Made by a program: the position numbers and the translations under genes. A model generated the notes under the pieces. The model saw only the letters and a program-made list of their open reading frames with translations, was not told where the DNA came from and ran no database searches. From Chloroflexota bacterium (lineage in GTDB: Bacteria; Chloroflexota; Anaerolineae; Anaerolineales; Villigracilaceae), in NCBI GenBank assembly GCA_016234495.1, contig JACRBI010000054.1, positions 248,001-312,000 on the forward strand: 64,000 nucleotides of DNA. Direction: 5' to 3'. Below, piece after piece: positions 1-64,000 of the stretch (its first letter is position 1; every line of letters starts with the position of its first letter).

Positions 1-3
1 GAG

Positions 4-2034
4 TCATGCGCGCAATTTTACTCGAACGTCCACAGCCACCGCGCCTTTTTCTAAAACGCGCAAAGGATTGATCTCGATCTCCTCCACTTCGGGGTGTTCA
101 AACGCAAGATATGATAATTTGACCAAAACATCGATGACAGACTCTTCGTCAACGGGATTGATACTTCGGAAGCCTTTGAGCTTTCTCCCAGCCCACGTAT
201 TGCGGATCATTTCCCGCGCCCCGGCCTGATTCAGCGGTGCCAAGGCAAATGCCACATCCTTGAGTCCTTCCACCTCGATGCCGCCCGAACCAAACATCAT
301 CAGCGGCCCAAACAGAGGGTCGCGCACCGCGCCGATGATCACTTCCTGCCCATCCGGGATTTGCCTCTGCACATGCACACCTTCGATTCGTGCGTGGGGC
401 ACAGCCTTCTGCGCGCGTTGAATCAGGAGCGCGTAGGCACTTCGGGCTTCTTCCGCAGATTTGACGTTCAATATCACGCCGCCAATATCGGACTTGTGCA
501 AAATATCCGGTGACGCGATCTTCATCACCACAGGAAATCCGAGTTCGGTTGCAAGCATGACTGCTTCGTTTTCGTCCCGCGCAAGTTTGATGGGAATGGT
601 TTGGATACCATATTCTTCGACGGTGGACAGCGGACGGTGGACGATATGGCCTGCGGTCTGCGGTCTACGGTTAAGAATCTCTGCTTGTCTTGCAAGCGCA
701 CCCAATGCCGATGCCGCTCTTTCAGGGAACGGATAGGTTGGAACATTTGTAAGTTGAAATACCTGGCGTGCTTCTTCAACGAGCGTTGAGCCCATCAATG
801 CAATCACAACAGGCTTGTCAAATTTACCAATCACATCGATTAATTTTTTCGCCACTTCTTCTGTTTTGAACATCGGCGGCGGCGGGAGGATGACCATCAC
901 GCCGTCCACGTTTTCATCTTCAAGCAAAATTTTCAGGCAGGCCGCGTATGTTTCAGGCGATGCAGAGGCGAGCATGTCCACTGGGTTGTGGACGCTGGCA
1001 GAGGGGGGCAGGTTGGCAGATAAATTCTTCAGCGTGGACTCTGCCAATTGAGACAGAAGCAGACCGTTCGTTTCGAGTGAATCGGCGGCGATCACGCCGG
1101 GTCCGCCGGCGTTGGTTAATATCGCCATGCCGCGTCCGCGTGGTAACGGACAATTCTCCAAAGCCCGCGCCCAGTCGAGCATCTGCTCGGCGGTGTCGGC
1201 GCGCAGGATGCCAGCCTTTATAAAAGCCGCGTCGAATGCCGCTTCGGAGCCAGCCAGCGCCCCCGTGTGAGAGGCGGCGGCTTTTTGTCCCGCTTCAAAG
1301 CGACCGACCTTCAGTGCAATGACAGGTTTGTGTTTTGTGACTTCGCTTGCGGCCTGAACGAATTTTGCGCCGTCTGAAACGCTTTCCATGTACAGCACGA
1401 TGACCTTTGTGTGCGGGTCGTTTGCAACTTCGGGCAGCACATCCGTCTCGTTGACGTCCGCCTGATTGCCGAGGCTGACGATTTGCGAAAAGCCGAAGCC
1501 CTGCCCGCGCGCCCAATCTACGATGGCGGCGGCGAATGCGCCAGAATGGGAAATAAAACCGATACCGCCTTGCGCGGGCATGGGCGGCTGGAGAAAGGTT
1601 GTGTCAAGCGGGAGGTGTGTGTCGAGTTTGCCGATGCAGTTCGGGCCAAGCAAACGGACGCCATGTTTGCGCGCGATGTTTGCGCATTGCTGTTCGAGCG
1701 AAGCGCCATCTGCGCCTACTTCACGAAACCCAGCCGAGACAATGATCGCGGCTTTGATTCCGCGTTTTCCGCAGTCTTCAATCGTCTGTGGCGTGACTTG
1801 CGTCGGCACAATGAGAATCGCAAGGTCAACGGGATCGGGCACATCGGTGAGATTCGTATAAAGCGGGCGGTCGAACAACTCGCCGCTTTTTTGGCTGACG
1901 AAATGAATCGCGCCACGGTATCCGCTTTGAATTAAATTCCGCGCCACGCCGTAGCCGAGTTTTTCCGGCGATGTGGATGCGCCGATAACGACGACACCTT
2001 TGGGTTGAAAGAAGGGGAGGAGGGATGAAGACAT
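4..2034 (-). CDS. Acetate--CoA ligase (ADP-forming), fused alpha-beta form
   Basis: Interconverts acyl-CoA + ADP + Pi with acid + CoA + ATP, giving substrate-level ATP from acetyl-CoA in the cytosol. The N-terminal third is a CoA-binding Rossmann domain (VVVIGAS near residue 20). The middle carries the ligase-CoA domain with the SHTGALAGS motif, whose His is the likely phosphorylated residue. The C-terminal part is an ATP-grasp domain (FPVVMKIASPDILHKSDIGG). The length of 676 aa fits fused alpha-beta enzymes. The reading frame extends 18 bases further to a TTG at 2052, but the ATG at 2034 begins closer to the conserved N-terminus; no good ribosome site is seen for either. The stop codon is complete at the window edge. 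Confidence 0.9.
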   Translation of the reverse strand: MSSSLLPFFQPKGVVVIGASTSPEKLGYGVARNLIQSGYRGAIHFVSQKSGELFDRPLYTNLTDVPDPVDLAILIVPTQVTPQTIEDCGKRGIKAAIIVSAGFREVGADGASLEQQCANIARKHGVRLLGPNCIGKLDTHLPLDTTFLQPPMPAQGGIGFISHSGAFAAAIVDWARGQGFGFSQIVSLGNQADVNETDVLPEVANDPHTKVIVLYMESVSDGAKFVQAASEVTKHKPVIALKVGRFEAGQKAAASHTGALAGSEAAFDAAFIKAGILRADTAEQMLDWARALENCPLPRGRGMAILTNAGGPGVIAADSLETNGLLLSQLAESTLKNLSANLPPSASVHNPVDMLASASPETYAACLKILLEDENVDGVMVILPPPPMFKTEEVAKKLIDVIGKFDKPVVIALMGSTLVEEARQVFQLTNVPTYPFPERAASALGALARQAEILNRRPQTAGHIVHRPLSTVEEYGIQTIPIKLARDENEAVMLATELGFPVVMKIASPDILHKSDIGGVILNVKSAEEARSAYALLIQRAQKAVPHARIEGVHVQRQIPDGQEVIIGAVRDPLFGPLMMFGSGGIEVEGLKDVAFALAPLNQAGAREMIRNTWAGRKLKGFRSINPVDEESVIDVLVKLSYLAFEHPEVEEIEINPLRVLEKGAVAVDVRVKLRA

Positions 2035-2078
2035 TTGGGTATTAAACCACAAATCCCTTTTGATGATATCGAAATTGT

Positions 2079-2117
2079 AAAACGCCCCAAATTCAAACCT
2101 GAAAATTGGAGCGTTTT
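2079..2117 (-). terminator. Probable intrinsic terminator of the padR-DUF2812 pair
   Basis: On the minus strand the arm starting AAAACGCTCC pairs, with one G-U pair and one bulge, with GGGGCGTTTT, just after the DUF2812 stop codon. The following T-rich tract is weak, so this is a moderate call. Confidence 0.45.
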
Positions 2118-2122
2118 CTCAA

Positions 2123-2641
2123 TTACAGCTTTTTTTTCAACTTGATAATTCGCGCCCCAAGCCTGATGATGGAATAGATACACAGGAGATATATTAAGAA
2201 CGTGATGAATGTTACCACTTCAAAGAATCTGCCCGATACTGTGTTCAGGGTTTTTAGATTTATCACAAAGATGGGCATAAACACCACGAGGATTAACAGG
2301 ATGCGCTGATATTTTTTCGATTTTGATTCACCGTCTGTGAATATCTCCGGCGCTTCACCGTTGACCGCTTCCTTGCGAAAGTATTGCCAGCTGTTCATCT
2401 CGCCCATATAATCCCAGCCCGTATCTTCAAATAATTGAAGGTAGCTGCTGATGTCTTTGCGCTGGGGAAGGAAGTCAAGGCGAAAAACATAATCCTTGGG
2501 CTCGCCCTGCTCAAAGTGGTAATAGCCGGGGAATGTTACAGATGTGAAGTGCCAGCCTTTTCTGGCCATATCCCTCAACCAGCCTTCCTCTTTTTCATCA
2601 TCCCAAGCCCAGAACCAGTGGAATTGTTTAAGTGTTGTCAT
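2123..2641 (-). CDS. DUF2812 domain-containing membrane protein
   Basis: 172 aa. The N-terminal half has the DUF2812 pattern (FHWFWAWDDEKEEGWLRDMA, then WHF, and a W..YFRKE end near residue 85). Two hydrophobic segments follow at about residues 120-135 and 142-160, ending in a Lys-rich cytosolic tail. DUF2812 proteins are commonly encoded next to PadR regulators, as here, where the padR stop lies 17 bases upstream. The molecular role is unknown; the arrangement suggests a membrane protein controlled with or by PadR. A strong GGAGG site precedes the ATG at 2641. Family assignment is by pattern recognition. Confidence 0.8.
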   Translation of the reverse strand: MTTLKQFHWFWAWDDEKEEGWLRDMARKGWHFTSVTFPGYYHFEQGEPKDYVFRLDFLPQRKDISSYLQLFEDTGWDYMGEMNSWQYFRKEAVNGEAPEIFTDGESKSKKYQRILLILVVFMPIFVINLKTLNTVSGRFFEVVTFITFLIYLLCIYSIIRLGARIIKLKKKL

Positions 2642-2658
2642 TTTTCCTCCGAAGACCT

Positions 2659-2976
2659 TTACCAGTCTTTTGTCATCTTTCCATTTTTTGCCATGATCTC
2701 GCTGCGACGGATATGCTCTTTCAGCACGCTTTTGCCTTTGTCGGTCAGCGCATATGTTTTACGGCGGTCAGCTTCACCGATTTTGAGGATAAGCCCCTCG
2801 CTTTCAAGAGTGGTAAATGCACCATAAAGCGTGCCGGGACCGATCTTGACTGTTCCCTGACTCATCGTTTCCACGTTCTGCATGATGGCGTACCCGTGAG
2901 ACGGTTCTGCCAGTGATAGCAGGATGTAGGCTGTAGATTCTGTCAGCGGCAGGTATTTTGTGATTTGGGTATCCAT
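2659..2976 (-). CDS. PadR family transcriptional regulator
   Basis: 105 aa, the usual size of a short (subfamily-2) PadR repressor. The winged helix covers residues 10-85 (SLAEPSHGYAIMQ, then GTLYGAFTTLESEGLI, and RKTYALTDKGKSVL), followed by a short C-terminal helix for dimerisation. It is the first gene of a two-gene unit with DUF2812. A consensus promoter whose spacer and -10 are covered by a perfect inverted repeat lies upstream (3013-3047), so autorepression is likely. The ligand cannot be read from the sequence. Confidence 0.9.
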   Translation of the reverse strand: MDTQITKYLPLTESTAYILLSLAEPSHGYAIMQNVETMSQGTVKIGPGTLYGAFTTLESEGLILKIGEADRRKTYALTDKGKSVLKEHIRRSEIMAKNGKMTKDW

Positions 2977-3012
2977 GAGTTACTCTCTTATGTCGTTTAT
3001 TCTATAACGTTT

Positions 3013-3041
3013 AACGATATATTACCATGCGATATATCGTT
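3013..3041. promoter_or_regulatory. Candidate PadR operator
   Basis: Perfect 10-bp inverted repeat: AACGATATAT at 3013-3022 and ATATATCGTT at 3032-3041, with 9 bases between. It overlaps the spacer and -10 of the padR promoter on the minus strand, 37 bases upstream of the padR start. Location and symmetry are what a PadR autorepressor needs; binding is inferred. Confidence 0.6.
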
Positions 3042-3047
3042 TGTCAA
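3019..3047 (-). promoter_or_regulatory. Sigma-70 type promoter of the padR-DUF2812 unit
   Basis: Minus strand: TTGACA (3047-3042), 17-base spacer, TAATAT (3024-3019). The -35 is consensus, the -10 is one base off, and spacing is ideal. The transcript would start about 36 bases before the padR ATG. Confidence 0.7.
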
Positions 3048-3052
3048 TATAC

Positions 3053-3092
3053 AATAAGCCTTGTGAAAGAAGGAATTTTCACAAGGCTTATT
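3053..3092. terminator. Perfect 16-bp hairpin, probable terminator
   Basis: AATAAGCCTTGTGAAA (3053-3068) is the exact reverse complement of 3077-3092, with an 8-base loop. It lies downstream of the minus-strand gene at 3132-3392 and just upstream of the padR promoter, so it would insulate the two. There is no long T-tract, only the T-rich arm end. Confidence 0.5.
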
Positions 3093-3131
3093 GGCTTTCC
3101 AAATATATTCAGTTATCGTGAAAGGGGAAAA

Positions 3132-3392
3132 TTAAAGTGCTCGTCTCTTTTTAATCGCTTCCACCGCATTCTTGGCTTCCGCCAATCCCGTATTTGTGAT
3201 TTCACGGTAGCGCTTGATGGCTTCGATGATGTTATTCCGCCTCAACGCTTCGATGACCTGCGGGTCGTCAGCCTCGTGGGGAATCTCTGTAAAGATCACA
3301 TCGAGATGTTTGTAAAGGAAATCCATCTGCGCTTCAAGCCTGACGATGCGCAGCCTGAGTAATGCGATTTCTTCCTGTTCAAAAGTTGACAT
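3132..3392 (-). CDS. Small protein with ribosomal L7/L12 C-terminal-like domain
   Basis: 86 aa. Residues 1-30 look like a short coiled coil (LLRLRIVRLEAQMDFLYKHL). The C-terminal half, EAIKRYREITNTGLAEAKNAV, matches the helix-turn of the L7/L12 C-terminal domain, which contacts translation factors in the ribosomal protein. It is not rplL: it lacks the L10-binding N-terminus and lies outside a ribosomal operon. A GGAGG site 7 bases before the ATG supports the start. Stand-alone L7/L12-CTD proteins are known, but their function is open. Confidence 0.65.
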   Translation of the reverse strand: MSTFEQEEIALLRLRIVRLEAQMDFLYKHLDVIFTEIPHEADDPQVIEALRRNNIIEAIKRYREITNTGLAEAKNAVEAIKKRRAL

Positions 3393-3435
3393 GCGAAACC
3401 TCCGTTTTTACTCAGATATTTTTTCACCGATTGAA

Positions 3436-3819
3436 TTACCAATGATTTTCGATAAACGACTTCCAGCCCACACTTTCCGCAACAGCGGCTAAATCCTTGA
3501 CCTTGTTTACGTCTCCATGCGAATCGTCAAGGATTTTCAGGAAGAGGCCTTCTATCTCCTTTATTTTCAAGTGTTCGTAGATTTGAAAAACCTGCGGTTG
3601 AATATCAGATGGGTACTCCGCCTTGATGCGCCGGGCGACGGTCCTCTCTGAAACATTCTCCATTTGCTTCAGATACAACATTGCTCCCGCGACCAGCAGC
3701 AAGCCAACTCCTGTAAACATTGCAGAGTTTCCAAGGAAAAGAGATACAACGAGGGCAACGACCAGGAAAATACCCGCGTAATTCAAAATTTTTTTAGGCG
3801 CGTGAATCGTATTCATCAT
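3436..3819 (-). CDS. Hypothetical small membrane protein
   Basis: 127 aa, family not recognised. Two closely spaced hydrophobic helices (about residues 13-29 and 33-50) form a hairpin. A soluble C-terminal domain of about 75 residues follows (ERTVARRIKAEYP, then HLKIKEIEGLFLKILDD, and AVAESVGWKSFIENHW). A GAGGTGA ribosome site precedes the ATG-ATG start. Both neighbours are on the same strand but separated by 40-65 bases, so cotranscription is possible and not shown. Confidence 0.65.
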   Translation of the reverse strand: MMNTIHAPKKILNYAGIFLVVALVVSLFLGNSAMFTGVGLLLVAGAMLYLKQMENVSERTVARRIKAEYPSDIQPQVFQIYEHLKIKEIEGLFLKILDDSHGDVNKVKDLAAVAESVGWKSFIENHW

Positions 3820-3885
3820 TCACCTCATTTTGTTTATTTTCATTGTAGCAAAAATAAGTGGCGTTTTCCACCGTGCGGTTTTGCA

Positions 3886-4722
3886 TCACACAAAGAATCC
3901 AACGCCCATGGCTTTTGGCCCCGCGTGGACAATGATGGCAGGTGGCAGTTCGTAGATTTGGATGTGGGGGACATTCACCCGCGATTTCAATTCAGCCGCG
4001 AGGGTTTGCGCTTCATTCTCCGCTTCGGCATGGAGCACACACAAATGAGCATCGTCGCCGCCTTTGCATTGTTCGCCCACGACCTCTACCAGACGGTTGA
4101 GTGCGCGTTTTTTTGTGCGCTGCTGTTCGAAGGATTCGACCTGTCCGTTCTTCAGCTGCAGGATGGGCTTGATCTCAAGCAGTTCAGCCAGCAGACGTTT
4201 CGCGCCGCCGATGCGCCCGCCCTTCGCGAGATATTCCAGCGTGTCCACCAGGAAGTACAGCCGCCCGCGCGGAATCATGTCATTCAGCCGCGCAACAATC
4301 TCATCGGCGGATTTGCCAGCCTTGGTCATGTCGTCGGCGACCAGAACCATCGTCCCGAGGTTGCAGGATGCGGTTTGTGAATCGATCACGCGGATGTCCG
4401 CATTTGGAAATTCCTGCGCGGCTGTTTCTGCTGAACGGACAGTCCCGCTTACTTTGGCAGACGGCGCGACAACGATCACGCTTTCATGGTTTTCCTGCGC
4501 CTGTTTGAAAATGGGAAAATACAAAGGCGGCTCTGGCGCGGAGGTCTTCGGAAGTTTGGCTGAGGCTTTTAATTTTTGCAAGAAGGCGGCGGTGTTCAGT
4601 TCTTTGTCATCATGGAATGGAGTTTCTCCAAAAATGACGATCTGTGGAATCAGCGGAATTCCGCGCTGGGCGAGCAGTTCGCGCGGTAATCCACAGGTGG
4701 TGTCGGCAACAATGATGGTCAT
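3886..4722 (-). CDS. DegV family protein (fatty-acid binding)
   Basis: 278 aa, the normal DegV size. It starts with the typical IIVADTTCGLPREL strand. It has the central AKVSGTVRSAETAAQEF stretch, where DegV proteins contact the carboxylate of a bound fatty acid, and the YFLVDTLEYLAKGGRIG motif near residue 155. DegV/FakB proteins present fatty acids to a FakA kinase in Firmicutes; no fakA is visible here. A GGAGG site lies before the ATG at 4722. Family call is firm, physiological role is not. Confidence 0.88.
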   Translation of the reverse strand: MTIIVADTTCGLPRELLAQRGIPLIPQIVIFGETPFHDDKELNTAAFLQKLKASAKLPKTSAPEPPLYFPIFKQAQENHESVIVVAPSAKVSGTVRSAETAAQEFPNADIRVIDSQTASCNLGTMVLVADDMTKAGKSADEIVARLNDMIPRGRLYFLVDTLEYLAKGGRIGGAKRLLAELLEIKPILQLKNGQVESFEQQRTKKRALNRLVEVVGEQCKGGDDAHLCVLHAEAENEAQTLAAELKSRVNVPHIQIYELPPAIIVHAGPKAMGVGFFV

Positions 4723-4760
4723 AAAATCCTCCGGGTTTTGAAACCTGCAAGCGTTGATGA

Positions 4761-6284
4761 TTAGGAAAGCCCAATCTCTTCAGGGAACTCCTTTTTGAAT
4801 GCGTCGTTGCGCGCGATCAATGCGCTGTATGCTCGTGTTTTTTGGGTTGTGATGACTTCAAACCCGGGCATCTTTTCACGGAATGTTTCTTCGAGCCTGT
4901 CAAGTTCTTCAGTGCGGCATCCCATGCAAAACGCGAGCGGATAATTTGCAATGACCTCGGGCCACGGCAGTTCCTCATCGAAAATAAAATGACATTTTCT
5001 GACGTCGATCGGACTGTCAATTTTTGAGCCGTCAACGGCAAGCATGACGGGGAGTCTGGTTTCGTACAAGTAGCGTTTGAAGACTTTGTTGTTGTAACTG
5101 CCCACATGCGGACCGTAGCATTTTTCCACGGCGGATTTGAGAGATGCAGGGGTTGAATATCCTTCGTCGCCAATTATTTTGTGTCCATCTGAAAGCTGCA
5201 ACCCCGAGGCGGCGGCAACGATCAAAGATGTGTTTTTCCGTTTGAGCGCGAGCCGCGCCGCGCCAAGGTTTTTGATGGCATCACGCGCGCGGGTATTAAG
5301 CGGTTTTCCTTCGTAGTTCGGGTCGCGAGAATCCAGAACGCCTACCGGTCCAAAAGAAGCTCCATAAGTTTTTTCGGGCAAGCCCCACGGGAATTGAGTG
5401 CAAGGCACGCCTTTGTTCAGCCAGAGCATCAAATAAACCAATACATTGTTCGTGGATATTTGTTTATTGGGCTCGCCCTCCCTGCCGAAGGTGATGTTCC
5501 GCCACAGCGAATCTGGCAGGGATTTGACGATGAACGCGACGCTTGAGCCTGATTCAAAGAAAATGCCTTTTGTCTTTTCAGATGCCATGCGCGCGTGATA
5601 GCGTTGAGCTAGGAACTCGGCGGCGCGAACCTTGGGCTCGATATTTGTACTTGTCCGTTTGTAGAGTTTGTCGAAACTCCGGATCGCGCTGACAGTGTCC
5701 CGCAGGAATTCGTTCTCGGTCAAAGAGTCGATCAATTCCTGCTGGAACTCGGCTTCCGGCACCAATCCGCGGGGAGGATTCTCTCGAAATGGCAGGTCTT
5801 TAAGGGCCATCAGCACAAAGCGCCGAATCTCCTCCGGGGCGTCCATCCGCCACTGTCGGCAAAATTGTGTTCCGCTTTGAACTTCATTCCAAAAGGCGGT
5901 CAGCTTCTCCATATTCTTTTCTTCCTCCCGATCCTGCACGGGGTGAAGCTTCTGCCGCTCTGTGATGATGTCATCCCAATTAAGGGCGAAGACCAATACC
6001 TCCCGCCCTGCTGCTTTTGCCAGCTCATACTCAATGTGGGTGTAACTTTTTTCCCTGCCAGTGGGAATGGCTCCGTATGTCGGCCCCAAAATTAATATGT
6101 AAATCGGGCAATCGTGGACCGCCCGTTTGATCACTTCAAGGTCAGAGGTATTCTGCGGGGCGAAGTTTTCAAGGGCAATCGGGATGTGGTTGCAATCTGA
6201 AACCCCGGCGATCGCAGCTTTTCTTGCCTTTTCCATGTTTTTGAATGTGGAGCTGATAAAAACCTGATACTTTCGATTTATCAT
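4761..6284 (-). CDS. DUF4062 domain protein with uncharacterised C-terminal domain
   Basis: 507 aa. Residues 5-115 form a DUF4062 domain: YQVFISSTFKNMEKARKAAI, then YILILGPTYGAI and YTHIEYELAKAAGREVLVF. This domain has a flavodoxin/TIR-like layout and is often the N-terminal part of proteins in suspected conflict or signalling systems. Residues 200-507 are not assigned. They contain FFESGSSVAFIVKSL and STNNVLVYLMLWLNKG, which faintly recall the ligand-sensing domain of DeoR-type regulators (speculative). No helix-turn-helix or membrane segment is seen. It stands alone upstream of a 0.7-kb gene-poor stretch. A GGAAGG site precedes the ATG. Confidence 0.7.
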   Translation of the reverse strand: MINRKYQVFISSTFKNMEKARKAAIAGVSDCNHIPIALENFAPQNTSDLEVIKRAVHDCPIYILILGPTYGAIPTGREKSYTHIEYELAKAAGREVLVFALNWDDIITERQKLHPVQDREEEKNMEKLTAFWNEVQSGTQFCRQWRMDAPEEIRRFVLMALKDLPFRENPPRGLVPEAEFQQELIDSLTENEFLRDTVSAIRSFDKLYKRTSTNIEPKVRAAEFLAQRYHARMASEKTKGIFFESGSSVAFIVKSLPDSLWRNITFGREGEPNKQISTNNVLVYLMLWLNKGVPCTQFPWGLPEKTYGASFGPVGVLDSRDPNYEGKPLNTRARDAIKNLGAARLALKRKNTSLIVAAASGLQLSDGHKIIGDEGYSTPASLKSAVEKCYGPHVGSYNNKVFKRYLYETRLPVMLAVDGSKIDSPIDVRKCHFIFDEELPWPEVIANYPLAFCMGCRTEELDRLEETFREKMPGFEVITTQKTRAYSALIARNDAFKKEFPEEIGLS

Positions 6285-6994
6285 CGTTTACCTTCCTGAC
6301 GGCTGGAATTGGTTGGGGTAGTTCGTAAATTATTATTGGACGAACAATGGGGAATTTCAAGTGACTTTTGACATAAGTTTTTCGACCCGCCAAACCGTTC
6401 AAAAACCCATGCCAAAAAAGCGCGAAGGATTCCACTTCCTGATTTAATCCCCGCCGGAACTTCCTGCTTTATGTTTTTGAAAACAAGGCTCTCCCGTTTT
6501 TCCCGAAAAGGCATCGGGGCGATGTGGCGGGAAAATCCTTACAGCAAAGGGGCACGAAGAAACACAAAGGAGATTTTTAGGCTTTTTTCCTTCGTGCCCC
6601 TCACCTGCAATGCATGCTGCGCGGCAGCGCGGAGCAAGTGTGGCGGGGGCGGTGCCAGGGAACGCAGTGCGGTGCAAGTGGTGTCTCCTTTGTGGTTGAA
6701 AAAAAGATTCCCAGTAAAAACGGTAGAACCGAAAACAATAAATAACGCCGTATCTTTTTAACCGAATTGACGACTTGGAATAGTATTGCGCGGGATTAAT
6801 TGTATCTTTTTTGTAAGGCTTTTAACCTGGTGCATCCTTTACAATCAATGTCGGAATGGCACGCGAATTTGGTTAAATGTGCGATACGCGGAGGATGGCT
6901 GCGTATTTGTGTTTTTAACTCACCGTTGGGTGTGTATGGTGACTTTTAATACAAAAACTAATTATTAGCAACAAGACCATTTGGGAGAATGGGA
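6285..6994. other. Gene-poor interval of about 0.7 kb
   Basis: No ORF on either strand has a recognisable domain; open frames here are short and compositionally odd. The segment holds a long inverted repeat (6548-6601) and a block of unusually GC-rich sequence (about 6605-6680), followed by an AT-rich stretch up to the leader ORF of the cytochrome gene. No confident promoter was found for the cytochrome. Confidence 0.6.
6546..6702. repeat. Degenerate repeat element with 'cacaaaggag' ends
   Basis: The left end GGGGCACGAAGAAACACAAA followed by GGAG (6549-6572) and the right end, which reads AACCACAAAGGAGACACC on the minus strand (about 6681-6698), point inward. They resemble the ends of the 33.0-33.6 kb element. 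Inside, GGGGCACGAAG (6549-6559) pairs perfectly with 6590-6600. The interior is GC-rich and non-coding, so this looks like a deleted or non-autonomous copy. Confidence 0.4.
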
Positions 6995-7126
6995 ATGAAT
7001 TTAGGAAGTCAAATTTTCAGGTTATTGCCCGCAAACAAGTTGAAGCTGTATCTGTCAGCTTTTGTTTTGATTCAGATTACTCTTCGCTCGCTGATTTCTT
7101 GCTTCCCACAAAGGCCGGGCGATTAA
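6995..7126 (+). CDS. Possible 43-aa leader ORF overlapping the cytochrome start
   Basis: ATG at 6995 preceded by a GGGAG-type site. It encodes 43 residues with a hydrophobic stretch (LKLYLSAFVLIQITL) and stops at TAA 7124-7126. The A of that stop is the first base of the cytochrome ATG (TAATG overlap). The overlap and ribosome site suggest translational coupling. It is too short for domain evidence and may be fortuitous. Confidence 0.35.
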   Translation: MNLGSQIFRLLPANKLKLYLSAFVLIQITLRSLISCFPQRPGD

Positions 7127-9336
7127 TGAAATCCACCCGTTTGGGATGTCTCAGCGGCACTGGTTTATTTGCGGCTCTTTTTACGGCAGTTCTCATCGCG
7201 GGTTCTGCGCTCGCGGGAGGCGGTTCGATGTACAGCCCGGGTGCGCTGAATGCGGTGCCTGGCGATGTGGTCGGAGGGGTCTCATCTCATGCAGAGATAA
7301 AAGGGGATTGCAATGCCTGCCATACTGCTCCGTGGGAGTCTGCGACAATGGATGACCGTTGTTCAGCCTGCCACACCAATGCCGCAGCAGATAAGGCCAA
7401 CCCCGTCACGGTTCATGGCAAGATGATGGAAGTTAACCAGGGCGCAAAATGCCGTGATTGCCACCCTGAACATCACGGGGTTACTGCGCTGCTAACTGTA
7501 TTGGAGAAGTGGACGTTTCCGCATGAGGTGGTTGGTTTTTCATTAAACGGTCACCAGCTCAAATCCGGGAATGATCCGTTTTTGTGCCTGGATTGTCACG
7601 GGAGGGATGTCACACAATTTGATCCGGTAACATGTCTAAATTGCCACGCTCCGACAGATATGACTTTTATGGTCGGGCATACAATGGCGTTTGGATATTC
7701 CTGTTTGAATTGTCACGATGGGGTTGACAGGTTTGGCGAAGATTTCAACCATGATGTTTTTGCTTTTAAACTGGCTGGAAAACACGCTGCCGCCCAGTGT
7801 GTGCAGTGCCATATCGATTCACATACGATTTCAGTTCTTCAGACCACGAAACAGGATTGCTTCGCCTGCCATCAGGTGGACGACTGGCACGCCGGCAGTT
7901 TGGGGATGGATTGCGCTTCATGCCATTCCCCTGATGGCTGGAAGCCGTCGATATTTGATCATAGCCGCGCTGTTTTCAACCTGGATGGTCTTCATGTAAG
8001 TGTTGAATGTGCAAAATGCCATTTGAATAGTGATTATAAAAATACCCCGCAGGATTGTTATTCGTGCCATGCAGCCAAGGATAATCATAACGGACAGTTA
8101 GGCACGGATTGCGCTGCGTGTCACAACGCGAGCGGGTGGGCGGATGTATCCTTTGATCACGTAGGCACTTCTTTCCCGTTGACTGGTTTGCATGTCGGCG
8201 TTGCCTGCAAAGCATGCCATGTGGATGGGGTGTATAAGGGAGTCCCAACCGACTGTTACTCCTGCCATGCAGCCAAGGATAATCACAATGGGCAATATGG
8301 GAAGGATTGTGCCCTTTGTCATAATTCCAGCGATTGGAAGAATGTTTCGTTTGACCATACAAAATCGGCGTTTCAGCTGACGGGTTCTCATATTGCCGTT
8401 GCCTGCAAATCATGCCATGTGAACGGAGTTTACAAAGGCACTCCAAAGGATTGTTATTCCTGTCACGCGGCAAAGGACAAGCACAATGGGCAGTTTGGAA
8501 CGAATTGCAGTTCGTGCCACAAACCGACGAAGTGGTCTGAGGTGACTTTCGACCACAATACCACTGCTTTCCAGCTGACTGGCTCGCACACTACTGTTGC
8601 CTGTAAATCATGCCATGTGAACGGAGTTTACAAAGGCACGCCGAAGGATTGCTATTCCTGCCATGCTGCAAAGGACAAACACAACGGTCAGTTCGGAACA
8701 GCCTGCGTATCTTGCCACACACCGACGAAGTGGAGCGATGTGACATTTAATCACAGCAACACAGCCTTCCCGCTGCAAGGCAGACACGCGAATGCCGCCT
8801 GTTTATCCTGCCACAAAAATGGAGTCTATAAAGGCACCCCAAAGGATTGCTATTCCTGCCATGCCGGGAAGGACAAACACAACGGTCAGTTCGGCACGAA
8901 TTGCGGATCGTGTCACCAACCGAGCAGCTGGGGCAGCGTAACCTTCAACCACAACCAGACGGCATTCCCGTTAAGTGGAGCACATACCAATCTAACTTGC
9001 GGCAAATGCCACGGCAATGGAGTGTATGCCGGCACGCCCAAGGATTGTTATTCCTGCCACGCCTCAAGAGATGCCCACTCTGGCAGCTATGGAACCAACT
9101 GCGGTTCCTGCCACAATACCAATGCCTGGAAGCCTGCCAGTTTCAGTCATAAGTTCCCGCTCAATCATGGCGAAAGCGGAACTCTCTCATGCGTAACCTG
9201 CCATCCCAACTCCACATCCTCTTATACCTGTTACGCGTGCCATGAGCATGATCCCGCCAACTTGGCCGAGAAGCACAGGGAAGTAAATAATTTCTCGGAG
9301 GACTGCGCTCAATGCCATGCGAATGGCAAACATTGA
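7126..9336 (+). CDS. Secreted multiheme c-type cytochrome (30 CxxCH motifs)
   Basis: 736 aa. A signal peptide (MKSTR, hydrophobic core, AGSALA cleavage site) sends it out of the cytoplasm. I count 30 CxxCH haem-binding motifs. From about residue 300 the chain is built of 66-aa modules with three CxxCH each (pattern CKSCH, CYSCH, CSSCH) and conserved FDH, GSH and KDKH histidines that could be distal ligands; the DNA repeats every 198 bases. Such proteins carry electrons over long distances, for example to extracellular acceptors or between partner cells. The ATG at 7126 is chosen because it starts the signal peptide; an in-frame TTG lies at 7099. No other electron-transfer gene or maturation factor is adjacent, and a terminator follows. 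Confidence 0.9.
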   Translation: MKSTRLGCLSGTGLFAALFTAVLIAGSALAGGGSMYSPGALNAVPGDVVGGVSSHAEIKGDCNACHTAPWESATMDDRCSACHTNAAADKANPVTVHGKMMEVNQGAKCRDCHPEHHGVTALLTVLEKWTFPHEVVGFSLNGHQLKSGNDPFLCLDCHGRDVTQFDPVTCLNCHAPTDMTFMVGHTMAFGYSCLNCHDGVDRFGEDFNHDVFAFKLAGKHAAAQCVQCHIDSHTISVLQTTKQDCFACHQVDDWHAGSLGMDCASCHSPDGWKPSIFDHSRAVFNLDGLHVSVECAKCHLNSDYKNTPQDCYSCHAAKDNHNGQLGTDCAACHNASGWADVSFDHVGTSFPLTGLHVGVACKACHVDGVYKGVPTDCYSCHAAKDNHNGQYGKDCALCHNSSDWKNVSFDHTKSAFQLTGSHIAVACKSCHVNGVYKGTPKDCYSCHAAKDKHNGQFGTNCSSCHKPTKWSEVTFDHNTTAFQLTGSHTTVACKSCHVNGVYKGTPKDCYSCHAAKDKHNGQFGTACVSCHTPTKWSDVTFNHSNTAFPLQGRHANAACLSCHKNGVYKGTPKDCYSCHAGKDKHNGQFGTNCGSCHQPSSWGSVTFNHNQTAFPLSGAHTNLTCGKCHGNGVYAGTPKDCYSCHASRDAHSGSYGTNCGSCHNTNAWKPASFSHKFPLNHGESGTLSCVTCHPNSTSSYTCYACHEHDPANLAEKHREVNNFSEDCAQCHANGKH

Positions 9337-9355
9337 TCGGGATACTTAATTTTGC

Positions 9356-9389
9356 AAAAAGCCTTTCCAGATTTTTGGAAAGGCTTTTT
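9356..9389 (+). terminator. Intrinsic terminator of the multiheme cytochrome gene
   Basis: AAAAAGCCTTTCCA (9356-9369) pairs perfectly with TGGAAAGGCTTTTT (9376-9389) around a 6-base loop, ending in a T-run, 20 bases after the stop codon. Confidence 0.85.
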
Positions 9390-9470
9390 ATTGCATATCA
9401 AGGTTGAATGGTTTTATAAATGTGGTCGCTTCCAAGCCCAAACCTTCAACCTGAACTTGCGGACTCTTAT

Positions 9471-9499
9471 TTGACATCCTCCCCATTTTTTGCTACACT
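9471..9499 (+). promoter_or_regulatory. Sigma-70 type promoter for the purine-deaminase genes
   Basis: TTGACA at 9471-9476, 17-base spacer, TACACT at 9494-9499. It opens the block that starts with the amidohydrolase at 9559, leaving an untranslated leader of about 52 bases. That leader has no clear Shine-Dalgarno site. Confidence 0.65.
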
Positions 9500-9502
9500 T
9501 GA

Positions 9503-9517
9503 AGTTGTCAGACAACT
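9503..9517. promoter_or_regulatory. Palindromic operator candidate, site 1
   Basis: AGTTGTC-A-GACAACT: perfect 7-bp arms around one base, directly downstream of the -10, where a bound repressor would block initiation. The core TTGTnnnACAA fits the TnGTnnnACnA pattern of GntR-family operators. Related sequences precede the first ABC-importer binding protein (21608-21622) and the second permease set (26908-26922). A GntR regulator is encoded at 13191. Confidence 0.5.
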
Positions 9518-9558
9518 AGACGAGCGCCTAATCCCTAGTCACCTAATTCCTAATCCCT

Positions 9559-10935
9559 ATGACAACACTCCTCGTAAAAAACGCACACATTGTCACCATG
9601 GACGACCATCAACGGGAAATTCCCGAGGGTGGTCTTTTTATTCGGCGCGGACTCATTCAAGAGGTCGGCCCGATGCGCGAACTTCCAGACACCGCCGATG
9701 AAGTCCTCGACCTCAAAGGCCATATCGTTTTCCCGGGTCTCGTCAACACCCACCATCATTTTTATCAAACGCTCACGCGCGCCGTCCCAGCCGCGCAGGA
9801 TGCAAATCTTTTCAACTGGCTCAAAACTTTATATCCCATTTGGGCGCGACTCACGCCTGACGATATTTTTATTTCGACTCAGACCGCACTGGCAGAACTG
9901 GCACTTTCGGGATGCACCACCGCATCGGATCATCTCTACCTCTTTCCAAACGGATCAAAACTGGACGATGAAATTGCTGCGGCTTCCGAAGTTGGTTTGC
10001 GCCTGCAAGCATCGCGCGGCTCGATGAGCCTCGGCCAATCCAAAGGCGGACTCCCGCCCGATAGCGTGGTGGACACTGAAGACAACATCCTCAAAGACTC
10101 ACAGCGCCTGATCGAAAAATATCACGACGCGAAAACAGGCGCGATGACTCAGATCGTGCTCGCGCCGTGCTCGCCGTTCAGCGTCACCGGCGACTTGATG
10201 AAACAGTCTGCAAAACTTGCTCGTCAATACGGCGTGCATTTGCACACGCACCTCGCAGAGACCGAAGACGAAGAAGAATTCTGCCTTGAGAAATTCGGGC
10301 ATCGTCCCGTTGGGTACATGGAAGAAGTTGATTGGATCGGTGATGATGTTTGGTTCGCGCACGCAGTCTGGGTTAACTACGATGAAATCAAATTGTTTGC
10401 CAAACACAAATGCGGCGTGGCGCATTGCCCCACATCCAACATGCGGCTCGCCTCTGGTATTGCCCCGGTCAAGGAATATCTCAAGGCTGGCGTCAATGTC
10501 GGCCTCGGCGTGGACGGCTCTGCCTCCAACGACGGCTCGCATCTTCTGGCCGAAGTCCGCAATGCGATGCTGGTCTCGCGCGTCAAAGACGGCATGACTG
10601 GCTTCTCGCTTTCAAATGACCCCAACCGCAAATTGATGACCGCGCGCGAAGCGCTCCATCTCGGCACGTGCGGGGGAGCGGCTGTTCTGGGACGGAAAGA
10701 TATCGGAAGTTTGGAGGTCGGCAAATGCGCTGACTTCTTCGCCGTGAATCTGAATCGACTCGGTTACGCGGGGATGCATGACCCCGTTGCGGCTGTCGTC
10801 TTTGGCCAGTCAGCCAACGTTGACTATACTGTGGTCAATGGAAAAATTATCGTAAAAGAAGGTCAGCTCGTTACGGTTGACCAGAGCAAGTTGATCGAAA
10901 AACATAACCAGGCTGCGAAACGTTTGCTTTCCTAA
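9559..10935 (+). CDS. 8-oxoguanine deaminase-type amidohydrolase (SsnA/AtzB group)
   Basis: 458 aa, metal-dependent amidohydrolase fold. Visible metal and catalytic residues: HHH in NTHHHFYQTLTR (residues 68-79), LHTHLAET near 235, a later His in WFAHAVWV, and Asp in GVDGSASND near 320. Members of this subgroup remove the 6-amino group or C8-oxidised equivalents from purines and triazines; 8-oxoguanine to urate is the best-matching activity. SsnA of the E. coli ygeW-xdhD locus is a relative, and context (adenine deaminase, XDH, importers) supports a purine substrate. Exact substrate remains inferred. No Shine-Dalgarno is visible before the ATG. Confidence 0.82.
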   Translation: MTTLLVKNAHIVTMDDHQREIPEGGLFIRRGLIQEVGPMRELPDTADEVLDLKGHIVFPGLVNTHHHFYQTLTRAVPAAQDANLFNWLKTLYPIWARLTPDDIFISTQTALAELALSGCTTASDHLYLFPNGSKLDDEIAAASEVGLRLQASRGSMSLGQSKGGLPPDSVVDTEDNILKDSQRLIEKYHDAKTGAMTQIVLAPCSPFSVTGDLMKQSAKLARQYGVHLHTHLAETEDEEEFCLEKFGHRPVGYMEEVDWIGDDVWFAHAVWVNYDEIKLFAKHKCGVAHCPTSNMRLASGIAPVKEYLKAGVNVGLGVDGSASNDGSHLLAEVRNAMLVSRVKDGMTGFSLSNDPNRKLMTAREALHLGTCGGAAVLGRKDIGSLEVGKCADFFAVNLNRLGYAGMHDPVAAVVFGQSANVDYTVVNGKIIVKEGQLVTVDQSKLIEKHNQAAKRLLS

Positions 10936-10944
10936 CCTCAAATT

Positions 10945-11256
10945 ATGAATGACATGCTTGTTCAAATCGTTTTTGGCTGGCCGTTCGTTGCCCTATCCCT
11001 GCTTGTGTCGGTGATCGGCATTATGTTTGAAAGACCCTGGCTGGTCTTCCTTGGGGCGCTGGCCATCGCTCCGTTTAGTTATTACCTGAATGGCACGCCG
11101 CGCTTCAGCGGATTTGCCTTGTTCCTGCCAATATTTCAGGCAGGTTCTGCCTGGGCAGTAAAAGAAGAAAGTGTGACATGGTCGTGGCTGCTGCTTGCTC
11201 CGACTGTTTCGGTCATCTTGTGGCTATTTCTGGTTGAGATGATCACCAACTCTTAA
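10945..11256 (+). CDS. Hypothetical small membrane protein
   Basis: 103 aa, family not recognised. It is almost entirely hydrophobic, with three or four membrane segments (about residues 6-25, 29-45, 52-68 and 78-97). It begins 9 bases after the amidohydrolase stop without its own ribosome site, which suggests translational coupling. It lies between two purine deaminases; a role linked to them is only a guess. Confidence 0.6.
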   Translation: MNDMLVQIVFGWPFVALSLLVSVIGIMFERPWLVFLGALAIAPFSYYLNGTPRFSGFALFLPIFQAGSAWAVKEESVTWSWLLLAPTVSVILWLFLVEMITNS

Positions 11257-11291
11257 GAATAGACATTATCAGTATTATGGTTTGCCGTTTT

Positions 11292-11365
11292 GTTTATCCG
11301 CAGATTTTCCCTTGTAATTTTTCCAATCTGTGTTATCCGTGAAATCCGTGGATTATTTCTGATTA
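11292..11365. repeat. Dispersed intergenic repeat of the 'ATCCGTGxxATCCGTGGATT' type
   Basis: This AT-rich gap between the small membrane protein and ade contains TTATCCGCAGATTTT, then ATCTGTGTTATCCGTGAAAT and CCGTGGATT. The same vocabulary (CCGTG, CCGCAGATTT) recurs at 13993-14020, 31893-31952 and 63288-63322, always between genes. Confidence 0.45.
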
Positions 11366-11393
11366 TGTCAAATAGAAACAAACAGAGAAATCA

Positions 11394-13184
11394 ATGACAC
11401 CCTCCACCAAACTAACCCGTTCTCTTGTTGACGTTGCCATGGGACGCGCCCCGGCCGACCTCGTGATTCGCGGCGGCAAATGGGTCAGCGTTCAAACGGG
11501 CGAAATTATCCCAAAAACTGATATTGCCATCGTGAATGGTCATATCGCTTTTGTCGGTTCAGATGCCAGCCACGCAATTGGCAAAGGGACAAAAATCATC
11601 GAAGCCAATGACCGCTACCTTGTGCCCGGTTTGCTCGATGCGCACATGCACGTCGAATCTGGCATGGTCACGGTCACGGAGTTTGTCCGCGCTGTGACTG
11701 TGCGCGGCACGACCGGCATGTTCATTGACCCGCATGAGATCGCGAATGTCTTCGGCCTCAAAGGTGTCAAGTTGATGGTGGATGAAGCGCAAAAACAGCC
11801 GATCCATGTTTGGGTGCAGATGCCTTCGTGTGTGCCATCATCACCGGGCTTTGAAACACCCGGTGCATCCATCGGCCCAGGGGAAGTAGCCGAAGCGATG
11901 CAGTGGAAGGGCATCATCGGCCTCGGCGAGATGATGAACTTTCCCGGCGTGTTCAAGGGTGACAAAAAAATGCTCGATGAAATGTCCGCCACTCATGCGG
12001 CAGGTAAAACCATCGGCGGACATTATGCCTCGCCCGATCTTGGTCTGTCGTTTCATGGGTATGTTGCAGGCGGCGCGGAGGATGACCACGAAGGCACGCG
12101 CCTTGATGATGCAGTTGCCCGCGCGCGGCAGGGGATGAAAGTGATGCTGAGGTACGGCTCTGCCTGGCACGATGTCGCGATCGGGATTAAAGCCATCACC
12201 GAAAAGAAAATGGATTCGCGCCGCTTCATCCTTTGCACAGATGATTCTCACGCCGAGACGTTGACCAACGAAGGTCACATGGATCGCGTACTGCGACACG
12301 CCATATCGGAGGGTCTCAACCCGATGACGGCCATCCAAATGATGACCATCAATGCCGCGGAACATTTTGGCCTGACCAAAGAAATGGGCATGATCGCGCC
12401 CGGCCGCTGGGCGGATGTTCTGCTCGTGAGTGACCTGATGAATTTCAAAGCCGAGATGGTCGTCGCAAAGGGACGGGTGATTGCCGAAGACGGGCAGTTG
12501 CAGGTCAATTTGCCCGCGGTGAAATACCCCAAGTGGGTCACGAAGTCTGTGCATTTGAAGCGGACTCTCAAGGCTGAGGATTTTGCCCTTCGGACAAGAG
12601 CAGCTAACGGGGACGAAGTTGACGCGCATGTCATCGGCGTGATCGAAAATCAGGCGCCGACTCGTCATCTCAGATTAAAAGTCACGGCACAAGACAGCGA
12701 AGTCAAATCAGATTTGAAACGTGACATTGCGAAGATCGCGCTGGTGGAACGTCATCGCGGGACGGGTAAAGTTACTGTGGGTTTGGTGAATGGATTTGAG
12801 TTTACGCGGAAGTGCGCGGTCGGTTCGACGGTGGCGCATGACAGCCATCACATGATCGTGGCGGGCACGGATGATGAAAGTATGGCGATGGCCGCGAATG
12901 AATTGGCGAAGTGCGGCGGCGGTCAGATCGTGGTGCTGGATGGAAAAGTTGCCGGGCAGGTGGAATTGCCGATCGCGGGTTTGATGTCGAATGAACATGC
13001 AGGTATCGTGGCGAAGAAGGCCGCGACAGTACTCGATGGTTTCAAATTGTGCGGCTGTGAACTGAACAACCCGAATATGCAATTGAGTTTGCTTGGGCTG
13101 GTGGTGATCCCCGAACTGCGTATTTCGGATAAGGGTCTGGTGGATGTAACCAATTTTGATTTTGTGCCTGTGTTGGATGACTGA
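11394..13184 (+). CDS. ade: Adenine deaminase
   Basis: 596 aa, the normal Ade length. Converts adenine to hypoxanthine plus ammonia in the cytosol. The N-terminal amidohydrolase barrel shows the metal site (LDAHMHVESGMV near residue 80), FIDPHEIANVFG, GGHYASP and CTDDSHAETL. The C-terminal domain has the typical HRHGTGKVTVGLVNGF-like motif (here ERHRGTGKVTVGLVNGF) and the late AGLMSNEHA motif. Hypoxanthine would feed the XDH-like hydroxylase encoded downstream. The GntR regulator starts 6 bases after the stop, so both are probably one transcript. Confidence 0.95.
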   Translation: MTPSTKLTRSLVDVAMGRAPADLVIRGGKWVSVQTGEIIPKTDIAIVNGHIAFVGSDASHAIGKGTKIIEANDRYLVPGLLDAHMHVESGMVTVTEFVRAVTVRGTTGMFIDPHEIANVFGLKGVKLMVDEAQKQPIHVWVQMPSCVPSSPGFETPGASIGPGEVAEAMQWKGIIGLGEMMNFPGVFKGDKKMLDEMSATHAAGKTIGGHYASPDLGLSFHGYVAGGAEDDHEGTRLDDAVARARQGMKVMLRYGSAWHDVAIGIKAITEKKMDSRRFILCTDDSHAETLTNEGHMDRVLRHAISEGLNPMTAIQMMTINAAEHFGLTKEMGMIAPGRWADVLLVSDLMNFKAEMVVAKGRVIAEDGQLQVNLPAVKYPKWVTKSVHLKRTLKAEDFALRTRAANGDEVDAHVIGVIENQAPTRHLRLKVTAQDSEVKSDLKRDIAKIALVERHRGTGKVTVGLVNGFEFTRKCAVGSTVAHDSHHMIVAGTDDESMAMAANELAKCGGGQIVVLDGKVAGQVELPIAGLMSNEHAGIVAKKAATVLDGFKLCGCELNNPNMQLSLLGLVVIPELRISDKGLVDVTNFDFVPVLDD

Positions 13185-13190
13185 GGATTT

Positions 13191-13904
13191 ATGTCAAATT
13201 TTCCATTTCAACGTTTGCAAGTTGACCTCGCCAACTTGATCGAGCGCACGCCGGCAGGTCAGCGCTTGCTGTCTGAACCTGATCTCGCGAAGGAACTCGG
13301 AGTTTCGCGCGCCACCCTGCGCGAAGCGATGCGTTCTTTCGAAACGCAGGGACTGATTCGCCGCCGGCAGGGTTCGGGAACTTTTGTGGTTGGCAAGGTG
13401 CAGGTGCTCGATAGCGGCCTCGAAAAACTGGAAAGCCTCGAGACAATGGCAAAACGCCTCGGGCTTGAAGTGTCGGTCAGCGACCTCAGCATTGAGGCAG
13501 TTGCTGCAAGCGAGGAAATTGCCGCCGCGCTGGATGTCCCCGCCAATGCGCCGCTGACTCGTGTGCGGCGTGTGGTGCGCGCGGATGGCAGGCCAGTTGC
13601 CTATCTTGTGGATATTCTGCCGGAGGATATTCTTCATTCAAGCGATATGCCGGATAATTTCCACGGTTCGGTTCTGGACTTTTTGCTGGGTCGCGGCGAT
13701 TCTCTGGCATCTTCCCGCGCGAATGTCAGCGCCATCGGCGCAACTGCTGAAGTGGCCAAAGCGCTTGAAATCCAGCGCGGAGATGTGCTGCTGCATTTTT
13801 ATTCACAGCTTTTCGATAATGGCGGCAAGGTCGTGGATTATTCCCTGAGTTATTTCATCCCCGGGTATTTCCACTTCCATGTTTTACGGCGTGTTGGCGG
13901 TTGA
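13191..13904 (+). CDS. GntR family transcriptional regulator with UTRA ligand domain
   Basis: 237 aa. The N-terminal winged helix (residues 5-70) has LLSEPDLAKELGVSRATLRE and GLIRRRQGSGTFV. The C-terminal half is a UTRA/HutC-type effector domain (PLTRVRRVVRADGRPVAYL, then GDVLLHFYSQLF and VVDYSLSYFIPGYF). The usual position of an aromatic ligand pocket suggests a small metabolite, plausibly a purine breakdown product. A GAGG site overlaps the ade stop. It is the only specific regulator in the purine region, so the operator-like palindromes at 9503, 21608 and 26908 are its natural candidates. An alternative site pair lies just downstream of the gene. Confidence 0.9.
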   Translation: MSNFPFQRLQVDLANLIERTPAGQRLLSEPDLAKELGVSRATLREAMRSFETQGLIRRRQGSGTFVVGKVQVLDSGLEKLESLETMAKRLGLEVSVSDLSIEAVAASEEIAAALDVPANAPLTRVRRVVRADGRPVAYLVDILPEDILHSSDMPDNFHGSVLDFLLGRGDSLASSRANVSAIGATAEVAKALEIQRGDVLLHFYSQLFDNGGKVVDYSLSYFIPGYFHFHVLRRVGG

Positions 13905-13971
13905 TTGGCCACAGAGTTAATGAGATTTGTTGATAGATAGCCAAGGCATGTGCGTGGCTAAAAAATAATTC

Positions 13972-14092
13972 TTTACCGTACATTTCAAAATTGGGACGCA
14001 GATGAACGCAGAAAACGCAGATTTTTTCTTTTTTGTCAGCGGAAGTCAGCGTTTCGCTTCGCGAGCGTCCAAAAAGGATTTTGTACGGTACA
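13972..14092. promoter_or_regulatory. Paired TNTACCGTACA palindromes upstream of ygeY
   Basis: TTTACCGTACA (13972-13982) and TGTACGGTACA (14082-14092, a perfect 5-1-5 palindrome) stand 110 bases apart in inverted orientation. Between them is repeat-like DNA (GACGCAGATGAACGCAGAAA and inverted GGACGC/GCGTCC). It could be a two-site operator allowing looping or a small inserted element with terminal repeats. Confidence 0.35.
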
Positions 14093-14124
14093 GAAAAAAA
14101 CAATTAAATTATTGAGGTGTATTA

Positions 14125-15336
14125 ATGAACAAAGTGAACGAAATAAAGAAGATGGTACAGGATAATAGAGAGAATATTATTCAATTCCTGCGAGACATTG
14201 TTGCCATTCCCAGCATGGACGGCCAGCTCAAGGAAGTGGGTGAGCGCATCGGCGCGGAAATGACAAAGCTCGGCTTTGAAGAAGTCCGCTTTGACAAGAT
14301 GGGCAACATCATGGGGCGCATCGGCTCCGGCAAACGCGTCATCGTCTATGACTCGCATATTGACACTGTCGGTGTCGGCGACCCTGCCAGTTGGGGCTGG
14401 GATCCGTTCAAGGGCAAGGTCGAGAACGGCATCTTCTTTGCGCGCGGCACCTGCGACGAAAAAGGCTCAACACCCGGCATGATCTACGGCTTATCGTTTG
14501 CAAAACAACTCGGCTTTCTCGAGGATACGACCGCCTGGTATTTCGGCAACATGGAAGAATGGTGTGACGGAATCGCGCCGAACACATTTGTAGAAGTTGA
14601 CCCAAAGATCAAACCCGATTTTGTGGTCATCGGCGAGCCGACCAAAATGCAGGTCTATCGCGGACACAAGGGCCGCGTGGAGTTGAAGGTCAGTTCCACA
14701 GGCAAGTCTGCTCATGCGGCTTCGCACCATCTTGGTGACAGCGCCCTCTACAAGATGCTCTCGGTCATTTCAGGCATCCGTGATCTCGACGCGCACCTGC
14801 ACACAGACCCGTTCCTCGGCAAGGGCACGATCATGGTCACAGACACGCGCATCAGCACCGCATCTATCAACGCCGTGCCGGATGGCTTCACCGTTTTCAT
14901 TGACCGCCGCCTGACATTTGGCGAGTCGAAGGAACAAGCTGTGCAGCAGGTGAAGGATTTGATCCCCGGTTATCTGCGTGACCAGATCACAGTCGAGGAA
15001 TTGTTCTACGATGAGCCGTCCTATACCGGCTTTGTGTTCCCGGTCGATAAATATTATCCCGCGTGGGCGTTGGAAGAAGCACATCCCATCGTGCAAGCCG
15101 GACAGGAAACCATTCAGCAGTTGTGGAATGAAAAGCGCGTCGCCAGCAAGTGGAGCTTCTCCACGAACGGAACGTACTGGGCCGGCAAGGCTGGCATCCC
15201 GTCCATTGGGTTTGGCCCCGGCGACGAAATCTACGCTCACACCAGCTATGAGCAAATTCCGCTGGATGAGGTTGTGGCCGCGACGGAATTTTACGCGCTG
15301 TTCCCGCAAATGCTGGCAGAGAAAACCAAAAAGTAG
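14125..15336 (+). CDS. ygeY: YgeY-type M20 family amidohydrolase/peptidase
   Basis: 403 aa. M20 zinc hydrolase of the YgeY group, annotated as selenium-metabolism-linked and encoded in anaerobic purine-degradation loci. Metal ligands are visible: DSHIDTVG (His, residues 72-80), RGTCDEKGSTPGM (Asp), the Glu pair in NMEEWCDG, VIGEPTK and the late His in YAHTSYEQIP. The lid domain carries GHKGRVELKV and KSAHAASH. In the pathway YgeY is thought to hydrolyse an open-ring ureide or amide. A GAGGTG site supports the ATG. Carbamoyltransferase genes follow in the same direction. Selenium itself is not encoded here. Confidence 0.85.
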   Translation: MNKVNEIKKMVQDNRENIIQFLRDIVAIPSMDGQLKEVGERIGAEMTKLGFEEVRFDKMGNIMGRIGSGKRVIVYDSHIDTVGVGDPASWGWDPFKGKVENGIFFARGTCDEKGSTPGMIYGLSFAKQLGFLEDTTAWYFGNMEEWCDGIAPNTFVEVDPKIKPDFVVIGEPTKMQVYRGHKGRVELKVSSTGKSAHAASHHLGDSALYKMLSVISGIRDLDAHLHTDPFLGKGTIMVTDTRISTASINAVPDGFTVFIDRRLTFGESKEQAVQQVKDLIPGYLRDQITVEELFYDEPSYTGFVFPVDKYYPAWALEEAHPIVQAGQETIQQLWNEKRVASKWSFSTNGTYWAGKAGIPSIGFGPGDEIYAHTSYEQIPLDEVVAATEFYALFPQMLAEKTKK

Positions 15337-15462
15337 ATCAAGGCCATGTGCATGAATCAGGCCAAGGTTAAGTAGGAAGCGCCAAAGAAGGATTCAATCG
15401 GAGCATTCAAAGGAGAACTGGTACCCGTCAAAATCAAACCCACAATTGAATAGGAGGTTCGT

Positions 15463-16416
15463 ATGCGTAGTTTCGCTGGTCGTGACATCCTCTCGCTCAA
15501 GGAGTTTGAGCGCAATGAGTTCTTCCACGTGTTCGATGTGGCTCAAAAAATGGAGCCCATCGCGCGCGCAAGAAAGAACACGGACATGCTCAAGGAGAAG
15601 ACGCTGGTAACTGCTTTTTATCAGCCCTCGACGCGCACTCGCCTGGCTCATGAATCCGCCATGCACCGCCTCGGCGGTCACGTCACGGGATTCTCTGACG
15701 CCAAGATGACTCGCGCCGGTGACTTCTATCAGGAGTCGATCAAGGATACGGTCAAGATGCTGGAGTTTTATGGCGATGTGATCGTGATGCGCCACTTTCA
15801 GCAGGGCGCGCCGCACGAAGCCGCAAGATGGGCGAGCGTGCCGATCATTAACGGCGGCGACGGCTGGGGCGAGCACCCGACGCAGATTCTCACTGACTTG
15901 TACACCGTGCTGCGTGAGAAAGGCCGCATTGATGGATTGAAGTGGCTGGCGGTCGGCGACATGCGCATGCGAACAATGCACTCCCTCGGATATGCCCTGA
16001 GTCAATTTGACTGCCCGATCACGTTTGTTGCACCGCCGGATATGGGGCTCACCGCTGAATTCAAGACCGAGCTAAAGCAATACAGCGTGAACTTCAAGGA
16101 AGCCGACCATGTTGAGAAAGCCATTGCCGAAGCCGATGTGATTTTGGTCGAGCCGGTCGTGCAGCCAGATTACACCAAGTCTCGCGATGAAAGAACGGGC
16201 GAACTTAACCTGACGCCTGCGAATTACAAAATCACGCGCGAGCTGCTGGAGACGAAGGCCAAACCAGACGCGATCCTGCTGCACTCGCTGCCGCGCATGG
16301 ATGAGATTCCCACCGACGTAGATATCACACGCTGGTCGCGTTACTGGCAGGAAGCCTTCAACGGCGTGGTGATGCGCATGACTTTGCTGGCGCTGGTGTT
16401 GGGCGCGATGGAATAG
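15463..16416 (+). CDS. Aspartate carbamoyltransferase-family protein with altered substrate residues
   Basis: 317 aa, ATCase length and fold. The carbamoyl-phosphate site is intact: QPSTRTR near residue 55, MRHFQQGA, EHPTQ and HSLPR. The aspartate side is not. The usual S-x-x-K-G-E loop reads TRAGDFYQES, and the Arg of the R-x-Q motif is gone (VEPVVQPDY). It therefore probably transfers carbamoyl to, or takes it from, another ureido compound. It sits between ygeY and a YgeW-type paralogue with carbamate kinase downstream, which fits catabolic generation of carbamoyl phosphate rather than pyrimidine synthesis. An AGGAGG site lies 6 bases before the ATG. Confidence 0.75.
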   Translation: MRSFAGRDILSLKEFERNEFFHVFDVAQKMEPIARARKNTDMLKEKTLVTAFYQPSTRTRLAHESAMHRLGGHVTGFSDAKMTRAGDFYQESIKDTVKMLEFYGDVIVMRHFQQGAPHEAARWASVPIINGGDGWGEHPTQILTDLYTVLREKGRIDGLKWLAVGDMRMRTMHSLGYALSQFDCPITFVAPPDMGLTAEFKTELKQYSVNFKEADHVEKAIAEADVILVEPVVQPDYTKSRDERTGELNLTPANYKITRELLETKAKPDAILLHSLPRMDEIPTDVDITRWSRYWQEAFNGVVMRMTLLALVLGAME

Positions 16417-16539
16417 TTGGTTACGTGGTCGAATAGTCGAATAGTCACGTAGCCATCCATCTTACGGCTACTCGACCATCAACCACCCGACCAAGCGGCC
16501 GCTTGACTACCAGACTACTGGACTAACCAAGGAGACGAA
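16417..16539. repeat. TAGTC/GACTA-rich intergenic repeat
   Basis: Contains GTCGAATAGTCGAATAGTC early and GACTACCAGACTACTGGACT late, pointing toward each other. Similar wording fills the next two gaps of this gene run (17388-17482 and 18473-18583). No reading frame. It may form a long imperfect stem in the mRNA. Confidence 0.45.
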
Positions 16540-16830
16540 ATGACTATCTTCGATGATCTTCGCAAACGATATGGCGCTTCCAGCGCTGAACAGAAATTGA
16601 TCATTCTTCGCCATGAGTTGTTGAGGCCGATTGTCACCGTTGAATCATCGGCGCACCTGCTGCACACGGCCAGCGATCAGATCTGCACCTGCCTGCCCGA
16701 GGGCATCAGCGCGGAAGAATTTAAGAACACAGTCACCTGGCTGACAGAAGCCGCGCGCGACCTGCATGGGATTTTGGATGCGTTGACTCTCGATACAACC
16801 AAGATCCAGGAACAGCACGGCATCGAATAA
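16540..16830 (+). CDS. Small hypothetical protein with HisKA-like helix
   Basis: 96 aa, not recognised. The stretch LRHELLRPIVTVESSAHLL (residues 24-42) resembles the dimerisation/phosphoacceptor helix of histidine kinases (x-HELxxP). There is no ATPase domain. It has two Cys in ICTCLPEG. A strong AAGGAG site precedes the ATG, and an uninterrupted run of A follows the stop. Being inside the carbamoyltransferase run suggests coexpression. It could be a small regulatory or docking protein; the resemblance may be chance. Confidence 0.5.
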   Translation: MTIFDDLRKRYGASSAEQKLIILRHELLRPIVTVESSAHLLHTASDQICTCLPEGISAEEFKNTVTWLTEAARDLHGILDALTLDTTKIQEQHGIE

Positions 16831-16862
16831 AAAAAAAACGCCGCTCGAGGTTGCACATTCTT

Positions 16863-17387
16863 TTGAAAACTTTAGAAATAAGACGACATTCCATTCGATC
16901 CCCATTGAGCGAACACCTTAACCAAAAAGGTGTGATGCTTGCGCGCCGCATCGGTCAACATTTGGGACCGTTCGAGCGGGTTGTCACATCCACGCATCAC
17001 CGCGCCTTTGAGACCGCCATTGCCATGGGCTTTGCCGTGGATGAGCAGAACGAACTCGTGAGCACCTACGGGCGTGAAGTGGAGCGCAATGCCCCGTGGC
17101 CTCAGCCTTTTGCGAATTATGTCGAGATCGTTAAGCAGGATGGTCCCGCCGCCGGATACGCGCGAAAGTTAGCGCAATATTATGTCGACATGATGGATGA
17201 TGTTTCCGAGAACGGCTCTGCTTTGGTTATAAATCACGGCGGCGTTGTTGAATTGGGCGTCATTGGCTGCCTGCCCAATTTTGATTTTTCCACCTGGGGA
17301 GACCCGGTGGGGTATTGTGAAGGCGCGAGGCTGTTTTGGGCAGATGGCAGGTTTGTAAACGCAGAAGTGTTGAGAGTTAGTTCGTAG
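16863..17387 (+). CDS. Histidine phosphatase (phosphoglycerate mutase-like) family protein
   Basis: About 174 aa. Begins with the strand leading to the phosphate-binding His (TLEIRRHS, where most relatives have RHG), continues with VVTSTHHRAFETA carrying a phosphate-site Arg, and has the second His in VINHGGVVEL. Size and order fit a single-domain phosphatase. The start is uncertain: no ATG exists. TTG at 16863 gives the usual distance to the RH motif; TTG at 16851 is in frame but sits immediately after the only GAGG. It lies between the two carbamoyltransferase genes; the substrate is unknown. Confidence 0.7.
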   Translation: MKTLEIRRHSIRSPLSEHLNQKGVMLARRIGQHLGPFERVVTSTHHRAFETAIAMGFAVDEQNELVSTYGREVERNAPWPQPFANYVEIVKQDGPAAGYARKLAQYYVDMMDDVSENGSALVINHGGVVELGVIGCLPNFDFSTWGDPVGYCEGARLFWADGRFVNAEVLRVSS

Positions 17388-17482
17388 TCTGCTAGTCGCT
17401 GGTCTTTGTAGACTAGTGACTGGCAGGCCAACCGACTAAAAGACTAAAAGACTAAAAGACAAATTAACAAGGAGACTAAATT
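17388..17482. repeat. TAGTC/GACTA-rich intergenic repeat
   Basis: CGTAGTCTGCTAGTCGCTGG near the start and a triple GACTAAAA near the end, just before the ribosome site. Same sequence family as the neighbouring gaps; see 16417. Confidence 0.45.
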
Positions 17483-18472
17483 ATGCAAACAAATTTTCGT
17501 GGACGTGATTTCATTGGCGATCTGGATTTCACCAAAGAGGAAGTTGAAACAGTATTGGAAGTGGCTTGGGACTTGAAGCGCAAGCGCGCCCTCGGCGAAC
17601 CGCACCCATACCTGCGCGACAAGGTGCTGGCGATGTTGTTCTTCTTCTCCTCCACCCGCACGCGCGGATCATTCGAAGCGGGCATGGCACAGTTGGGCGG
17701 GCACGGCGCTTTCATCGACAGCAACACCACCCAAATATCACACGGCGATACGCCCGTGGAGATCGGCGAAATTTTTGGTCGCTATTTCGACGGCATTGCC
17801 ATTCGTCATTGTGACTATGGTGATGGCAACAAGTATTTGAACGCAGTTGCCAAGTCCAGCCGTGCGCCGGTGCTGAATATGCAATGCGACATTTACCATC
17901 CCTTCCAGTGTCTCGCTGACCTGATGACCATCATGGAAAAGAAGGGCAAGGATTTGCGCAAGAAGAAGATTGTCGTTTCGTGGGCATATGCCGCTTCCTA
18001 TCTCAAGCCGATCTCTGTCCCGCAATCGCTGATTCTGCAGATGCCGCGCTTCGGCATGGATGTGACCCTGGCGTATCCGCCTGAGTTTCCGCTCATGCCC
18101 GAGATCGTGGAGCAGGCCAAAGAGCAGGCAAAGATCGCCGGCACCAACTTCGAGATCATTGACACCAAAGACGGCATGACCGAAGCCTGCAAGGATGCCG
18201 ATGTCATCTATGCCAAATCCTGGGGTCCGCTGTTGACCACCAATGACAAGGTCGAAGGCAAGAAACTTCAGGACATGTACAAGAACTGGATCATGGACGA
18301 TGCCAAGCTCAAGGTTGCTCATAAGGATGCCATCTACATGCACCCGCTTCCTGCCGACCGCGATATCGAAGTCACCTCCAGCGTGTTGGATGGCCCGCAG
18401 TCCGTGGTCTTTGACGAAGCCGAGAATCGCCTCCACGCACAAAAGGCAGTGATGGCGCTGACGATGGGGTAG
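17483..18472 (+). CDS. ygeW: YgeW-type knotted carbamoyltransferase
   Basis: 329 aa. It matches E. coli YgeW in distinctive blocks: FRGRDFIGDLDFT, SSTRTRGSFEAGMAQLGG, NMQCDIYHPFQCLADL, SWAYAASYLKPISVPQS and MHPLPAD. The carbamoyl-phosphate motif STRTR is intact; HPFQ replaces the more usual HPTQ. It is shorter than E. coli YgeW (about 396 aa), mainly in the C-terminal part. YgeW homologues occur in anaerobic purine/ureide degradation loci and should yield carbamoyl phosphate for the carbamate kinase encoded 110 bases downstream. The acceptor substrate is not established. An AAGGAG site precedes the ATG. Confidence 0.85.
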   Translation: MQTNFRGRDFIGDLDFTKEEVETVLEVAWDLKRKRALGEPHPYLRDKVLAMLFFFSSTRTRGSFEAGMAQLGGHGAFIDSNTTQISHGDTPVEIGEIFGRYFDGIAIRHCDYGDGNKYLNAVAKSSRAPVLNMQCDIYHPFQCLADLMTIMEKKGKDLRKKKIVVSWAYAASYLKPISVPQSLILQMPRFGMDVTLAYPPEFPLMPEIVEQAKEQAKIAGTNFEIIDTKDGMTEACKDADVIYAKSWGPLLTTNDKVEGKKLQDMYKNWIMDDAKLKVAHKDAIYMHPLPADRDIEVTSSVLDGPQSVVFDEAENRLHAQKAVMALTMG

Positions 18473-18583
18473 GTGGCCGAATAGTCAATTAGTCGAATAG
18501 CCGGGTAGTAGAATGGTCAAAACACCAATAGATTACCCGACCACAAGACTAAGCGACCTGGAGACTAAAAGACAGGAGACCAT
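18473..18583. repeat. TAGTC/GACTA-rich intergenic repeat
   Basis: Holds CGAATAGTCAATTAGTCGAA then ACAAGACTAAGCGACCTGGA and GACTAAAAGACA. Third member of the family in consecutive gaps of this gene run. Confidence 0.45.
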
Positions 18584-19534
18584 ATGACAAAATTAGCTGT
18601 CGTCGCCATTGGCGGCAATTCTCTCATCAAGGATGACAAGCACGTTTCTGTCGAGGATCAACAGGCTGCGCTGCGCGAAACCGCCACCCATCTGGTGGAT
18701 ATGATCGAGGCCGGCTGGGACCTTGCCATCGGCCACGGAAACGGCCCGCAGGTTGGTTTCATCCTGCGCCGCTCTGAGATCGCCGCGAAGATGGAAGGAA
18801 TGCACGAAGTTCCGCTCGATGTATGCGGCGCTGATTCACAGGGCGCGATCGGATATGAATTACAGCAGGCCTTGCACAATGAATTTCTCAAACGCAAAAT
18901 AAACAAAAAATCCTGCACCGTTGTGACACAGGTGCGCGTGGATAAAAGCGACCCGGCTTTCCAAAAACCGTCCAAGCCGATCGGCTCATTCATGGATGAA
19001 GCCGAGGCCAAGCGGCGTGAAAAGGAGATGGGCTGGTCTGTCGTCGAAGATGCAGGCCGCGGCTGGAGAAGAGTCGTCGCTTCCCCGCTTCCAAAAGAGA
19101 TCGTCGAATTCGATTCGGTCAAACTCCTGCTCGATGCCGGACATGTCATCATCACGGTCGGCGGCGGCGGTATCCCGGTCATTGACCGTGGCAATGGCGA
19201 ACTTGAAGGCATTGCCGCAGTGATCGACAAGGACTTTGCCTCGTCGCTGCTGGCGCAGACCATCAAGGCAGACATGCTGCTAATCGCCACTGCGGTTGAA
19301 AAGGTGGCTATTAATTTCGGCAAGCCCGATCAAAAATGGCTCGAAAAAATGACACTTGTCGAAGCAAAAGCCTACCTTGCTGAAGGCGTTCATTTTGCCA
19401 AAGGTTCGATGGCGCCGAAGATCCAGGCCGCGATCTGGTATCTTGAAAATGGCGGCAAGCAGGCGCTCATCACCAACCCTGAAAATATTGGCCGCGCGCT
19501 AAAAGGCGAAACAGGCACCTGGATCGAAGCATAA
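18584..19534 (+). CDS. arcC: Carbamate kinase
   Basis: 316 aa, usual length. Converts carbamoyl phosphate + ADP to ATP + carbamate. It starts with VVAIGGNSLIKDD (amino-acid kinase glycine loop), has IGHGNGPQVG near residue 50, GGGGIPVI near 205, the IDKDFASSLLA stretch and the KGSMAPKIQAA C-terminal motif. It follows two carbamoyltransferase-family genes, so it probably collects carbamoyl phosphate from both as ATP. An AGGAG site precedes the ATG. Confidence 0.93.
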   Translation: MTKLAVVAIGGNSLIKDDKHVSVEDQQAALRETATHLVDMIEAGWDLAIGHGNGPQVGFILRRSEIAAKMEGMHEVPLDVCGADSQGAIGYELQQALHNEFLKRKINKKSCTVVTQVRVDKSDPAFQKPSKPIGSFMDEAEAKRREKEMGWSVVEDAGRGWRRVVASPLPKEIVEFDSVKLLLDAGHVIITVGGGGIPVIDRGNGELEGIAAVIDKDFASSLLAQTIKADMLLIATAVEKVAINFGKPDQKWLEKMTLVEAKAYLAEGVHFAKGSMAPKIQAAIWYLENGGKQALITNPENIGRALKGETGTWIEA

Positions 19535-19539
19535 CGCTG

Positions 19540-21558
19540 ATGAAACAACGGATCGAACGGCTGGCCGAAATAAAATTTACTCCACGCAGCGCCGTGTGGT
19601 TCATGCTTTTAATTGCTGTGATTTCCTACGGTTTGTTCTTTTGGAAGCGCGGTTTTTATTGGGATGAATTTCCCTGGGCCTGGATCTATTACCGCCTCGG
19701 CCCGGACATGCTGACAAAAACATTCTCCACCAGCCGTCCCTTTTGGGGCATGATCTATCAACTTACCATGCCAGTAATTGGACCAAATCCCTGGGTTTGG
19801 CAATTACTGGCATTGGTTTTGCGCTGGGTCACGGCATTACTTTTCTGGCTGGTCTTGCGCGTGTTATGGCCGCAGCATCCGCGGCCTGCGTTGTGGGCCA
19901 GCCTGCTTTTTCTTGTTTACCCGGGCATGGGTCAGCATTTTATTTCTTTGATGTACACCCATTTTTATATCGTGCTGTCCTGCTATTTGTTGTCGCTTTA
20001 TCTTTCCCTGCTCGCCATCCGTTCTGAAAAACATCGCATACTTTTATTTATTGCTTCGTATTTATTTGCCGCCGTCAATTTGTTGGCGATGGAATATTTT
20101 TACTTCCTCGAATTTGCGCGCATCTTTCTGTTCTGGCAGATGTTCTCTGGAGCGAATAAAGCCCGTCTTCAAAAAACAATTCTAAACTTTATTCCTTATC
20201 TGCTTATTTTTCTCGGCGTCACTTTCTGGCGCATGTTCTTTTTTACATTTCAAAACGCCAGCTACGGATATGTTTTACTGGATGCCCTCCGCGCTGATTT
20301 TTTTTCAGGCGTGTGGATGCTTGTCAAAAATGTTTTAATCAGCTTCTGGCGGACAGTGTTTGAGGTTTGGCTTTACCCATTTTACACAATCGGATTAACA
20401 GGCTTCGGTCCGCTCACGCTGACTTTGATGCTGCTTCTGTTATTCTCGGTCATTTTGTTAGTCGGATTGTTTCTCTTCAAGTTCGCAGCTCACGATGAAT
20501 CAAATGATCGTGACTTTGCCAGCCAGGCCGGCCTGATTGGCCTTGTGTTTTGGGGATTATCCGGCGGCTCGGTTTGGGTGATTGGTGTCGTGCCGCAGCT
20601 TAACTTTTCGATGGACCGCTTCATGCTGCCGTTCATGCTGGGGTCAAGTTTGACTCTTGCTTGTTTGATCGCATTAATTAAAAGCGCGCGCACACAAATG
20701 ATTCTGATGGCTCTGCTGATCGGTTTTGCCGCCAGCCGCCAGTTCCGTCTTGAAGAAATCTTCCGCAGCGATTGGACTGCGCAGCAAAATTTATTCTGGC
20801 AAATGACATGGCGTATGCCTGCCCTCGAAAAAGGCACAATCCTGATCTCCAATGACCTGCCTGTTACATATTATTCTGACAACTCATTGACCGGCCCGTT
20901 GAATTGGATCTACAGCCCGCCCGGTGAAATGAAAGCCATCCTGTATTTTGCCTCCGTCCGCGTTGGAAAAACACTGCCCAATCTCGAACCCGGTCAACCG
21001 CATGAACATTACTACGTTGGCCCAACATTTTATGGAAATACATCCAATATCGTTTTATTTAATTATGATCCGCCCGGATGCCTACGTGTGCTTGACCCTG
21101 AAATTGACTCGGGCAATCGCCTTCTGCCGGAAGTATTACGTGATAACGCGCAATATTCCAACCACAATGTAATTCTGTTTAACCGTGAGGCAGTTCTGCC
21201 GAGTCAGTTTTATGCAGACGAACCGCGTCATGGTTGGTGTTTTTATTTTACAACAGCAGAACTGGCGCGTCAGGCAGGGGATTGGGACGAAGTAGTGAAA
21301 CTTGGCGATGAAGCCCTTTCTTTAGCCGACCATCCCAACGATCCAATTGAATATTTCGTTTTCATTGAAGGCTTTGCCCATTCAGGAGACTGGGAAAAGG
21401 CGGTAGAATTATCGCAGATTTCATATAAGGTATCGAAGGATTTTGTCCGCCCGCCTCTGTGTAAATTATGGAACCGCATTGCGCGCGAGACAAACAGCAC
21501 ATTGGAGCAGAAAGTCACGCTGGAAAAAGTACAAAAGAAATTTGAGTGCCTGCCTTAA
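19540..21558 (+). CDS. Polytopic membrane protein, GT-C glycosyltransferase-like
   Basis: 672 aa. About a dozen hydrophobic segments span residues 15-430. The first outer loop has RGFYWDEFPWAW; an Asp-Glu pair in this loop is the catalytic hallmark of GT-C (PMT/ArnT-type) glycosyltransferases. The remaining 240 residues are soluble, and the last 100 contain two TPR-like helix pairs (LARQAGDWDEVVKLGDEALS and the following repeat). It starts 5 bases after arcC, so it may be cotranscribed, but no function ties it to purine breakdown. Specific substrate unknown. Confidence 0.6.
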   Translation: MKQRIERLAEIKFTPRSAVWFMLLIAVISYGLFFWKRGFYWDEFPWAWIYYRLGPDMLTKTFSTSRPFWGMIYQLTMPVIGPNPWVWQLLALVLRWVTALLFWLVLRVLWPQHPRPALWASLLFLVYPGMGQHFISLMYTHFYIVLSCYLLSLYLSLLAIRSEKHRILLFIASYLFAAVNLLAMEYFYFLEFARIFLFWQMFSGANKARLQKTILNFIPYLLIFLGVTFWRMFFFTFQNASYGYVLLDALRADFFSGVWMLVKNVLISFWRTVFEVWLYPFYTIGLTGFGPLTLTLMLLLLFSVILLVGLFLFKFAAHDESNDRDFASQAGLIGLVFWGLSGGSVWVIGVVPQLNFSMDRFMLPFMLGSSLTLACLIALIKSARTQMILMALLIGFAASRQFRLEEIFRSDWTAQQNLFWQMTWRMPALEKGTILISNDLPVTYYSDNSLTGPLNWIYSPPGEMKAILYFASVRVGKTLPNLEPGQPHEHYYVGPTFYGNTSNIVLFNYDPPGCLRVLDPEIDSGNRLLPEVLRDNAQYSNHNVILFNREAVLPSQFYADEPRHGWCFYFTTAELARQAGDWDEVVKLGDEALSLADHPNDPIEYFVFIEGFAHSGDWEKAVELSQISYKVSKDFVRPPLCKLWNRIARETNSTLEQKVTLEKVQKKFECLP

Positions 21559-21569
21559 AAGTTTATAAT
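21542..21569 (+). promoter_or_regulatory. Candidate promoter of the first ABC importer
   Basis: TTGAGT (21542-21547), 16-base spacer, TATAAT (21564-21569), at the very end of the preceding gene. The transcript would carry a leader of about 120 bases containing the palindrome at 21608. Confidence 0.5.
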
Positions 21570-21607
21570 GAGCGCTGACTATGCAAAGTTAGCTCTTTTC
21601 GGTAGAA

Positions 21608-21622
21608 TTGTCCAGACAACTT
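21608..21622. promoter_or_regulatory. Palindromic operator candidate, site 2
   Basis: TTGTCCAGACAACTT: same arms as site 1 (9503-9517) with one extra central base. It lies in the leader region between the promoter and the BMP-family gene. Confidence 0.4.
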
Positions 21623-21695
21623 GAAAGGAGGTCGACGTCAGAAATTGAATTTGCAAGTCTCGTACGTAAAACTAAATTTGATAAGGAGAAGAAGA

Positions 21696-22979
21696 ATGCG
21701 TAAGAATATTTCCCGCCTCGCGATTTTCGCGCTGGCACTCATGCTCGTCCTTTCTGCTTGTGGCGCCCCTGCCACCGAAGCGCCGGTTATGACCGAAGCG
21801 CCTGTCGTAACTGAAGCACCCGTTGCCACAGAAGCTCCCGTAGCCACTGAAGCCCCTGCCGATACAAGCGGCTTCCAGATCCCCGAAGTGGTTGATGGCA
21901 TGTTCAATGTCGCCATGGTCTTGATTGGACCGCACGATGACGGCGGCTGGTCACAGGCTCATTACGAAGGCCTGGTTTATATCGAAGAGAACGTGCCAAA
22001 CGTTCACATTGCCTACATCGAAAACGTCCCCGAAGGCGCTGACTCAGAGCAGGTATTCCGCTCCCTTTCCCGCAAGGGATTCAACTTGATCTTCGGCACC
22101 TCCTTTGGTTTCGGCGACCCGATGGCTGCCGTGGCTGAAGAATTCCCGGATGTCATGTTCATTCACCTGACCGGCATCAATTCCAACCAGACCAACTTTG
22201 GCAACCTGATGGGCGCCATGGAAAATATGAAGTACCTTGCCGGTATGCTGGCTGGTGCGCGCGCCAAGGCTGATGGCAACCCGAAACTCGGCTACATGGC
22301 CACCTTCCCGATCCCCGAAGAAATCCGCCTTGGTAACGCCATTGCGTTGGGTATGAAGAAGACCTGCCCTGAATGTACGATGGATGTCCGCTGGATCAAC
22401 ACCTGGCATGACCCGATCATCGAGAAGGAAGCCGCTGCTTCCCTGTTCGATGCCGGTGCTCAAGTTGTGTTCACCGGTGCTGACACTCCCGCCGTTGCTG
22501 ACGTGGCTCAGGAAAAAGGCAAGTGGGGCGTGACCTATGACTGGTACGGCTCCTGCAAAGTGGATGCCTGTCTGACCGCTCCGTACTGGGTCTGGGGTCC
22601 TGTGTATTCCGAAATCACCGAACAGGTGATCGCTGGCACCTATGTCCCTGGCTGGCAGTACTTTGACGCTGACACCGGCGCCCTCGGCCTCTTTGGTTTC
22701 ATGGAAGGTCAGGAAATGCAGCCCGGCGTTGCCGATCTCGACCCCGCGGTCATCGCCGAAGTTCAGGATATTCTCGCCAAAATGCTCGCCGGCGAATTCA
22801 CCCGCTTCGATGTGTTCACTGGCCCGATCAATGACAATCAGGGAAATGTTGTTCTTCCCGAAGGTCAGAGCCTCGAACAGGTCGATCTCGATGCGTTCCC
22901 CGAATTTGGTCTGCCCTGCACCATTGAAGTTTGTATGAAGTGGTGGGCTGAAGGCATTACCGCTGAATTGCCCCAATAA
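21696..22979 (+). CDS. BMP family nucleoside/purine-binding lipoprotein (importer 1)
   Basis: 427 aa. Extracellular solute-binding protein of a purine nucleoside-type ABC importer (PnrA/BmpA family). N-terminal lipoprotein signal with lipobox LSAC, then a spacer of Thr-Glu-Ala-Pro-Val repeats, then the periplasmic-binding fold (VAMVLIGPHDDGGWSQAHYE, then FNLIFGTSFGFGDPM and FTGADTPAVADVA). The ATG at 21696 has a GGAGAAG site and starts the signal peptide; an in-frame TTG upstream at 21621 would add an unlikely basic extension. Two ATPase/permease sets follow, and the product is probably made in excess because a hairpin terminator lies right after the stop. Confidence 0.9.
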   Translation: MRKNISRLAIFALALMLVLSACGAPATEAPVMTEAPVVTEAPVATEAPVATEAPADTSGFQIPEVVDGMFNVAMVLIGPHDDGGWSQAHYEGLVYIEENVPNVHIAYIENVPEGADSEQVFRSLSRKGFNLIFGTSFGFGDPMAAVAEEFPDVMFIHLTGINSNQTNFGNLMGAMENMKYLAGMLAGARAKADGNPKLGYMATFPIPEEIRLGNAIALGMKKTCPECTMDVRWINTWHDPIIEKEAAASLFDAGAQVVFTGADTPAVADVAQEKGKWGVTYDWYGSCKVDACLTAPYWVWGPVYSEITEQVIAGTYVPGWQYFDADTGALGLFGFMEGQEMQPGVADLDPAVIAEVQDILAKMLAGEFTRFDVFTGPINDNQGNVVLPEGQSLEQVDLDAFPEFGLPCTIEVCMKWWAEGITAELPQ

Positions 22980-22994
22980 TCCTTAACTTGAAGG

Positions 22995-23026
22995 TGGGTC
23001 AGAACTCTTGAGTTCTGACCCATTTT
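22995..23026 (+). terminator. Terminator/attenuator after the first BMP gene
   Basis: TGGGTCAGAACTC (22995-23007) pairs perfectly with GAGTTCTGACCCA (23010-23022), then TTTT. It probably reduces transcription into the ATPase gene, giving more binding protein than transporter. Confidence 0.7.
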
Positions 23027-23043
23027 GTAAATACATCAGCATG

Positions 23044-23097
23044 GAACGTCCCGCAGGTTTGCAACTTATTTGTTCTTTGAAAAACTGCGGGACGTTC
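23044..23097. repeat. Inverted repeat GAACGTCCCGCAG
   Basis: 13-bp perfect arms at 23044-23056 and 23085-23097 with a 28-base AT-rich loop, between terminator and ATPase gene. It looks like a mobile intergenic palindrome or a second RNA hairpin. Confidence 0.5.
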
Positions 23098-23131
23098 TTC
23101 AATAGAATTCACAATATCGCAGGAGTAACCG

Positions 23132-24721
23132 GTGACCAATCAAACCTCCTCAACCTCTGAAATACCGCTTATTGTTGAAATGCGCGGAATTGTCAAACGC
23201 TTTCCCGGCGTACTGGCAAATGATCATGTTAATTTTGAACTAAAGCGCGGAGAGATTCACGGTTTGCTTGGCGAGAATGGCGCAGGCAAAAGCACGCTGA
23301 TGAATATCCTCGCCGGGTTATACCGTCAGGAGGCTGGAACAATTCTGGTCAATGGCAAGCCGAAGGTTTTCTCCTCGCCGCGCGATGCGATCAAGGCCGG
23401 CATCGGCATGGTACATCAGCATTTCATGCTTGTACCGTCACAAACGGTTACTGAAAATATTTTGCTTGGTCTCGATGATCCGCGCTTTATCATGCGCCTG
23501 CCCGAATATGATTCAAAGATCGCGGAATTGGGCGAACGCTTTGGCCTAAAGGTGGACCCGCGCGCGAAGATCTGGCAGTTATCGGTGGGGGAACAACAAA
23601 GAGTTGAAATTCTTAAAATGCTTTATCGCGGCGTGAACGTGCTCATTATGGATGAGCCGACCGCAGTCCTTGCGCCGCAGGAAATTGAAGGTTTGTTTGA
23701 AACCCTGCGTGCCATGATCGCGCAGGGAAAATCTGTTATTTTCATCAGCCATAAATTGCAGGAAGTCAGCGCCATTGCCGACCGAGTCAGCGTTTTGCGA
23801 AAGGGAGTGGCAACCGCATCCGGTGTGGCGTCGAAAGGCGTTTCGCGCCAGGAACTTGCGCGTTTGATGGTTGGGCGCGATGTCATCTTTGCGCTCGATA
23901 AAAAGCCCGGCAAGCCCGGTGATGTTGTTTTGGATGTGCGCGATATTTATGCCGATAACGATAAGGGACTGCCGGCCCTGCGCGGCTTATCCCTTAATGT
24001 TCATGCGGGCGAGATCGTGGGCGTGGCGGGTGTGGCTGGCAACGGCCAGAGCGAACTCTCGCAGGTGATCTCCGGTATGCGTCAATGCAAACAGGGACAG
24101 GTTATCCTTGCCGGAGATGAGGTCAGCAACCACAGCACGTTATTCGGCATTCAACACGGCATGGCGTACGTCCCCGAAGATCGCACCCACGTGGGCAGCG
24201 CTCCCAACTTGAGCATCACAGATAACGTCATTATGAAAAAATATCGCAAGCCTCCCATCTTGAAAAACGGCCTGCTGGATATGAAAGCCGCCACAAAACT
24301 TGCCAACGAACTCAAGCAGGCGTACGACATTATTGTCCCCAATGTGTCCACCCCGGTTCGACTACTCTCCGGCGGGAATCTGCAGCGCGTGATTCTTGCG
24401 CGCGAAATTTCAGGCCTGCCCTCATTCATGGTCGCGGTTCAACCTACCCGTGGGCTGGATGTTGGCGCGATAGAGGGAGTCCACCGGTTGCTGCTGGCTC
24501 AACGCGAAGCAGGCGCGGCGGTTCTGCTTGTCTCTGAAGAGTTGGAAGAACTGCTTTCCTTGAGCGACCGCGTGTACGTGATTTACGAAGGAAAAATCAT
24601 GGGGGAGGTGATGGTCAAGGGTGAGGGGCATGATGAGGCGCTGGTTGACACGATCGGTCAGATGATGACCGGCACCCCGCTTGATCAAATCCAAAATGAA
24701 GGAGTTGCCGCAAATGGCTGA
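23132..24721 (+). CDS. Purine/nucleoside ABC importer ATPase (importer 1)
   Basis: 529 aa, two fused ATPase halves as in the sugar/BMP group. Half 1: Walker A GENGAGKST (about residue 50), signature LSVGEQQRVEI, Walker B VLIMDEPT. Half 2 is degenerate at Walker A (GVAGNGQSE) but has LSGGNLQRVILARE, the usual asymmetry. GTG start at 23132 with an AGGAG site. The stop overlaps the start of the following permease by 8 bases. Powers uptake by the two permeases downstream. Confidence 0.92.
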   Translation: MTNQTSSTSEIPLIVEMRGIVKRFPGVLANDHVNFELKRGEIHGLLGENGAGKSTLMNILAGLYRQEAGTILVNGKPKVFSSPRDAIKAGIGMVHQHFMLVPSQTVTENILLGLDDPRFIMRLPEYDSKIAELGERFGLKVDPRAKIWQLSVGEQQRVEILKMLYRGVNVLIMDEPTAVLAPQEIEGLFETLRAMIAQGKSVIFISHKLQEVSAIADRVSVLRKGVATASGVASKGVSRQELARLMVGRDVIFALDKKPGKPGDVVLDVRDIYADNDKGLPALRGLSLNVHAGEIVGVAGVAGNGQSELSQVISGMRQCKQGQVILAGDEVSNHSTLFGIQHGMAYVPEDRTHVGSAPNLSITDNVIMKKYRKPPILKNGLLDMKAATKLANELKQAYDIIVPNVSTPVRLLSGGNLQRVILAREISGLPSFMVAVQPTRGLDVGAIEGVHRLLLAQREAGAAVLLVSEELEELLSLSDRVYVIYEGKIMGEVMVKGEGHDEALVDTIGQMMTGTPLDQIQNEGVAANG

Positions 24722-25838
24722 GTCAACGGCTTTGAATAAAAAACGATCACCATTTCGTATTCGCGTCGAACCGCGATTAAGTGAACCCCCTGCGTGGTAT
24801 CCTGCCGCCGTGACTTTTGCGGCGCTGATCGTCGCCCTGATATTGGGCGGGGTCTTGATCTCATTTGCCGGCGGCGACCCCATTCGTTCCTATCAGCACA
24901 TTGCGAAGGCTTCCTTTGGAGACATTGGGGTGCTTTCAGATACGATCGTCAAAGCGACGCCGATCATTCTGGCGGCGCTGGCCTGCTCGGTTGCGTTCCG
25001 CATGAAGTTGTGGAATATCGGCGCCGAGGGGCAGTTCATCATGGGCGCGTTTGGCGCAAGCGCCATTGTGCTGGCTCCTGTTTTACCTGCCGAGACTCCG
25101 CGTATCATTTTTATTCCGGTGATGATCATTGCAGGCATGGCGGCGGGCGCGGTTTGGGGGTTTATCCCCGGCTACTTGAAGGCGAAATTTAACGTCAATG
25201 AAATCATCAGCACATTGATGTTGAATTACGTGGCTGTGGCATGGATGAATTTTTGGATCTTCGGAGTTTGGACCGAAGGCGGTTTCCAGATGTCGCCCAA
25301 GTTCCCGCAGACGGCATGGCTTCCGAGATTGTTGGAATATGCCAAAACATTCCCTGCCTTTCGCGGGCTAACCACTCACCTGGGGCTTGTGATCGGGATT
25401 GTGGCTGCGGTCATTTTATGGTTCATCATTTTCCGCAGCCGCTGGGGTTACGAAATCCGCCTAATTGGCGATAACCCTCACGCGGCGCAATACGCGGGAA
25501 TAAACATCAAACAGAATATTATCTGGGTGATGATGCTTTCGGGCGCGCTGGCCGGGCTGGGCGGCATGTCGGAGGTGTCGGGCGTTGTCCACCGTTTGCA
25601 GACCGCTCCACTGGCAGCCGGGTATGGCTTTACCGGCATTATCGTGGCATGGCTGGCAAAGTTAAATCCGCTGGTCATCATCGTGGCTTCGATTTTGTTC
25701 GGGGCGCTGATCCTTGCCGGGCGCGAAATTCAACCTTCGGGTGTGCCAAAGATGATTCAGGGAATTATTCTGGTCTGCCTCATCGCGAGCGATTTCATGC
25801 TGCGCTATCGAATCGTTATTGACCGAGGGGAGGAATAA
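24714..25838 (+). CDS. ABC importer permease, BMP/nucleoside type (importer 1, subunit a)
   Basis: 374 aa. Branched-chain/ribose-type permease with about nine membrane segments; the first starts near residue 30. Family motifs: FRMKLWNIGAEGQFIMGAFG and KAKFNVNEIISTLMLNYVAV, with GFTGIIVAWLAKLNP near the end. The ATG at 24714 has AAGGAG 9 bases upstream, overlaps the ATPase end, and is preferred over an in-frame start at 24681. It pairs with the next gene, whose product is the shorter permease. Confidence 0.9.
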   Translation: MAESTALNKKRSPFRIRVEPRLSEPPAWYPAAVTFAALIVALILGGVLISFAGGDPIRSYQHIAKASFGDIGVLSDTIVKATPIILAALACSVAFRMKLWNIGAEGQFIMGAFGASAIVLAPVLPAETPRIIFIPVMIIAGMAAGAVWGFIPGYLKAKFNVNEIISTLMLNYVAVAWMNFWIFGVWTEGGFQMSPKFPQTAWLPRLLEYAKTFPAFRGLTTHLGLVIGIVAAVILWFIIFRSRWGYEIRLIGDNPHAAQYAGINIKQNIIWVMMLSGALAGLGGMSEVSGVVHRLQTAPLAAGYGFTGIIVAWLAKLNPLVIIVASILFGALILAGREIQPSGVPKMIQGIILVCLIASDFMLRYRIVIDRGEE

Positions 25839-25841
25839 ATC

Positions 25842-26810
25842 ATGGACTTTACCATTATCTTGCAGGCAGGCATCGCCAGTGGAACCGTCTTGTTGTTTGC
25901 GACAATCGGAGAATTATTTTCCGAGCGGGCAGGCGTCCTGAATCTTGGTGTTGAAGGTATGATGTTGGTCGGCGCGATGAGCGCTTTCAGCACGACCATC
26001 GCCACGGGGAATCCATGGCTGGGCGTGATGACGGCGATGCTGTTTGCCGGCATCATCAGCCAGATCCATGCCTACATTGTGATCACCTTGCAGGCCGACC
26101 AGGTCGTCAGCGGGCTGTCGCTCACATTTCTGGGAACAGGTATCAGTTTGGTTTTGGGCGAGGGATTGAGCAAAGCCGGCACCGTTTCACTTCTCCCAAA
26201 TTTTTCAATCCCGCTGCTGGCTCAAATCCCGATTCTGGGAAAGATATTTTTCACAGACCAAAGCATCCTCGTTTATGTTGGTTATTTGCTTGTTCCGCTG
26301 GCCTGGTTTTACATCAACCGCACCCGCCCCGGGCTGCATCTGCGCGCGGTGGGCGAGTATCCCTCAGCGGCGGATGCGTTGGGCATCAATGTTTTTCGGA
26401 TGCGCTATTTCTATGTCTTTGTGGGCGGGATGCTGGCCGGGCTGGCTGGCGCGACCATCAGCCTGGCAGTTTCGCCGGGCTGGTTCAGCGAGTTGACCAC
26501 CGGCGGGCAGGGATGGATCGCCATCGGACTGGTCATCTTCGCTCAGTGGGACCCGATCCGCGCGGCGGTTGGGGCGTATGCCTTTGGCGCGCTGCGCCGC
26601 CTCATCCTCGATATTCAAGGACCGCTCCTGCTTTTGGGCTTTGACAATCCCTTTTATTACAATCCCTACCTCGGGTTCTTCCTGCAAATGCTGCCTTATC
26701 TTTTCACGGTTGTTGTGCTTGTGATCGGGTCGCGTGAAGCCATGCGCAAGCGCATCGGTGCGCCGGCTGCGCTCGGTAACCCGTATATTCGCGGTGAACG
26801 CGGAAAGTAA
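25842..26810 (+). CDS. ABC importer permease, BMP/nucleoside type (importer 1, subunit b)
   Basis: 322 aa. The shorter partner permease, with family motif LFSERAGVLNLGVEGMMLVG near residue 27 and GGQGWIAIGLVIFAQWDP near residue 220; eight to nine membrane segments. It begins 3 bases after the previous stop, with GGGAGG overlapping that end, so both are translated together. It ends the first importer set. Confidence 0.9.
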   Translation: MDFTIILQAGIASGTVLLFATIGELFSERAGVLNLGVEGMMLVGAMSAFSTTIATGNPWLGVMTAMLFAGIISQIHAYIVITLQADQVVSGLSLTFLGTGISLVLGEGLSKAGTVSLLPNFSIPLLAQIPILGKIFFTDQSILVYVGYLLVPLAWFYINRTRPGLHLRAVGEYPSAADALGINVFRMRYFYVFVGGMLAGLAGATISLAVSPGWFSELTTGGQGWIAIGLVIFAQWDPIRAAVGAYAFGALRRLILDIQGPLLLLGFDNPFYYNPYLGFFLQMLPYLFTVVVLVIGSREAMRKRIGAPAALGNPYIRGERGK

Positions 26811-26907
26811 CAGGAGACGGTTTTGGGCATCAGACAGGCGTGTTGCCATCAGGCAGCGCGCTTGTTTTTTTATGATTATGGATAATTATCATATGATTTC
26901 TGTTACA

Positions 26908-26922
26908 AAATGTCTGACAACT
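26908..26922. promoter_or_regulatory. Palindromic operator candidate, site 3
   Basis: AAATGTCTGACAACT agrees at 13 of 15 bases with the reverse complement of site 1. It overlaps the -35 of the promoter at 26914. Confidence 0.45.
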
Positions 26923-26944
26923 TTGAAGAGGCTTCTGCTATACT
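26914..26944 (+). promoter_or_regulatory. Candidate promoter of the second ABC importer
   Basis: CTGACA (26914-26919), 19-base spacer, TATACT (26939-26944), followed after 10 bases by the AAGGAG ribosome site. Spacing is long, so moderate. Confidence 0.4.
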
Positions 26945-26965
26945 CGAAAAAAATAAGGAGTGACC

Positions 26966-28123
26966 ATGCCGGCCATGAAAAAATTTTTTCAAAGCGATGG
27001 GTTGTCTCGTCTTGTTGATTCACTCTTGCCGATCTTCGCCACGCTTGCCGCATTGCTACTTGGTGCGGTCATGTTGTTTTTATTGAAGGTCAATCCAATC
27101 GAAGCCTACAAGGCTCTTTGGGATGGGGCGTTCGGCAGCACGAACGCTTTTGCAGAAACACTCGTCAAGGCAACACCTTTATTGCTGGTTGGGCTTGGCA
27201 TTTGCATCTCCTTCCGCGGCGACGTGATCAACATCGGCGGCGAGGGGCAGATGATTATCGGCGCGATTTTGGCAACCTGGGTCGGTCTGACCTTCACGGG
27301 GTTGCCGGGCTGGCTGGTGGTGACACTTTCAATGATCGCCGGGTTTTTAGGCGGCGCAATTTGGGGCGGAATACCGGGGGTATTAAAAGCTTATTTCAGC
27401 GTGAATGAAATCTTGAGTACCGTGATGATGAATGCCATTGCAGTTCAGTTAATGAACTTCCTCCTGCGCGGGCCGATGATCGATCCGTCGCAGGCCGAGC
27501 TTTCCTCCAAAATCCCGCAGACCGCCCGCCTGTTGGAAATTTTCCGCCTGCCGCGGCTCGCGCCGACCCGCCTGCACCTTGGCGCTTTGATCGCTGTCGC
27601 GCTGGCGGTTCTTGTTTATATTTTATTATGGCGCACTACGCTCGGGTATCGCATTCGCGCGGTGGGACAAAACCCGCACGCTTCGCGTTATGCCGGAATT
27701 AAAGTTCAACGCTACATTGTGCTGGCTCTGCTGCTCAGCGGAGCTTTTTCAGGTTTGGCCGGAGCCACGCAGGTATTCGGTGTCAACTATCGCATGATCA
27801 CCGACGGTTCGTCATCAGGCTTTACAGGCAGCGCCGGTTTCAATGGAATTGTCGCGGCCTTGTTTGGACAATTACATCCGATCATGACCATTCCCGCTTC
27901 GATTCTGTTCGGCGCATTGCTGGTCGGCGCGAATAAAATGCAAAGGGTTGTGCAGGTCCCGTCGGCGCTGGTGATAGCCTTGAATGGATTGGTTGTTGTG
28001 TTTGTTGTGAGCATTGAATTTTTACGCCGACGCAGACAGCGGCGCAGGCTGGCAGCTGCAAAACAAAATGATGAATCTCCGCCTTCGCCTGAACCATTAA
28101 AGCAATTGGAGACAGGCACATGA
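26966..28123 (+). CDS. ABC importer permease, BMP/nucleoside type (importer 2, subunit a)
   Basis: 385 aa, paralogue of the permease at 24714. Motifs: ISFRGDVINIGGEGQMIIGA (residues 74-93), YFSVNEILSTVMMNAIAVQL and GFTGSAGFNGIVAALFGQLHP. Ends in a basic tail (RRRRQRRR). The ATG at 26966 lies 5 bases after AAGGAG; a GTG two codons upstream is in frame. Its stop overlaps the next start by 4 bases (ATGA). Confidence 0.9.
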   Translation: MPAMKKFFQSDGLSRLVDSLLPIFATLAALLLGAVMLFLLKVNPIEAYKALWDGAFGSTNAFAETLVKATPLLLVGLGICISFRGDVINIGGEGQMIIGAILATWVGLTFTGLPGWLVVTLSMIAGFLGGAIWGGIPGVLKAYFSVNEILSTVMMNAIAVQLMNFLLRGPMIDPSQAELSSKIPQTARLLEIFRLPRLAPTRLHLGALIAVALAVLVYILLWRTTLGYRIRAVGQNPHASRYAGIKVQRYIVLALLLSGAFSGLAGATQVFGVNYRMITDGSSSGFTGSAGFNGIVAALFGQLHPIMTIPASILFGALLVGANKMQRVVQVPSALVIALNGLVVVFVVSIEFLRRRRQRRRLAAAKQNDESPPSPEPLKQLETGT

Positions 28124-29052
28124 TCTCTGAACTTTTCTCTGTCACTGTTTTAATTGGCATTCTCGCGTCTGGAATTCGCCTTGCGACTCCGTACTTGTAT
28201 GCCTCCATCGGTGAGACATTCGGTCAGCGCAGCGGCGTGCTCAATTTGGGTGTGGAAGGACAGATGTTGCTCGGAGCCTTTGCCGCATTTTTTGTGGCAT
28301 TGACCACCGGGAATTTGTGGTTCGGCGTGCTGGCCGCCATGATCGTCGGCGCGTTAATGGGATTGCTCATGGCTTTTGTAACGGTTAATTTACATGCCCA
28401 GCAGGGAATCAGCGGCATCGGCTTTTATCTCTTTGGTCTGGGCATGAGCGACCTGCTTTTTCAAAAATTGATGGGAACGGTGGAAACGGTCAAAGGTTTT
28501 CCGCCGCTCAAAATTCCGTTCCTCAGTAATATTCCGGGCGTTGGCGAGATTTTCTTCAATCAGAATATATTGGTCTATGGCGCGTACCTGCTTGTGCCAG
28601 CCGCTTGGTTTGTGTTGAACAAGACCACGCTCGGGCTGAAGATCCGCTCGGTGGGCGAGAATCCAGACGCGGCGGATTCATTGGGCGTGAGTGTGGCGCG
28701 AGTCCGCTACTTTACCATCATCCTCGGCGGGGTTTTATCCGGGATCGCCGGTGCCTCCCTTTCCATTGCATTATTGAATGTTTTTCAACAAAACATGACC
28801 AGCGGACTTGGCTTTATCGCCGTGGCGTTGGTGTATTTCGGCGGATGGCGTCCGTGGGGCGTTTTGGGCGGCGCGTTATTATTCAGCATGGTCAACTCAC
28901 TGCAATTGTGGATTCAAGTTTTGGGTATTCCCATCCCGTCTGATATTGCGGTGATGATGCCTTACGTGCTGACGATTTTGGTTTTAGTGGCTACTGTCTC
29001 GCGGGTTCGCGCGCCAACTGCATTGACAAGGCCCTTCGAGCGCGAGGATTGA
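28120..29052 (+). CDS. ABC importer permease, BMP/nucleoside type (importer 2, subunit b)
   Basis: 310 aa. Motif ETFGQRSGVLNLGVEGQMLL near residue 33, GLGFIAVALVYFGGWRPWG near 225; about eight membrane segments. Translationally coupled to the preceding permease (ATGA). Here the permeases come before the binding protein and ATPase, the reverse of importer 1. Confidence 0.9.
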   Translation: MISELFSVTVLIGILASGIRLATPYLYASIGETFGQRSGVLNLGVEGQMLLGAFAAFFVALTTGNLWFGVLAAMIVGALMGLLMAFVTVNLHAQQGISGIGFYLFGLGMSDLLFQKLMGTVETVKGFPPLKIPFLSNIPGVGEIFFNQNILVYGAYLLVPAAWFVLNKTTLGLKIRSVGENPDAADSLGVSVARVRYFTIILGGVLSGIAGASLSIALLNVFQQNMTSGLGFIAVALVYFGGWRPWGVLGGALLFSMVNSLQLWIQVLGIPIPSDIAVMMPYVLTILVLVATVSRVRAPTALTRPFERED

Positions 29053-29129
29053 CCAGCTCCAATTGTGTTGTTGCGCTTCATCAACTATGAAGCGTTAAAA
29101 ATAAGAAGTTTGAAACAAGGAGAAGAAAG

Positions 29130-30200
29130 ATGAAGAAGTTTGCATGGTTATTGACTTTGATCGTTGCGTTGTCCATGGTTCTCGCGGCCTGCGGTACTGC
29201 CGCTCCCGCCACCGAGGCGCCTGTCGCTGCGACCGAAGCCCCCGTCGCTGCGACCGAAGCCCCCGTCGTGGCAACCGAACCTCCCGTCCCGGCTGAACCG
29301 TTCCGCGTCGCTGTGGTCATGCCGAGCGCCATCAATGATCTGGCTTTCAGCCAGAGCATGTACGACGCCCTCGTCCGCATTCAGGAAGAAATGGGCGGGC
29401 CCGAAGCCTTTGAATTTGTTTACTCGGAAGGCATGTTCGTTGTGGATGATGCCGCCGCCGCCATCCGCGATTATGCTTCACAGGGCTACAACCTCGTGAT
29501 CGCTCACGGTTCGCAGTACGGCTCCTCCCTGCAGGAAATTGCTCCTGACTTCCCAGAGACCAGTTTCGCCTGGGGCACCACTGCTGAAACCTTCGGCCTG
29601 CCAAACATCTTTGCCTACGAAGCGGCCTCACAGGAAGGCGGCTATGTCAACGGCGTGCTGGCTGCGACTCTCTCCACCAGCAAGGTCATCGGCGTTGTCG
29701 GACCGATCGAAGTTGGCGATGCGAAACTGTATGTGGATGGATTCAAGGCTGGTGTTGCGGCGACCAACCCCGAGGTTCAGGTGAACGTGAACTACATCGG
29801 TTCATTCTCTGACGTTGCGCTGGCCTCTGAAGCCGCGACGACTCACATCTCCGCTGGAGCAGATGCGATGACCGGCACCGCGCAGATGGTCGTGGGCGCG
29901 ATCGGCAAGGCCGAAGAAGCAGGCGCTCTTTGGTTCGGCACGCAGTCCAATCAATCCTCCCTCGCTCCTTCCATCGTGGTTGCCTCACAGGTTTATCACT
30001 GGGAAGTGGTGCTGAAGGAAATGATTGCCATGATCAATGAAGGCGAATTGGGCGGCGTATCCTTCAGAATTGACCTCGAAAACGGCGGCGAAGTAATTGA
30101 ATTCAACCCGGAATACGCGCTCTCCGATGATGCCAAGGCTCTGGCCGAAGCCACCATCAAGGGCATTGCGGACGGAACCATCACCATCACGCTCCCGTAG
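29130..30200 (+). CDS. BMP family nucleoside/purine-binding lipoprotein (importer 2)
   Basis: 356 aa. Lipobox LAAC in the signal peptide, then a low-complexity spacer of Ala-Thr-Glu-Ala-Pro-Val repeats, then the binding fold (FRVAVVMPSAINDLAFSQSM, then GYNLVIAHGSQYG and VGPIEVGDAKLYVDGFKAG). It is about 70 residues shorter than the importer-1 protein. An AAGGAG site precedes the ATG. A small hairpin (29074-29094) lies between it and the permease gene, which may adjust expression. Ligand specificity cannot be read off. Confidence 0.9.
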   Translation: MKKFAWLLTLIVALSMVLAACGTAAPATEAPVAATEAPVAATEAPVVATEPPVPAEPFRVAVVMPSAINDLAFSQSMYDALVRIQEEMGGPEAFEFVYSEGMFVVDDAAAAIRDYASQGYNLVIAHGSQYGSSLQEIAPDFPETSFAWGTTAETFGLPNIFAYEAASQEGGYVNGVLAATLSTSKVIGVVGPIEVGDAKLYVDGFKAGVAATNPEVQVNVNYIGSFSDVALASEAATTHISAGADAMTGTAQMVVGAIGKAEEAGALWFGTQSNQSSLAPSIVVASQVYHWEVVLKEMIAMINEGELGGVSFRIDLENGGEVIEFNPEYALSDDAKALAEATIKGIADGTITITLP

Positions 30201-30207
30201 TTTTTTA

Positions 30208-30253
30208 CCCCCACCCAACCCTCCCCCAATTTGGGGGAGGGCAAGGGTGGGGG
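30208..30253. repeat. GC-rich intergenic palindrome CCCCCACCC/GGGTGGGGG
   Basis: Two nested stems: CCCCCACCC (30208-30216) with GGGTGGGGG (30245-30253), and CCCTCCCCCAA (30219-30229) with TTGGGGGAGGG (30231-30241). Twenty base pairs in all. It sits between the binding-protein and ATPase genes, preceded by a T-run, and could act as an attenuator or REP-like element. Confidence 0.65.
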
Positions 30254-30267
30254 CACAGGATGGCGCA

Positions 30268-31830
30268 ATGACTGACTCAAACAAACTCCCCTCAGGTCAG
30301 ACCCGCATTGACAGCATTGAAATGCGCGGAATCACCAAGAGATTTCCCGGTGTGCTTGCCAGCGACCACGTGGATTTTGATGTGAAGTCCGGTGAAGTCC
30401 ATGCCCTGCTCGGCGAGAATGGCGCGGGCAAAAGCACGTTGATGAAGATTCTCTACGGCATGTACCACCCGGATGAAGGTCAGATCTTTTTGAACGGCAA
30501 GCCTGTCAGCATTGCCTCTCCGACCGACGCCATCAATCACGGCATCGGCATGATCCATCAGCATTTCATGCTCGTGCCGACGCTGACAGTCGCGGAAAAC
30601 GTGGCGTTGGGATTGCCATCCTCCCGCGGCCCGTTGACCGACCTTGACCGTGTGTCCAAACGCATTGTCGAGTTGGCCGGCATCTACGGTTTGAAGATCG
30701 ACCCCGATGCGTATGTCTGGCAATTGTCCGTTGGGCAGCAGCAGCGGGTGGAAATTATCAAGGCGCTCTATCGCGGTGCGGCACTGCTCATTCTCGACGA
30801 ACCCACCGCCGTCCTCACCCCGCAGGAAGTGGACGAATTTTTTGTCATCATGCACCAGATGGTGAAGGATGGCTACGCTCTTATTTTTATTTCCCACAAA
30901 CTGCACGAAGTCGTTGAGATCAGCAACCGCGTGACCGTTCTGCGCAACGGGAAAAAGATCGGCACGCGCCCGACATCTGAAACCACGAAGCAGGACCTCG
31001 CCAATTGGATGGTTGGCCGTGAAGTTGATTTCGCGCCGGACCGCGGAAACATTCAGCGCGGCGAAGTGCGTCTGAAACTCGAGCAGGTATCCTGTGGCAG
31101 TGACCGCGGCACGCCCGGCCTGCGTGAAGTGAGTCTCGAAATCCATTCGGGCGAAATCCTCGGCATCGCCGGCGTTTCGGGCAATGGTCAGCGTGAATTG
31201 GCAGAGACGATTGCCGGTCTGCGAAAAACCACCGGCGGTCATATTTATCTTGAAGAAAAGGATGTCACCAACTTTGCGCCCGGCGACCTGACCGAACGCA
31301 TGTTATCCTACATCCCCGAAGAAAGAATGCGCGACGGCATGATCAAGGATTTCACGGTCGCAGAAAATATGATCCTGCGTGAACATCATAAAATGCCGTT
31401 CTCCGCTTCGGGATTTTTGAAATTAAAAAACATCTCGACCCATTCAGAAAAATTGATCGCGCAATTCCATGTCAAGACTCCGTCGCAGGAAACTCTTGCC
31501 AAAAACCTTTCCGGCGGCAACATCCAAAAAATTGTCCTCGCCCGCGAAATTTCCAGAAACCCGCGCGCCATCATCGCCGCCCAACCCACCCGCGGACTTG
31601 ACATCGGCGCCACCGAATACGTCCGCGAGCAGCTGCTCGACCAGCGCAAACGCGGCGCGGCTGTCATGCTCATTTCGGAAGACCTCGATGAGATCCTTGC
31701 TCTTTCAGATCGTGTGGCGGTGATCTACGAAGGAAAAATCATGGACATTCTTTCGCGTCAGAACGCAACCCGCGAAAGACTCGGCTTGTTAATGGCAGGC
31801 GTGCAATCCGGGGAAAAGACCCCCGCATAA
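30268..31830 (+). CDS. Purine/nucleoside ABC importer ATPase (importer 2)
   Basis: 520 aa, two ATPase halves. Half 1: GENGAGKST, LSVGQQQRVEI, LLILDEPT. Half 2: GVSGNGQRE (degenerate Walker A), LSGGNIQKIVLAREI. The ATG at 30268 is chosen because translation from in-frame codons upstream would cross the palindrome and give a Pro/Arg-rich extension with no homology. Closest relative in the window is the ATPase at 23132. Confidence 0.92.
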   Translation: MTDSNKLPSGQTRIDSIEMRGITKRFPGVLASDHVDFDVKSGEVHALLGENGAGKSTLMKILYGMYHPDEGQIFLNGKPVSIASPTDAINHGIGMIHQHFMLVPTLTVAENVALGLPSSRGPLTDLDRVSKRIVELAGIYGLKIDPDAYVWQLSVGQQQRVEIIKALYRGAALLILDEPTAVLTPQEVDEFFVIMHQMVKDGYALIFISHKLHEVVEISNRVTVLRNGKKIGTRPTSETTKQDLANWMVGREVDFAPDRGNIQRGEVRLKLEQVSCGSDRGTPGLREVSLEIHSGEILGIAGVSGNGQRELAETIAGLRKTTGGHIYLEEKDVTNFAPGDLTERMLSYIPEERMRDGMIKDFTVAENMILREHHKMPFSASGFLKLKNISTHSEKLIAQFHVKTPSQETLAKNLSGGNIQKIVLAREISRNPRAIIAAQPTRGLDIGATEYVREQLLDQRKRGAAVMLISEDLDEILALSDRVAVIYEGKIMDILSRQNATRERLGLLMAGVQSGEKTPA

Positions 31831-31925
31831 ATTTAAGTAATCCAAGTTGCCACCTCGAGGTTCAAAAGAGGAAGATACAAGCTCTTTGCCGCAGATTTCG
31901 CTAATTCACACGAATTATTTTAAAT

Positions 31926-31949
31926 AAATCCGCGAAAATTCGCGGATTT
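31926..31949. repeat. Palindrome AAATCCGCGAA/TTCGCGGATTT in the XDH upstream region
   Basis: 11-bp perfect arms with a 2-base loop, part of repeat-like DNA (31893-31965) of the CCGCAGATTT/CCGTGG family. The whole gap (31831-32119) holds no gene; a promoter for the FAD-subunit gene must lie here, but I could not define it. Confidence 0.5.
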
Positions 31950-32119
31950 CGTGGCTAAGGGTTTTTTGGTCTTTCGCTAAAATCAAAAAGTAGCAACTTA
32001 GGTTAAGTAGTACAATTTCATTCCATCGGTTCGGTGGTCGCTTGTTGCGCGTGCGCAGCAGCGGCGTTGGAAAAACCATCGAAAAGTGCCGCCGTCCCAA
32101 AAAAGGAAGGACACCACCT

Positions 32120-33019
32120 ATGAACCTATGGCAGGAATATAAACGGCCAGCTTCCGTCACGGAAGCAATTCAAGCCCTCACATCTGCGCCTGGTCCGGTC
32201 ATGCCCATCGCGGGCGGAACAGATCTGCTGCTAGACTTGAAACAAGGCCGCCACTCCCCCGTCCACACATTAATTGATTTGACTTTCGTCCCGGAGATGT
32301 CCCTGCTCGAATTGAGAGGGGGCGAACTCTTCATCGGAGCCGCCGTCCCAGTCAACCGCGTCGCGCTCGACCCGTTGGTGGGTCAGCACGCCCAGGCATT
32401 GACCGAAGCTGCGAATTTGATCGCCGGCCCGCAAGTCCGCAATACCGCCACACTCGGAGGCAACGTTGCCCACGCGCTCCCCGCCGCAGACGGCACCATC
32501 GCCCTGACTGCTCTCAATGCACAAGCCGAAGTCGCCAGCCCCACAGGGACTCGACGTATGCCTTTCACTTCGCTCTTCCTCGGCCCGGGCAAGTCAGCAA
32601 TTGACAAGACAAAAGAAATCATCGTCGGTTTTTACATTCCAATTAAGACCTCCAAGTTCTCCAAGAACTCGGAGGTCCCCCGCACCGCTTCTTGCTTCAA
32701 GCGCATCATGCGCCCGCAGGGAGTTGCTTTGCCCATCTTGAACTGCGCCGTCTGGCTCGAACGCGAAAGTGAAATCGTCATAGATATTCACATCGCTGTC
32801 GGTCCCGGCAGTTCAATTCCCTTCCGCGCCACCGAAGCGGAAGCCGCCCTGCGCGGACAATTCCTCAACGAAGAGACAATCAACCGCACGCTCGAATTCC
32901 TGCTTGGCCAGGCACAGTTCCGCACCAGCGCCCGCCGTGCCAGCGCAGACTATCGCAAGCATATCGTCGGCGGCTTGTTCAAGGATGTGTTGGATACCGC
33001 GTGGGCAAGAGCGAGTTAA
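32120..33019 (+). CDS. FAD-binding subunit of a molybdenum hydroxylase (YgfM/CoxM type)
   Basis: 299 aa. Electron-transfer flavoprotein of an XDH-like enzyme. FAD motifs are AGGTDLLLDLK (about residues 33-43) and ATLGGNVAHALPAADG (near 110). The C-terminal CO-dehydrogenase-flavoprotein domain has SCFKRIMRPQGVALPILNCA. Between IPIK and SCFKRI about 15 residues are encoded by a palindromic repeat (32647-32677), an apparent in-frame insertion. The ATG at 32120 follows a GGAAGG site; an upstream in-frame start is implausible. The partner gene is now 560 bases downstream because an element has inserted between them. Confidence 0.85.
   Translation: MNLWQEYKRPASVTEAIQALTSAPGPVMPIAGGTDLLLDLKQGRHSPVHTLIDLTFVPEMSLLELRGGELFIGAAVPVNRVALDPLVGQHAQALTEAANLIAGPQVRNTATLGGNVAHALPAADGTIALTALNAQAEVASPTGTRRMPFTSLFLGPGKSAIDKTKEIIVGFYIPIKTSKFSKNSEVPRTASCFKRIMRPQGVALPILNCAVWLERESEIVIDIHIAVGPGSSIPFRATEAEAALRGQFLNEETINRTLEFLLGQAQFRTSARRASADYRKHIVGGLFKDVLDTAWARAS
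32647..32677. repeat. Palindromic repeat inside the FAD-subunit coding sequence
   Basis: GACCTCCAAGTTCT (32647-32660) pairs with AGAACTCGGAGGTC (32664-32677), one mismatch, 3-base loop. The CTCGGAGGT wording also makes up the intergenic palindrome at 44203-44235. Confidence 0.6.
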
Positions 33020-33048
33020 CCACTGAGACACGAAGACACGGAGATTTT
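33018..33048. repeat. Left terminal inverted repeat of the GxxExxY element
   Basis: AACCACTGAGACACGAAGAC then ACGGAGATTTT. It matches the reverse complement of 33529-33558 at 26 of 30 aligned positions. It begins inside the stop codon of the FAD-subunit gene. Confidence 0.7.
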
Positions 33049-33094
33049 AAAAGGTTTTCCCCGTGGGCGTGCTTCCAAAGTGAAAGGTTGATCA

Positions 33095-33508
33095 ATGCAA
33101 CGCAGGCTGATTACTCCGCAGAAAAATGAAATTCCACTGCTTGAAAAAGAGTTGACAGAAAAAATCATTGGAGCGGCGATTGAAGTTCATCGCGCTCTTG
33201 GTCCGGGGCTGTTAGAGTCTGCTTATCAATTGTGTCTGGCTCAAGAGAGCCGCATACAGAAACTGCCATTTGCAGAACAAATCCCTCTTAAACTGAAATA
33301 TAAAGGGATTGAATTGGATGGTGTTTACAAAATTGATTTTATCTTTGATAAACGCGTTGTTGTGGAACTCAAAGCCGTTTAAACAGTTTTGCTTGTTCAC
33401 GAGGCACAATTACTCACCTATTTAAAACTTACTGGAATTCACGTTGGTTTGCTTATCAACTTTAATACTCCAGTCTTGAAAAACGGCATTTATCGCCGAG
33501 TACTCTAA
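33095..33508 (+). pseudogene. GxxExxY family protein (PD-(D/E)xK-like), interrupted by an in-frame stop
   Basis: 137 codons with a TAA at codon 96 (33380-33382). Before it: the family motif GLLESAY near residue 38 and the nuclease-like core YKIDFIFDKRVVVELKA. After it, in the same frame: [20 protein letters not shown], then [17 protein letters not shown] and the natural stop at 33506-33508. Relatives continue through this point, so a single nonsense change (GAA or AAA to TAA would suffice) has cut the C-terminal helices. The gene lies between inverted repeats and separates two subunits of one enzyme. The family is often multi-copy; its role is unknown. Confidence 0.85.
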
Positions 33509-33528
33509 CCAAAAAGAACCAAGAATTA

Positions 33529-33558
33529 AAAACTCCGTGACTCTGTGTCTCCGTGGTT
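33529..33558. repeat. Right terminal inverted repeat of the GxxExxY element
   Basis: AAAACTCCGTGACTCTGTGT then CTCCGTGGTT, inverted relative to 33018-33048. It ends 22 bases before the XdhD-like start codon, so the ribosome site GAGGAAA of that gene is outside the element. Confidence 0.7.
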
Positions 33559-33580
33559 CAATTCTTCCGAGGAAAATATT

Positions 33581-36388
33581 ATGAACAATCAAATTACATT
33601 TACAGTTAACGGCACCAAACATACCATTGACCCTGTCGCGGGCGAGACTTTATCAACCCTCCTCCGCGAACGGCTGCGCTTGACCGGCACAAAGATCGGT
33701 TGCGAAGAAGCCGAGTGCGGAGCATGCACCGTCCTTGTGGATGGTGAGCCGATGATGTCTTGTGTCTATCCCGCCGAGCGCGCAGATGGAAAAAACATCA
33801 CCACCATTGAAGGTCTCGCGCAGCGCGTTCACGAAGAAATGAAATTACATCCTTTACAGGAAGCCTTTGTTGAGCAGGGCGCTGTTCAGTGCGGATTCTG
33901 CATCCCCGGCCAGATCATGACCGCGTATGCCTTGCTCAAGCGCAACCCGAACCCGAACAGCGACGACATCCGCTTTGCTTTGAAAGATACGCTTTGCCGT
34001 TGCGCAGGCTATCCGTCCATCGAGAATGCGATCCTTGCTGCGGCTCAGGCGTTGCGGACAGGCGAGCCTGTCCAGAAGCCGACTCATATCCCTGATTCAA
34101 TTCACGATCACAAAACAGTCGGTCACAGCCACCTGCGCCCCGAAGCGGTTCAAAAGGTGACTGGCGAAGCCATCTACACCGACGACTTGACCTTCGACGG
34201 CATGTTGTTTGCCAAAGCCAAACGAGCCATGATTCCGCATGGCTTTTTGACCAAGCTCGATGTCTCCAAAGCCAAAGCCTTGCCCGGCGTAGTTGCGGTT
34301 CTTACCGCCGATGACATCCCCGGCGAGCACAATCATGGATTGGTCATTTACGACTGGCCGGTGATGGTTGGCATCGGTGAGCGCATCCGCTATGTGGGCG
34401 ATGCTGTTGCCATCGTTGCAGCCGAAACTCAGGATATCGCCGAGCAGGCGTCGGCGTTGATTGAAGCGGAGTTTGACCTCCAGCCCGTCATCACGAATCC
34501 AGTTCAGGCGCGACAGGAGGACGTTCCGCAAATCCACGAAAAAGGGAATTTGCTCAAACACATCAAAGTCCGCAAGGGTGACATGGATGCTGGCTTTGCA
34601 AAAGCTGATATTGTTTTTGAACATACCTTCCACACGCCGACCACTGACCACGCCTTCATTGAACCTGAATGCAGCATCGCGGTTCCAGTAGATTCCCGAA
34701 TGGAGATTTATGTCGGCTCGCAAATTCCGTATCAGGATAAAACACAGGTTGCGCGCGCGTTGGGTTGGGATGAGTCGCGTGTGCGTATTGTGGGGCAACT
34801 CATGGGTGGTGGTTTCGGCGGCAAGGAAGACATCATGGGACAGATCCATGTTGCCCTGCTTGCGAACGTGACCCAGCGCCCTGTGAAATTATTATTTGAT
34901 CGCCATGAAAGTTTGCTCGTGCATCCCAAACGTCACGCCACACAAATTCGTGTCAAGATGGGCGCGATGAAAAATGGCCGCCTCGTTGCGGTGGATACCG
35001 AACTCTATGGCGATACCGGCGCGTATGCGTCGCTCGGCGAAAAGGTGATGACCCGCGCCACCACGCACGCTGCAGGTCCGTATGATGTCGAGAACGTCCG
35101 CGCCGATTGCTATGCCATGTACACCAACAATCCGCCCGCGGGCGCGTTCCGTGGTTTCGGCGTGACGCAATCTGCGTTTGCGGTTGAGTCGATGATGGAC
35201 ATGCTCGCTGAAAAATTAAACATTGACCGCATTGAACTGCGTCGCATGAACGCGCTTCATGTTGGAAGTATTACCAACACGGGACAGGAACTAAAAGAGT
35301 CTGTGGGGTTGATGGAATGTATTGATAGGGTGTCAAGTACCATGTGTCAGGTGTCAGGTCTGTCACAGGAGGATTTATTCAAGCCGCGCGTGACATCTGA
35401 CGCGGCGCACCTCATACAGTCTTGGGGTTTTGCTGCCGCCTACAAGAACACTGGTCTCGGCGGCGGCGCGCCTGACATCTCCGGCGCGGATGTGGAACTC
35501 TACGAAGACGGCACGTTCCAAGTCCGCAGTTCAGCCGCAGAGTTGGGACAAGGTCTCGTCACTGTCATGCGTTTGATCGTCTCTGAAGAAATGGCTGTCG
35601 CTCCCGAAAAAGTGCGCGTGCTTGTCATGGATACCGACCTGACTCCCAACGGCGGACCGACGACTGCTTCACGCCAGACATTCGTGACAGGCAATGCCTC
35701 GCGCTATGCGGCAAAGACTCTGCGCGATGAGATCACTGCCACGATGGCTGAAAAATACGATATCCGCCCCGAACAGATTCGCTTCGCGGATGGCGTTGTG
35801 CATGTCAACGGTCACTCGATGACGTGGGTTGAAATTTACAAGGAAATGAAAGCCGCGGGACAAAATCCGCTGGTACGTTACGAATACGAAGCGCCCAAGA
35901 CCAAACCGCTCGGCGCAGGCGGCGACATGCACTTTGCCTTCTCATTCGGCGTGCAGGCGGCTGAGGTAGAAGTGAACAAGCTGACGGGCGAAGTGCGCGT
36001 GCTGAAAGTCATCTCAGCCAACGACGTGGGTATGGCGGTCAATCCGCTTGGCTTGCAGGGACAGATCGAAGGCGGCGTGATGATGGGACTCGGCAACTGT
36101 CTCACCGAAGAATTCATCGTCGAGAATGGCAACGTGGTCACAGATCATCTTGCCCGTTACCGTGTGCCTGGCATTATGCTCACGCCAGAAATTACATCCA
36201 TTGTGGTCGAACATCCCGTGGAAGCGGGTCCCTACGGCGCGAAAGGCGTGGGCGAAGTGTGCAGCATCCCGACTACACCCGCCATCACAAACGCCATCTA
36301 CAACGCAGTCGGCGTGCGGATTGACAAGACGCCTGTCGATCAGGAGTTGATCGCGAATGAGTTGTGGAAGCGGGAAGGGAATAAGTGA
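33581..36388 (+). CDS. xdhD: XdhD-like molybdenum hydroxylase, fused 2Fe-2S and molybdopterin subunits
   Basis: 935 aa, close in size and layout to E. coli XdhD (956 aa). Residues 1-165 are the two-cluster Fe-S domain: CEEAECGACTV with a further Cys, QCGFCIPGQ and CRCAGYPS. The rest binds molybdopterin: GGGFGGKED, GAFRGFGVTQ (substrate-side Arg) and the catalytic Glu in GAKGVGEVCSIPTTP near the end. Hydroxylates a purine such as hypoxanthine or xanthine, with electrons leaving through the FAD subunit. Fused enzymes in ygeW-type loci are described as selenium-dependent; Se is not encoded, so that is inference. Start at the ATG after GAGGAAA. Confidence 0.9.
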   Translation: MNNQITFTVNGTKHTIDPVAGETLSTLLRERLRLTGTKIGCEEAECGACTVLVDGEPMMSCVYPAERADGKNITTIEGLAQRVHEEMKLHPLQEAFVEQGAVQCGFCIPGQIMTAYALLKRNPNPNSDDIRFALKDTLCRCAGYPSIENAILAAAQALRTGEPVQKPTHIPDSIHDHKTVGHSHLRPEAVQKVTGEAIYTDDLTFDGMLFAKAKRAMIPHGFLTKLDVSKAKALPGVVAVLTADDIPGEHNHGLVIYDWPVMVGIGERIRYVGDAVAIVAAETQDIAEQASALIEAEFDLQPVITNPVQARQEDVPQIHEKGNLLKHIKVRKGDMDAGFAKADIVFEHTFHTPTTDHAFIEPECSIAVPVDSRMEIYVGSQIPYQDKTQVARALGWDESRVRIVGQLMGGGFGGKEDIMGQIHVALLANVTQRPVKLLFDRHESLLVHPKRHATQIRVKMGAMKNGRLVAVDTELYGDTGAYASLGEKVMTRATTHAAGPYDVENVRADCYAMYTNNPPAGAFRGFGVTQSAFAVESMMDMLAEKLNIDRIELRRMNALHVGSITNTGQELKESVGLMECIDRVSSTMCQVSGLSQEDLFKPRVTSDAAHLIQSWGFAAAYKNTGLGGGAPDISGADVELYEDGTFQVRSSAAELGQGLVTVMRLIVSEEMAVAPEKVRVLVMDTDLTPNGGPTTASRQTFVTGNASRYAAKTLRDEITATMAEKYDIRPEQIRFADGVVHVNGHSMTWVEIYKEMKAAGQNPLVRYEYEAPKTKPLGAGGDMHFAFSFGVQAAEVEVNKLTGEVRVLKVISANDVGMAVNPLGLQGQIEGGVMMGLGNCLTEEFIVENGNVVTDHLARYRVPGIMLTPEITSIVVEHPVEAGPYGAKGVGEVCSIPTTPAITNAIYNAVGVRIDKTPVDQELIANELWKREGNK

Positions 36389-36407
36389 AAAGTAATCAGT
36401 GGTCAGT

Positions 36408-36448
36408 AAAAAGGACTCTCAAGGTTTCAAGCCTGAGAGTCCTTTTTT
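36408..36448 (+). terminator. Intrinsic terminator ending the purine region
   Basis: AAAAAGGACTCTCA (36408-36421) pairs perfectly with TGAGAGTCCTTTTT (36434-36447) and a T-run, 20 bases after the xdhD-like stop. Confidence 0.85.
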
Positions 36449-36496
36449 GAAGTCTGCTTCTATATCGGGTAAAATCAAGCCCAACAAGAGGCAACC

Positions 36497-37765
36497 ATGA
36501 ACAAATTCACTGGCTATCGCTGTTCGCTGTGTGGGATCGAATACCTGCCGGGGCAAGTCACGTACACCTGCCCGAAGGATGGCGGAAATCTCGATGTCAT
36601 CCCGGATTATGAATTCATCAAGAAAAAATTTCACCCCGAAGACATCACCTCGCGGACTGAGTCCTCGCTTTGGAGATACCTTCCTCTTTTGCCTGTGGAT
36701 GAACCTGCGGGTGACTCCACTCCCTTGCACGCAGCAGGCTGGACGCCGGTATTTGCCCTGCCCCGATTGGCAGAAAAACTCAACCTCAAGCATCTCTGGC
36801 TAAAAGACGAGTCGCGCAACCCCACGGCCTCCTTCAAAGACCGCGCCAGCGCAGTCGTTGTGACTCGCGCGCGCGAACTGAAAGCCGAAGTGGTGGTGAC
36901 TGCTTCAACAGGTAATGCGGGCGCGGCGCTGGCAGGTATGTCTGCGGCGGTGGGGCAGAAGGCCGTCATCTTCGCACCCAAGACTGCTCCGCAGGCCAAA
37001 GTGGCGCAATTGCTGATCTTCGGCGCGAAAGTCATATTGGTGGATGGCTCCTACGATGACGCATTTGACCTGACGGTCAAAGCCGCAAACGAATTTGGAT
37101 GGTATTGCCGCAACACTGGCTACAATCCGTTTACGCTGGAAGGCAAGAAGACTGCCGCATTTGAAATTTGGGAATGGTGGATGAAAGCCCATCGCGAATG
37201 GCACCAGAAGGACAGCCCGCTGGACGACCATTCGCCGTTGTCCATTTTTGTTTCGGTCGGTGATGGCAACATCATTTCCGGCATTCACAAAGGCTTCAAG
37301 GATTTGTTTGCGCTCGGCTGGATTCCCAACATGCCGCGCATCATCGGCGTGCAGGCGGAAGGGTCGGCGGCAATTGCAAATGCGTTTAATGCAAATACCG
37401 AAACCATCACACCCGTTTCAGCTACAACTTTGGCCGACAGCATCTCGGTGGACCTGCCGCGAGACGGAGTCCGTGCGGTGCGGGCGGCGAAGGAAACAGG
37501 CGGGACGTACGTGACTGTCTCGGATGACGAGATCATCAAGGCTATCGCGGAACTCGGGAAGATGGGAGTCTTTCCCGAACCTGCCGGGGCGACAGCCTAT
37601 GCCGGTCTGGTCAAAGCAGCAGGCTCGGGCGTAATCAGAAGCGATGATCCTGTCCTCGTATTGAACACCGGCAGCGGGCTTAAAGACGTCCGCGCGGCAA
37701 TGCAGGCTGTCCAGTCTGCGCCGATCATTGAACCAACTTTGGAAGCGGTGAAAAAGATTTTATGA
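36497..37765 (+). CDS. thrC: Threonine synthase
   Basis: 422 aa. PLP enzyme converting O-phosphohomoserine to threonine. N-terminal zinc-ribbon-like Cys pairs (CSLCG, CPKDGG), PLP Lys114 in NPTASFKDRAS, phosphate loop STGNAGAALAG and the late LNTGSGLKD motif. DAP ammonia-lyase or other fold-type-II enzymes are alternatives, but the Cys ribbon and phosphohomoserine-type loop favour ThrC. The stop overlaps the next start (ATGA). Confidence 0.88.
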   Translation: MNKFTGYRCSLCGIEYLPGQVTYTCPKDGGNLDVIPDYEFIKKKFHPEDITSRTESSLWRYLPLLPVDEPAGDSTPLHAAGWTPVFALPRLAEKLNLKHLWLKDESRNPTASFKDRASAVVVTRARELKAEVVVTASTGNAGAALAGMSAAVGQKAVIFAPKTAPQAKVAQLLIFGAKVILVDGSYDDAFDLTVKAANEFGWYCRNTGYNPFTLEGKKTAAFEIWEWWMKAHREWHQKDSPLDDHSPLSIFVSVGDGNIISGIHKGFKDLFALGWIPNMPRIIGVQAEGSAAIANAFNANTETITPVSATTLADSISVDLPRDGVRAVRAAKETGGTYVTVSDDEIIKAIAELGKMGVFPEPAGATAYAGLVKAAGSGVIRSDDPVLVLNTGSGLKDVRAAMQAVQSAPIIEPTLEAVKKIL

Positions 37766-38925
37766 AAAACAGCCAGTGGAGTCTTTCATTTCGATATGTC
37801 GTGGGGGGTATTGTCTTTATCGCTGTCATCGCGTTGATGATCTATGCGCGCGAGGCGATCAAGATGCTGGTCATTGCGGCCTTCGTTGCATATTTGATCA
37901 GCCCGGCGATCATGATGTTGACGCAGAATACAAAATTATCGCGGACAGCTGCGGTTAATGTTGTCTATTTTTCAGCATTGATCGTGATGGTGGGCATCCC
38001 CGCCATTTTGACGCCGATCTTCTTCGATGAAATAAAGATCGTTGCCAGCGACCTGCTTGATCTTTCACGCCAGATCAGCGTGATGCTGACACAGCCTGTG
38101 CAGTTCGGCGGCATGGTTTTTCATTTTGAACAACTGGGGCAGGGACTCGGGCAGTTACAGGAATCGATTCTGACTCCGCTGCCGGAGCAGGCGCTGGCTT
38201 TGCTCGAGTCGACCTCCATCAATGTGCTGTGGTTTTTGGTGATCCTTGTCAGCGTGCATTTGTTTATGAGTGAATGGCCGCGCATGCGCGAGTGGATCGT
38301 CAACCTTGCGCCCGAATCGTATTCCTCTGACATGAACGAGTTGTACAAACGTCTGCGAAATGTGTGGATGGCTTACCTGCGCGGCCAGATCGTTTTGATG
38401 GTTGTGGTTGGGGTGGTCTTCACGGTCGCATGGCTTATTTTGGGAATTCCGGGCGCGTTGGTGCTTGGCGCGCTGGCTGGTTTTTTCACGCTGATTCCCG
38501 ACGTCGGCCCTTTCCTCGCGGCGATGCTTGCCGTGGGCGTGGCATTGCTCGAAGGCTCAAGCTGGATCCCATTTTCAAATTTTTGGGTGGCTGGCATTGT
38601 CGGGTTGACCTACCTGATATTAATCAATATGAAGAATTTCTTTTTACGGCCGATCATCATGGGACGCAGCCTGCACATGAATGAAGCTCTGATCTTCATT
38701 GCGATCATGATCGCCACGATCCTCGAAGGAATTATGGGAGCCTTGCTGGTCGTCCCTGTTCTGGCTTCGGTGGTTGTGATCATGGAATATGTTCGCCGCC
38801 GCGTGCTGGGCATGCCTCCCTTTGCGCCCGAGGACGAGGGGAAGTTTTCCGCTCCCCCTGAATTGATCAGACCGCTGCGGAAAATAAAATTCCTCTCAAG
38901 GGAAAAACGGAAGAAAGATTCATGA
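37762..38925 (+). CDS. AI-2E family transporter
   Basis: 387 aa. About eight membrane helices in the arrangement of the AI-2E (PerM/YdiK) family: an N-terminal pair, a long cytosolic or periplasmic segment (residues 85-190), and a C-terminal block with IPGALVLGALAGFFTLIPDV and GRSLHMNEALIFIAIM. These proteins export small solutes or autoinducers, or exchange Na+/H+. Coupled by 4-base overlaps to the genes on both sides. Substrate unknown. Confidence 0.85.
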   Translation: MKNSQWSLSFRYVVGGIVFIAVIALMIYAREAIKMLVIAAFVAYLISPAIMMLTQNTKLSRTAAVNVVYFSALIVMVGIPAILTPIFFDEIKIVASDLLDLSRQISVMLTQPVQFGGMVFHFEQLGQGLGQLQESILTPLPEQALALLESTSINVLWFLVILVSVHLFMSEWPRMREWIVNLAPESYSSDMNELYKRLRNVWMAYLRGQIVLMVVVGVVFTVAWLILGIPGALVLGALAGFFTLIPDVGPFLAAMLAVGVALLEGSSWIPFSNFWVAGIVGLTYLILINMKNFFLRPIIMGRSLHMNEALIFIAIMIATILEGIMGALLVVPVLASVVVIMEYVRRRVLGMPPFAPEDEGKFSAPPELIRPLRKIKFLSREKRKKDS

Positions 38926-39851
38926 AAATTACATATTCGATCATTGCGCCCATCTATAACGAAATTGACAACCTCCCCGAGTTATATCGCCGTGTCAAGG
39001 AAGTGATGGATTCCTCCGGCGAAGCCTGGGAACTGATTCTTGTGGATGACGGTTCGACCGACGGCTCAACCGACGGAATCCGACGGCTTGCTCAAACAGA
39101 TAAAACCGTCCGCCCTGTCATTTTTGCGCGAAATTTTGGGCATCAAGTCGCCATTACCGCCGGCTGGGATTACGCGCGCGGCGATGCAGTGGTCATCATT
39201 GATGCAGACTTGCAGGATCCGCCCGAAGTGATCCTCGAACTGGCAAAGAAGTGGAAGGAAGGGTTTGAAGTCGTGTACGCTGTCCGCGCCGAGCGCGAAG
39301 GTGAATCGTGGTTCAAGAAATTCACCGCCGCGGCGTTTTACCGTCTCATCTACAGCATCACCGACGTGAAAATCCCGGTCGATACCGGCGACTTCCGCCT
39401 GATGGATCGCAAGGTGGTGGATGTGCTCAAGCAAATGAAGGAACGCCACCGATTTCCACGCGGCATGTCGGCCTGGGTCGGCTTCAAGCAGATCGGCGTG
39501 ACGTACAAACGCGCCGCCCGTGTGGCAGGCGTGACAAAGTATCCGTTTAAGAAGATGCTCAAACTGGCGCTGAATGCTATCACAGGCTTTTCGTATTTTC
39601 CGCTGCAGGTCGCCACATATTTTGGCTTTGTCTCCGCCGGCGTTTCCATTCTCGCCATTCCGGTAGTCGCAATCTTGCGTTTGGCAGGCTCGCATTTCTT
39701 TGAAGGGCAGACCACCACGCTCATTTCAGTGCTGTTTCTTGGCGGCGTACAATTGATCTCGCTTGGAATTCTCGGTGAATATATCGGCCGCCTGTATGAC
39801 GAAGCCAAAGGCAGACCGCTGTATATTGTCCGCGATGCACCGGAAGAATAA
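38922..39851 (+). CDS. GT2 family glycosyltransferase (DPM1/GtrB-like)
   Basis: 309 aa. Catalytic GT-A domain: YSIIAPIYNEIDNLPELYRR, LILVDDGSTDGS, IDADLQDPPE and the VDTGDFRLMDRKVVD region. Two C-terminal membrane helices (about 230-250 and 265-290) place it at the inner face of the membrane. Such enzymes load a sugar onto a polyprenyl phosphate. It overlaps the upstream permease gene by 4 bases. Confidence 0.9.
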   Translation: MKITYSIIAPIYNEIDNLPELYRRVKEVMDSSGEAWELILVDDGSTDGSTDGIRRLAQTDKTVRPVIFARNFGHQVAITAGWDYARGDAVVIIDADLQDPPEVILELAKKWKEGFEVVYAVRAEREGESWFKKFTAAAFYRLIYSITDVKIPVDTGDFRLMDRKVVDVLKQMKERHRFPRGMSAWVGFKQIGVTYKRAARVAGVTKYPFKKMLKLALNAITGFSYFPLQVATYFGFVSAGVSILAIPVVAILRLAGSHFFEGQTTTLISVLFLGGVQLISLGILGEYIGRLYDEAKGRPLYIVRDAPEE

Positions 39852-39862
39852 CCCCCGATTGT

Positions 39863-39887
39863 AGGGGCGACCCATTGGGTCGCCCCT
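39863..39887. repeat. Palindrome AGGGGCGACCCA/TGGGTCGCCCCT
   Basis: 12-bp perfect arms (39863-39874, 39876-39887) in the 50-base gap before the MATE gene. No T-run follows, so more likely a dispersed palindrome than a strong terminator. Confidence 0.6.
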
Positions 39888-39901
39888 GCTCTTTAAAATA
39901 T

Positions 39902-41260
39902 ATGAATCTTTCCTTCCTAAAAGACCGTACATTTCTGCGCGAATTGCTGGTGATCGCGATTCCGATTTCCTTTCAACAGCTTATCAACGCCTCGCTCAAC
40001 CTGATAGACGTCATCATGGTCGGGCAATTGGGCGAATCTGCCATCGCCGCAATGGGTTTATCGAATCAGGTTTTCTTCGTGCTCATCCTTCTGCTCTTCG
40101 GCGCCACCAGCGGCATGGCGATCTTCACCGCGCAGTTTTGGGGCAAGCAGGAGATCGAGCCGATTCGCAAAGTTCTGGGCATGAGTCTCATCGTGTCCAT
40201 TTCGGTTGCGTTCCTCTTCACTCTAGCCGCAACGCTCATGCCGGAGATCGTACTTGGCTTTTACACAAAAGATGCCGAAGTCATCCGTCTTGGAAGCAGT
40301 TATCTTCGCATCGTCGGTTTTACGTATATTCCAATCGCCATTGCCACTTCCTACATCGCGGTTTTGCGAAGCATTCAATTGGTACGCCTCACCGTCATCG
40401 CAACCGTTTCCGCTTTGGTCTTCAAGACGATTCTCGGTTATGCATTGATCTTTGGGATCGGCGGACTGCCTGCGCTGGGGGTTCGAGGCGCCGCGATCGG
40501 CACCGCATCAGGCTGGACCCTGGAACTGGTACTGCTCTTGATTCTGATCTACACCCAAAAGACTCCGCTCGCCGCCAACCCGTTGACATTTTTCTCCTTC
40601 GACAAGGCATTCTTTGCGCGGGTGATCAAGACCGTCCTGCCCGCCATTGCCAATGAGATGTTCTGGTCTTTGGGCATCACAACTTACAACGCCATTTATG
40701 CCCACATCGGCACAGACTCGATCGCCGCTATCAACGTCAATGCCACGATCGAAGAGCTAGGCTTTGTTGTTTTCATGGGACTCGGCAATGCCTGCGCGGT
40801 GATGGTGGGCAACCGCATCGGCGCTGGCCGCAAGGATGAAGCCTATGAAATTGTCCGGCGCGTGATCATCATGGGGGTGGCATTTGCTGTCGGCATCGGT
40901 GGGATCATTATCCTTTTCCGTGAAACCGTCGTCGGGCTTTATGATCTTTCCCCCAGCGGAGAAAATAATGTCCGCTGGCTGCTGCTGGTCATGGCATGTA
41001 CCCTGTGGATTCGCATGTTTAATTTTTCGACCTTCATCGGCGCATTGCGCGCAGGCGGCGACACGCGTTTTGCGTTGATCATGGAGATCTGTTCCATCTG
41101 GCTGATCGGCGTCCCGGCCGCGTATGTCGGCGCATTCGTGTTCCATCTGCCTGTGTACCTGGTTTACTTGATGGTCATGCTGGAAGAGATCGCCAAAGTC
41201 TTTGTCAGCGCGTGGAGATTCAAGTCAAGAAAGTGGATTCACGACCTGGTGAACGTATAA
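39902..41260 (+). CDS. MATE family efflux transporter
   Basis: 452 aa, twelve hydrophobic segments in two six-helix halves. Starts with FLRELLVIAIPISFQQLINA and DVIMVGQLGESAIAAMGLS, typical of MATE proteins; the second half begins near residue 235 (FFARVIKTVLPAIANEMFWS). Exports cations or drugs in exchange for Na+ or H+. The ATG at 39902 gives the canonical N-terminus; an in-frame ATG-like codon at 39875 lies inside the palindrome and is rejected. Confidence 0.88.
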   Translation: MNLSFLKDRTFLRELLVIAIPISFQQLINASLNLIDVIMVGQLGESAIAAMGLSNQVFFVLILLLFGATSGMAIFTAQFWGKQEIEPIRKVLGMSLIVSISVAFLFTLAATLMPEIVLGFYTKDAEVIRLGSSYLRIVGFTYIPIAIATSYIAVLRSIQLVRLTVIATVSALVFKTILGYALIFGIGGLPALGVRGAAIGTASGWTLELVLLLILIYTQKTPLAANPLTFFSFDKAFFARVIKTVLPAIANEMFWSLGITTYNAIYAHIGTDSIAAINVNATIEELGFVVFMGLGNACAVMVGNRIGAGRKDEAYEIVRRVIIMGVAFAVGIGGIIILFRETVVGLYDLSPSGENNVRWLLLVMACTLWIRMFNFSTFIGALRAGGDTRFALIMEICSIWLIGVPAAYVGAFVFHLPVYLVYLMVMLEEIAKVFVSAWRFKSRKWIHDLVNV

Positions 41261-41314
41261 CCCGATCCCGAAGCAGAGTAAAATCAATAAAAAATCAACG
41301 CCTTTGAGGAAAAA

Positions 41315-41722
41315 ATGCCAAAAATCACTGCTCTCAACCATGTTGCTGTAGTCGTCGAAGATATGGAAAAATCCCTTTTATTCTGGCGCGACGCGCTTGG
41401 AATTGAACTTCACGAGTTGCGCGATGTCCCGGCCGAACAATCACAGGTAGCCTTTCTGCCTGTCGCTGGCGCAGAGGTTGAACTTGTCATGCCCACCACG
41501 AATGATTCGGGGATTGCCAAATACCTCGCCAAACGCGGACAGGGAATGCATCACCTCTGCCTCGAGGTGGACGATATCGAAGGTATGCTCTCCCAATTGA
41601 AAGCGAAACAGATTCGCCTCATCAACGAAGAACCACGCGCGTCTGTCGATGGGAAAAAATATGCCTTCATTCATCCTGAGTCCACGGGCGGGGTGCTGGT
41701 GGAGTTGTACCAAATAATATAA
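41315..41722 (+). CDS. mce: Methylmalonyl-CoA epimerase
   Basis: 135 aa, VOC fold of two beta-alpha-beta-beta-beta units. Visible motifs: NHVAVVVEDMEKSLLFWRDA (metal His), GQGMHHLCLEVDDIE and AFIHPESTGGVLVELYQ (metal Glu). Interconverts the 2R and 2S forms of methylmalonyl-CoA in propionate metabolism. A TTGAGG site precedes the ATG. The last base of its stop is the first base of tilS (TAATG). Confidence 0.88.
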   Translation: MPKITALNHVAVVVEDMEKSLLFWRDALGIELHELRDVPAEQSQVAFLPVAGAEVELVMPTTNDSGIAKYLAKRGQGMHHLCLEVDDIEGMLSQLKAKQIRLINEEPRASVDGKKYAFIHPESTGGVLVELYQII

Positions 41723-43164
41723 TGCCAGAGAACATCGAGACCATTCTGCGAGATGAATGCGGTCTTGTAAAAGACCGCTTGATCATTGTCGGCGTTTCGG
41801 GCGGACCGGACAGCCTGTGCCTGATGGAAACATTACGTCAGGCGGGCTATCCGATTCTGATTGCCCACTTCGATCATCAACTCCGCGCAGAATCTGCCGA
41901 GGATGCGCGCACAGTGGAGAAGATCGCCGCGCGTTTAATGCTTGGCTGCGTCATTGACGGCGCGGACGTGCGCGCCCACGCCGATCAGGAAAAGATTTCC
42001 ATCGAAGAAGCCGCGCGTAATTTGCGCTATCGTTTCATGTTCAAACTTGCGCGTGAACGAAATGCGCAGGCTGTTGCGGTGGGGCACACTGCCGACGACC
42101 AGGTTGAAACCGTGCTCATGCATTTTTTGCGCGGCAGTGCGCTCACGGGCTTAAAGGGCATGGCTTATCGTTCGCTCTTGAAAATTTTTGATTCGCAGAT
42201 TCCCATCGTCCGCCCCTTGTTAAATATGTGGCGCGAGGAAACGGTCGTTTACTGCGCGGTCAATGGTTTGCGCCCGCATTATGACTCGACCAACGACTCG
42301 CTTAATTTTCAACGAAACCGAATCCGCCACCTGCTGATCCCCAACCTCGAAAGTTACAACCCCAAATTCCGCGAAGCTGTTTTACGCATGACCGAGTTGC
42401 TTAAAGGCGATCACGCCTTTTTGATGGAAACGCTGGAGAATGCCTGGCGCGATACCGTGACCGCCATGGATGAGGAGATCGTCACCTTTGACTCTGACCT
42501 GCTCTCAAAACACGCGGTCGGACTCCAGCGGAATCTGGTCAAACATGCCATGCAGATTCTCCGCCCCGGAGTAGACCTCAGCTTCTCCGTCCTTGAGCGG
42601 GCGATCAGATTGATCAACGATGATACCAACTCAGCGCGTGTTGACTTGAAAGGCGGCTTGCGGATCTTCCGCGAGTTGAATCAAATCCATATTTGCACGG
42701 CTGGCGCGGAATTGCCGATCAATCTCTGGCCGCAGTTGACGGTGGCAGAGTCGCTGTCAGTGACGGTTCCCGGGCAAGTTGCGCTGGCTGGCGGCTGGAA
42801 GTTAACCTGCGAGCGCTGGCGCATCCCTGCCCTGGCGAAGGAACAAGCCGAACGAAACGAGGACCAGTTCCAGGTCTGGTTGGATGCGGAAAATCTGCCA
42901 GAGTCGTTCGAATTGCGCACACGCCGTCAGGGTGACCGCTTTTCTCCATTCGGTATGGACGGCCATTCGCAAAAACTTTCCGATTTTTTTGTGAATGAAA
43001 AAATGCCGCAGCGCGCGCGCGACCATTGGCCTTTGTTGTGCGCGGGAAATGAGATTTTATGGGTGCCGGGCTATCGCTCTGCGCATCCGTATCGGTTGAA
43101 GGCTGCCTCGCAAAAGGTCATCTACTTTTCAGTGACACGCCCGCCGGAGAAAGTCACCGAATGA
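41722..43164 (+). CDS. tilS: tRNA(Ile)-lysidine synthase
   Basis: 480 aa, long form. PP-loop ATPase motif VGVSGGPDSL at residues 25-34, HFDHQLRAESAEDA, GHTADDQVETVLMHFLRGS (family-defining), and the C-terminal TilS domain (FELRTRRQGDRFSPFGMDGH, KLSDFFVNEKMPQRARDHWP). Changes C34 of the Ile AUA tRNA to lysidine. Translationally coupled to mce. A terminator follows at once. Confidence 0.95.
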   Translation: MPENIETILRDECGLVKDRLIIVGVSGGPDSLCLMETLRQAGYPILIAHFDHQLRAESAEDARTVEKIAARLMLGCVIDGADVRAHADQEKISIEEAARNLRYRFMFKLARERNAQAVAVGHTADDQVETVLMHFLRGSALTGLKGMAYRSLLKIFDSQIPIVRPLLNMWREETVVYCAVNGLRPHYDSTNDSLNFQRNRIRHLLIPNLESYNPKFREAVLRMTELLKGDHAFLMETLENAWRDTVTAMDEEIVTFDSDLLSKHAVGLQRNLVKHAMQILRPGVDLSFSVLERAIRLINDDTNSARVDLKGGLRIFRELNQIHICTAGAELPINLWPQLTVAESLSVTVPGQVALAGGWKLTCERWRIPALAKEQAERNEDQFQVWLDAENLPESFELRTRRQGDRFSPFGMDGHSQKLSDFFVNEKMPQRARDHWPLLCAGNEILWVPGYRSAHPYRLKAASQKVIYFSVTRPPEKVTE

Positions 43165-43197
43165 AAATCCCCGCCAGTTTATGCGCGGGGATTTTTT
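43164..43197 (+). terminator. Intrinsic terminator of tilS
   Basis: AAAATCCCCGC (43164-43174) pairs with GCGGGGATTTT (43185-43195), T-run. It lies between convergent genes and could also serve the minus-strand recombinase-like gene. Confidence 0.85.
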
Positions 43198-43199
43198 GA

Positions 43200-44099
43200 T
43201 TATTTAATTTCACCACTTAATTTTCTGATCTTTATGAATAGCTCGCGCCATTGGATCTTTGATACGCCCAATTTCTGGCGCACCAAATCTGATTCGATGC
43301 CTGATTGATAATCACGCAGCGCGCACGTCCAGCGGCACATATCGAAGGAAAGATGTTTCGTGAGGCCGGCTTCAACGCCGATATCTTCGAGCAGGTATTC
43401 CAGCCTGCGCGGCGACCACGCGAAGGCCTGGTCGGTCGGTTGATATTGCGCGAGGTATTCCTTGTACGCCACGATCCAATCCTCCTGCAAATCTATCTTG
43501 CGCTCCTTGTAGCGGTTGGCCGGGCTGGCATAGCGGATGAAGACATGCGGCCCGTTCTTCGCGTTCAGGTCAACGTGATTGATGTGAATGCCGAGGCACT
43601 CGCTTTTTTTGATGCCGGTGGTTAGCAGGAGATAAACGAGCGCGTAGTAACGGGCGTCGGGTTTTGCATCGCGGCGGTGACGGTCTGCGGCGAGCAGGAC
43701 AGCTTCATACTCGTCATTGGTCAGAACTTGTGGCAGCGGACTGATGGCTGAACGTTGAAGCACTTTTTCGGCGGGGTCGAGCGTCAGAACGCCGTATTGA
43801 TGCATCCAGCGGAAGAATGATTTTACGGAGGTAATGCGCCGCGACAATGTCTTTGGGCTGCATGGAATTCCGCGCTCTTTTTCCATCCACGTGAAGAAGC
43901 GGTTGAGATCGTCGGTGGTGATGGCGCCGATGGCTTTATCTGGCGCGAGAAATTTTGTGAGCAGGCGCACATCCGAAAGAAAAGCTTTTAGTGTGTGGTG
44001 GGAGCGTCCCTGGTCGCGCATGAACATTTCCCAGCCGTTGATGGCGGCGGGGAGCAGGGTCTTGGTTGTAAGATGGGCAGAATCGGTTGTTTTTGCCAT
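43200..44099 (-). CDS. Tyrosine-recombinase-fold protein lacking catalytic residues
   Basis: 299 aa. The N-terminal SAM-like core-binding domain (residues 20-110: GRSHHTLKAFLSDVRLLTKF) and C-terminal catalytic fold line up with XerC/XerD without gaps at the active site. The residues differ: Arg I is Lys164 (TTGIKKSEC), the His of H-x-x-R is Asp253 (DMCR, Arg256 kept), the His of LGH is Val279 (LGVS), and the nucleophile Tyr is Phe288 (RELFIKI), at the exact 32-residue spacing. It should fold and bind DNA but not cut it. The ATG at 44099 follows GGAAGG; an alternative in-frame ATG is at 44126. No attachment site or cargo is visible. Confidence 0.8.
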   Translation of the reverse strand: MAKTTDSAHLTTKTLLPAAINGWEMFMRDQGRSHHTLKAFLSDVRLLTKFLAPDKAIGAITTDDLNRFFTWMEKERGIPCSPKTLSRRITSVKSFFRWMHQYGVLTLDPAEKVLQRSAISPLPQVLTNDEYEAVLLAADRHRRDAKPDARYYALVYLLLTTGIKKSECLGIHINHVDLNAKNGPHVFIRYASPANRYKERKIDLQEDWIVAYKEYLAQYQPTDQAFAWSPRRLEYLLEDIGVEAGLTKHLSFDMCRWTCALRDYQSGIESDLVRQKLGVSKIQWRELFIKIRKLSGEIK

Positions 44100-44202
44100 G
44101 GGTATAAATCCTTCCAAATTGGTCATTTTTGGCAGCGTGTAGCCTTTTCGTATAGTTTAACTAGTTTGGAATGGATTGTCAATTGGGAAAAGAGGAAAAT
44201 TT

Positions 44203-44235
44203 AAACCTCGGAGGTCTTCAAAACCTCCGAGGTTT
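44203..44235 (-). terminator. Palindrome/terminator AAACCTCGGAGGT
   Basis: 13-bp perfect arms (44203-44215, 44223-44235) with a 7-base loop, downstream of the minus-strand LCP gene. On the minus strand the arm is followed by TTTAAATTTTCC. Related to the palindrome inside the FAD-subunit gene. Confidence 0.6.
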
Positions 44236-44278
44236 GTCACCATAGTGATTTTTTAAGTCTATTGGCAGGCGTGATAAA

Positions 44279-45760
44279 TTAATGCGAAAGGTCTTGCGGC
44301 TGGAAGCACGGTTCGTAGTCGTAGCCGAGGATGACACGGTATTGCACGGGGCTGTTTGTGTCGGGTTGGGAAATTACATTTGCAGAAAACAGGTTGAGGG
44401 TTGAAATGATCGTCTGCCGTTGATTGGAATCCTGCCCGGGTGTGTAATCCACTATGACAGAGTTGCCATAGTCGCGGCGGTCGGCATTCGAGATGATGGT
44501 TTGATAACCCGCGTAGTTGAGACGCGCGGCTGCAAGTTTATCCCACGCTTCGAGCGGGACTCCATTTTGCACTTCCACTTTTATGGATGTGCGTTCAACC
44601 GCAAACGTGGAGAGGGTCGTTGCTTCGAGGAGCATTTGACTCAGTTCGGCATCGTTCGGCAAAAGCACAGACGCGCCGCCGGGCGTCGTCCACGAGCTGA
44701 CATACGGCGGGCGGATGTAATAGCCGCGAATGTTTGCGTTGGTGAAGTTGAGCGCGTGCGGCGCCATGCCGAGCAAATCCGCAAGACCAAGGTCGGTGAT
44801 GACCGTGCTGGAGAAGTCGTTGTAAAGCTGGGGAATCTTGCCGAAGGTGCTGGTCTGCAAGGCTTGCCCGAAGATGGCGCGGATCACTTCCTGCTGACGG
44901 CGGCCACGGTCAAAGTCGTTGGACTTGGAACGGGCGCGGGCGTACCAAAGCGCGAGGTCGCCATCCATGTGGATTTGCCCCGGGCCGACTGTGTAGAGCC
45001 ACCAGTTATCTTCGTTGTATGGGTCATAAGATGGGTCTATCAAACGCCAGTCGGTGTATTGACAAGCGATCGGGACGTCCACTCCGCCGAGGGTGTCCAC
45101 GATGCGGCGAAAGCCGTCGAAATCAACCATGGCGGTGTGGTCAATGCGAATGCCGAGGTTGTATGCGATCGTTTCTTTGAGCAGCCCCGGCCCGCCGCCG
45201 GCGTAGCCAGTGATCTCTCCGCTTTGATAGGCGGTGTTGACGCGCTGCATCCCAACCGTGGGGATGTAGATCCACAAGTCGCGCGGAATGGAAATGAGCG
45301 AGACTTGTCCTTCCTTTGGCCAGACTACTGCAATGAGTATTGTGTCTGTGCGGTAGGATGAGCCGGGCCGCTTATCGGAGCCGATGAGCAGGAAGTTGAT
45401 CGTTTCGTTATCTGTCAGCGGTGGAAGAGCGGTGGGGTTGCCGGCCAAAGAATCAACTGGCGGGGCGGCAGAGGTGGGGAAGAGCTGGTTAATATCCACC
45501 GTGGCAGTTGCGTCCATTGGCGGAGTTGGCGAAGGCGAAGGGGTTTCTGTTGGGAAAGCGCCGTTGTCCAATGAAAAAAGAACTTGTGTCGGTGTATAAA
45601 GCGATGGTTGAAAGGGTGTCGGTGTGGGAGATGGATTCGGCGCGGATGTGATTAAAATAAAAGGCAGCGGTGCCTGGGCGGGTGTTTGGGAAAACGCTCC
45701 ACATGCAGATAATAGGATGGCGAGAATGACAAGGGGGATGAAAAGGCGCGGTGTTTTCAT
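44279..45760 (-). CDS. LCP (LytR-CpsA-Psr) family protein
   Basis: 493 aa. Lipobox LSAC near residue 20, a Pro/Thr-rich spacer to residue 110, then the LCP catalytic domain: FLLIGSDKRPGSSYRTDTIL, VSLISIPRDLWIYIP, MVDFDGFRRIVDTLGGVDV and LALWYARARSKSNDFDRGRRQQ with the catalytic Arg residues. A C-terminal LytR_C-like domain spans about 385-480. LCP enzymes attach glycopolymers to the cell wall or envelope. The start codon gives a clean lipoprotein signal. The next gene upstream is a LysM protein, consistent with an envelope theme. Confidence 0.9.
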   Translation of the reverse strand: MKTPRLFIPLVILAILLSACGAFSQTPAQAPLPFILITSAPNPSPTPTPFQPSLYTPTQVLFSLDNGAFPTETPSPSPTPPMDATATVDINQLFPTSAAPPVDSLAGNPTALPPLTDNETINFLLIGSDKRPGSSYRTDTILIAVVWPKEGQVSLISIPRDLWIYIPTVGMQRVNTAYQSGEITGYAGGGPGLLKETIAYNLGIRIDHTAMVDFDGFRRIVDTLGGVDVPIACQYTDWRLIDPSYDPYNEDNWWLYTVGPGQIHMDGDLALWYARARSKSNDFDRGRRQQEVIRAIFGQALQTSTFGKIPQLYNDFSSTVITDLGLADLLGMAPHALNFTNANIRGYYIRPPYVSSWTTPGGASVLLPNDAELSQMLLEATTLSTFAVERTSIKVEVQNGVPLEAWDKLAAARLNYAGYQTIISNADRRDYGNSVIVDYTPGQDSNQRQTIISTLNLFSANVISQPDTNSPVQYRVILGYDYEPCFQPQDLSH

Positions 45761-45887
45761 GGTTCAAGCTTCATGCTTTGAGCAACGACTTTGTCACTGT
45801 GCCGATCATGAAAACCTGCCAGCTGGATGCAGGCAATTTTGGGAATCACAGACACTTTGCAAGGCATGCCCGATGCTGGAAATTCTG

Positions 45888-46568
45888 CTAGGGATTGGGG
45901 TACGCGATGAACGTGCCGGTTGGAATTGCCGTCGGGATCGGAGTCCGTGTTGCCACGTTTGGAACCCAAAGACGCTCGCCCGCATAGATCGTATCGCTCA
46001 CCCGGCAGTTTACCTTCCGCATCAGATCCAGGGTGGTGTAATGATTGTAACCAATGCGGAATAAAGTATCGCCGGCTTGAACAATATAACTGCGCGACCA
46101 TCCGACAGCGCCCGGGATGCAGGCTGCGGTTGTGCTGGTGAGAGCCGAGGGAACATATAGTTTCGAGCCTGTGATCAGGGTATCGCTCAACAGACAATTG
46201 GCGCTGCGCAGTTCATCCTTGCTGACCCGGTATCGAAGGGCGATGCTGTCAAGAGTGTCGCCAGCTTGAATCGTGATCTGGTTGATCCAGCCTGTAGGCG
46301 GCTGGCATGAAGCAGGAGGCGTGGCTGTCTCTGAGGATGTGGGTGTAATGCTTGGTGTGGGAGATTCATGCGAGATCGGTGGTTCGTGCGTGGCAGTTAA
46401 TGTCGAGGTGGCGGTTAATGGCTCAGGCGAGTGGAACAGCTCCACGGTCGCGGTGGGAGTCGCTTCCGGCGCAAACTCCACCAGTGAAATGGACAATGCC
46501 CCAACAATCAATCCCACTGAAATCAGCGCAACAACAATCGCGTTTCTTAAACTGCGCGCACCTTTCAT
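45888..46568 (-). CDS. LysM domain membrane-anchored protein
   Basis: 226 aa. Short cytosolic N-terminus, one membrane helix (residues 8-28), a Thr/Pro/Ser-rich linker (35-90), then two LysM domains (ITIQAGDTLDSIALRYRVSK and YIVQAGDTLFRIGYNHYTTL), each with a Cys and ending SKLYVP or ERLWVP. LysM binds N-acetylglucosamine polymers, so it should sit outside the membrane on wall or exopolysaccharide. Its ATG overlaps the stop of the histidine kinase gene (ATGA), so the two are translated together. Confidence 0.88.
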   Translation of the reverse strand: MKGARSLRNAIVVALISVGLIVGALSISLVEFAPEATPTATVELFHSPEPLTATSTLTATHEPPISHESPTPSITPTSSETATPPASCQPPTGWINQITIQAGDTLDSIALRYRVSKDELRSANCLLSDTLITGSKLYVPSALTSTTAACIPGAVGWSRSYIVQAGDTLFRIGYNHYTTLDLMRKVNCRVSDTIYAGERLWVPNVATRTPIPTAIPTGTFIAYPNP

Positions 46569-48913
46569 GGTTTGTATACCTTTTCCTTGTCCTGTTTTTC
46601 AAGCATTGCCGCCCCGGCGATCGGCAGCAACACGCTGAACGCTGAGCCGACACCTTGTTCGCTTTCGACCCAGATCCGCCCGTGCTGTGCTTCTGTCAAT
46701 TTCTTGGCAATGGAAAGACCCACGCCCGTATCGCCGAGTCCTTGAATGAGCACGTTCTCCGCGCGATACAAGCGGGTGAACACGCGCGGGAGATCTTCAG
46801 CCGCGATGCCGCCGCCTGAATCCGTTACCTGAATGAGGATGAAATCATTGTCTTCCTCGGTCTGCGTTTCGACCCTGAGCTTGATCGTGCCTTCGAAGGG
46901 AGTTGCCGCCCCGGCATTTTGCAGCAGGTGAATGAGAATCTGCTGCAGCGCCTCGCGGTCTGCCTGAATGGGCAAGAGTGTTTTTGGCAGCTCAAGGTGG
47001 ATTGAGATATTTTTCTCGCGCACCTGCGTGCTGGTGTAGGACATGGCGTTGTCAATGATCGAATTCAGATCAACCGATTCGGTCTTGAGGTCATTCAATT
47101 CTGTTTCAAGGGTGGTGATTTGGATCAGGTCATCGGTCAAGCTGCGGATGCGCTCTGTGGAATTTTTTACCCGCTCCACGAATTTTCTCTGCAATGCCCC
47201 CAGGATGCCGACTGATTCACCCAACAGCAGGTCGGTGTACCCGACAATGGATGATAAAGGCTGGCGTAGTTCCTGCGAGATGGATGCGATCACTTCGGCT
47301 TGTTCGGTGCTCTTGACCGCCACATTGCTTTTCTCGATCTCGGTGGTTTTTATATTGGCTTCCATGACCTGGTTTTGCAGACGGGCAACTTCCTGCAATG
47401 CCTGTCTTAATTCTTCTTCGACATCAGTCGGCGTGGATGATGGTTGAATATTCCTGCCGCTGCGTAATTCGCCGTTCTCAAGCTGGAGCTGCTCTATGAT
47501 GCGCAGGGATTCTTCCTGTGCGACGCGCAGCGATTCCAATTCAACGCCGCTGCTTGTTTTGGTTTGCGTGCGGGCTTCCTCCAATTGCGAGGTAAGCTCC
47601 TGCACCCGCTTGTCCAGTTCAACGATCTGCGCGCGGGCATGATCGCTTTGTGTTTCAAGTTTGCTCGTCTTCTGGCTGCGCTTGATGATCGGCACAAGCG
47701 CGGTGGCGATATTCGATAAATAAGCCTGATCTTCGGCCGTCCATGTGCGGTCGGAATAGGGCGAGAGCAAAAGCAGACCGCCCAGCGCTTCTTTTTCGGG
47801 GGTGAGGATGGGCACGCTCAACAAGTGACCGGGGTTCGCCAGCCCGAGCACATCTCCCAAGCCTTTAATGTCAGCGGATGTGCTGCTCGAAGGCATCCGC
47901 AACGGACGTCCGCGCTGGAGTGAGTTTGCCAGCATGGGGATCGAACTCTTTTTAAGCGAGCCGCCTTCCAAAGTGTCTTCGCGGATCAGGTCATATCCGC
48001 CGGCGATGACGATTTGATTGTTGTTGTCAGTCAGGTAAACCATGAAGCACAGGTCGGAGAGCATGGTCTGTGCGATGGCGCGGGTAATAGCCTGACTGAC
48101 CTTTGTGGGGTTTGACTCTGCTGCAAGCGCCAGCATGGCGTGAAAAGTCTTCGGGTCAGTGCTGTAACGCCTGCGTTCCTGCGTGCCCGTTTCCTGTTTT
48201 GCGGGGGTGGCTGCCGCCTCCTGCGCCGGGGCGACTGAAATAATCGAGAAGCGCTGCGGCAATGTCAGCAGGATGGGATACGCTGCCATATATGCGAGGC
48301 GCACGATGCCGGAATAATTCCCGTCAACCGGGAAGAATAAATGCCCCGTATGACCCAGCACCCCGAGCGTCAGCAGGACGACGCCATTCCACATGCCATC
48401 TGGGCGGCGGATGAAGAGGATAACAATCCCGAGCAAGCCGACAGCCAGCGAAGCGACCTGCCAGTACCAGTCATCAGCCGTCAGGTTGTAACTGGTCGTT
48501 GCGATCTGCGGCTGCCACGTCAGCAGGCTTAGCCCCAAAGCTGTCACCACGAGCAGGCTTAGCAGCGTCGCGGCGGCGTCTGCGGCCCGGCTCGGCTCAG
48601 GGAAGCCGTAAAGCCATGTGATCCAGATAATTCCAAATAAGATGTAGGCGCGGTCCATCGGCGGCAGGATCAGCTTCAAGTCAACGATTTGCTGCCAGCC
48701 AAGTCCGCTGAATATGAACATGACCACTTGCGCGACCAGTAGAATTCCCAGCCCCACAAAAGCGCGGCGTGCCTGCGGGAATTCGCTTATTCGCCAGTGA
48801 TTGAATGCAGATTGAAGAGCGCTTGCCACGGCGAAGACCAGCACAACATAATAGATCAGGTCGCCGGGCGGAACCGTTAATTGTGTAAGAATTAAACTGG
48901 AGAATGCGCTCAT
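46565..48913 (-). CDS. Membrane sensor kinase-like protein with Gln replacing the phosphoacceptor His
   Basis: 782 aa. Seven or eight N-terminal membrane helices (to about residue 225), a GAF-like domain (about 260-420), a long coiled coil (about 425-545), then a HisKA-type helix and a HATPase domain. The H-box reads SISQELRQPLSSIVGY: codon CAG (Gln) stands where His is expected. The ATP-binding boxes are intact (LLQNAGAATP, TDSGGGI, GDTGVGLSIAKKL). It may bind ATP and signal allosterically, or act through another kinase. The ATG at 48913 is preferred over an in-frame TTG at 48940; no clear ribosome site. Coupled to the LysM gene. Confidence 0.85.
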   Translation of the reverse strand: MSAFSSLILTQLTVPPGDLIYYVVLVFAVASALQSAFNHWRISEFPQARRAFVGLGILLVAQVVMFIFSGLGWQQIVDLKLILPPMDRAYILFGIIWITWLYGFPEPSRAADAAATLLSLLVVTALGLSLLTWQPQIATTSYNLTADDWYWQVASLAVGLLGIVILFIRRPDGMWNGVVLLTLGVLGHTGHLFFPVDGNYSGIVRLAYMAAYPILLTLPQRFSIISVAPAQEAAATPAKQETGTQERRRYSTDPKTFHAMLALAAESNPTKVSQAITRAIAQTMLSDLCFMVYLTDNNNQIVIAGGYDLIREDTLEGGSLKKSSIPMLANSLQRGRPLRMPSSSTSADIKGLGDVLGLANPGHLLSVPILTPEKEALGGLLLLSPYSDRTWTAEDQAYLSNIATALVPIIKRSQKTSKLETQSDHARAQIVELDKRVQELTSQLEEARTQTKTSSGVELESLRVAQEESLRIIEQLQLENGELRSGRNIQPSSTPTDVEEELRQALQEVARLQNQVMEANIKTTEIEKSNVAVKSTEQAEVIASISQELRQPLSSIVGYTDLLLGESVGILGALQRKFVERVKNSTERIRSLTDDLIQITTLETELNDLKTESVDLNSIIDNAMSYTSTQVREKNISIHLELPKTLLPIQADREALQQILIHLLQNAGAATPFEGTIKLRVETQTEEDNDFILIQVTDSGGGIAAEDLPRVFTRLYRAENVLIQGLGDTGVGLSIAKKLTEAQHGRIWVESEQGVGSAFSVLLPIAGAAMLEKQDKEKVYKP

Positions 48914-48984
48914 ACAGGCGTGATTATAATGCCAGTTCAAAAATTAGTGAGTAGTCAACGTATGATCGTATAATTACCGCCAGC

Positions 48985-50379
48985 ATGAAAAATAATCGAT
49001 GGCTTGCACCCTTTATTGTTGCAGCCTTACTTGCGGCTGTCATTTCGCCTGTTGTTTTGGTGGGCTATTCCTACGCCAGAAAAGGGGAGGCTGAGTTCGC
49101 GCAACAAAATTATCAAGCCGCCGCAGATTCCCTCGAGCAAGCCGCGCGCCTTCTGGCGTGGCGGGATGATCTTTGGGATAAGGTGGGCATCGCTGCAAGT
49201 TATAGCGGAAATTACCCAGATGCAATTATTTTTCTAAATCGCGCGCCAGTCCTTTCAGAACAGGGATGGCAGGCAAAAGGTTCTGCCTACCTCAGCACGG
49301 GCGATATTTCATCCGCGCTGAAAACGTATCAACAAGGCTTACAATTTTATGATTCAGCTTCGTTATATGCCGGGCTTGCTTTCATTTATCGCCAGCAAAA
49401 AGAGTGGGCTGCTGAAAGCGAGGCATTGAAGAATCTAACCCGATTAAATCCAGCGGATGTCTACGCCCATTACAGGCTCGGGCTCATATTGACTATTCTT
49501 GAGCCCGAACATGCCCTGCCCGAATTAATGCTCGCTTCATCACTTAACTCTGAAACTGATCCCGCGGTGCAGACATTGCGTGCGGCCTTGAACGTCTCTG
49601 CCGAGCAAGCTGATCTGTCACAGCAGATGTTGACAATCGGACGCGCTCTGGGTTTGGTGCAGGAATGGGAACTGTCGATCGCTGCTTTCGAGAATGCTAT
49701 CTCACTTAACACTGAGAATGCCGAGGCGTGGGCATGGCTTGGCGAAGCAAAGCAGCAACTCGGTCAGGATGGACGCGCTGAACTTGATCATGCCGTATCG
49801 CTTGACCAGTCATCTGTCGTTGTCAACGCGCTGCGCGGTTTGTATTGGAATCGACAGGGAAATTATCCGCAGATGCTGGCTGAATATTTGCAGGCTGCTG
49901 AATCTGAGCCGACAAACCCCGCGTGGCAGGCTTCGGTTGGCGATGCGTACGCAAAGGGTGGCGACATCGTCTCTGCGCTGACGGCTTACCAGCGGGCGGC
50001 GGAACTTGCGCCGAAGGACGCAACCTACTGGCGGCTGCTGGCTGTCTTTTGTGCGGACAATGGCGCGCACGTTGAGGATATTGGTTTGCCCGCCGCTTTG
50101 AAGGCTGTTGAACTCGCGCCCGATGACCCGTTTGCGCTGGATGCTCTGGGTTGGGCATACCTCTCTTCAGGCAGGTACACCAACGCAATGCAGATTTTAT
50201 CGGATGTGGTCACGCGTTTCCCGAATCATTTGTCCGCGCATATTCATCTGGCGATGACGTACCTTGCGCAAGGCAACCGCGCGGCTGCGCTCGGCGAGTT
50301 GAGTTTTGTCCGCGCTGCAGACGGCGACGGGGTGGATGGGTTATTCGCCGAACAATTATTGAAGAAATATTTTCCGTAA
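48985..50379 (+). CDS. TPR repeat protein, membrane-anchored
   Basis: 464 aa. One N-terminal membrane helix (residues 8-27), then about ten tetratricopeptide repeats (for example AEFAQQNYQAAADSLEQAAR, ISSALKTYQQGLQFY and DPFALDALGWAYLSSGRYTN). TPR proteins are scaffolds for complexes. It is divergent from the sensor kinase with a 71-base gap, so the two may share regulation. TATAAT at 48969-48974 lies only 10 bases before the ATG and no ribosome site is visible, so a leaderless transcript is possible. Confidence 0.85.
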   Translation: MKNNRWLAPFIVAALLAAVISPVVLVGYSYARKGEAEFAQQNYQAAADSLEQAARLLAWRDDLWDKVGIAASYSGNYPDAIIFLNRAPVLSEQGWQAKGSAYLSTGDISSALKTYQQGLQFYDSASLYAGLAFIYRQQKEWAAESEALKNLTRLNPADVYAHYRLGLILTILEPEHALPELMLASSLNSETDPAVQTLRAALNVSAEQADLSQQMLTIGRALGLVQEWELSIAAFENAISLNTENAEAWAWLGEAKQQLGQDGRAELDHAVSLDQSSVVVNALRGLYWNRQGNYPQMLAEYLQAAESEPTNPAWQASVGDAYAKGGDIVSALTAYQRAAELAPKDATYWRLLAVFCADNGAHVEDIGLPAALKAVELAPDDPFALDALGWAYLSSGRYTNAMQILSDVVTRFPNHLSAHIHLAMTYLAQGNRAAALGELSFVRAADGDGVDGLFAEQLLKKYFP

Positions 50380-50409
50380 ATAAAATTCCCCCGTGATAAA
50401 ATCACGGAC

Positions 50410-51063
50410 ATGAAAAGATCACTAATCCTTCTTTCGTCATTTTATTTTATTCTCTCTGCCTGTTCGTCAATTGCGCAGACTCCAACTCCGCCGCAGGATC
50501 AGGGCGTGCCGTCGGGGAGTTTGCTTTTCCAGGATGATTTTGCTCAGCCAGTGACAGGGTGGGATCGTTTTTCAACAACCCAAGGCACAATGGATTATGA
50601 TGCGGGCGGTTACCGCCTGCTCGTGAATGCGCCTGAAACGAATTTCTGGTCCACGCCGCATAAGAATTTTGCTGACGTGCGCATGGAAGTGGATACGGGT
50701 AAACTGGCTGGCCCGGATGAGAACCGCATCGGCTTGATCTGCCGTTATTCAGGCAGTGATTATTATTTTTTCATGTTCACCAGCGACGGCTTTTATGGCA
50801 TCGGAATTTTCAACGGCGGAAAAGCACAGCTGCTGGGTCAAAGTGAAATGAAGACAGATGCCAATATCAAAACGGGGCTGGCTGTCAATCACATCCGCGC
50901 CGATTGCGTGGGGGATACGTTGTCGTTTTACATCAACGGCTTCCCGGTTGCTTCGGCAAAGGATACGACCCTGAAGTCCGGTGACATCGGTCTGCTGGCT
51001 GGCACGTTTGCTCAAACGGGCGTGGACGTGGTCTTCGATAATTTTGTCGCGCTGAAACCGTGA
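50410..51063 (+). CDS. Lipoprotein with concanavalin-like (DUF1080/LamG-type) domain
   Basis: 217 aa. Signal peptide with lipobox LSAC. The mature part reads like a jelly-roll: LLFQDDFAQPVTGWDRFS, RMEVDTGKLAG, GLICRYSGSDYYFFMFTSDG, LSFYINGFPVAS and VVFDNFVAL. Such domains bind or cleave glycans; no catalytic residues can be claimed. A hairpin (CCGTGAT 50391-50397 with ATCACGG 50401-50407) ends 2 bases before the ATG and could hide the ribosome site. Confidence 0.75.
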   Translation: MKRSLILLSSFYFILSACSSIAQTPTPPQDQGVPSGSLLFQDDFAQPVTGWDRFSTTQGTMDYDAGGYRLLVNAPETNFWSTPHKNFADVRMEVDTGKLAGPDENRIGLICRYSGSDYYFFMFTSDGFYGIGIFNGGKAQLLGQSEMKTDANIKTGLAVNHIRADCVGDTLSFYINGFPVASAKDTTLKSGDIGLLAGTFAQTGVDVVFDNFVALKP

Positions 51064-51253
51064 AGAGCAAGGATGAATGATGAAGGATGAAAGATGAGTG
51101 TGGGGCATCCGCATCCTTCATTTTTATAAAGGGGAAAATTCTGTGCATGGAATTCAGATTAACCGTTAACACACCTCCAACCAACATCCAACAAACGCGG
51201 TGATAAAATACCTGCACCGTCCACAGTCCATCGTCTACGGTCTTCCCTGACCT

Positions 51254-52801
51254 ATGCTTCCGGCCAACCTTCTTCCAGACTTCCGCGTCCGCCAACGAGA
51301 TTATCTGCTCGAAATTTCGCGCATGTTGACTCAAGAATTGGATCTTGAGAAATTGCTGGCGCGCATATTGCGCGTCTCAATTGAAATGCTGGCGGGTCAG
51401 GCGGGCATCATTGCGCTGAAACAGCCCGAGGGCTGGCGCGTCTCTGCCGCGCATGGGATCGCTCCGGCGTTTATGAGCTACCTCACGCCCTTGCTGGCAG
51501 AGGAAGTCGTCAGCGAGTTGGATGTGATCGAACTCAACCGCATGTTGAAGGAATTGACCTACACTGCCAGTATGGGGCTGCTCAACGGCACAGGACTGCC
51601 GCTCGCCGCGCATGGACGGGTCATCGGGGTGATATTCATCTTCCGCAACTACGCCGACCTGTTTACGCCGGACGACCGCGTGCTGTTGCAGTCCTTTGCA
51701 GACCAGGCTGCGATTGCGGTCTTCAATGCCCAGCTTTACGGGGATGTCTCCTACGAGAAGCAGCGACTTGATGCATTGCTTGACTCTGCCGCAGATGGAA
51801 TCCTCATCCTTAATGCGGAGTTGGTGATTGAACGCTGCAACGGCGCATTCGAAAAACTATACGGTCTTAGCCGCGATGAAATTGTCGGCAGAAACCATCA
51901 TGAAATCATCCACTGGAAGAAGGAACCGCAAGGCACAACGCTGGAAGAATCTGTTGTCAGCGGGTGGCCGCTGACGCCCAACGCCACTTTGTATGTAGAA
52001 GGCGATATCGAGCGTCCACTGCCGCCGCATCTTCCGGTGGGAATCACGTACGCGCCTCTGCTTTCAAGTGAAAACAAATTGCGCAACGTCTTTGTCAGCG
52101 TGCGCGATATTACTCACTTCCGCAATGCGGATGAGATCAAGGCCACGTTTATTTCAATCGTCAGCCATGAACTGCGGACGCCGGTTGCGCTGATCAAAGG
52201 CTATGCGTCCACTTTGCGGCGTGATGATGCGCGCTGGGATAAACACACCATCAGCGATTCGCTGGCCGTCATCGAAGAAGAGGCCGACCGCCTGTCAAAG
52301 ATGATCGATGACCTGCTTGACGCTTCGCGGCTGCAAGCCGGCGGCCTCAGCTTGAATCAAGCCGATGTCGCTCTGCCCAGCCTTGCGTTAAGAGTGACCG
52401 AGCGCTTCGCGGCGCAATCTCCCAAGCATCGACTCGTCGCCGATTTCCCGCCAAATTTTCCGGTCATCATTGGCGATGAAACGCGCATCGAGCAGGTGCT
52501 TGCCAACCTTGTTTCCAATTCAATTAAGTATGCTCCCGCTGGCGAGATCAAGATCAGCGGAAGCGCACGGCCTGAGCAGGTGATCGTGTGCGTCAGCGAT
52601 GAAGGCAAAGGCATTGACGCCAAAGACCTGCCTTTTATCTTCGATCGTTTTTATCGCTCGACAAATGCCGTCAAGCAGACGAAGGGCGCGGGGCTGGGAC
52701 TATTCCTTGCACGGGCGATCGTCGAAGCACATGGCGGGCGCATCTGGGCTGACCCGAAGCCTGATTCTGGCGCGAGAATCTGTTTCTCCCTTCCAAGATG
52801 A
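51254..52801 (+). CDS. Sensor histidine kinase, GAF-PAS-HisKA-HATPase
   Basis: 515 aa, soluble. GAF domain about residues 15-165, PAS domain 170-290 (LLDSAADGILILNAELVIER), HisKA with phosphoacceptor His in IVSHELRTPVALIKGY near residue 304, and HATPase with LVSNSIKYAP, VSDEGKGID and GAGLGLFLARAIVE. All catalytic boxes are present, in contrast to the kinase at 46565. No response regulator is adjacent, so it is an orphan. No Shine-Dalgarno is visible before the ATG. Confidence 0.9.
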   Translation: MLPANLLPDFRVRQRDYLLEISRMLTQELDLEKLLARILRVSIEMLAGQAGIIALKQPEGWRVSAAHGIAPAFMSYLTPLLAEEVVSELDVIELNRMLKELTYTASMGLLNGTGLPLAAHGRVIGVIFIFRNYADLFTPDDRVLLQSFADQAAIAVFNAQLYGDVSYEKQRLDALLDSAADGILILNAELVIERCNGAFEKLYGLSRDEIVGRNHHEIIHWKKEPQGTTLEESVVSGWPLTPNATLYVEGDIERPLPPHLPVGITYAPLLSSENKLRNVFVSVRDITHFRNADEIKATFISIVSHELRTPVALIKGYASTLRRDDARWDKHTISDSLAVIEEEADRLSKMIDDLLDASRLQAGGLSLNQADVALPSLALRVTERFAAQSPKHRLVADFPPNFPVIIGDETRIEQVLANLVSNSIKYAPAGEIKISGSARPEQVIVCVSDEGKGIDAKDLPFIFDRFYRSTNAVKQTKGAGLGLFLARAIVEAHGGRIWADPKPDSGARICFSLPR

Positions 52802-52867
52802 CAAAGACCTTTCGGTCTTCTCAAATGGTAAAATCAAACAGCAAATTTAGAAAAAAAGGATAAACGC

Positions 52868-54676
52868 ATGGCCGCCACAATTCCCGTACGCAGTAAAGTT
52901 GAAAAGAAATACACATGGAATGCCGAAAGTGTTTACAAATCCCAGAAGGAATGGGAAGCCGCCTTGCAGGCGGTTATGAACGACATCCCCAAAGTAAAGA
53001 AATTTGAAGGAAAACTCAGCGAGAGTTCCGACATGTTGTTGAAGGGGTACACTGCCATCGAAGACCTGCTCCTTCGCGCGCAGACTGTCTTCATGTACGC
53101 GCAGTTTTCCTATGCGGTGGATACGACCAATCAAGCCGCAGGCGCGATGATCGGAAAAGCGCAGGGCATGTATGGTCAGGTGGGCGCGGCTGTTTCCTTC
53201 ATTAATCCTGAACTGCTCAAGATCGGCAGGAAAAAACTCAATGCGTGGATGAAGGAAAATAAAAAACTTGCAGTTTACAGCCACGCCATTGACGACCTGT
53301 TCCGTCAGCAGGCGCACGTGCGCTCCGCTGAAGTGGAAGAAATCCTCGGCATGGTGGCTGACCCATTTGGCGGAATCTCCACCAGCACCAGCATGTTGGT
53401 AAACGCCGATTTCAAATTTGCGCCTGCTGTGGACAGCAAAGGTAAAAAACTGGAAGTGACACAGGGAAATTTCTACTCCACCCTGTTGGAACACCCCGAC
53501 CGAAAAGTGCGCCAGAGCGCCTTTGAAAGTTACCACGACAAGCACATCGAATTCAAGAACACGCTTGCCACGAATCTTTCCACATCCATCAGCGCCAACG
53601 TGTTCAATATGCGCGCGCGCAAATTCAACACGACACTTTCTGCGTCGTTGTTCAACACCAACATCCCCGAAGAAGTTTTTCACAACCTGATCAATACCTT
53701 CAAGAAGAATCTGCCCATCTGGCACCGCTACTTTGATATCCGCCGCAAGGCGTTGGGGTTGAAAGATATTCAATACTTCGACATGTGGGCGCCGATTGCG
53801 AAAAAGAAGACGGCACTCTCCTACGAGAAGGCTGTGGACTTGATCAGCGAGAGTCTCGCGCCGCTTGGCAAGGACTATGTCAACACGCTCCGCCGCGGCA
53901 CGCTCAAAGATCGCTGGGTCGATTCAACTGCAAACAAAGGCAAGATGAACGGCGCGTTCTCGTACGGCGCTCCGAAGACCCATCCGTTCATCATGATGTC
54001 ATTCACGGATGACATCGGCAGCATGAGCACGCTCGCGCACGAACTTGGTCATTCCATGCACTCGTATCTCACCTGGCAGAATCAACCGCTGGCATACTCA
54101 GGCTATTCGCTGTTCGTGGCAGAAGTTGCTTCGAATTTCAACCAGGCCATGATGCGCGGACATCTGCTCAAGACCATCACCGACAAGAACTTCCTGATCT
54201 CTTTGATCGAAGAAGCAGTCGGCGGCAACTTCTTTAGATATTTCTTCCAGATGCCGACTCTGGCACGCTTCGAGCTGGAGACTCATCAACGCGCCGAACG
54301 CGGCGAACCGTTGACAGCCGATTCAATGCAAAATCTGATGGCTGATCTGTTTACCGAGGGGTTTGGTCCCAGGGTGAAGATTGACCGTCCGCGCGTGGGC
54401 ATGGTCTGGTCAACATTTGGTCACCTGTTCGTGGATTATTATGTTTATCAATACGCCACCGGTATTTCAGGGGCGCACGCACTCTCCGGCAGAATCCTGC
54501 GCGGCGAACCGAATGCTGTGGAAAATTACCTCAGCTTCTTAAAATCGGGTTCGTCGGTCTATCCACTGGATGTGCTCAATAAGGCAGGCGTGGATTTGAC
54601 CACTCCCAAGGCCGTCGAAGAGACCTTCGCTGTGATGGAAAGTTATATTGACCGGCTGGAAGAGTTGGTTGGATAA
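52868..54676 (+). CDS. pepF: Oligoendopeptidase F (M3B family)
   Basis: 602 aa, normal PepF length. Zinc-binding motif AHELGHSMHSYL with HExxH at about residues 391-395 and the third ligand Glu in FVAEVASNFNQ about 25 residues later. N-terminal helical region typical of M3B enzymes. Cleaves short peptides in the cytosol. An AAGGA site precedes the ATG. A terminator follows. Confidence 0.93.
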   Translation: MAATIPVRSKVEKKYTWNAESVYKSQKEWEAALQAVMNDIPKVKKFEGKLSESSDMLLKGYTAIEDLLLRAQTVFMYAQFSYAVDTTNQAAGAMIGKAQGMYGQVGAAVSFINPELLKIGRKKLNAWMKENKKLAVYSHAIDDLFRQQAHVRSAEVEEILGMVADPFGGISTSTSMLVNADFKFAPAVDSKGKKLEVTQGNFYSTLLEHPDRKVRQSAFESYHDKHIEFKNTLATNLSTSISANVFNMRARKFNTTLSASLFNTNIPEEVFHNLINTFKKNLPIWHRYFDIRRKALGLKDIQYFDMWAPIAKKKTALSYEKAVDLISESLAPLGKDYVNTLRRGTLKDRWVDSTANKGKMNGAFSYGAPKTHPFIMMSFTDDIGSMSTLAHELGHSMHSYLTWQNQPLAYSGYSLFVAEVASNFNQAMMRGHLLKTITDKNFLISLIEEAVGGNFFRYFFQMPTLARFELETHQRAERGEPLTADSMQNLMADLFTEGFGPRVKIDRPRVGMVWSTFGHLFVDYYVYQYATGISGAHALSGRILRGEPNAVENYLSFLKSGSSVYPLDVLNKAGVDLTTPKAVEETFAVMESYIDRLEELVG

Positions 54677-54690
54677 GTAATTTAGGGAAT

Positions 54691-54737
54691 CGGGAATTGG
54701 GCGTCGGGAGTTGTCTCCGATTCCCAATTCCCGTTTT
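54691..54737 (+). terminator. Intrinsic terminator of pepF
   Basis: CGGGAATTGGG (54691-54701) pairs perfectly with CCCAATTCCCG (54723-54733), then TTTTTC. The 21-base loop has its own partial pairing. Confidence 0.7.
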
Positions 54738-54770
54738 TCTTCATTCAAAATCGGAAATCGGAAATCATAC

Positions 54771-56132
54771 ATGCCACAAACTCAAATCTCGTGTCCCCGC
54801 TGCAGGCAGATCATCCCTGCCAATGTTGAACAACTCTTCGATGTGACGCATGAACCCGCGTCCAAGCAACGCCTGTTAAGCGGGCAATCCAATTTTGCGC
54901 GCTGTCAATACTGCGGGTTTGAAGGCCGCATTCCAACCCCGGTTGTTTATCATGACAACGACAAGGAATTGCTGTTGACCTTCTTCCCGATGGAATTGGG
55001 AATGCCGATCAATGAGCAGGAAAAAATGATCGGCCCGTTGATCAAGCAGGTGGTGGATCGCCTCCCAGCTGAAAAACGCAAAGGCTATTTGTTCAATCCG
55101 CAAGCCAACCTGACCTTTGAATCGATGATGGAAACGATCCTGAATAAGGACGGCATTTCATCCGAGATGATCAAATCACAGCAGGAGCGGGTGCAGCTCG
55201 TTGAGCGCTTGTTAAAGGTGACCACGGCGGATGTCCGCTCGGAGATGATCAAACAGAACGAGAAGATCATCGACGAACAATTCTTCGGGTTGTTCAGCCG
55301 CATCGCGCAGAACGCCATGCAGGGCGGGCAGGAACAGATAGCGCGCGCGCTGATCGAGTTGCAGAAACAACTCCTGGACGAAACCGCCTTTGGCCGTCAG
55401 CTGAAGGAATCTGTCGGAGAAATAGAAGCAGCCACAAAGGTATTGCAAGAAGCGGGGCAGAGTCTCACGCGCGAAAAACTGCTGGACTTCGTCCTCGAAG
55501 CGCAGAATGATGCCCGTGTCCGCGCTTATGTCCAGTTGGCGCGCGGCGGCATGGACTATGTCTTTTTCCAGAACCTGACCGAGAAGATTGACAAGGCTGC
55601 GGGCGATGAGAAGACTCGGCTTGAATCCATCCGCGAGAAGGTGCTCGGATTTGTGGCTGATGTGGATAAACAGCTCGAAGCGCGGTTCAGGCAGGCGACC
55701 GAGTTTGTGGAATCACTCCTCAAGGAAGAGGATGTGGAGAAGGTGACGCGCGAGAACATCGAAGGCTTTACGCAAGACTCTGTGGAAGTGGTGAGTCAGC
55801 TTCTGCGTCAGGCATCTGAGAAGAACGATTACACGCGCATGGGCAAACTGCAAAAGATGGCACAGGTCTTGCAGGAAGCCAGCGCGCCTCCGCCCGAAGT
55901 GGCTTTCATCGAGCAGTTGATTCAAGCTCCAGATGACGCGGCTGTCGAGAAGATGCTGGCCGATAATGACGCTGTGATCACCGACCAGTTCCTCGAAGCT
56001 TTGAGCGGCCTCGTGGCGCAGATGGACTCGCAAGCCTCGCAGGGAAACCCCGAAGCGCAGGCGCTCTCGCAAAGGTTGAGCGAGGTTTTCAAGATCGCCT
56101 TGAAATACTCGATGAAAAAGAAGATGGGATAG
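54771..56132 (+). CDS. CpXC domain-containing protein
   Basis: 453 aa. The N-terminal CpXC domain has two Cys pairs, CPRCRQIIPANVEQ and ARCQYCGFEG, and covers about residues 5-130; it probably binds zinc. The remainder is long alpha-helical and highly charged, with coiled-coil-like runs. No enzymatic motif. The ATG at 54771 starts directly before the first Cys pair; an in-frame ATG at 54711 lies within the terminator loop and is rejected. Function unknown. Confidence 0.8.
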   Translation: MPQTQISCPRCRQIIPANVEQLFDVTHEPASKQRLLSGQSNFARCQYCGFEGRIPTPVVYHDNDKELLLTFFPMELGMPINEQEKMIGPLIKQVVDRLPAEKRKGYLFNPQANLTFESMMETILNKDGISSEMIKSQQERVQLVERLLKVTTADVRSEMIKQNEKIIDEQFFGLFSRIAQNAMQGGQEQIARALIELQKQLLDETAFGRQLKESVGEIEAATKVLQEAGQSLTREKLLDFVLEAQNDARVRAYVQLARGGMDYVFFQNLTEKIDKAAGDEKTRLESIREKVLGFVADVDKQLEARFRQATEFVESLLKEEDVEKVTRENIEGFTQDSVEVVSQLLRQASEKNDYTRMGKLQKMAQVLQEASAPPPEVAFIEQLIQAPDDAAVEKMLADNDAVITDQFLEALSGLVAQMDSQASQGNPEAQALSQRLSEVFKIALKYSMKKKMG

Positions 56133-56295
56133 AAGAGAGAAGTCGGCCGCTGAGTTGGCCGACTTTTTTTTCGCGCTGGGGTCTCCAAATAATTGCGAGG
56201 CTTATTGCCTGTTGAACTCCACCTCTGTATTTCGTATAATGAATTCAGGCAGGATATGGATTGGATGAGTCAATGATGCTCGCGGAGGGCGTGTC

Positions 56296-57285
56296 ATGCC
56301 TGAAACAAAAAATCAAACTGTGCAAAAAACAAGGGTGGACAGGAAGATTTATTTTTACCGTGCTGTGTCAACTATGGATAAGGGTGGAAAACCCGCGTTT
56401 AACCCGCTGAAGGTATTTCAAGCGATCAACACGATTCCGTGGAAGACGCGTTACAAGGATGAAGGCATGGGGAAGGAAACCTGCTGCTGGCCGGGTAGGG
56501 AAATCACCATTCCCTGTTCTGTCAGATTTTGCTTGATACGCAGAACAGATTTGCCGCAAAAAGAAATCCTTGGAGTCTTGACGTCGTTAAATTTAGAGCG
56601 AGGTTCCGGGCTTGCGGAAAAAATCCATGTAGTCTTTTTTGAAAATAATGTCATCGGTGCAGACTACAATTTCTACGGCCCGAGCATGGCGAAGTTTGCA
56701 GATTACCTTTTGGAGATGGGAAAACACCTGGAAAAAAGGGAAAAAAGACTTGTAAATAAAAAGCTCCAGAACAATCCAACGATTCCCAAAGGATTGCGGT
56801 TCGTACCGTTAATAAGAGGCGATGTTGTTGACCAACTCAATAAAATGGTGGAGATCAGGTTATTCCGCTTGAGAATCAGAAAGTCTTTTGCGGCGAATCT
56901 AGCCGAGGCGAGTAAAAGTCTGGCGGCGGCATTCAAAGCTGCGGGCAGGGCGGGCAAGGCGGATAATGTTGAGATTATTCTGAGAACCCCCTCTCATTCC
57001 AAAGACTCGCTGAGTCAGAAAATCTTCGAGGCGGCGCAGAAGATCGTGCGAATTCCGGGCTTGCAACACGAAGCCTTGAACTTTTCGGTCAAAGGTCTGG
57101 GCGACGATGCCAAAAAAGCCGTTGAACTTGACCTGCTGGGCGACAAGTTGATCTCCACCCAATCCATTTGCCTGATAAATAACCGCACGAAGATCTTGGA
57201 ATCGCGGTCTGCTTACAGTGCGATCAAAAAAGCCCATAGAAAATTAAAGAAGGCTTTGGAGAATGCCCCTGAGGTTGATCTATGA
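56296..57285 (+). CDS. Hypothetical soluble protein, first gene of an unassigned two-gene module
   Basis: 329 aa, not recognised. It opens with a short basic segment and a strand RKIYFYRAVS, has a Cys pair (ETCCWPGREI), a central acidic/basic helix (residues 140-165: LEKREKRLVNKKLQ) and a mixed alpha/beta C-terminal half ending in a Lys-rich helix (KKAHRKLKKALENA). No signal peptide or membrane segment. A GGAGGG site precedes the ATG. It overlaps the next gene by 4 bases, so the two products are probably made in fixed ratio. The pattern, a soluble protein coupled to a small membrane protein, is common in defence or toxin systems, but nothing in the sequence proves it. Confidence 0.6.
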   Translation: MPETKNQTVQKTRVDRKIYFYRAVSTMDKGGKPAFNPLKVFQAINTIPWKTRYKDEGMGKETCCWPGREITIPCSVRFCLIRRTDLPQKEILGVLTSLNLERGSGLAEKIHVVFFENNVIGADYNFYGPSMAKFADYLLEMGKHLEKREKRLVNKKLQNNPTIPKGLRFVPLIRGDVVDQLNKMVEIRLFRLRIRKSFAANLAEASKSLAAAFKAAGRAGKADNVEIILRTPSHSKDSLSQKIFEAAQKIVRIPGLQHEALNFSVKGLGDDAKKAVELDLLGDKLISTQSICLINNRTKILESRSAYSAIKKAHRKLKKALENAPEVDL

Positions 57286-57773
57286 CAAGGGTAAAGGAAT
57301 TTTGGGAAGCGCATTTCCTGCCGCTGGAATTTCTCGTTTCAATCCTGACGATGGCAGGTTTCATCATCTGGGGCGAGTTCTACGCTGGCAGGGGGGTGAT
57401 GGACTCCCTGCTTGAAGGGAATCGCAGCGCAGTGTATGGCGCGCTTTCGGCGATCTTTGGCGCGTTGCTGGGGTTCGTCATCACCGCTGTTTCGATCGTG
57501 CTCGGGTATGTGGCCAGCGACAAATTGACGCTGGTGCGGGAAAGTCCGCATTACGAAGACCTCTGGCGGGTATACAAAGCGGCCATGAGATCTCTAGCCG
57601 TTGCCACCATCGCCGGCTTGCTTGGTTTGATCTTCGACCGCGAAGCGCGTCCCATGCCGTTCCTTTTTTACTTGAATATACTTACAACCACGCTGGCTTT
57701 CTTTAGATTGGGGCGAAGCATCTGGGTGCTGGAAAATATCATCAGCCTCGTTACGCAGAAAGACGAGAATTAA
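57282..57773 (+). CDS. Hypothetical four-helix membrane protein, second gene of the module
   Basis: 163 aa, not recognised. Membrane helices at about residues 16-35, 50-77, 100-118 and 124-150; helix 2 is Gly/Ala-rich (LSAIFGALLGFVITAVSIVL). A charged loop (KLTLVRESPHYEDLWRVYKA) separates helices 2 and 3. Its start overlaps the upstream stop (ATGA). It could be a channel or membrane anchor for the upstream protein. The stop codon directly abuts the LmbE-like fragment. Confidence 0.6.
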   Translation: MTRVKEFWEAHFLPLEFLVSILTMAGFIIWGEFYAGRGVMDSLLEGNRSAVYGALSAIFGALLGFVITAVSIVLGYVASDKLTLVRESPHYEDLWRVYKAAMRSLAVATIAGLLGLIFDREARPMPFLFYLNILTTTLAFFRLGRSIWVLENIISLVTQKDEN

Positions 57774-57775
57774 AT

Positions 57776-57836
57776 TTACCTCAACCCTTCAAACAAATCT
57801 GTCTCTACTTTTCTACCGCCGTTGACCAGAATACGC
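57776..57836 (-). pseudogene. Duplicate 3' end of an LmbE/PIG-L deacetylase gene
   Basis: Bases 57772-57828 match 58746-58802, the 3' end of the intact deacetylase gene, at 52 of 57 positions. On the minus strand the fragment reads VNGGRKVETDLFEGLR plus a stop, against VNGGRKIEADLFEGLR in the intact gene. Similarity ends abruptly upstream. Confidence 0.8.
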
Positions 57837-57850
57837 CGAAAAAACGGCGT
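57833..57850 (+). terminator. Short hairpin after the two-gene module
   Basis: ACGCCG (57833-57838) and CGGCGT (57845-57850) with a run of A as loop, followed by a T-rich tract (about 57852-57864). Possible terminator. Confidence 0.4.
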
Positions 57851-57882
57851 GTTTGCATTTTTGTTAGAAATTCTTACCCTTT

Positions 57883-57911
57883 CTATACTTTCCCTATACT
57901 TTCCCTATACC
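57883..57911. repeat. Tandem repeat CTATACTTTCC, 2.6 copies
   Basis: CTATACTTTCC at 57883-57893 and 57894-57904, then CTATACC. It lies upstream of the secreted-protein promoter and could serve as an activator-binding array or be a slippage product. Confidence 0.6.
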
Positions 57912-57919
57912 GTGGAATA

Positions 57920-57947
57920 GTGACAACCGCTCGGAAATTATTATAAT
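57920..57947 (+). promoter_or_regulatory. Candidate promoter of the small secreted protein gene
   Basis: GTGACA (57920-57925), 16-base spacer, TATAAT (57942-57947). Leader of about 105 bases to the ATG at 58062. Confidence 0.5.
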
Positions 57948-58061
57948 AACGGCCTCCATAGTATTTGGAGGTGCGCCAAAGCTTTCCGTGAATTTCAAAA
58001 AAGCAGATTGCACCAATGAGTAAAGTTCACCCATTTTTCAAACTAAAAAGGACAGCAACAA

Positions 58062-58619
58062 ATGAAAAAAATTCAATTTTCGCTCGTAATTTTGATAGCC
58101 TTGCTGGCAATGACCACAGGGACAGCGTTTGCAGGGTCTGCTCTTTCTCTCATTGAAGTACGAAACGATAAATCTGGAGCCACGTTTATTTTCCGCGTAA
58201 CGGGGGAGTTCTCGCGGAGTGAACTCAATAGTGGCTACGTACAGGTGAGTGGCGGCGACAATTATCCGCTTTCTTGCGCCCAGCAGGACGCAACGACTGT
58301 CGTATGCCACACCACAAAGAAAGCTGGCGGCAATGTTGTGGTTAGTTTTGGCGGTTCAAGCTTTTGGACAGGTGTGCCGGCAGCCCCACAACAGACTTGC
58401 TACCCCGTTTATGATTTGGATATTCATTTCCCCGGCGAATGGATTCAATTTGCCGAGGTTTGCACGGAAGGAGCTGCCTCAGACACGATAATCATGGATA
58501 ATCCATGGCTGGGTGTCCCAAACTGGACCTATCACTACAATGATAGCGCTCCTATTGTTGCGCTTAACGATCCAGGCAACGGATATTATCCCTTCCCTGG
58601 TTTAGTAAACGCTAACTAA
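58062..58619 (+). CDS. Hypothetical small secreted protein
   Basis: 185 aa, not recognised. Clear signal peptide (MKKIQFSLVILIALLAMTTG, cleavage after AFA). The mature part is about 160 residues, beta-rich, with four Cys that could form two disulfides (LSCAQ, VVCHT, QTCYP, EVCTE) and many aromatic residues near the C-terminus (PNWTYHYNDS, NGYYPFPG). AAGGA site before the ATG; a strong terminator follows. The gene lies between the two copies of the deacetylase 3' end, so it may be a recent insertion. Confidence 0.7.
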   Translation: MKKIQFSLVILIALLAMTTGTAFAGSALSLIEVRNDKSGATFIFRVTGEFSRSELNSGYVQVSGGDNYPLSCAQQDATTVVCHTTKKAGGNVVVSFGGSSFWTGVPAAPQQTCYPVYDLDIHFPGEWIQFAEVCTEGAASDTIIMDNPWLGVPNWTYHYNDSAPIVALNDPGNGYYPFPGLVNAN

Positions 58620-58646
58620 GTAAAATTCATTCAATCGTTAGTATAG

Positions 58647-58683
58647 AAACAACCCTGTGCTCAATTGCAGGGTTGTTTTTTTC
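58647..58683 (+). terminator. Intrinsic terminator of the secreted-protein gene
   Basis: AAACAACCCTG (58647-58657) pairs with CAGGGTTGTTT (58668-58678), ending in a run of T. Confidence 0.85.
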
Positions 58684-58749
58684 TGTAATAAATTGCGCTT
58701 TCCCCCCTTTTTTTAAAGCATGATTTGTAGTTGGAGGTATCCTATAAAT

Positions 58750-59559
58750 TTACCTCAACCCCTCAAACAAATCTGCCTCTATTTTTCTGCCCCCGTTGAC
58801 CAAACTGAATGCGCGGTAAAAAGTCCCTTGCATCGCGAGGACTGCGGCGGCGGATTCTTTTGGCATTTCAGCGAGAGCAGCGATGGAAGGCAGTTGACTC
58901 TTGTGGTATTGAATGGCTTCCCACGCCGTGCCGCAATGTTCAGCCATGTTAATGCGGGTGGTGATCATCCAATCCTTCCAGGGAATTTCTCCGCGCAGTT
59001 CATCACCCACAGCGAAAGTGATCTCTCCCACAAAAGACGTAACCAGATTGACGAAGCCTTCCCCATCCACCATGTAATAAAGTTTTGAAACTCGATGGGC
59101 TGGAAGATTTTCGGAGTCGGTGTAAGTTGAGTCCGCGGCGCAGACGACGGCGGCGGATGTGAATTGTCCGATGGCGATGTGATCGGGGTGGCCGTAATTT
59201 CCATCAGGAGGAAAGGTCACGACAACCTGCGGCCTGATTCTGCGGATGTGAGTTGCGATTCGGCTGATGGCTTCGGCGTGATTGGCCTTGTCTACGTCAC
59301 CGTCAACGTAGCCGAGAAAGCTCAGTGATTTCATGCCGAGTGTGTTGACGGCATTCTGCAATTCAGCGCTGCGGATTTGGCCAAGAATTTCAAAGCCGGG
59401 GTGTTCATCCTCGGGGCCGAACCAGCCTCTCTCTCCGCGTGAAGCGCAGACGAGGTGTGTATCCACTCCTTCGGCAGAATACTTTGCCAGCGTGCCGCCC
59501 ATGCCCATCGATTCGTCATCGGGATGCGCAAAAACAGCGAGCAGTTTTAACGATTCCAT
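58750..59559 (-). CDS. PIG-L/LmbE family N-acetylglucosaminyl deacetylase
   Basis: 269 aa. Zinc motif AHPDDE at residues 11-16 and the distal His in HPDHIAIGQ near 142 define the family. Members deacetylate GlcNAc-linked substrates, such as bacillithiol or mycothiol precursors (BshB/MshB) or glycolipids; which one is unknown. GGAGG precedes the ATG. Its last 57 bases occur a second time at 57772-57828. Confidence 0.88.
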   Translation of the reverse strand: MESLKLLAVFAHPDDESMGMGGTLAKYSAEGVDTHLVCASRGERGWFGPEDEHPGFEILGQIRSAELQNAVNTLGMKSLSFLGYVDGDVDKANHAEAISRIATHIRRIRPQVVVTFPPDGNYGHPDHIAIGQFTSAAVVCAADSTYTDSENLPAHRVSKLYYMVDGEGFVNLVTSFVGEITFAVGDELRGEIPWKDWMITTRINMAEHCGTAWEAIQYHKSQLPSIAALAEMPKESAAAVLAMQGTFYRAFSLVNGGRKIEADLFEGLR

Positions 59560-59576
59560 TGTGCCTCCAAAAAGAA

Positions 59577-59611
59577 AAAGTGACTGTCAGCTTAAAGCTG
59601 ACAGTCACTTT
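59577..59611 (-). terminator. Intrinsic terminator of the FHA/flavin-protein unit
   Basis: 17-bp perfect arms (59577-59593, 59595-59611), followed on the minus strand by CTTTTTCTTTTT. It lies directly downstream of the gene at 59614. Confidence 0.85.
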
Positions 59612-59613
59612 GA

Positions 59614-60087
59614 TTATCGTTCTGAAACTTTTAGAAGCGTTTCAGGTGTGATGTTATATGCCTTTGCAAGCCCCGCGACGAATCGCCCGCCCTTGGGGTT
59701 GATGCGCCACAAACCAAAATCGGCAAGTTTGAAAAGGGATTCTGATGCCGGGAAGCGTTCGATGAACATTTTTTTTATGGGAGTAAAACCCGGCTCGCCG
59801 TTTTCCATCAACTCGGCGCTGCCACGGATGGTGACCCGCGCGAGTGATTGTGGATTGTCGCGGCCGTCGTCGGTTTCTGTGATCAACAAACTCATCCGTT
59901 TATTCTTTTGCAAGTCCATGATGGGCTGGGCGAGGCGGCTGGCGAAAATATGGAACGAGGAAAAGTCCTCCGTGACCACGTATTCAACCATCGAGACGTG
60001 AGGGGCTTCGTCGCGCAGGGTGGCAAGCGCGGCAATACGGGTATTGCGAATAATTTGGGCTAAAATTTTTTCTGATTGGACGTCCAT
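59614..60087 (-). CDS. Pyridoxamine 5'-phosphate oxidase-like flavin-binding protein
   Basis: 157 aa, split-barrel fold. N-terminal helix then ALATLRDEAPHVSMVEYVVT (residues 21-40), FHIFASRLAQPIMDLQKNKR and SLLITETDDGRDNPQSLARV, the typical PNPOx-like pattern; the C-terminal strand GLWRINPKGGRFVAG resembles HugZ/FMN proteins. Probable FMN or haem-handling oxidoreductase. The ATG at 60087 starts the fold; a longer in-frame start would overlap the FHA gene and is rejected. It starts 5 bases after the FHA gene, so both form one unit. Confidence 0.8.
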   Translation of the reverse strand: MDVQSEKILAQIIRNTRIAALATLRDEAPHVSMVEYVVTEDFSSFHIFASRLAQPIMDLQKNKRMSLLITETDDGRDNPQSLARVTIRGSAELMENGEPGFTPIKKMFIERFPASESLFKLADFGLWRINPKGGRFVAGLAKAYNITPETLLKVSER

Positions 60088-60092
60088 GTTTG

Positions 60093-60749
60093 CTATTCGC
60101 CGGGAGGTGGATTGTGCAGGCGCATCCCATGACCGCGCACTGTGTCGATAAATTGATGAGTTGGGTCGAGCGACGCGAGGCGGTCGCGCAGGCGGCGGAT
60201 GAGCGCATCCAAAGCCTGGTCGGATACACCCGCGGTTTGTTCCTCGCCCCAGACAATGCTGACAAGGTCGCTGCGGCTGATGACCTGTCCCTGATGCTCG
60301 TAGAGCATCCATAATAATTTGAACTGCTGTGCCGACAGCGGCGGCACCACCTGCTGTTGGTTAACCCAGACCTGCCTCGATTTTTGATCCATCAGCAAAC
60401 GCCCGGAGCGAATCCCGCCTTCAGCCAGCGGCATCGTTGCATCTGATGTCAGAAATAGGAATTGCTGTGCGAGCGCGATGCCAAGCATGTCGCCGTCCTG
60501 CAGCATGACGGGTGTGGTTAATTCCGTTCCGTTGTGATTGGTGCCGTTCTTGCTGCCGAGGTCTTCGATCGTCACGCCTTCGGCAGTGGGGGTGATGCGC
60601 GCATGGAAGCGCGAAACCTGGCGATCCTGAACATGGATCTCGCAGGTGGGATCACGCCCGACCATCAGGGTATGACTCAACGACCAGCGTTGTCCTTTTA
60701 GCGGGCCGTCTTGTGCAACGAGGATGGGATATTCTTCTTCTTGTTTCAT
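60093..60749 (-). CDS. FHA domain - winged helix transcriptional regulator
   Basis: 218 aa. FHA domain at residues 8-95 (VGRDPTCEIHVQDRQVSRFH, then DLGSKNGTNHNG; the Arg, Ser and Asn that hold phosphothreonine are all present). An OmpR-type winged helix follows at about 115-215 (LSAQQFKLLWMLYEHQGQVI, LIRRLRDRLASLDP, FIDTVRGHGMRL). A kinase-phosphorylated partner or its own regulation by phospho-Thr would link it to DNA binding, as in EmbR, though EmbR has the domains in the other order. A GAGG site lies 6 bases before the ATG at 60749. Divergent from a Ser/Thr kinase. Confidence 0.85.
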   Translation of the reverse strand: MKQEEEYPILVAQDGPLKGQRWSLSHTLMVGRDPTCEIHVQDRQVSRFHARITPTAEGVTIEDLGSKNGTNHNGTELTTPVMLQDGDMLGIALAQQFLFLTSDATMPLAEGGIRSGRLLMDQKSRQVWVNQQQVVPPLSAQQFKLLWMLYEHQGQVISRSDLVSIVWGEEQTAGVSDQALDALIRRLRDRLASLDPTHQFIDTVRGHGMRLHNPPPGE

Positions 60750-61004
60750 AAACTGCCTCAATTATTGCTTTCAGACAATGACAATAAATAATGGAAAAGT
60801 GTTGCCTTGCAGCGTCATACTAAAAATTGAAATTCATACTCTGCATTAACAAAGACGTTTATAATATAGCAGAAAAGTGACATTCTGTGCATATCAACGC
60901 CATGTTTTTATGGTCTTAATATAAACCCGGAAGTGATACACGCCGAAATTATCGCTTCCTTAAGACGACCCGCAGATGCCGCTTGCTAGCCATAAGGAGA
61001 AGAT
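60750..61004. other. Divergent intergenic region between FHA regulator and kinase
   Basis: AT-rich, about 255 bases. Contains TATAAT at 60860-60865 on the plus strand without a convincing -35, and an imperfect hairpin GGAAGTGATA/TATCGCTTCC (60929-60959) just before the kinase. A natural site for control of both genes by the FHA protein. Confidence 0.4.
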
Positions 61005-61997
61005 TTGCCCCAGCCATTGAAGAATGGGGAGATCCTGCGTGACCGCTACCAGATCCGTGAACAGATCGGACAGGGCGGCACCGGCAGTATTTACCTTGCA
61101 GACGATTCTCGTCTGCAAGGCCGTTTGTGCGCGATCAAGGAAGTGGAGCACAACCAGGCTCTCCCAACCGAAATTTTGAAACAGGCACGCGAACAATTCT
61201 TTCGCGAGGCATCTGTCCTTGCGCGCCTTGACCATCCCAACCTGCCAAAAGTTTCAGACTTCTTCTCTGACGGACCGCGTGATTACCTCGTCATGGATTT
61301 TGTGCCCGGCAAGGATTTGCGCGAGCGCATGCTGCAGGCGCGGCGCGAAAGGACTTTTCTTTCGGAAGATGAAGTCATTCGCTGGGCGGCGCAAATTGCG
61401 GACGCATTAAATTACCTCCACCATCAGGAACCTTCCATCATTCACCGCGACATCAAACCGAGCAATCTCAAATTGACACCGAGCGGGGTGATCAAGCTGG
61501 TGGATTTTGGCCTTGTCAAAATACTTGCTCCCGATGAAGTTACGATCACGATCATTCAGGGACAGGGGACTGCGCTTTACACGCCTTTGGAGCAATACGG
61601 CGGCGACGATGCTCATACCGAAGCACGGGCGGATATTTTTTCCTTCGGCGCGACTCTCTATCACCTGCTGACGAATGAGCCTCCCACCGAAGCCCGCAAA
61701 CGCTTCCTTGACACCCGCAGCCTGACCCGGCCTCGAGAGATAAATCCAGCCATCAGCATTCAAGTCGAAAAAGCCGTCCTGTGGGCAATGTCCTTGCATC
61801 CCGATGACCGGCCAAAGGATGTGCTTGAATTCCGCGACGCCTTGATCGGCAGGCAAGAATCCCCCGAGCGGACGGATGATATGAACAGAGCCAGCTTCGA
61901 GGTCCCGCCGTTGACCGTCTTTCCACAGGAACAGGTCGCGGGTTTCATCGCACTTGGGTTATTCCTCATGGGTTTGGTTTCTACGCTGGTGAGATAG
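61005..61997 (+). CDS. Serine/threonine protein kinase, membrane-anchored
   Basis: 330 aa. Hanks-type kinase: Gly loop GQGGTGSIYLADD (residues 20-32), Lys in CAIKEVE, catalytic loop IHRDIKPSNLKL near 145, DFGLVK, and an activation segment GTALYTPLEQYGG with Tyr/Thr candidates. A C-terminal membrane helix (AGFIALGLFLMGLVSTLV) ends the protein; no external sensor domain. TTG start with AAGGAG 5 bases upstream. Probable partner: the divergent FHA regulator. Confidence 0.92.
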   Translation: MPQPLKNGEILRDRYQIREQIGQGGTGSIYLADDSRLQGRLCAIKEVEHNQALPTEILKQAREQFFREASVLARLDHPNLPKVSDFFSDGPRDYLVMDFVPGKDLRERMLQARRERTFLSEDEVIRWAAQIADALNYLHHQEPSIIHRDIKPSNLKLTPSGVIKLVDFGLVKILAPDEVTITIIQGQGTALYTPLEQYGGDDAHTEARADIFSFGATLYHLLTNEPPTEARKRFLDTRSLTRPREINPAISIQVEKAVLWAMSLHPDDRPKDVLEFRDALIGRQESPERTDDMNRASFEVPPLTVFPQEQVAGFIALGLFLMGLVSTLVR

Positions 61998-62001
61998 CGC
62001 G

Positions 62002-62949
62002 TCAATCCGAGGAGGTAATCTCCGCCTTCATCTTTTCGATCATCCTGCAAAACGAACAAAAATCAGGCGCGGAGGTGGGTTGACCGCATTTGGGGCAGGG
62101 ATGCATTTTCTGCATTTCCATGTTTTTTTCGATGAACAAATTCCCGCTTTTTCTTGCTTCGAGAAAATTCAAATAAAAAATGAGTTTTGCGCCAGGGCGG
62201 ACAGTTTCCAGTTGATTCAGCGTTTCCTTGTAAAGAATGGACTGCGACCCCTCGGCGAAGGGACATTCCTCGTAAATGTATTCGATCCCGCGCGCGATTG
62301 CGTAGGCGGTCATCTCACGCTCATAAAAACGACAGAGCGGCTTGACCTTGCGCGCCAACCCATCCGCCGAGGCGGGGAGGACAGGTCCTTGCCGCAGGAG
62401 ATATTCACTGACCCAGTTCAAGGTGTTGCCGAACAGCACCGCGGCTTCATCGTCGAGGTTGTGACCTGTCGCAAGCACATCATACCCAAGGTCACGGGCG
62501 ATGCGATTCATTTCGTGGCGTTTGGCCAACCCGCAGACCGCGCATGGTTTCCCATATCCGCGGTGACTGATCTGCGCCATGACAGGAATGGGCTGCCCAT
62601 ATTCTTTTTCAATATCCACCACATGCAGTTTGAGATTATTTTCTTTTGCGAATTTTTCCGCCAGCCGCCGTGACTCGTTTGAATAATTGATGCCGCCATC
62701 AATGCCGAGGCCGAGATACAGCCCATCTGCCTGATAGCCAAGCCTGACGAGAATATCCCAGAGCGAGAGTGAATCCTTGCCGCCCGAAACTGCCACGAGG
62801 ATTTTTTCCTCGCGGGTAAACATTTCATATTTTTTGATGAAGCGCTCGGTTTGCTCGGGAATCCATTCGAGGTAATGTTCCTTGCATAAAGCCAGTTTGT
62901 GCTGGCGCATGTGGACCGAGGCTTTGTTTTCACATCTGCGGCATTTCAT
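62002..62949 (-). CDS. ttuA: tRNA 2-thiolation enzyme, TtuA/TIGR00269 family
   Basis: 315 aa. N-terminal zinc-binding Cys/His pairs (KCRRC and LCKEH), PP-loop SGGKDS at 55-60, CAVCG (Fe-S Cys) near 138, the conserved ECPFAEG, and a C-terminal zinc ribbon CPKCGQPTSAPDFCSFC. TtuA activates a tRNA uridine for sulfur insertion (s2T54/U54 in thermophiles; related enzymes act at other positions). It takes sulfur from the C-terminal thiocarboxylate of TtuB, encoded 4 bases upstream in the same direction. Confidence 0.85.
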   Translation of the reverse strand: MKCRRCENKASVHMRQHKLALCKEHYLEWIPEQTERFIKKYEMFTREEKILVAVSGGKDSLSLWDILVRLGYQADGLYLGLGIDGGINYSNESRRLAEKFAKENNLKLHVVDIEKEYGQPIPVMAQISHRGYGKPCAVCGLAKRHEMNRIARDLGYDVLATGHNLDDEAAVLFGNTLNWVSEYLLRQGPVLPASADGLARKVKPLCRFYEREMTAYAIARGIEYIYEECPFAEGSQSILYKETLNQLETVRPGAKLIFYLNFLEARKSGNLFIEKNMEMQKMHPCPKCGQPTSAPDFCSFCRMIEKMKAEITSSD

Positions 62950-62953
62950 GGAC

Positions 62954-63145
62954 CTACCCGCCCGAGATCACAGCAATCAACTTGACCACATCACCGTCGC
63001 GCAAAATTTCGTCGTCGGTGATCATTTCGCCGTCGCGCGTCGCAATGACAGATTCGGGCACGATGTTGTTTTTCTTCAAAGCATCCACCAGCGCCATACC
63101 CGGGCGCACTTCATATTCCTTGTCGCGCAGAATTAATTTGACAGC
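62954..63145 (-). CDS. ttuB: ThiS/MoaD-like sulfur carrier, TtuB type
   Basis: 63 aa, beta-grasp. Ends in AVISGG, the Gly-Gly tail needed to carry a thiocarboxylate. The core has YEVRPGMALVDALKKNNI and RDGDVVKLIAV. TtuB donates sulfur to the TtuA enzyme encoded immediately downstream; an E1-like activating enzyme is not in the window. The ATG at 63145 has a GAGGAAA site; an in-frame start upstream adds 10 non-homologous residues. Confidence 0.85.
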   Translation of the reverse strand, partial: AVKLILRDKEYEVRPGMALVDALKKNNIVPESVIATRDGEMITDDEILRDGDVVKLIAVISGG

Positions 63146-63409
63146 CATTTTTTTCCTCGCGTCGAATTTTATCATCCTTCCAATACCTTCTTTCTGCCTT
63201 TGGCCTTATCGCGACCGTAGCAAAGTCATGAAGAGCGTATTCTTTGTATTCGGAACTCACAGAATGGACGGATTTTTTATTATTTGCAATTTCCGTGGCG
63301 TCCGTGCAATCCGTGTACTAAAAAGATTTTTGTCAAGCGACTGTGTTACAGCCATTTCCGTTTCTGCAATCCGCTTGACATTCCCCCTGCCTTGACGTAG
63401 CATATCAGC
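63146..63409. other. Divergent intergenic region with repeat-like DNA
   Basis: 264 bases. No gene. Contains AATTTCCGTGGCGTCCGTGC then AATCCGTGTACT (63291-63322) of the CCGTG repeat family. Promoters for ttuB and the glycosyltransferase must be here but are not distinct. Confidence 0.4.
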
Positions 63410-64000
63410 ATGAAAATCGGAATGATGGTGGATTCATACAAACCGTATGTCAGTGGAATTACCAATTACGTTGACATCAACAAACGCTATTTTGAAATGG
63501 CGGGGCATGATGTGTTCGTCTTCACGTTTGGCGACCTGGATTATAAAGACGGCGAGAAAAATGTGATCCGCAGCCGCGGTGTGCCGCTGGCTGATTCAGG
63601 CTTTTACCTGTCGATGCGCTACTCAACCGCCGCGAAAAAACTTTTGCAAAGTATGGATATTGTCCACGTCCAGCACCCGTTTCTCAGCGGGCGGCTGGCT
63701 TTAAGATATTGCCGAAACATCCCCATCGTTTACACCAATCATACGCGCTACGACCTTTATGCCCAGGCTTATTTGCCCATCATGCCCCAGGAAGTGAGTC
63801 AGGGACTCTTGCAAGCCTACATGCCTTCATTTTGTAAGGCGGTTGACCTTGTCATTGCGCCATCCGCCGGCATGGAAAAAGTCCTGCGCCAACTCAACGT
63901 GGATGGAAATATTGCAGTCGTGCCGAACGGCGTTGACCTGAAAAATTTTCACAGCGCCGTTCCGCTTTCACGCGCCGATTTTGGGTACAAGGAAGATGAC
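63410..64000 (+). CDS. GT4 family glycosyltransferase, N-terminal part (runs off the window)
   Basis: 197 codons present, open at the right edge. It begins MKIGMMVDSYKPYVSGITNY, a typical GT4 N-terminal domain (donor-loop G near residue 16), continues with HVQHPFLSGRLALRY, IVYTNHTRYDLYAQAY and ends at PNGVDLKNFH, the start of the hinge to the second Rossmann half. Looks like diacylglycerol or polyprenol glucosyl/mannosyl transferases. No clear ribosome site before the ATG at 63410. Confidence 0.85.
   Translation, partial: MKIGMMVDSYKPYVSGITNYVDINKRYFEMAGHDVFVFTFGDLDYKDGEKNVIRSRGVPLADSGFYLSMRYSTAAKKLLQSMDIVHVQHPFLSGRLALRYCRNIPIVYTNHTRYDLYAQAYLPIMPQEVSQGLLQAYMPSFCKAVDLVIAPSAGMEKVLRQLNVDGNIAVVPNGVDLKNFHSAVPLSRADFGYKEDD

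Follow-up and report, generated by a model that had tools for sequence, protein, structure and literature searches.

Short dispersed palindromes lie in frame at recurring codons of conserved enzymes in Anaerolineales

Background

Palindromic repeats that keep the reading frame are known above all from Rickettsia. A stretch of 64,000 nucleotides of a Villigracilaceae genome (hereafter the window) contains a palindrome inside an intact gene for a CoxM/YgfM-like subunit. The first-pass annotation of this DNA had taken it for an in-frame insert that homologues lack, worded like an intergenic palindrome further along the window and reminiscent of the Rickettsia elements. It asked whether the residues are an insertion relative to homologues, and how many copies of the palindrome across the genome lie in genes and keep the frame.

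The palindrome and its gene

The palindrome at 32647-32677 is the hairpin GACCTCCAAGTTCT-CCA-AGAACTCGGAGGTC, with 14-bp arms, a 3-base loop and one A/C mismatch (32654/32670). We searched the window for hairpins whose 14-bp arms have no more than one mismatch and whose loop has 0 to 8 bases, and found 8 places (19 overlapping listings), whereas 11 of 12 dinucleotide shuffles of the window had none and one had 2 listings (mean 0.17). No such hairpin was found in 300 codon-permuted copies of the CoxM-like gene. The inverted repeat proposed in the first-pass annotation is therefore real, and the shuffles and the codon permutation reject a chance palindrome. The hairpins at 32647 and 44203 are members of the dispersed family described below; some of the others in the window look terminator-like.

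Table 1 Features of the palindrome, its gene and the second family member in the window
Feature	Position	Strand	Basis
CoxM/YgfM-like FAD-binding medium subunit gene, 299 aa, intact	32120..33019	+	Pfam, structure match
Palindrome stretch, 11 codons AAG ACC TCC AAG TTC TCC AAG AAC TCG GAG GTC = K176-V186	32645..32677	+	Alignment of 69 orthologues, AlphaFold2 model
Left arm, arm type A (GACCTCCRAGTTCT; window letters GACCTCCAAGTTCT)	32647..32660	+	Palindrome search
Hairpin loop CCA	32661..32663	none	Palindrome search
Right arm AGAACTCGGAGGTC	32664..32677	+	Palindrome search
Intergenic copy of the family, arms AAACCTCGGAGGT / ACCTCCGAGGTTT, arm type ACCTCGGAGGT	44203..44235	none	Family pattern, hairpin count

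The gene product matches PF00941 (FAD_binding_5, 2e-41) and PF03450 (CO_deh_flav_C, 6.8e-19) and is an FAD subunit of the CO-dehydrogenase/xanthine-dehydrogenase type. The top match among solved structures is CutM of CO dehydrogenase (1ffv_C, 6.9e-30), the sequence of which is nine residues shorter at the palindrome site. The palindrome is read as TSKFSKNSEV after K176 (to residue 186), in the gap that separates both Pfam domains. In an AlphaFold2 model of the protein (mean pLDDT 80.2, 32 sequences) residues 175-187 are predicted to lack regular structure, between strands 167-174 and 188-195, with pLDDT below 50 at 179-182, and the palindrome-encoded stretch fits a putative tolerant loop.

We have read this region in 69 CoxM orthologues, 57 of them matching at E up to 1e-120 in 152 genomes of the lineage and 12 weaker, some still weaker matches being left out. 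The segment between the fixed motifs on either side is 29 residues long in the window protein and 20 in 49 of the 69 orthologues, which are thus nine codons shorter, as expected for an insert absent from homologues, and none of the 69 contains an alignable loop of equal length without the palindrome. Full-length palindromes (up to about two arm mismatches) are present in 11 of the 69, all in one reading frame at the same codons, and belong to at least four arm types. The 24-residue loop of L027 looks like a palindrome remnant, and the other non-palindromic loops have 20, 23, 25, 32 or 38 residues, the long ones (L100, L034) being of other sequence.

Other repeats were also seen at these codons. 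Heptamer-like repeats (TTACCAA type) occupy them in genomes without the palindrome (L022, L028, L031, L082), and the loop of L100 has another in-frame repeat, CCCTTCGACGCCGCTCAGGGCAAG, between heptamer-like repeats. In addition, a second hairpin, TTTGCGRAGCACCCCC..GGGGGC, was found inside the palindrome loop, similar in a CoxM gene with B arms (L103:842-905) and in an aconitase gene with E arms (L133:2079-2142), and is possibly a long form of the element.

A dispersed palindrome family

A family pattern was derived from three palindromes found at the CoxM site, with the same pattern reversed as control. In the genome of the window (G000, 4,095,714 bases) it matched 27 places, versus 2 for the reversed pattern, and 23 of the 27 copies are perfectly complementary over 11-bp arms, though the pattern does not require perfection. 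The first-arm types were ACCCTAAAGGT (10 copies), ACCTGACAGGT (6), ACCTCCGAGTT (5), ACCTCGGAGGT (3) and three singles that include the window copy, ACCTCCAAGTT. The palindrome at 44203 is thus of the same family, as had been supposed, but it has a different arm type.

The element spans about 31-33 bp and consists of two quasi-palindromic units of 13-15 bases, inverted and usually 3-8 bases apart, in several discrete arm types; most arms are themselves near-palindromic. In the 64 copies examined in three genomes the outer two bases co-vary, AG..CT in 47 and AA..TT in 12, and the ends are AGACC..GGTCT or AAACC..GGTTT in 59. Ten selected relatives had 2-58 places each (0-2 for the reversed pattern). 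Among 201 sampled Chloroflexota genomes, those of the same genus (n=6) had 12-44 places and other members of the family (n=7) 0-16, with 0-4 in the remaining 188 except for one with 11. The palindromes are thus concentrated in one Anaerolineales family, probably Candidatus Villigracilaceae and its relatives.

Copies in frame inside genes

Most copies are intergenic. In the three genomes where copies were classified, 17 of 67 are genic and in frame, genic status being given by a home-made codon-usage score on both sides of the copy and not by a gene finder. The proportions, including the CoxM copy, were 5/27 in G000, which supports the genic residence of a dispersed palindrome suspected in the first-pass annotation, 8/22 in G060 and 4/18 in G034 (18 of 20 places examined, 2 not fetched). 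In G077, with 15 places, none of the three copies examined was genic. One copy of G060 (L282), scored as non-genic by codon usage, is nonetheless an in-frame part of a gene for a SIR2-family protein. Coding sequence makes up most of such a genome, so that these figures amount to a depletion of copies in genes, as selection would produce.

The host genes identified by Pfam code for aconitase, a DUF1800 protein, a MoeA-like protein and a SIR2-family protein, and with our own reading added for PyrC-like and PheT-like proteins, the name PyrC-like resting on an amidohydrolase match and this reading. A 650-residue protein (L053) and a membrane protein (L046) had no Pfam match.

Reuse of the same codons and loss of host codons

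Beyond what the first-pass annotation had noted, different palindromes occupy the same codons in relatives, host codons have been lost there, and five other genes behave like CoxM. The six genes with reused sites are CoxM, aconitase, the PyrC-like gene, the gene of the 650-residue protein, DUF1800 and CoxL, and trees were examined for two of them. Besides CoxM and aconitase, each pair among these three genomes has one gene in common that is filled at an identical codon, namely the 650-residue protein in G000 and G060, DUF1800 in G000 and G034 and the PyrC-like gene in G060 and G034. In CoxL two divergent loci (L041, L168) are filled at one site and L167 has a decayed copy, natives not being counted there. 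The frame is constant within each of the reused genes other than CoxM and aconitase, although most arm types offer two or three open frames.

Aconitase was matched in 52 of 57 genomes of the genus and 51 loops could be read (that of G147 was not parsed). Eleven contain a full palindrome, 8 are half, short, degenerate or otherwise altered, and 32 are native with 11 residues. The arm types of the 11 filled alleles are D in five, E in three (one nested), B in two and A in one. In the aconitase of the window's own genome (L117) the region WRPLPSSP...RPGI has a second in-frame palindrome-like insert, CCTCCCCCATTTCC-GCA-GGAAATGGGGGAGG.

For the PyrC-like gene we read the best 30 loci of 123 genomes with a match. 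They comprise 7 full family members, 3 half elements, 6 palindromes of an unrelated family, 2 other GC-rich sequences, 4 polypurine tracts, 7 native loops and 1 not parsed. The unrelated family (CCCCTCTCCC/GGGAGAGGGG) sits at the same codons (e.g. L309, L313, L318, L320, L325). DUF1800 is filled only in G000 and G034 among the 27 loci parsed of 31. Filled alleles are over-represented in the PyrC-like, DUF1800 and 650-residue sets because the best-scoring loci were taken with a query that itself carries the palindrome. In the gene of the 650-residue protein, some loci (L373, L376, L377, L384, L385) have other coding sequence of over 30 bases between the inverted units, as if these could hold a longer loop.

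Compared with natives, the net change is 0 codons in the 650-residue protein (two nearest natives), +1 to +2 in the PyrC-like gene, +4 to +5 in aconitase (+15 nested), +4 to +9 in CoxM (+18 nested) and +9 in DUF1800. With an element of about 11 codons, this implies that each case has cost the host gene roughly 2 to 11 codons of its own. A MITE would have the terminal inverted repeats of an insertion sequence and a target-site duplication. Between filled and native alleles host codons were lost and a duplication is not evident, but the genome pairs aligned (G137/G138 and G103/G141) offered no recent event of the family.

Stability between close relatives

The genomes G137 and G138 are about 97% identical. 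Of the 19 places of G138, ten were checked in G137. Four of these had no mapped counterpart; at the other six the copy is in place with an unchanged arm type, once with a single arm mismatch and once with a rewritten loop. No family gain or loss was found among gaps of at least 15 bases in 195,870 bp aligned between these two genomes (96.7%), nor in 87,368 and 34,142 bp of alignment for the pair G103/G141 (about 90-92%), a stretch of G103 with several family copies having no alignment to G141. The latter pair does differ in aconitase, filled in G103 and native in G141 with 93-97% identity within 30 nt of the loop, and in the PyrC-like gene, where a half element faces an unrelated palindrome. 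Furthermore, an unrelated CCCTCTCCC-type palindrome is a plain 39-base insertion, present in G141 and absent in G103. The loops of some terminator-like hairpins are inverted between G137 and G138 (L174-L193), e.g. GGATGATC vs GATCATCC, which is what template switching would give.

Origin of the in-frame copies

Different arm types at the same codons are most simply read as repeated independent gain. Our preferred reading, to which we give a probability of about 0.65, is that a dispersed hairpin family has been gained repeatedly, in frame, at the same codons of permissive loops, replacing host codons. From the patterns described above we infer that the gains were independent, that the copies are selfish or neutral, and by what chemistry they may be mobilised. 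The element would be a non-autonomous hairpin that lacks its own transposase and is exposed as a single strand in replication or repair, and it would be copied to new places by short-patch template switching or by double illegitimate recombination, the latter a known short-patch process, replacing a short host tract. Each gain would take away roughly 2 to 11 codons of the host gene and alter its length by a multiple of three, and selection would retain the in-frame copies in tolerant surface loops. Such short-patch copying of hairpins is favoured by the lost host tracts, the unrelated palindromes at one site, the half and nested forms and the rewritten loop, and it would be the most likely mechanism, although we propose it tentatively and at somewhat less than even odds. 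On the other side, replacement could equal an insertion followed by a deletion, the 39-base palindrome of G141 is a plain insertion, and no family event was caught between the near-identical genomes compared.

A wider version, which we consider possible if somewhat unlikely, is a general hairpin-writing process, in which single-stranded hairpins of several unrelated families would be written into restricted codon positions in place of the native loop, with no transposase dedicated to the task.

Short-tract horizontal transfer is an unlikely source of the pattern as a whole, but the aconitase alleles leave room for it. Filled cassettes of 40-100 bp would move between species and replace the native loop, and the arm types would differ by later exchange. 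G100 and G146 have the palindrome and adjacent bases in common, despite genes that are only about 75% identical. The threonine before the conserved lysine is replaced by valine in 5 of the 11 filled alleles (G143, G144, G146, G100, G103) and in none of the 40 other alleles (Fisher p 2e-4), suggesting co-adaptation or co-transfer. Judged by flanks of 45 nt to either side of the loop, the nearest allele is another filled one for G106, G151 and G128, the flanks of which at 45-200 nt point to other alleles, and for G144 a filled one tied with an altered one. It is an altered one for G000, and for G143 an altered one tied with a native one. It is these nearest flanks, together with the valine, that allow for transfer. 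The differences behind all these calls are, however, only 1-3 bases in 90. Against transfer, the nearest allele is a native neighbour on the tree for G103, G100 and G113; for G150 and G146 a native allele is tied with a filled and an altered one, respectively. Moreover, these arms are frequent at other places in the same genomes, and the valine codons differ (GTT, GTC, GTG).

We find it quite unlikely that each site was filled once by an old insertion and inherited vertically, with arm types changed by conversion from other copies in the genome and natives restored by recombination with unfilled relatives. The constant codon and frame in each gene would be expected from this, as would the stability of copies in place at 97% identity and the arm type B shared by the aconitases of G000 and G150. 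The presence or absence of the palindrome takes 9 changes on the CoxM gene tree built without the insert columns, and the 11 filled aconitase tips need 11 changes, about the level of random labels (200 label shuffles, mean 10.2, minimum 8) and the same when filled and altered loops together are set against native, although such parsimony counts cannot separate gain from loss. A single clade of filled aconitases is rejected (p-AU 3e-5). A further point against an old insertion is that around single filled tips the native aconitase loops have kept sequences particular to their clades (QVDKETL, EENGETI and VDGNDVL types), which is hard to account for by loss.

The copies might also be functional hairpins, that is terminators or RNA structures under selection that were recruited into genes, a reading that we regard as improbable. 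The stems of three copies have -18 to -22 kcal/mol, and a T-rich tract beside the stem (at least 6 T in 8 nt on one side) accompanies 15 of 50 non-genic copies, as in intrinsic terminators, so that some copies may serve as such; the tract occurs at 1.3% of random points, a contrast that is inflated because these points include coding DNA. The other 35 of 50 have no T-rich tract and the copies in genes lie within open frames, both unlike terminators. Half and altered elements persist, the loops are short in 49 of 69 CoxM and native in 32 of 51 aconitase genes, and unrelated palindromes, polypurine tracts or heptamer-like repeats fill some of the same loops.

Mobilisation as REP elements by a Y1 tyrosine transposase (RAYT) is very improbable. 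Passages of PMC3733652 describe REPs as palindromes of 20-40 bp that are mostly intergenic with some in ORFs, as our copies are, and report GTAG repeats for Chloroflexi and, in recB of two Xanthomonas species, different REPs at about the same site. The recB case, as those passages present it, means that site reuse has a precedent; in the Chloroflexota family it involves six genes, with trees for two. All 11 genomes searched, whether they have many copies or few, also contain Y1_Tnp genes. Among 30 Y1_Tnp loci examined of 54 matches in these 11 genomes no link of this transposase to the family was found, only one locus having a family palindrome within about 1.5 kb, which is about background by estimate. 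The low-copy genomes G126 and G041 have 5 and 3 Y1 matches versus 3-7 in richer ones, and the palindromes have their own usual ends instead of GTAG.

An assembly artefact or chance is negligible given the shuffles, the dozens of copies per genome and the in-frame copies across many separate assemblies, even though the genomes compared are probably mostly metagenome assemblies.

Relation to known repeats

A literature search that left many subscription journals outside found no report of this palindrome family. The very small mobile repeats of cyanobacteria, reportedly described by Elhai et al. in 2008, are said to be very short, dispersed and without a transposase of their own; the Chloroflexota palindromes differ from them in that they form nearly perfect hairpins, have covarying arms and lie in the reading frame of conserved enzymes. 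The comparison with the Rickettsia palindromic elements made in the first-pass annotation stands as far as both are short dispersed palindromes with some copies in frame in genes, as passages of PMC3733652 describe for the Rickettsia elements, and fails by sequence, as the CGTC end tag given there for R. conorii is absent from the Chloroflexota family, which also belongs to another phylum. In addition, the Chloroflexota family has discrete arm types at one codon across species, with host codons lost and a net change that goes down to zero.

Implications

Native, filled, half, nested and altered states are found at identical codons of conserved enzymes across related species, among 152 genomes of the lineage, and having these states side by side makes both the mechanism and the cost at the protein level testable by comparative genomics. 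Loop differences between such orthologues can stem from repeat DNA instead of point mutation. Should the general hairpin-writing process be true, the loops of conserved enzymes would be exchangeable hairpin cassettes.
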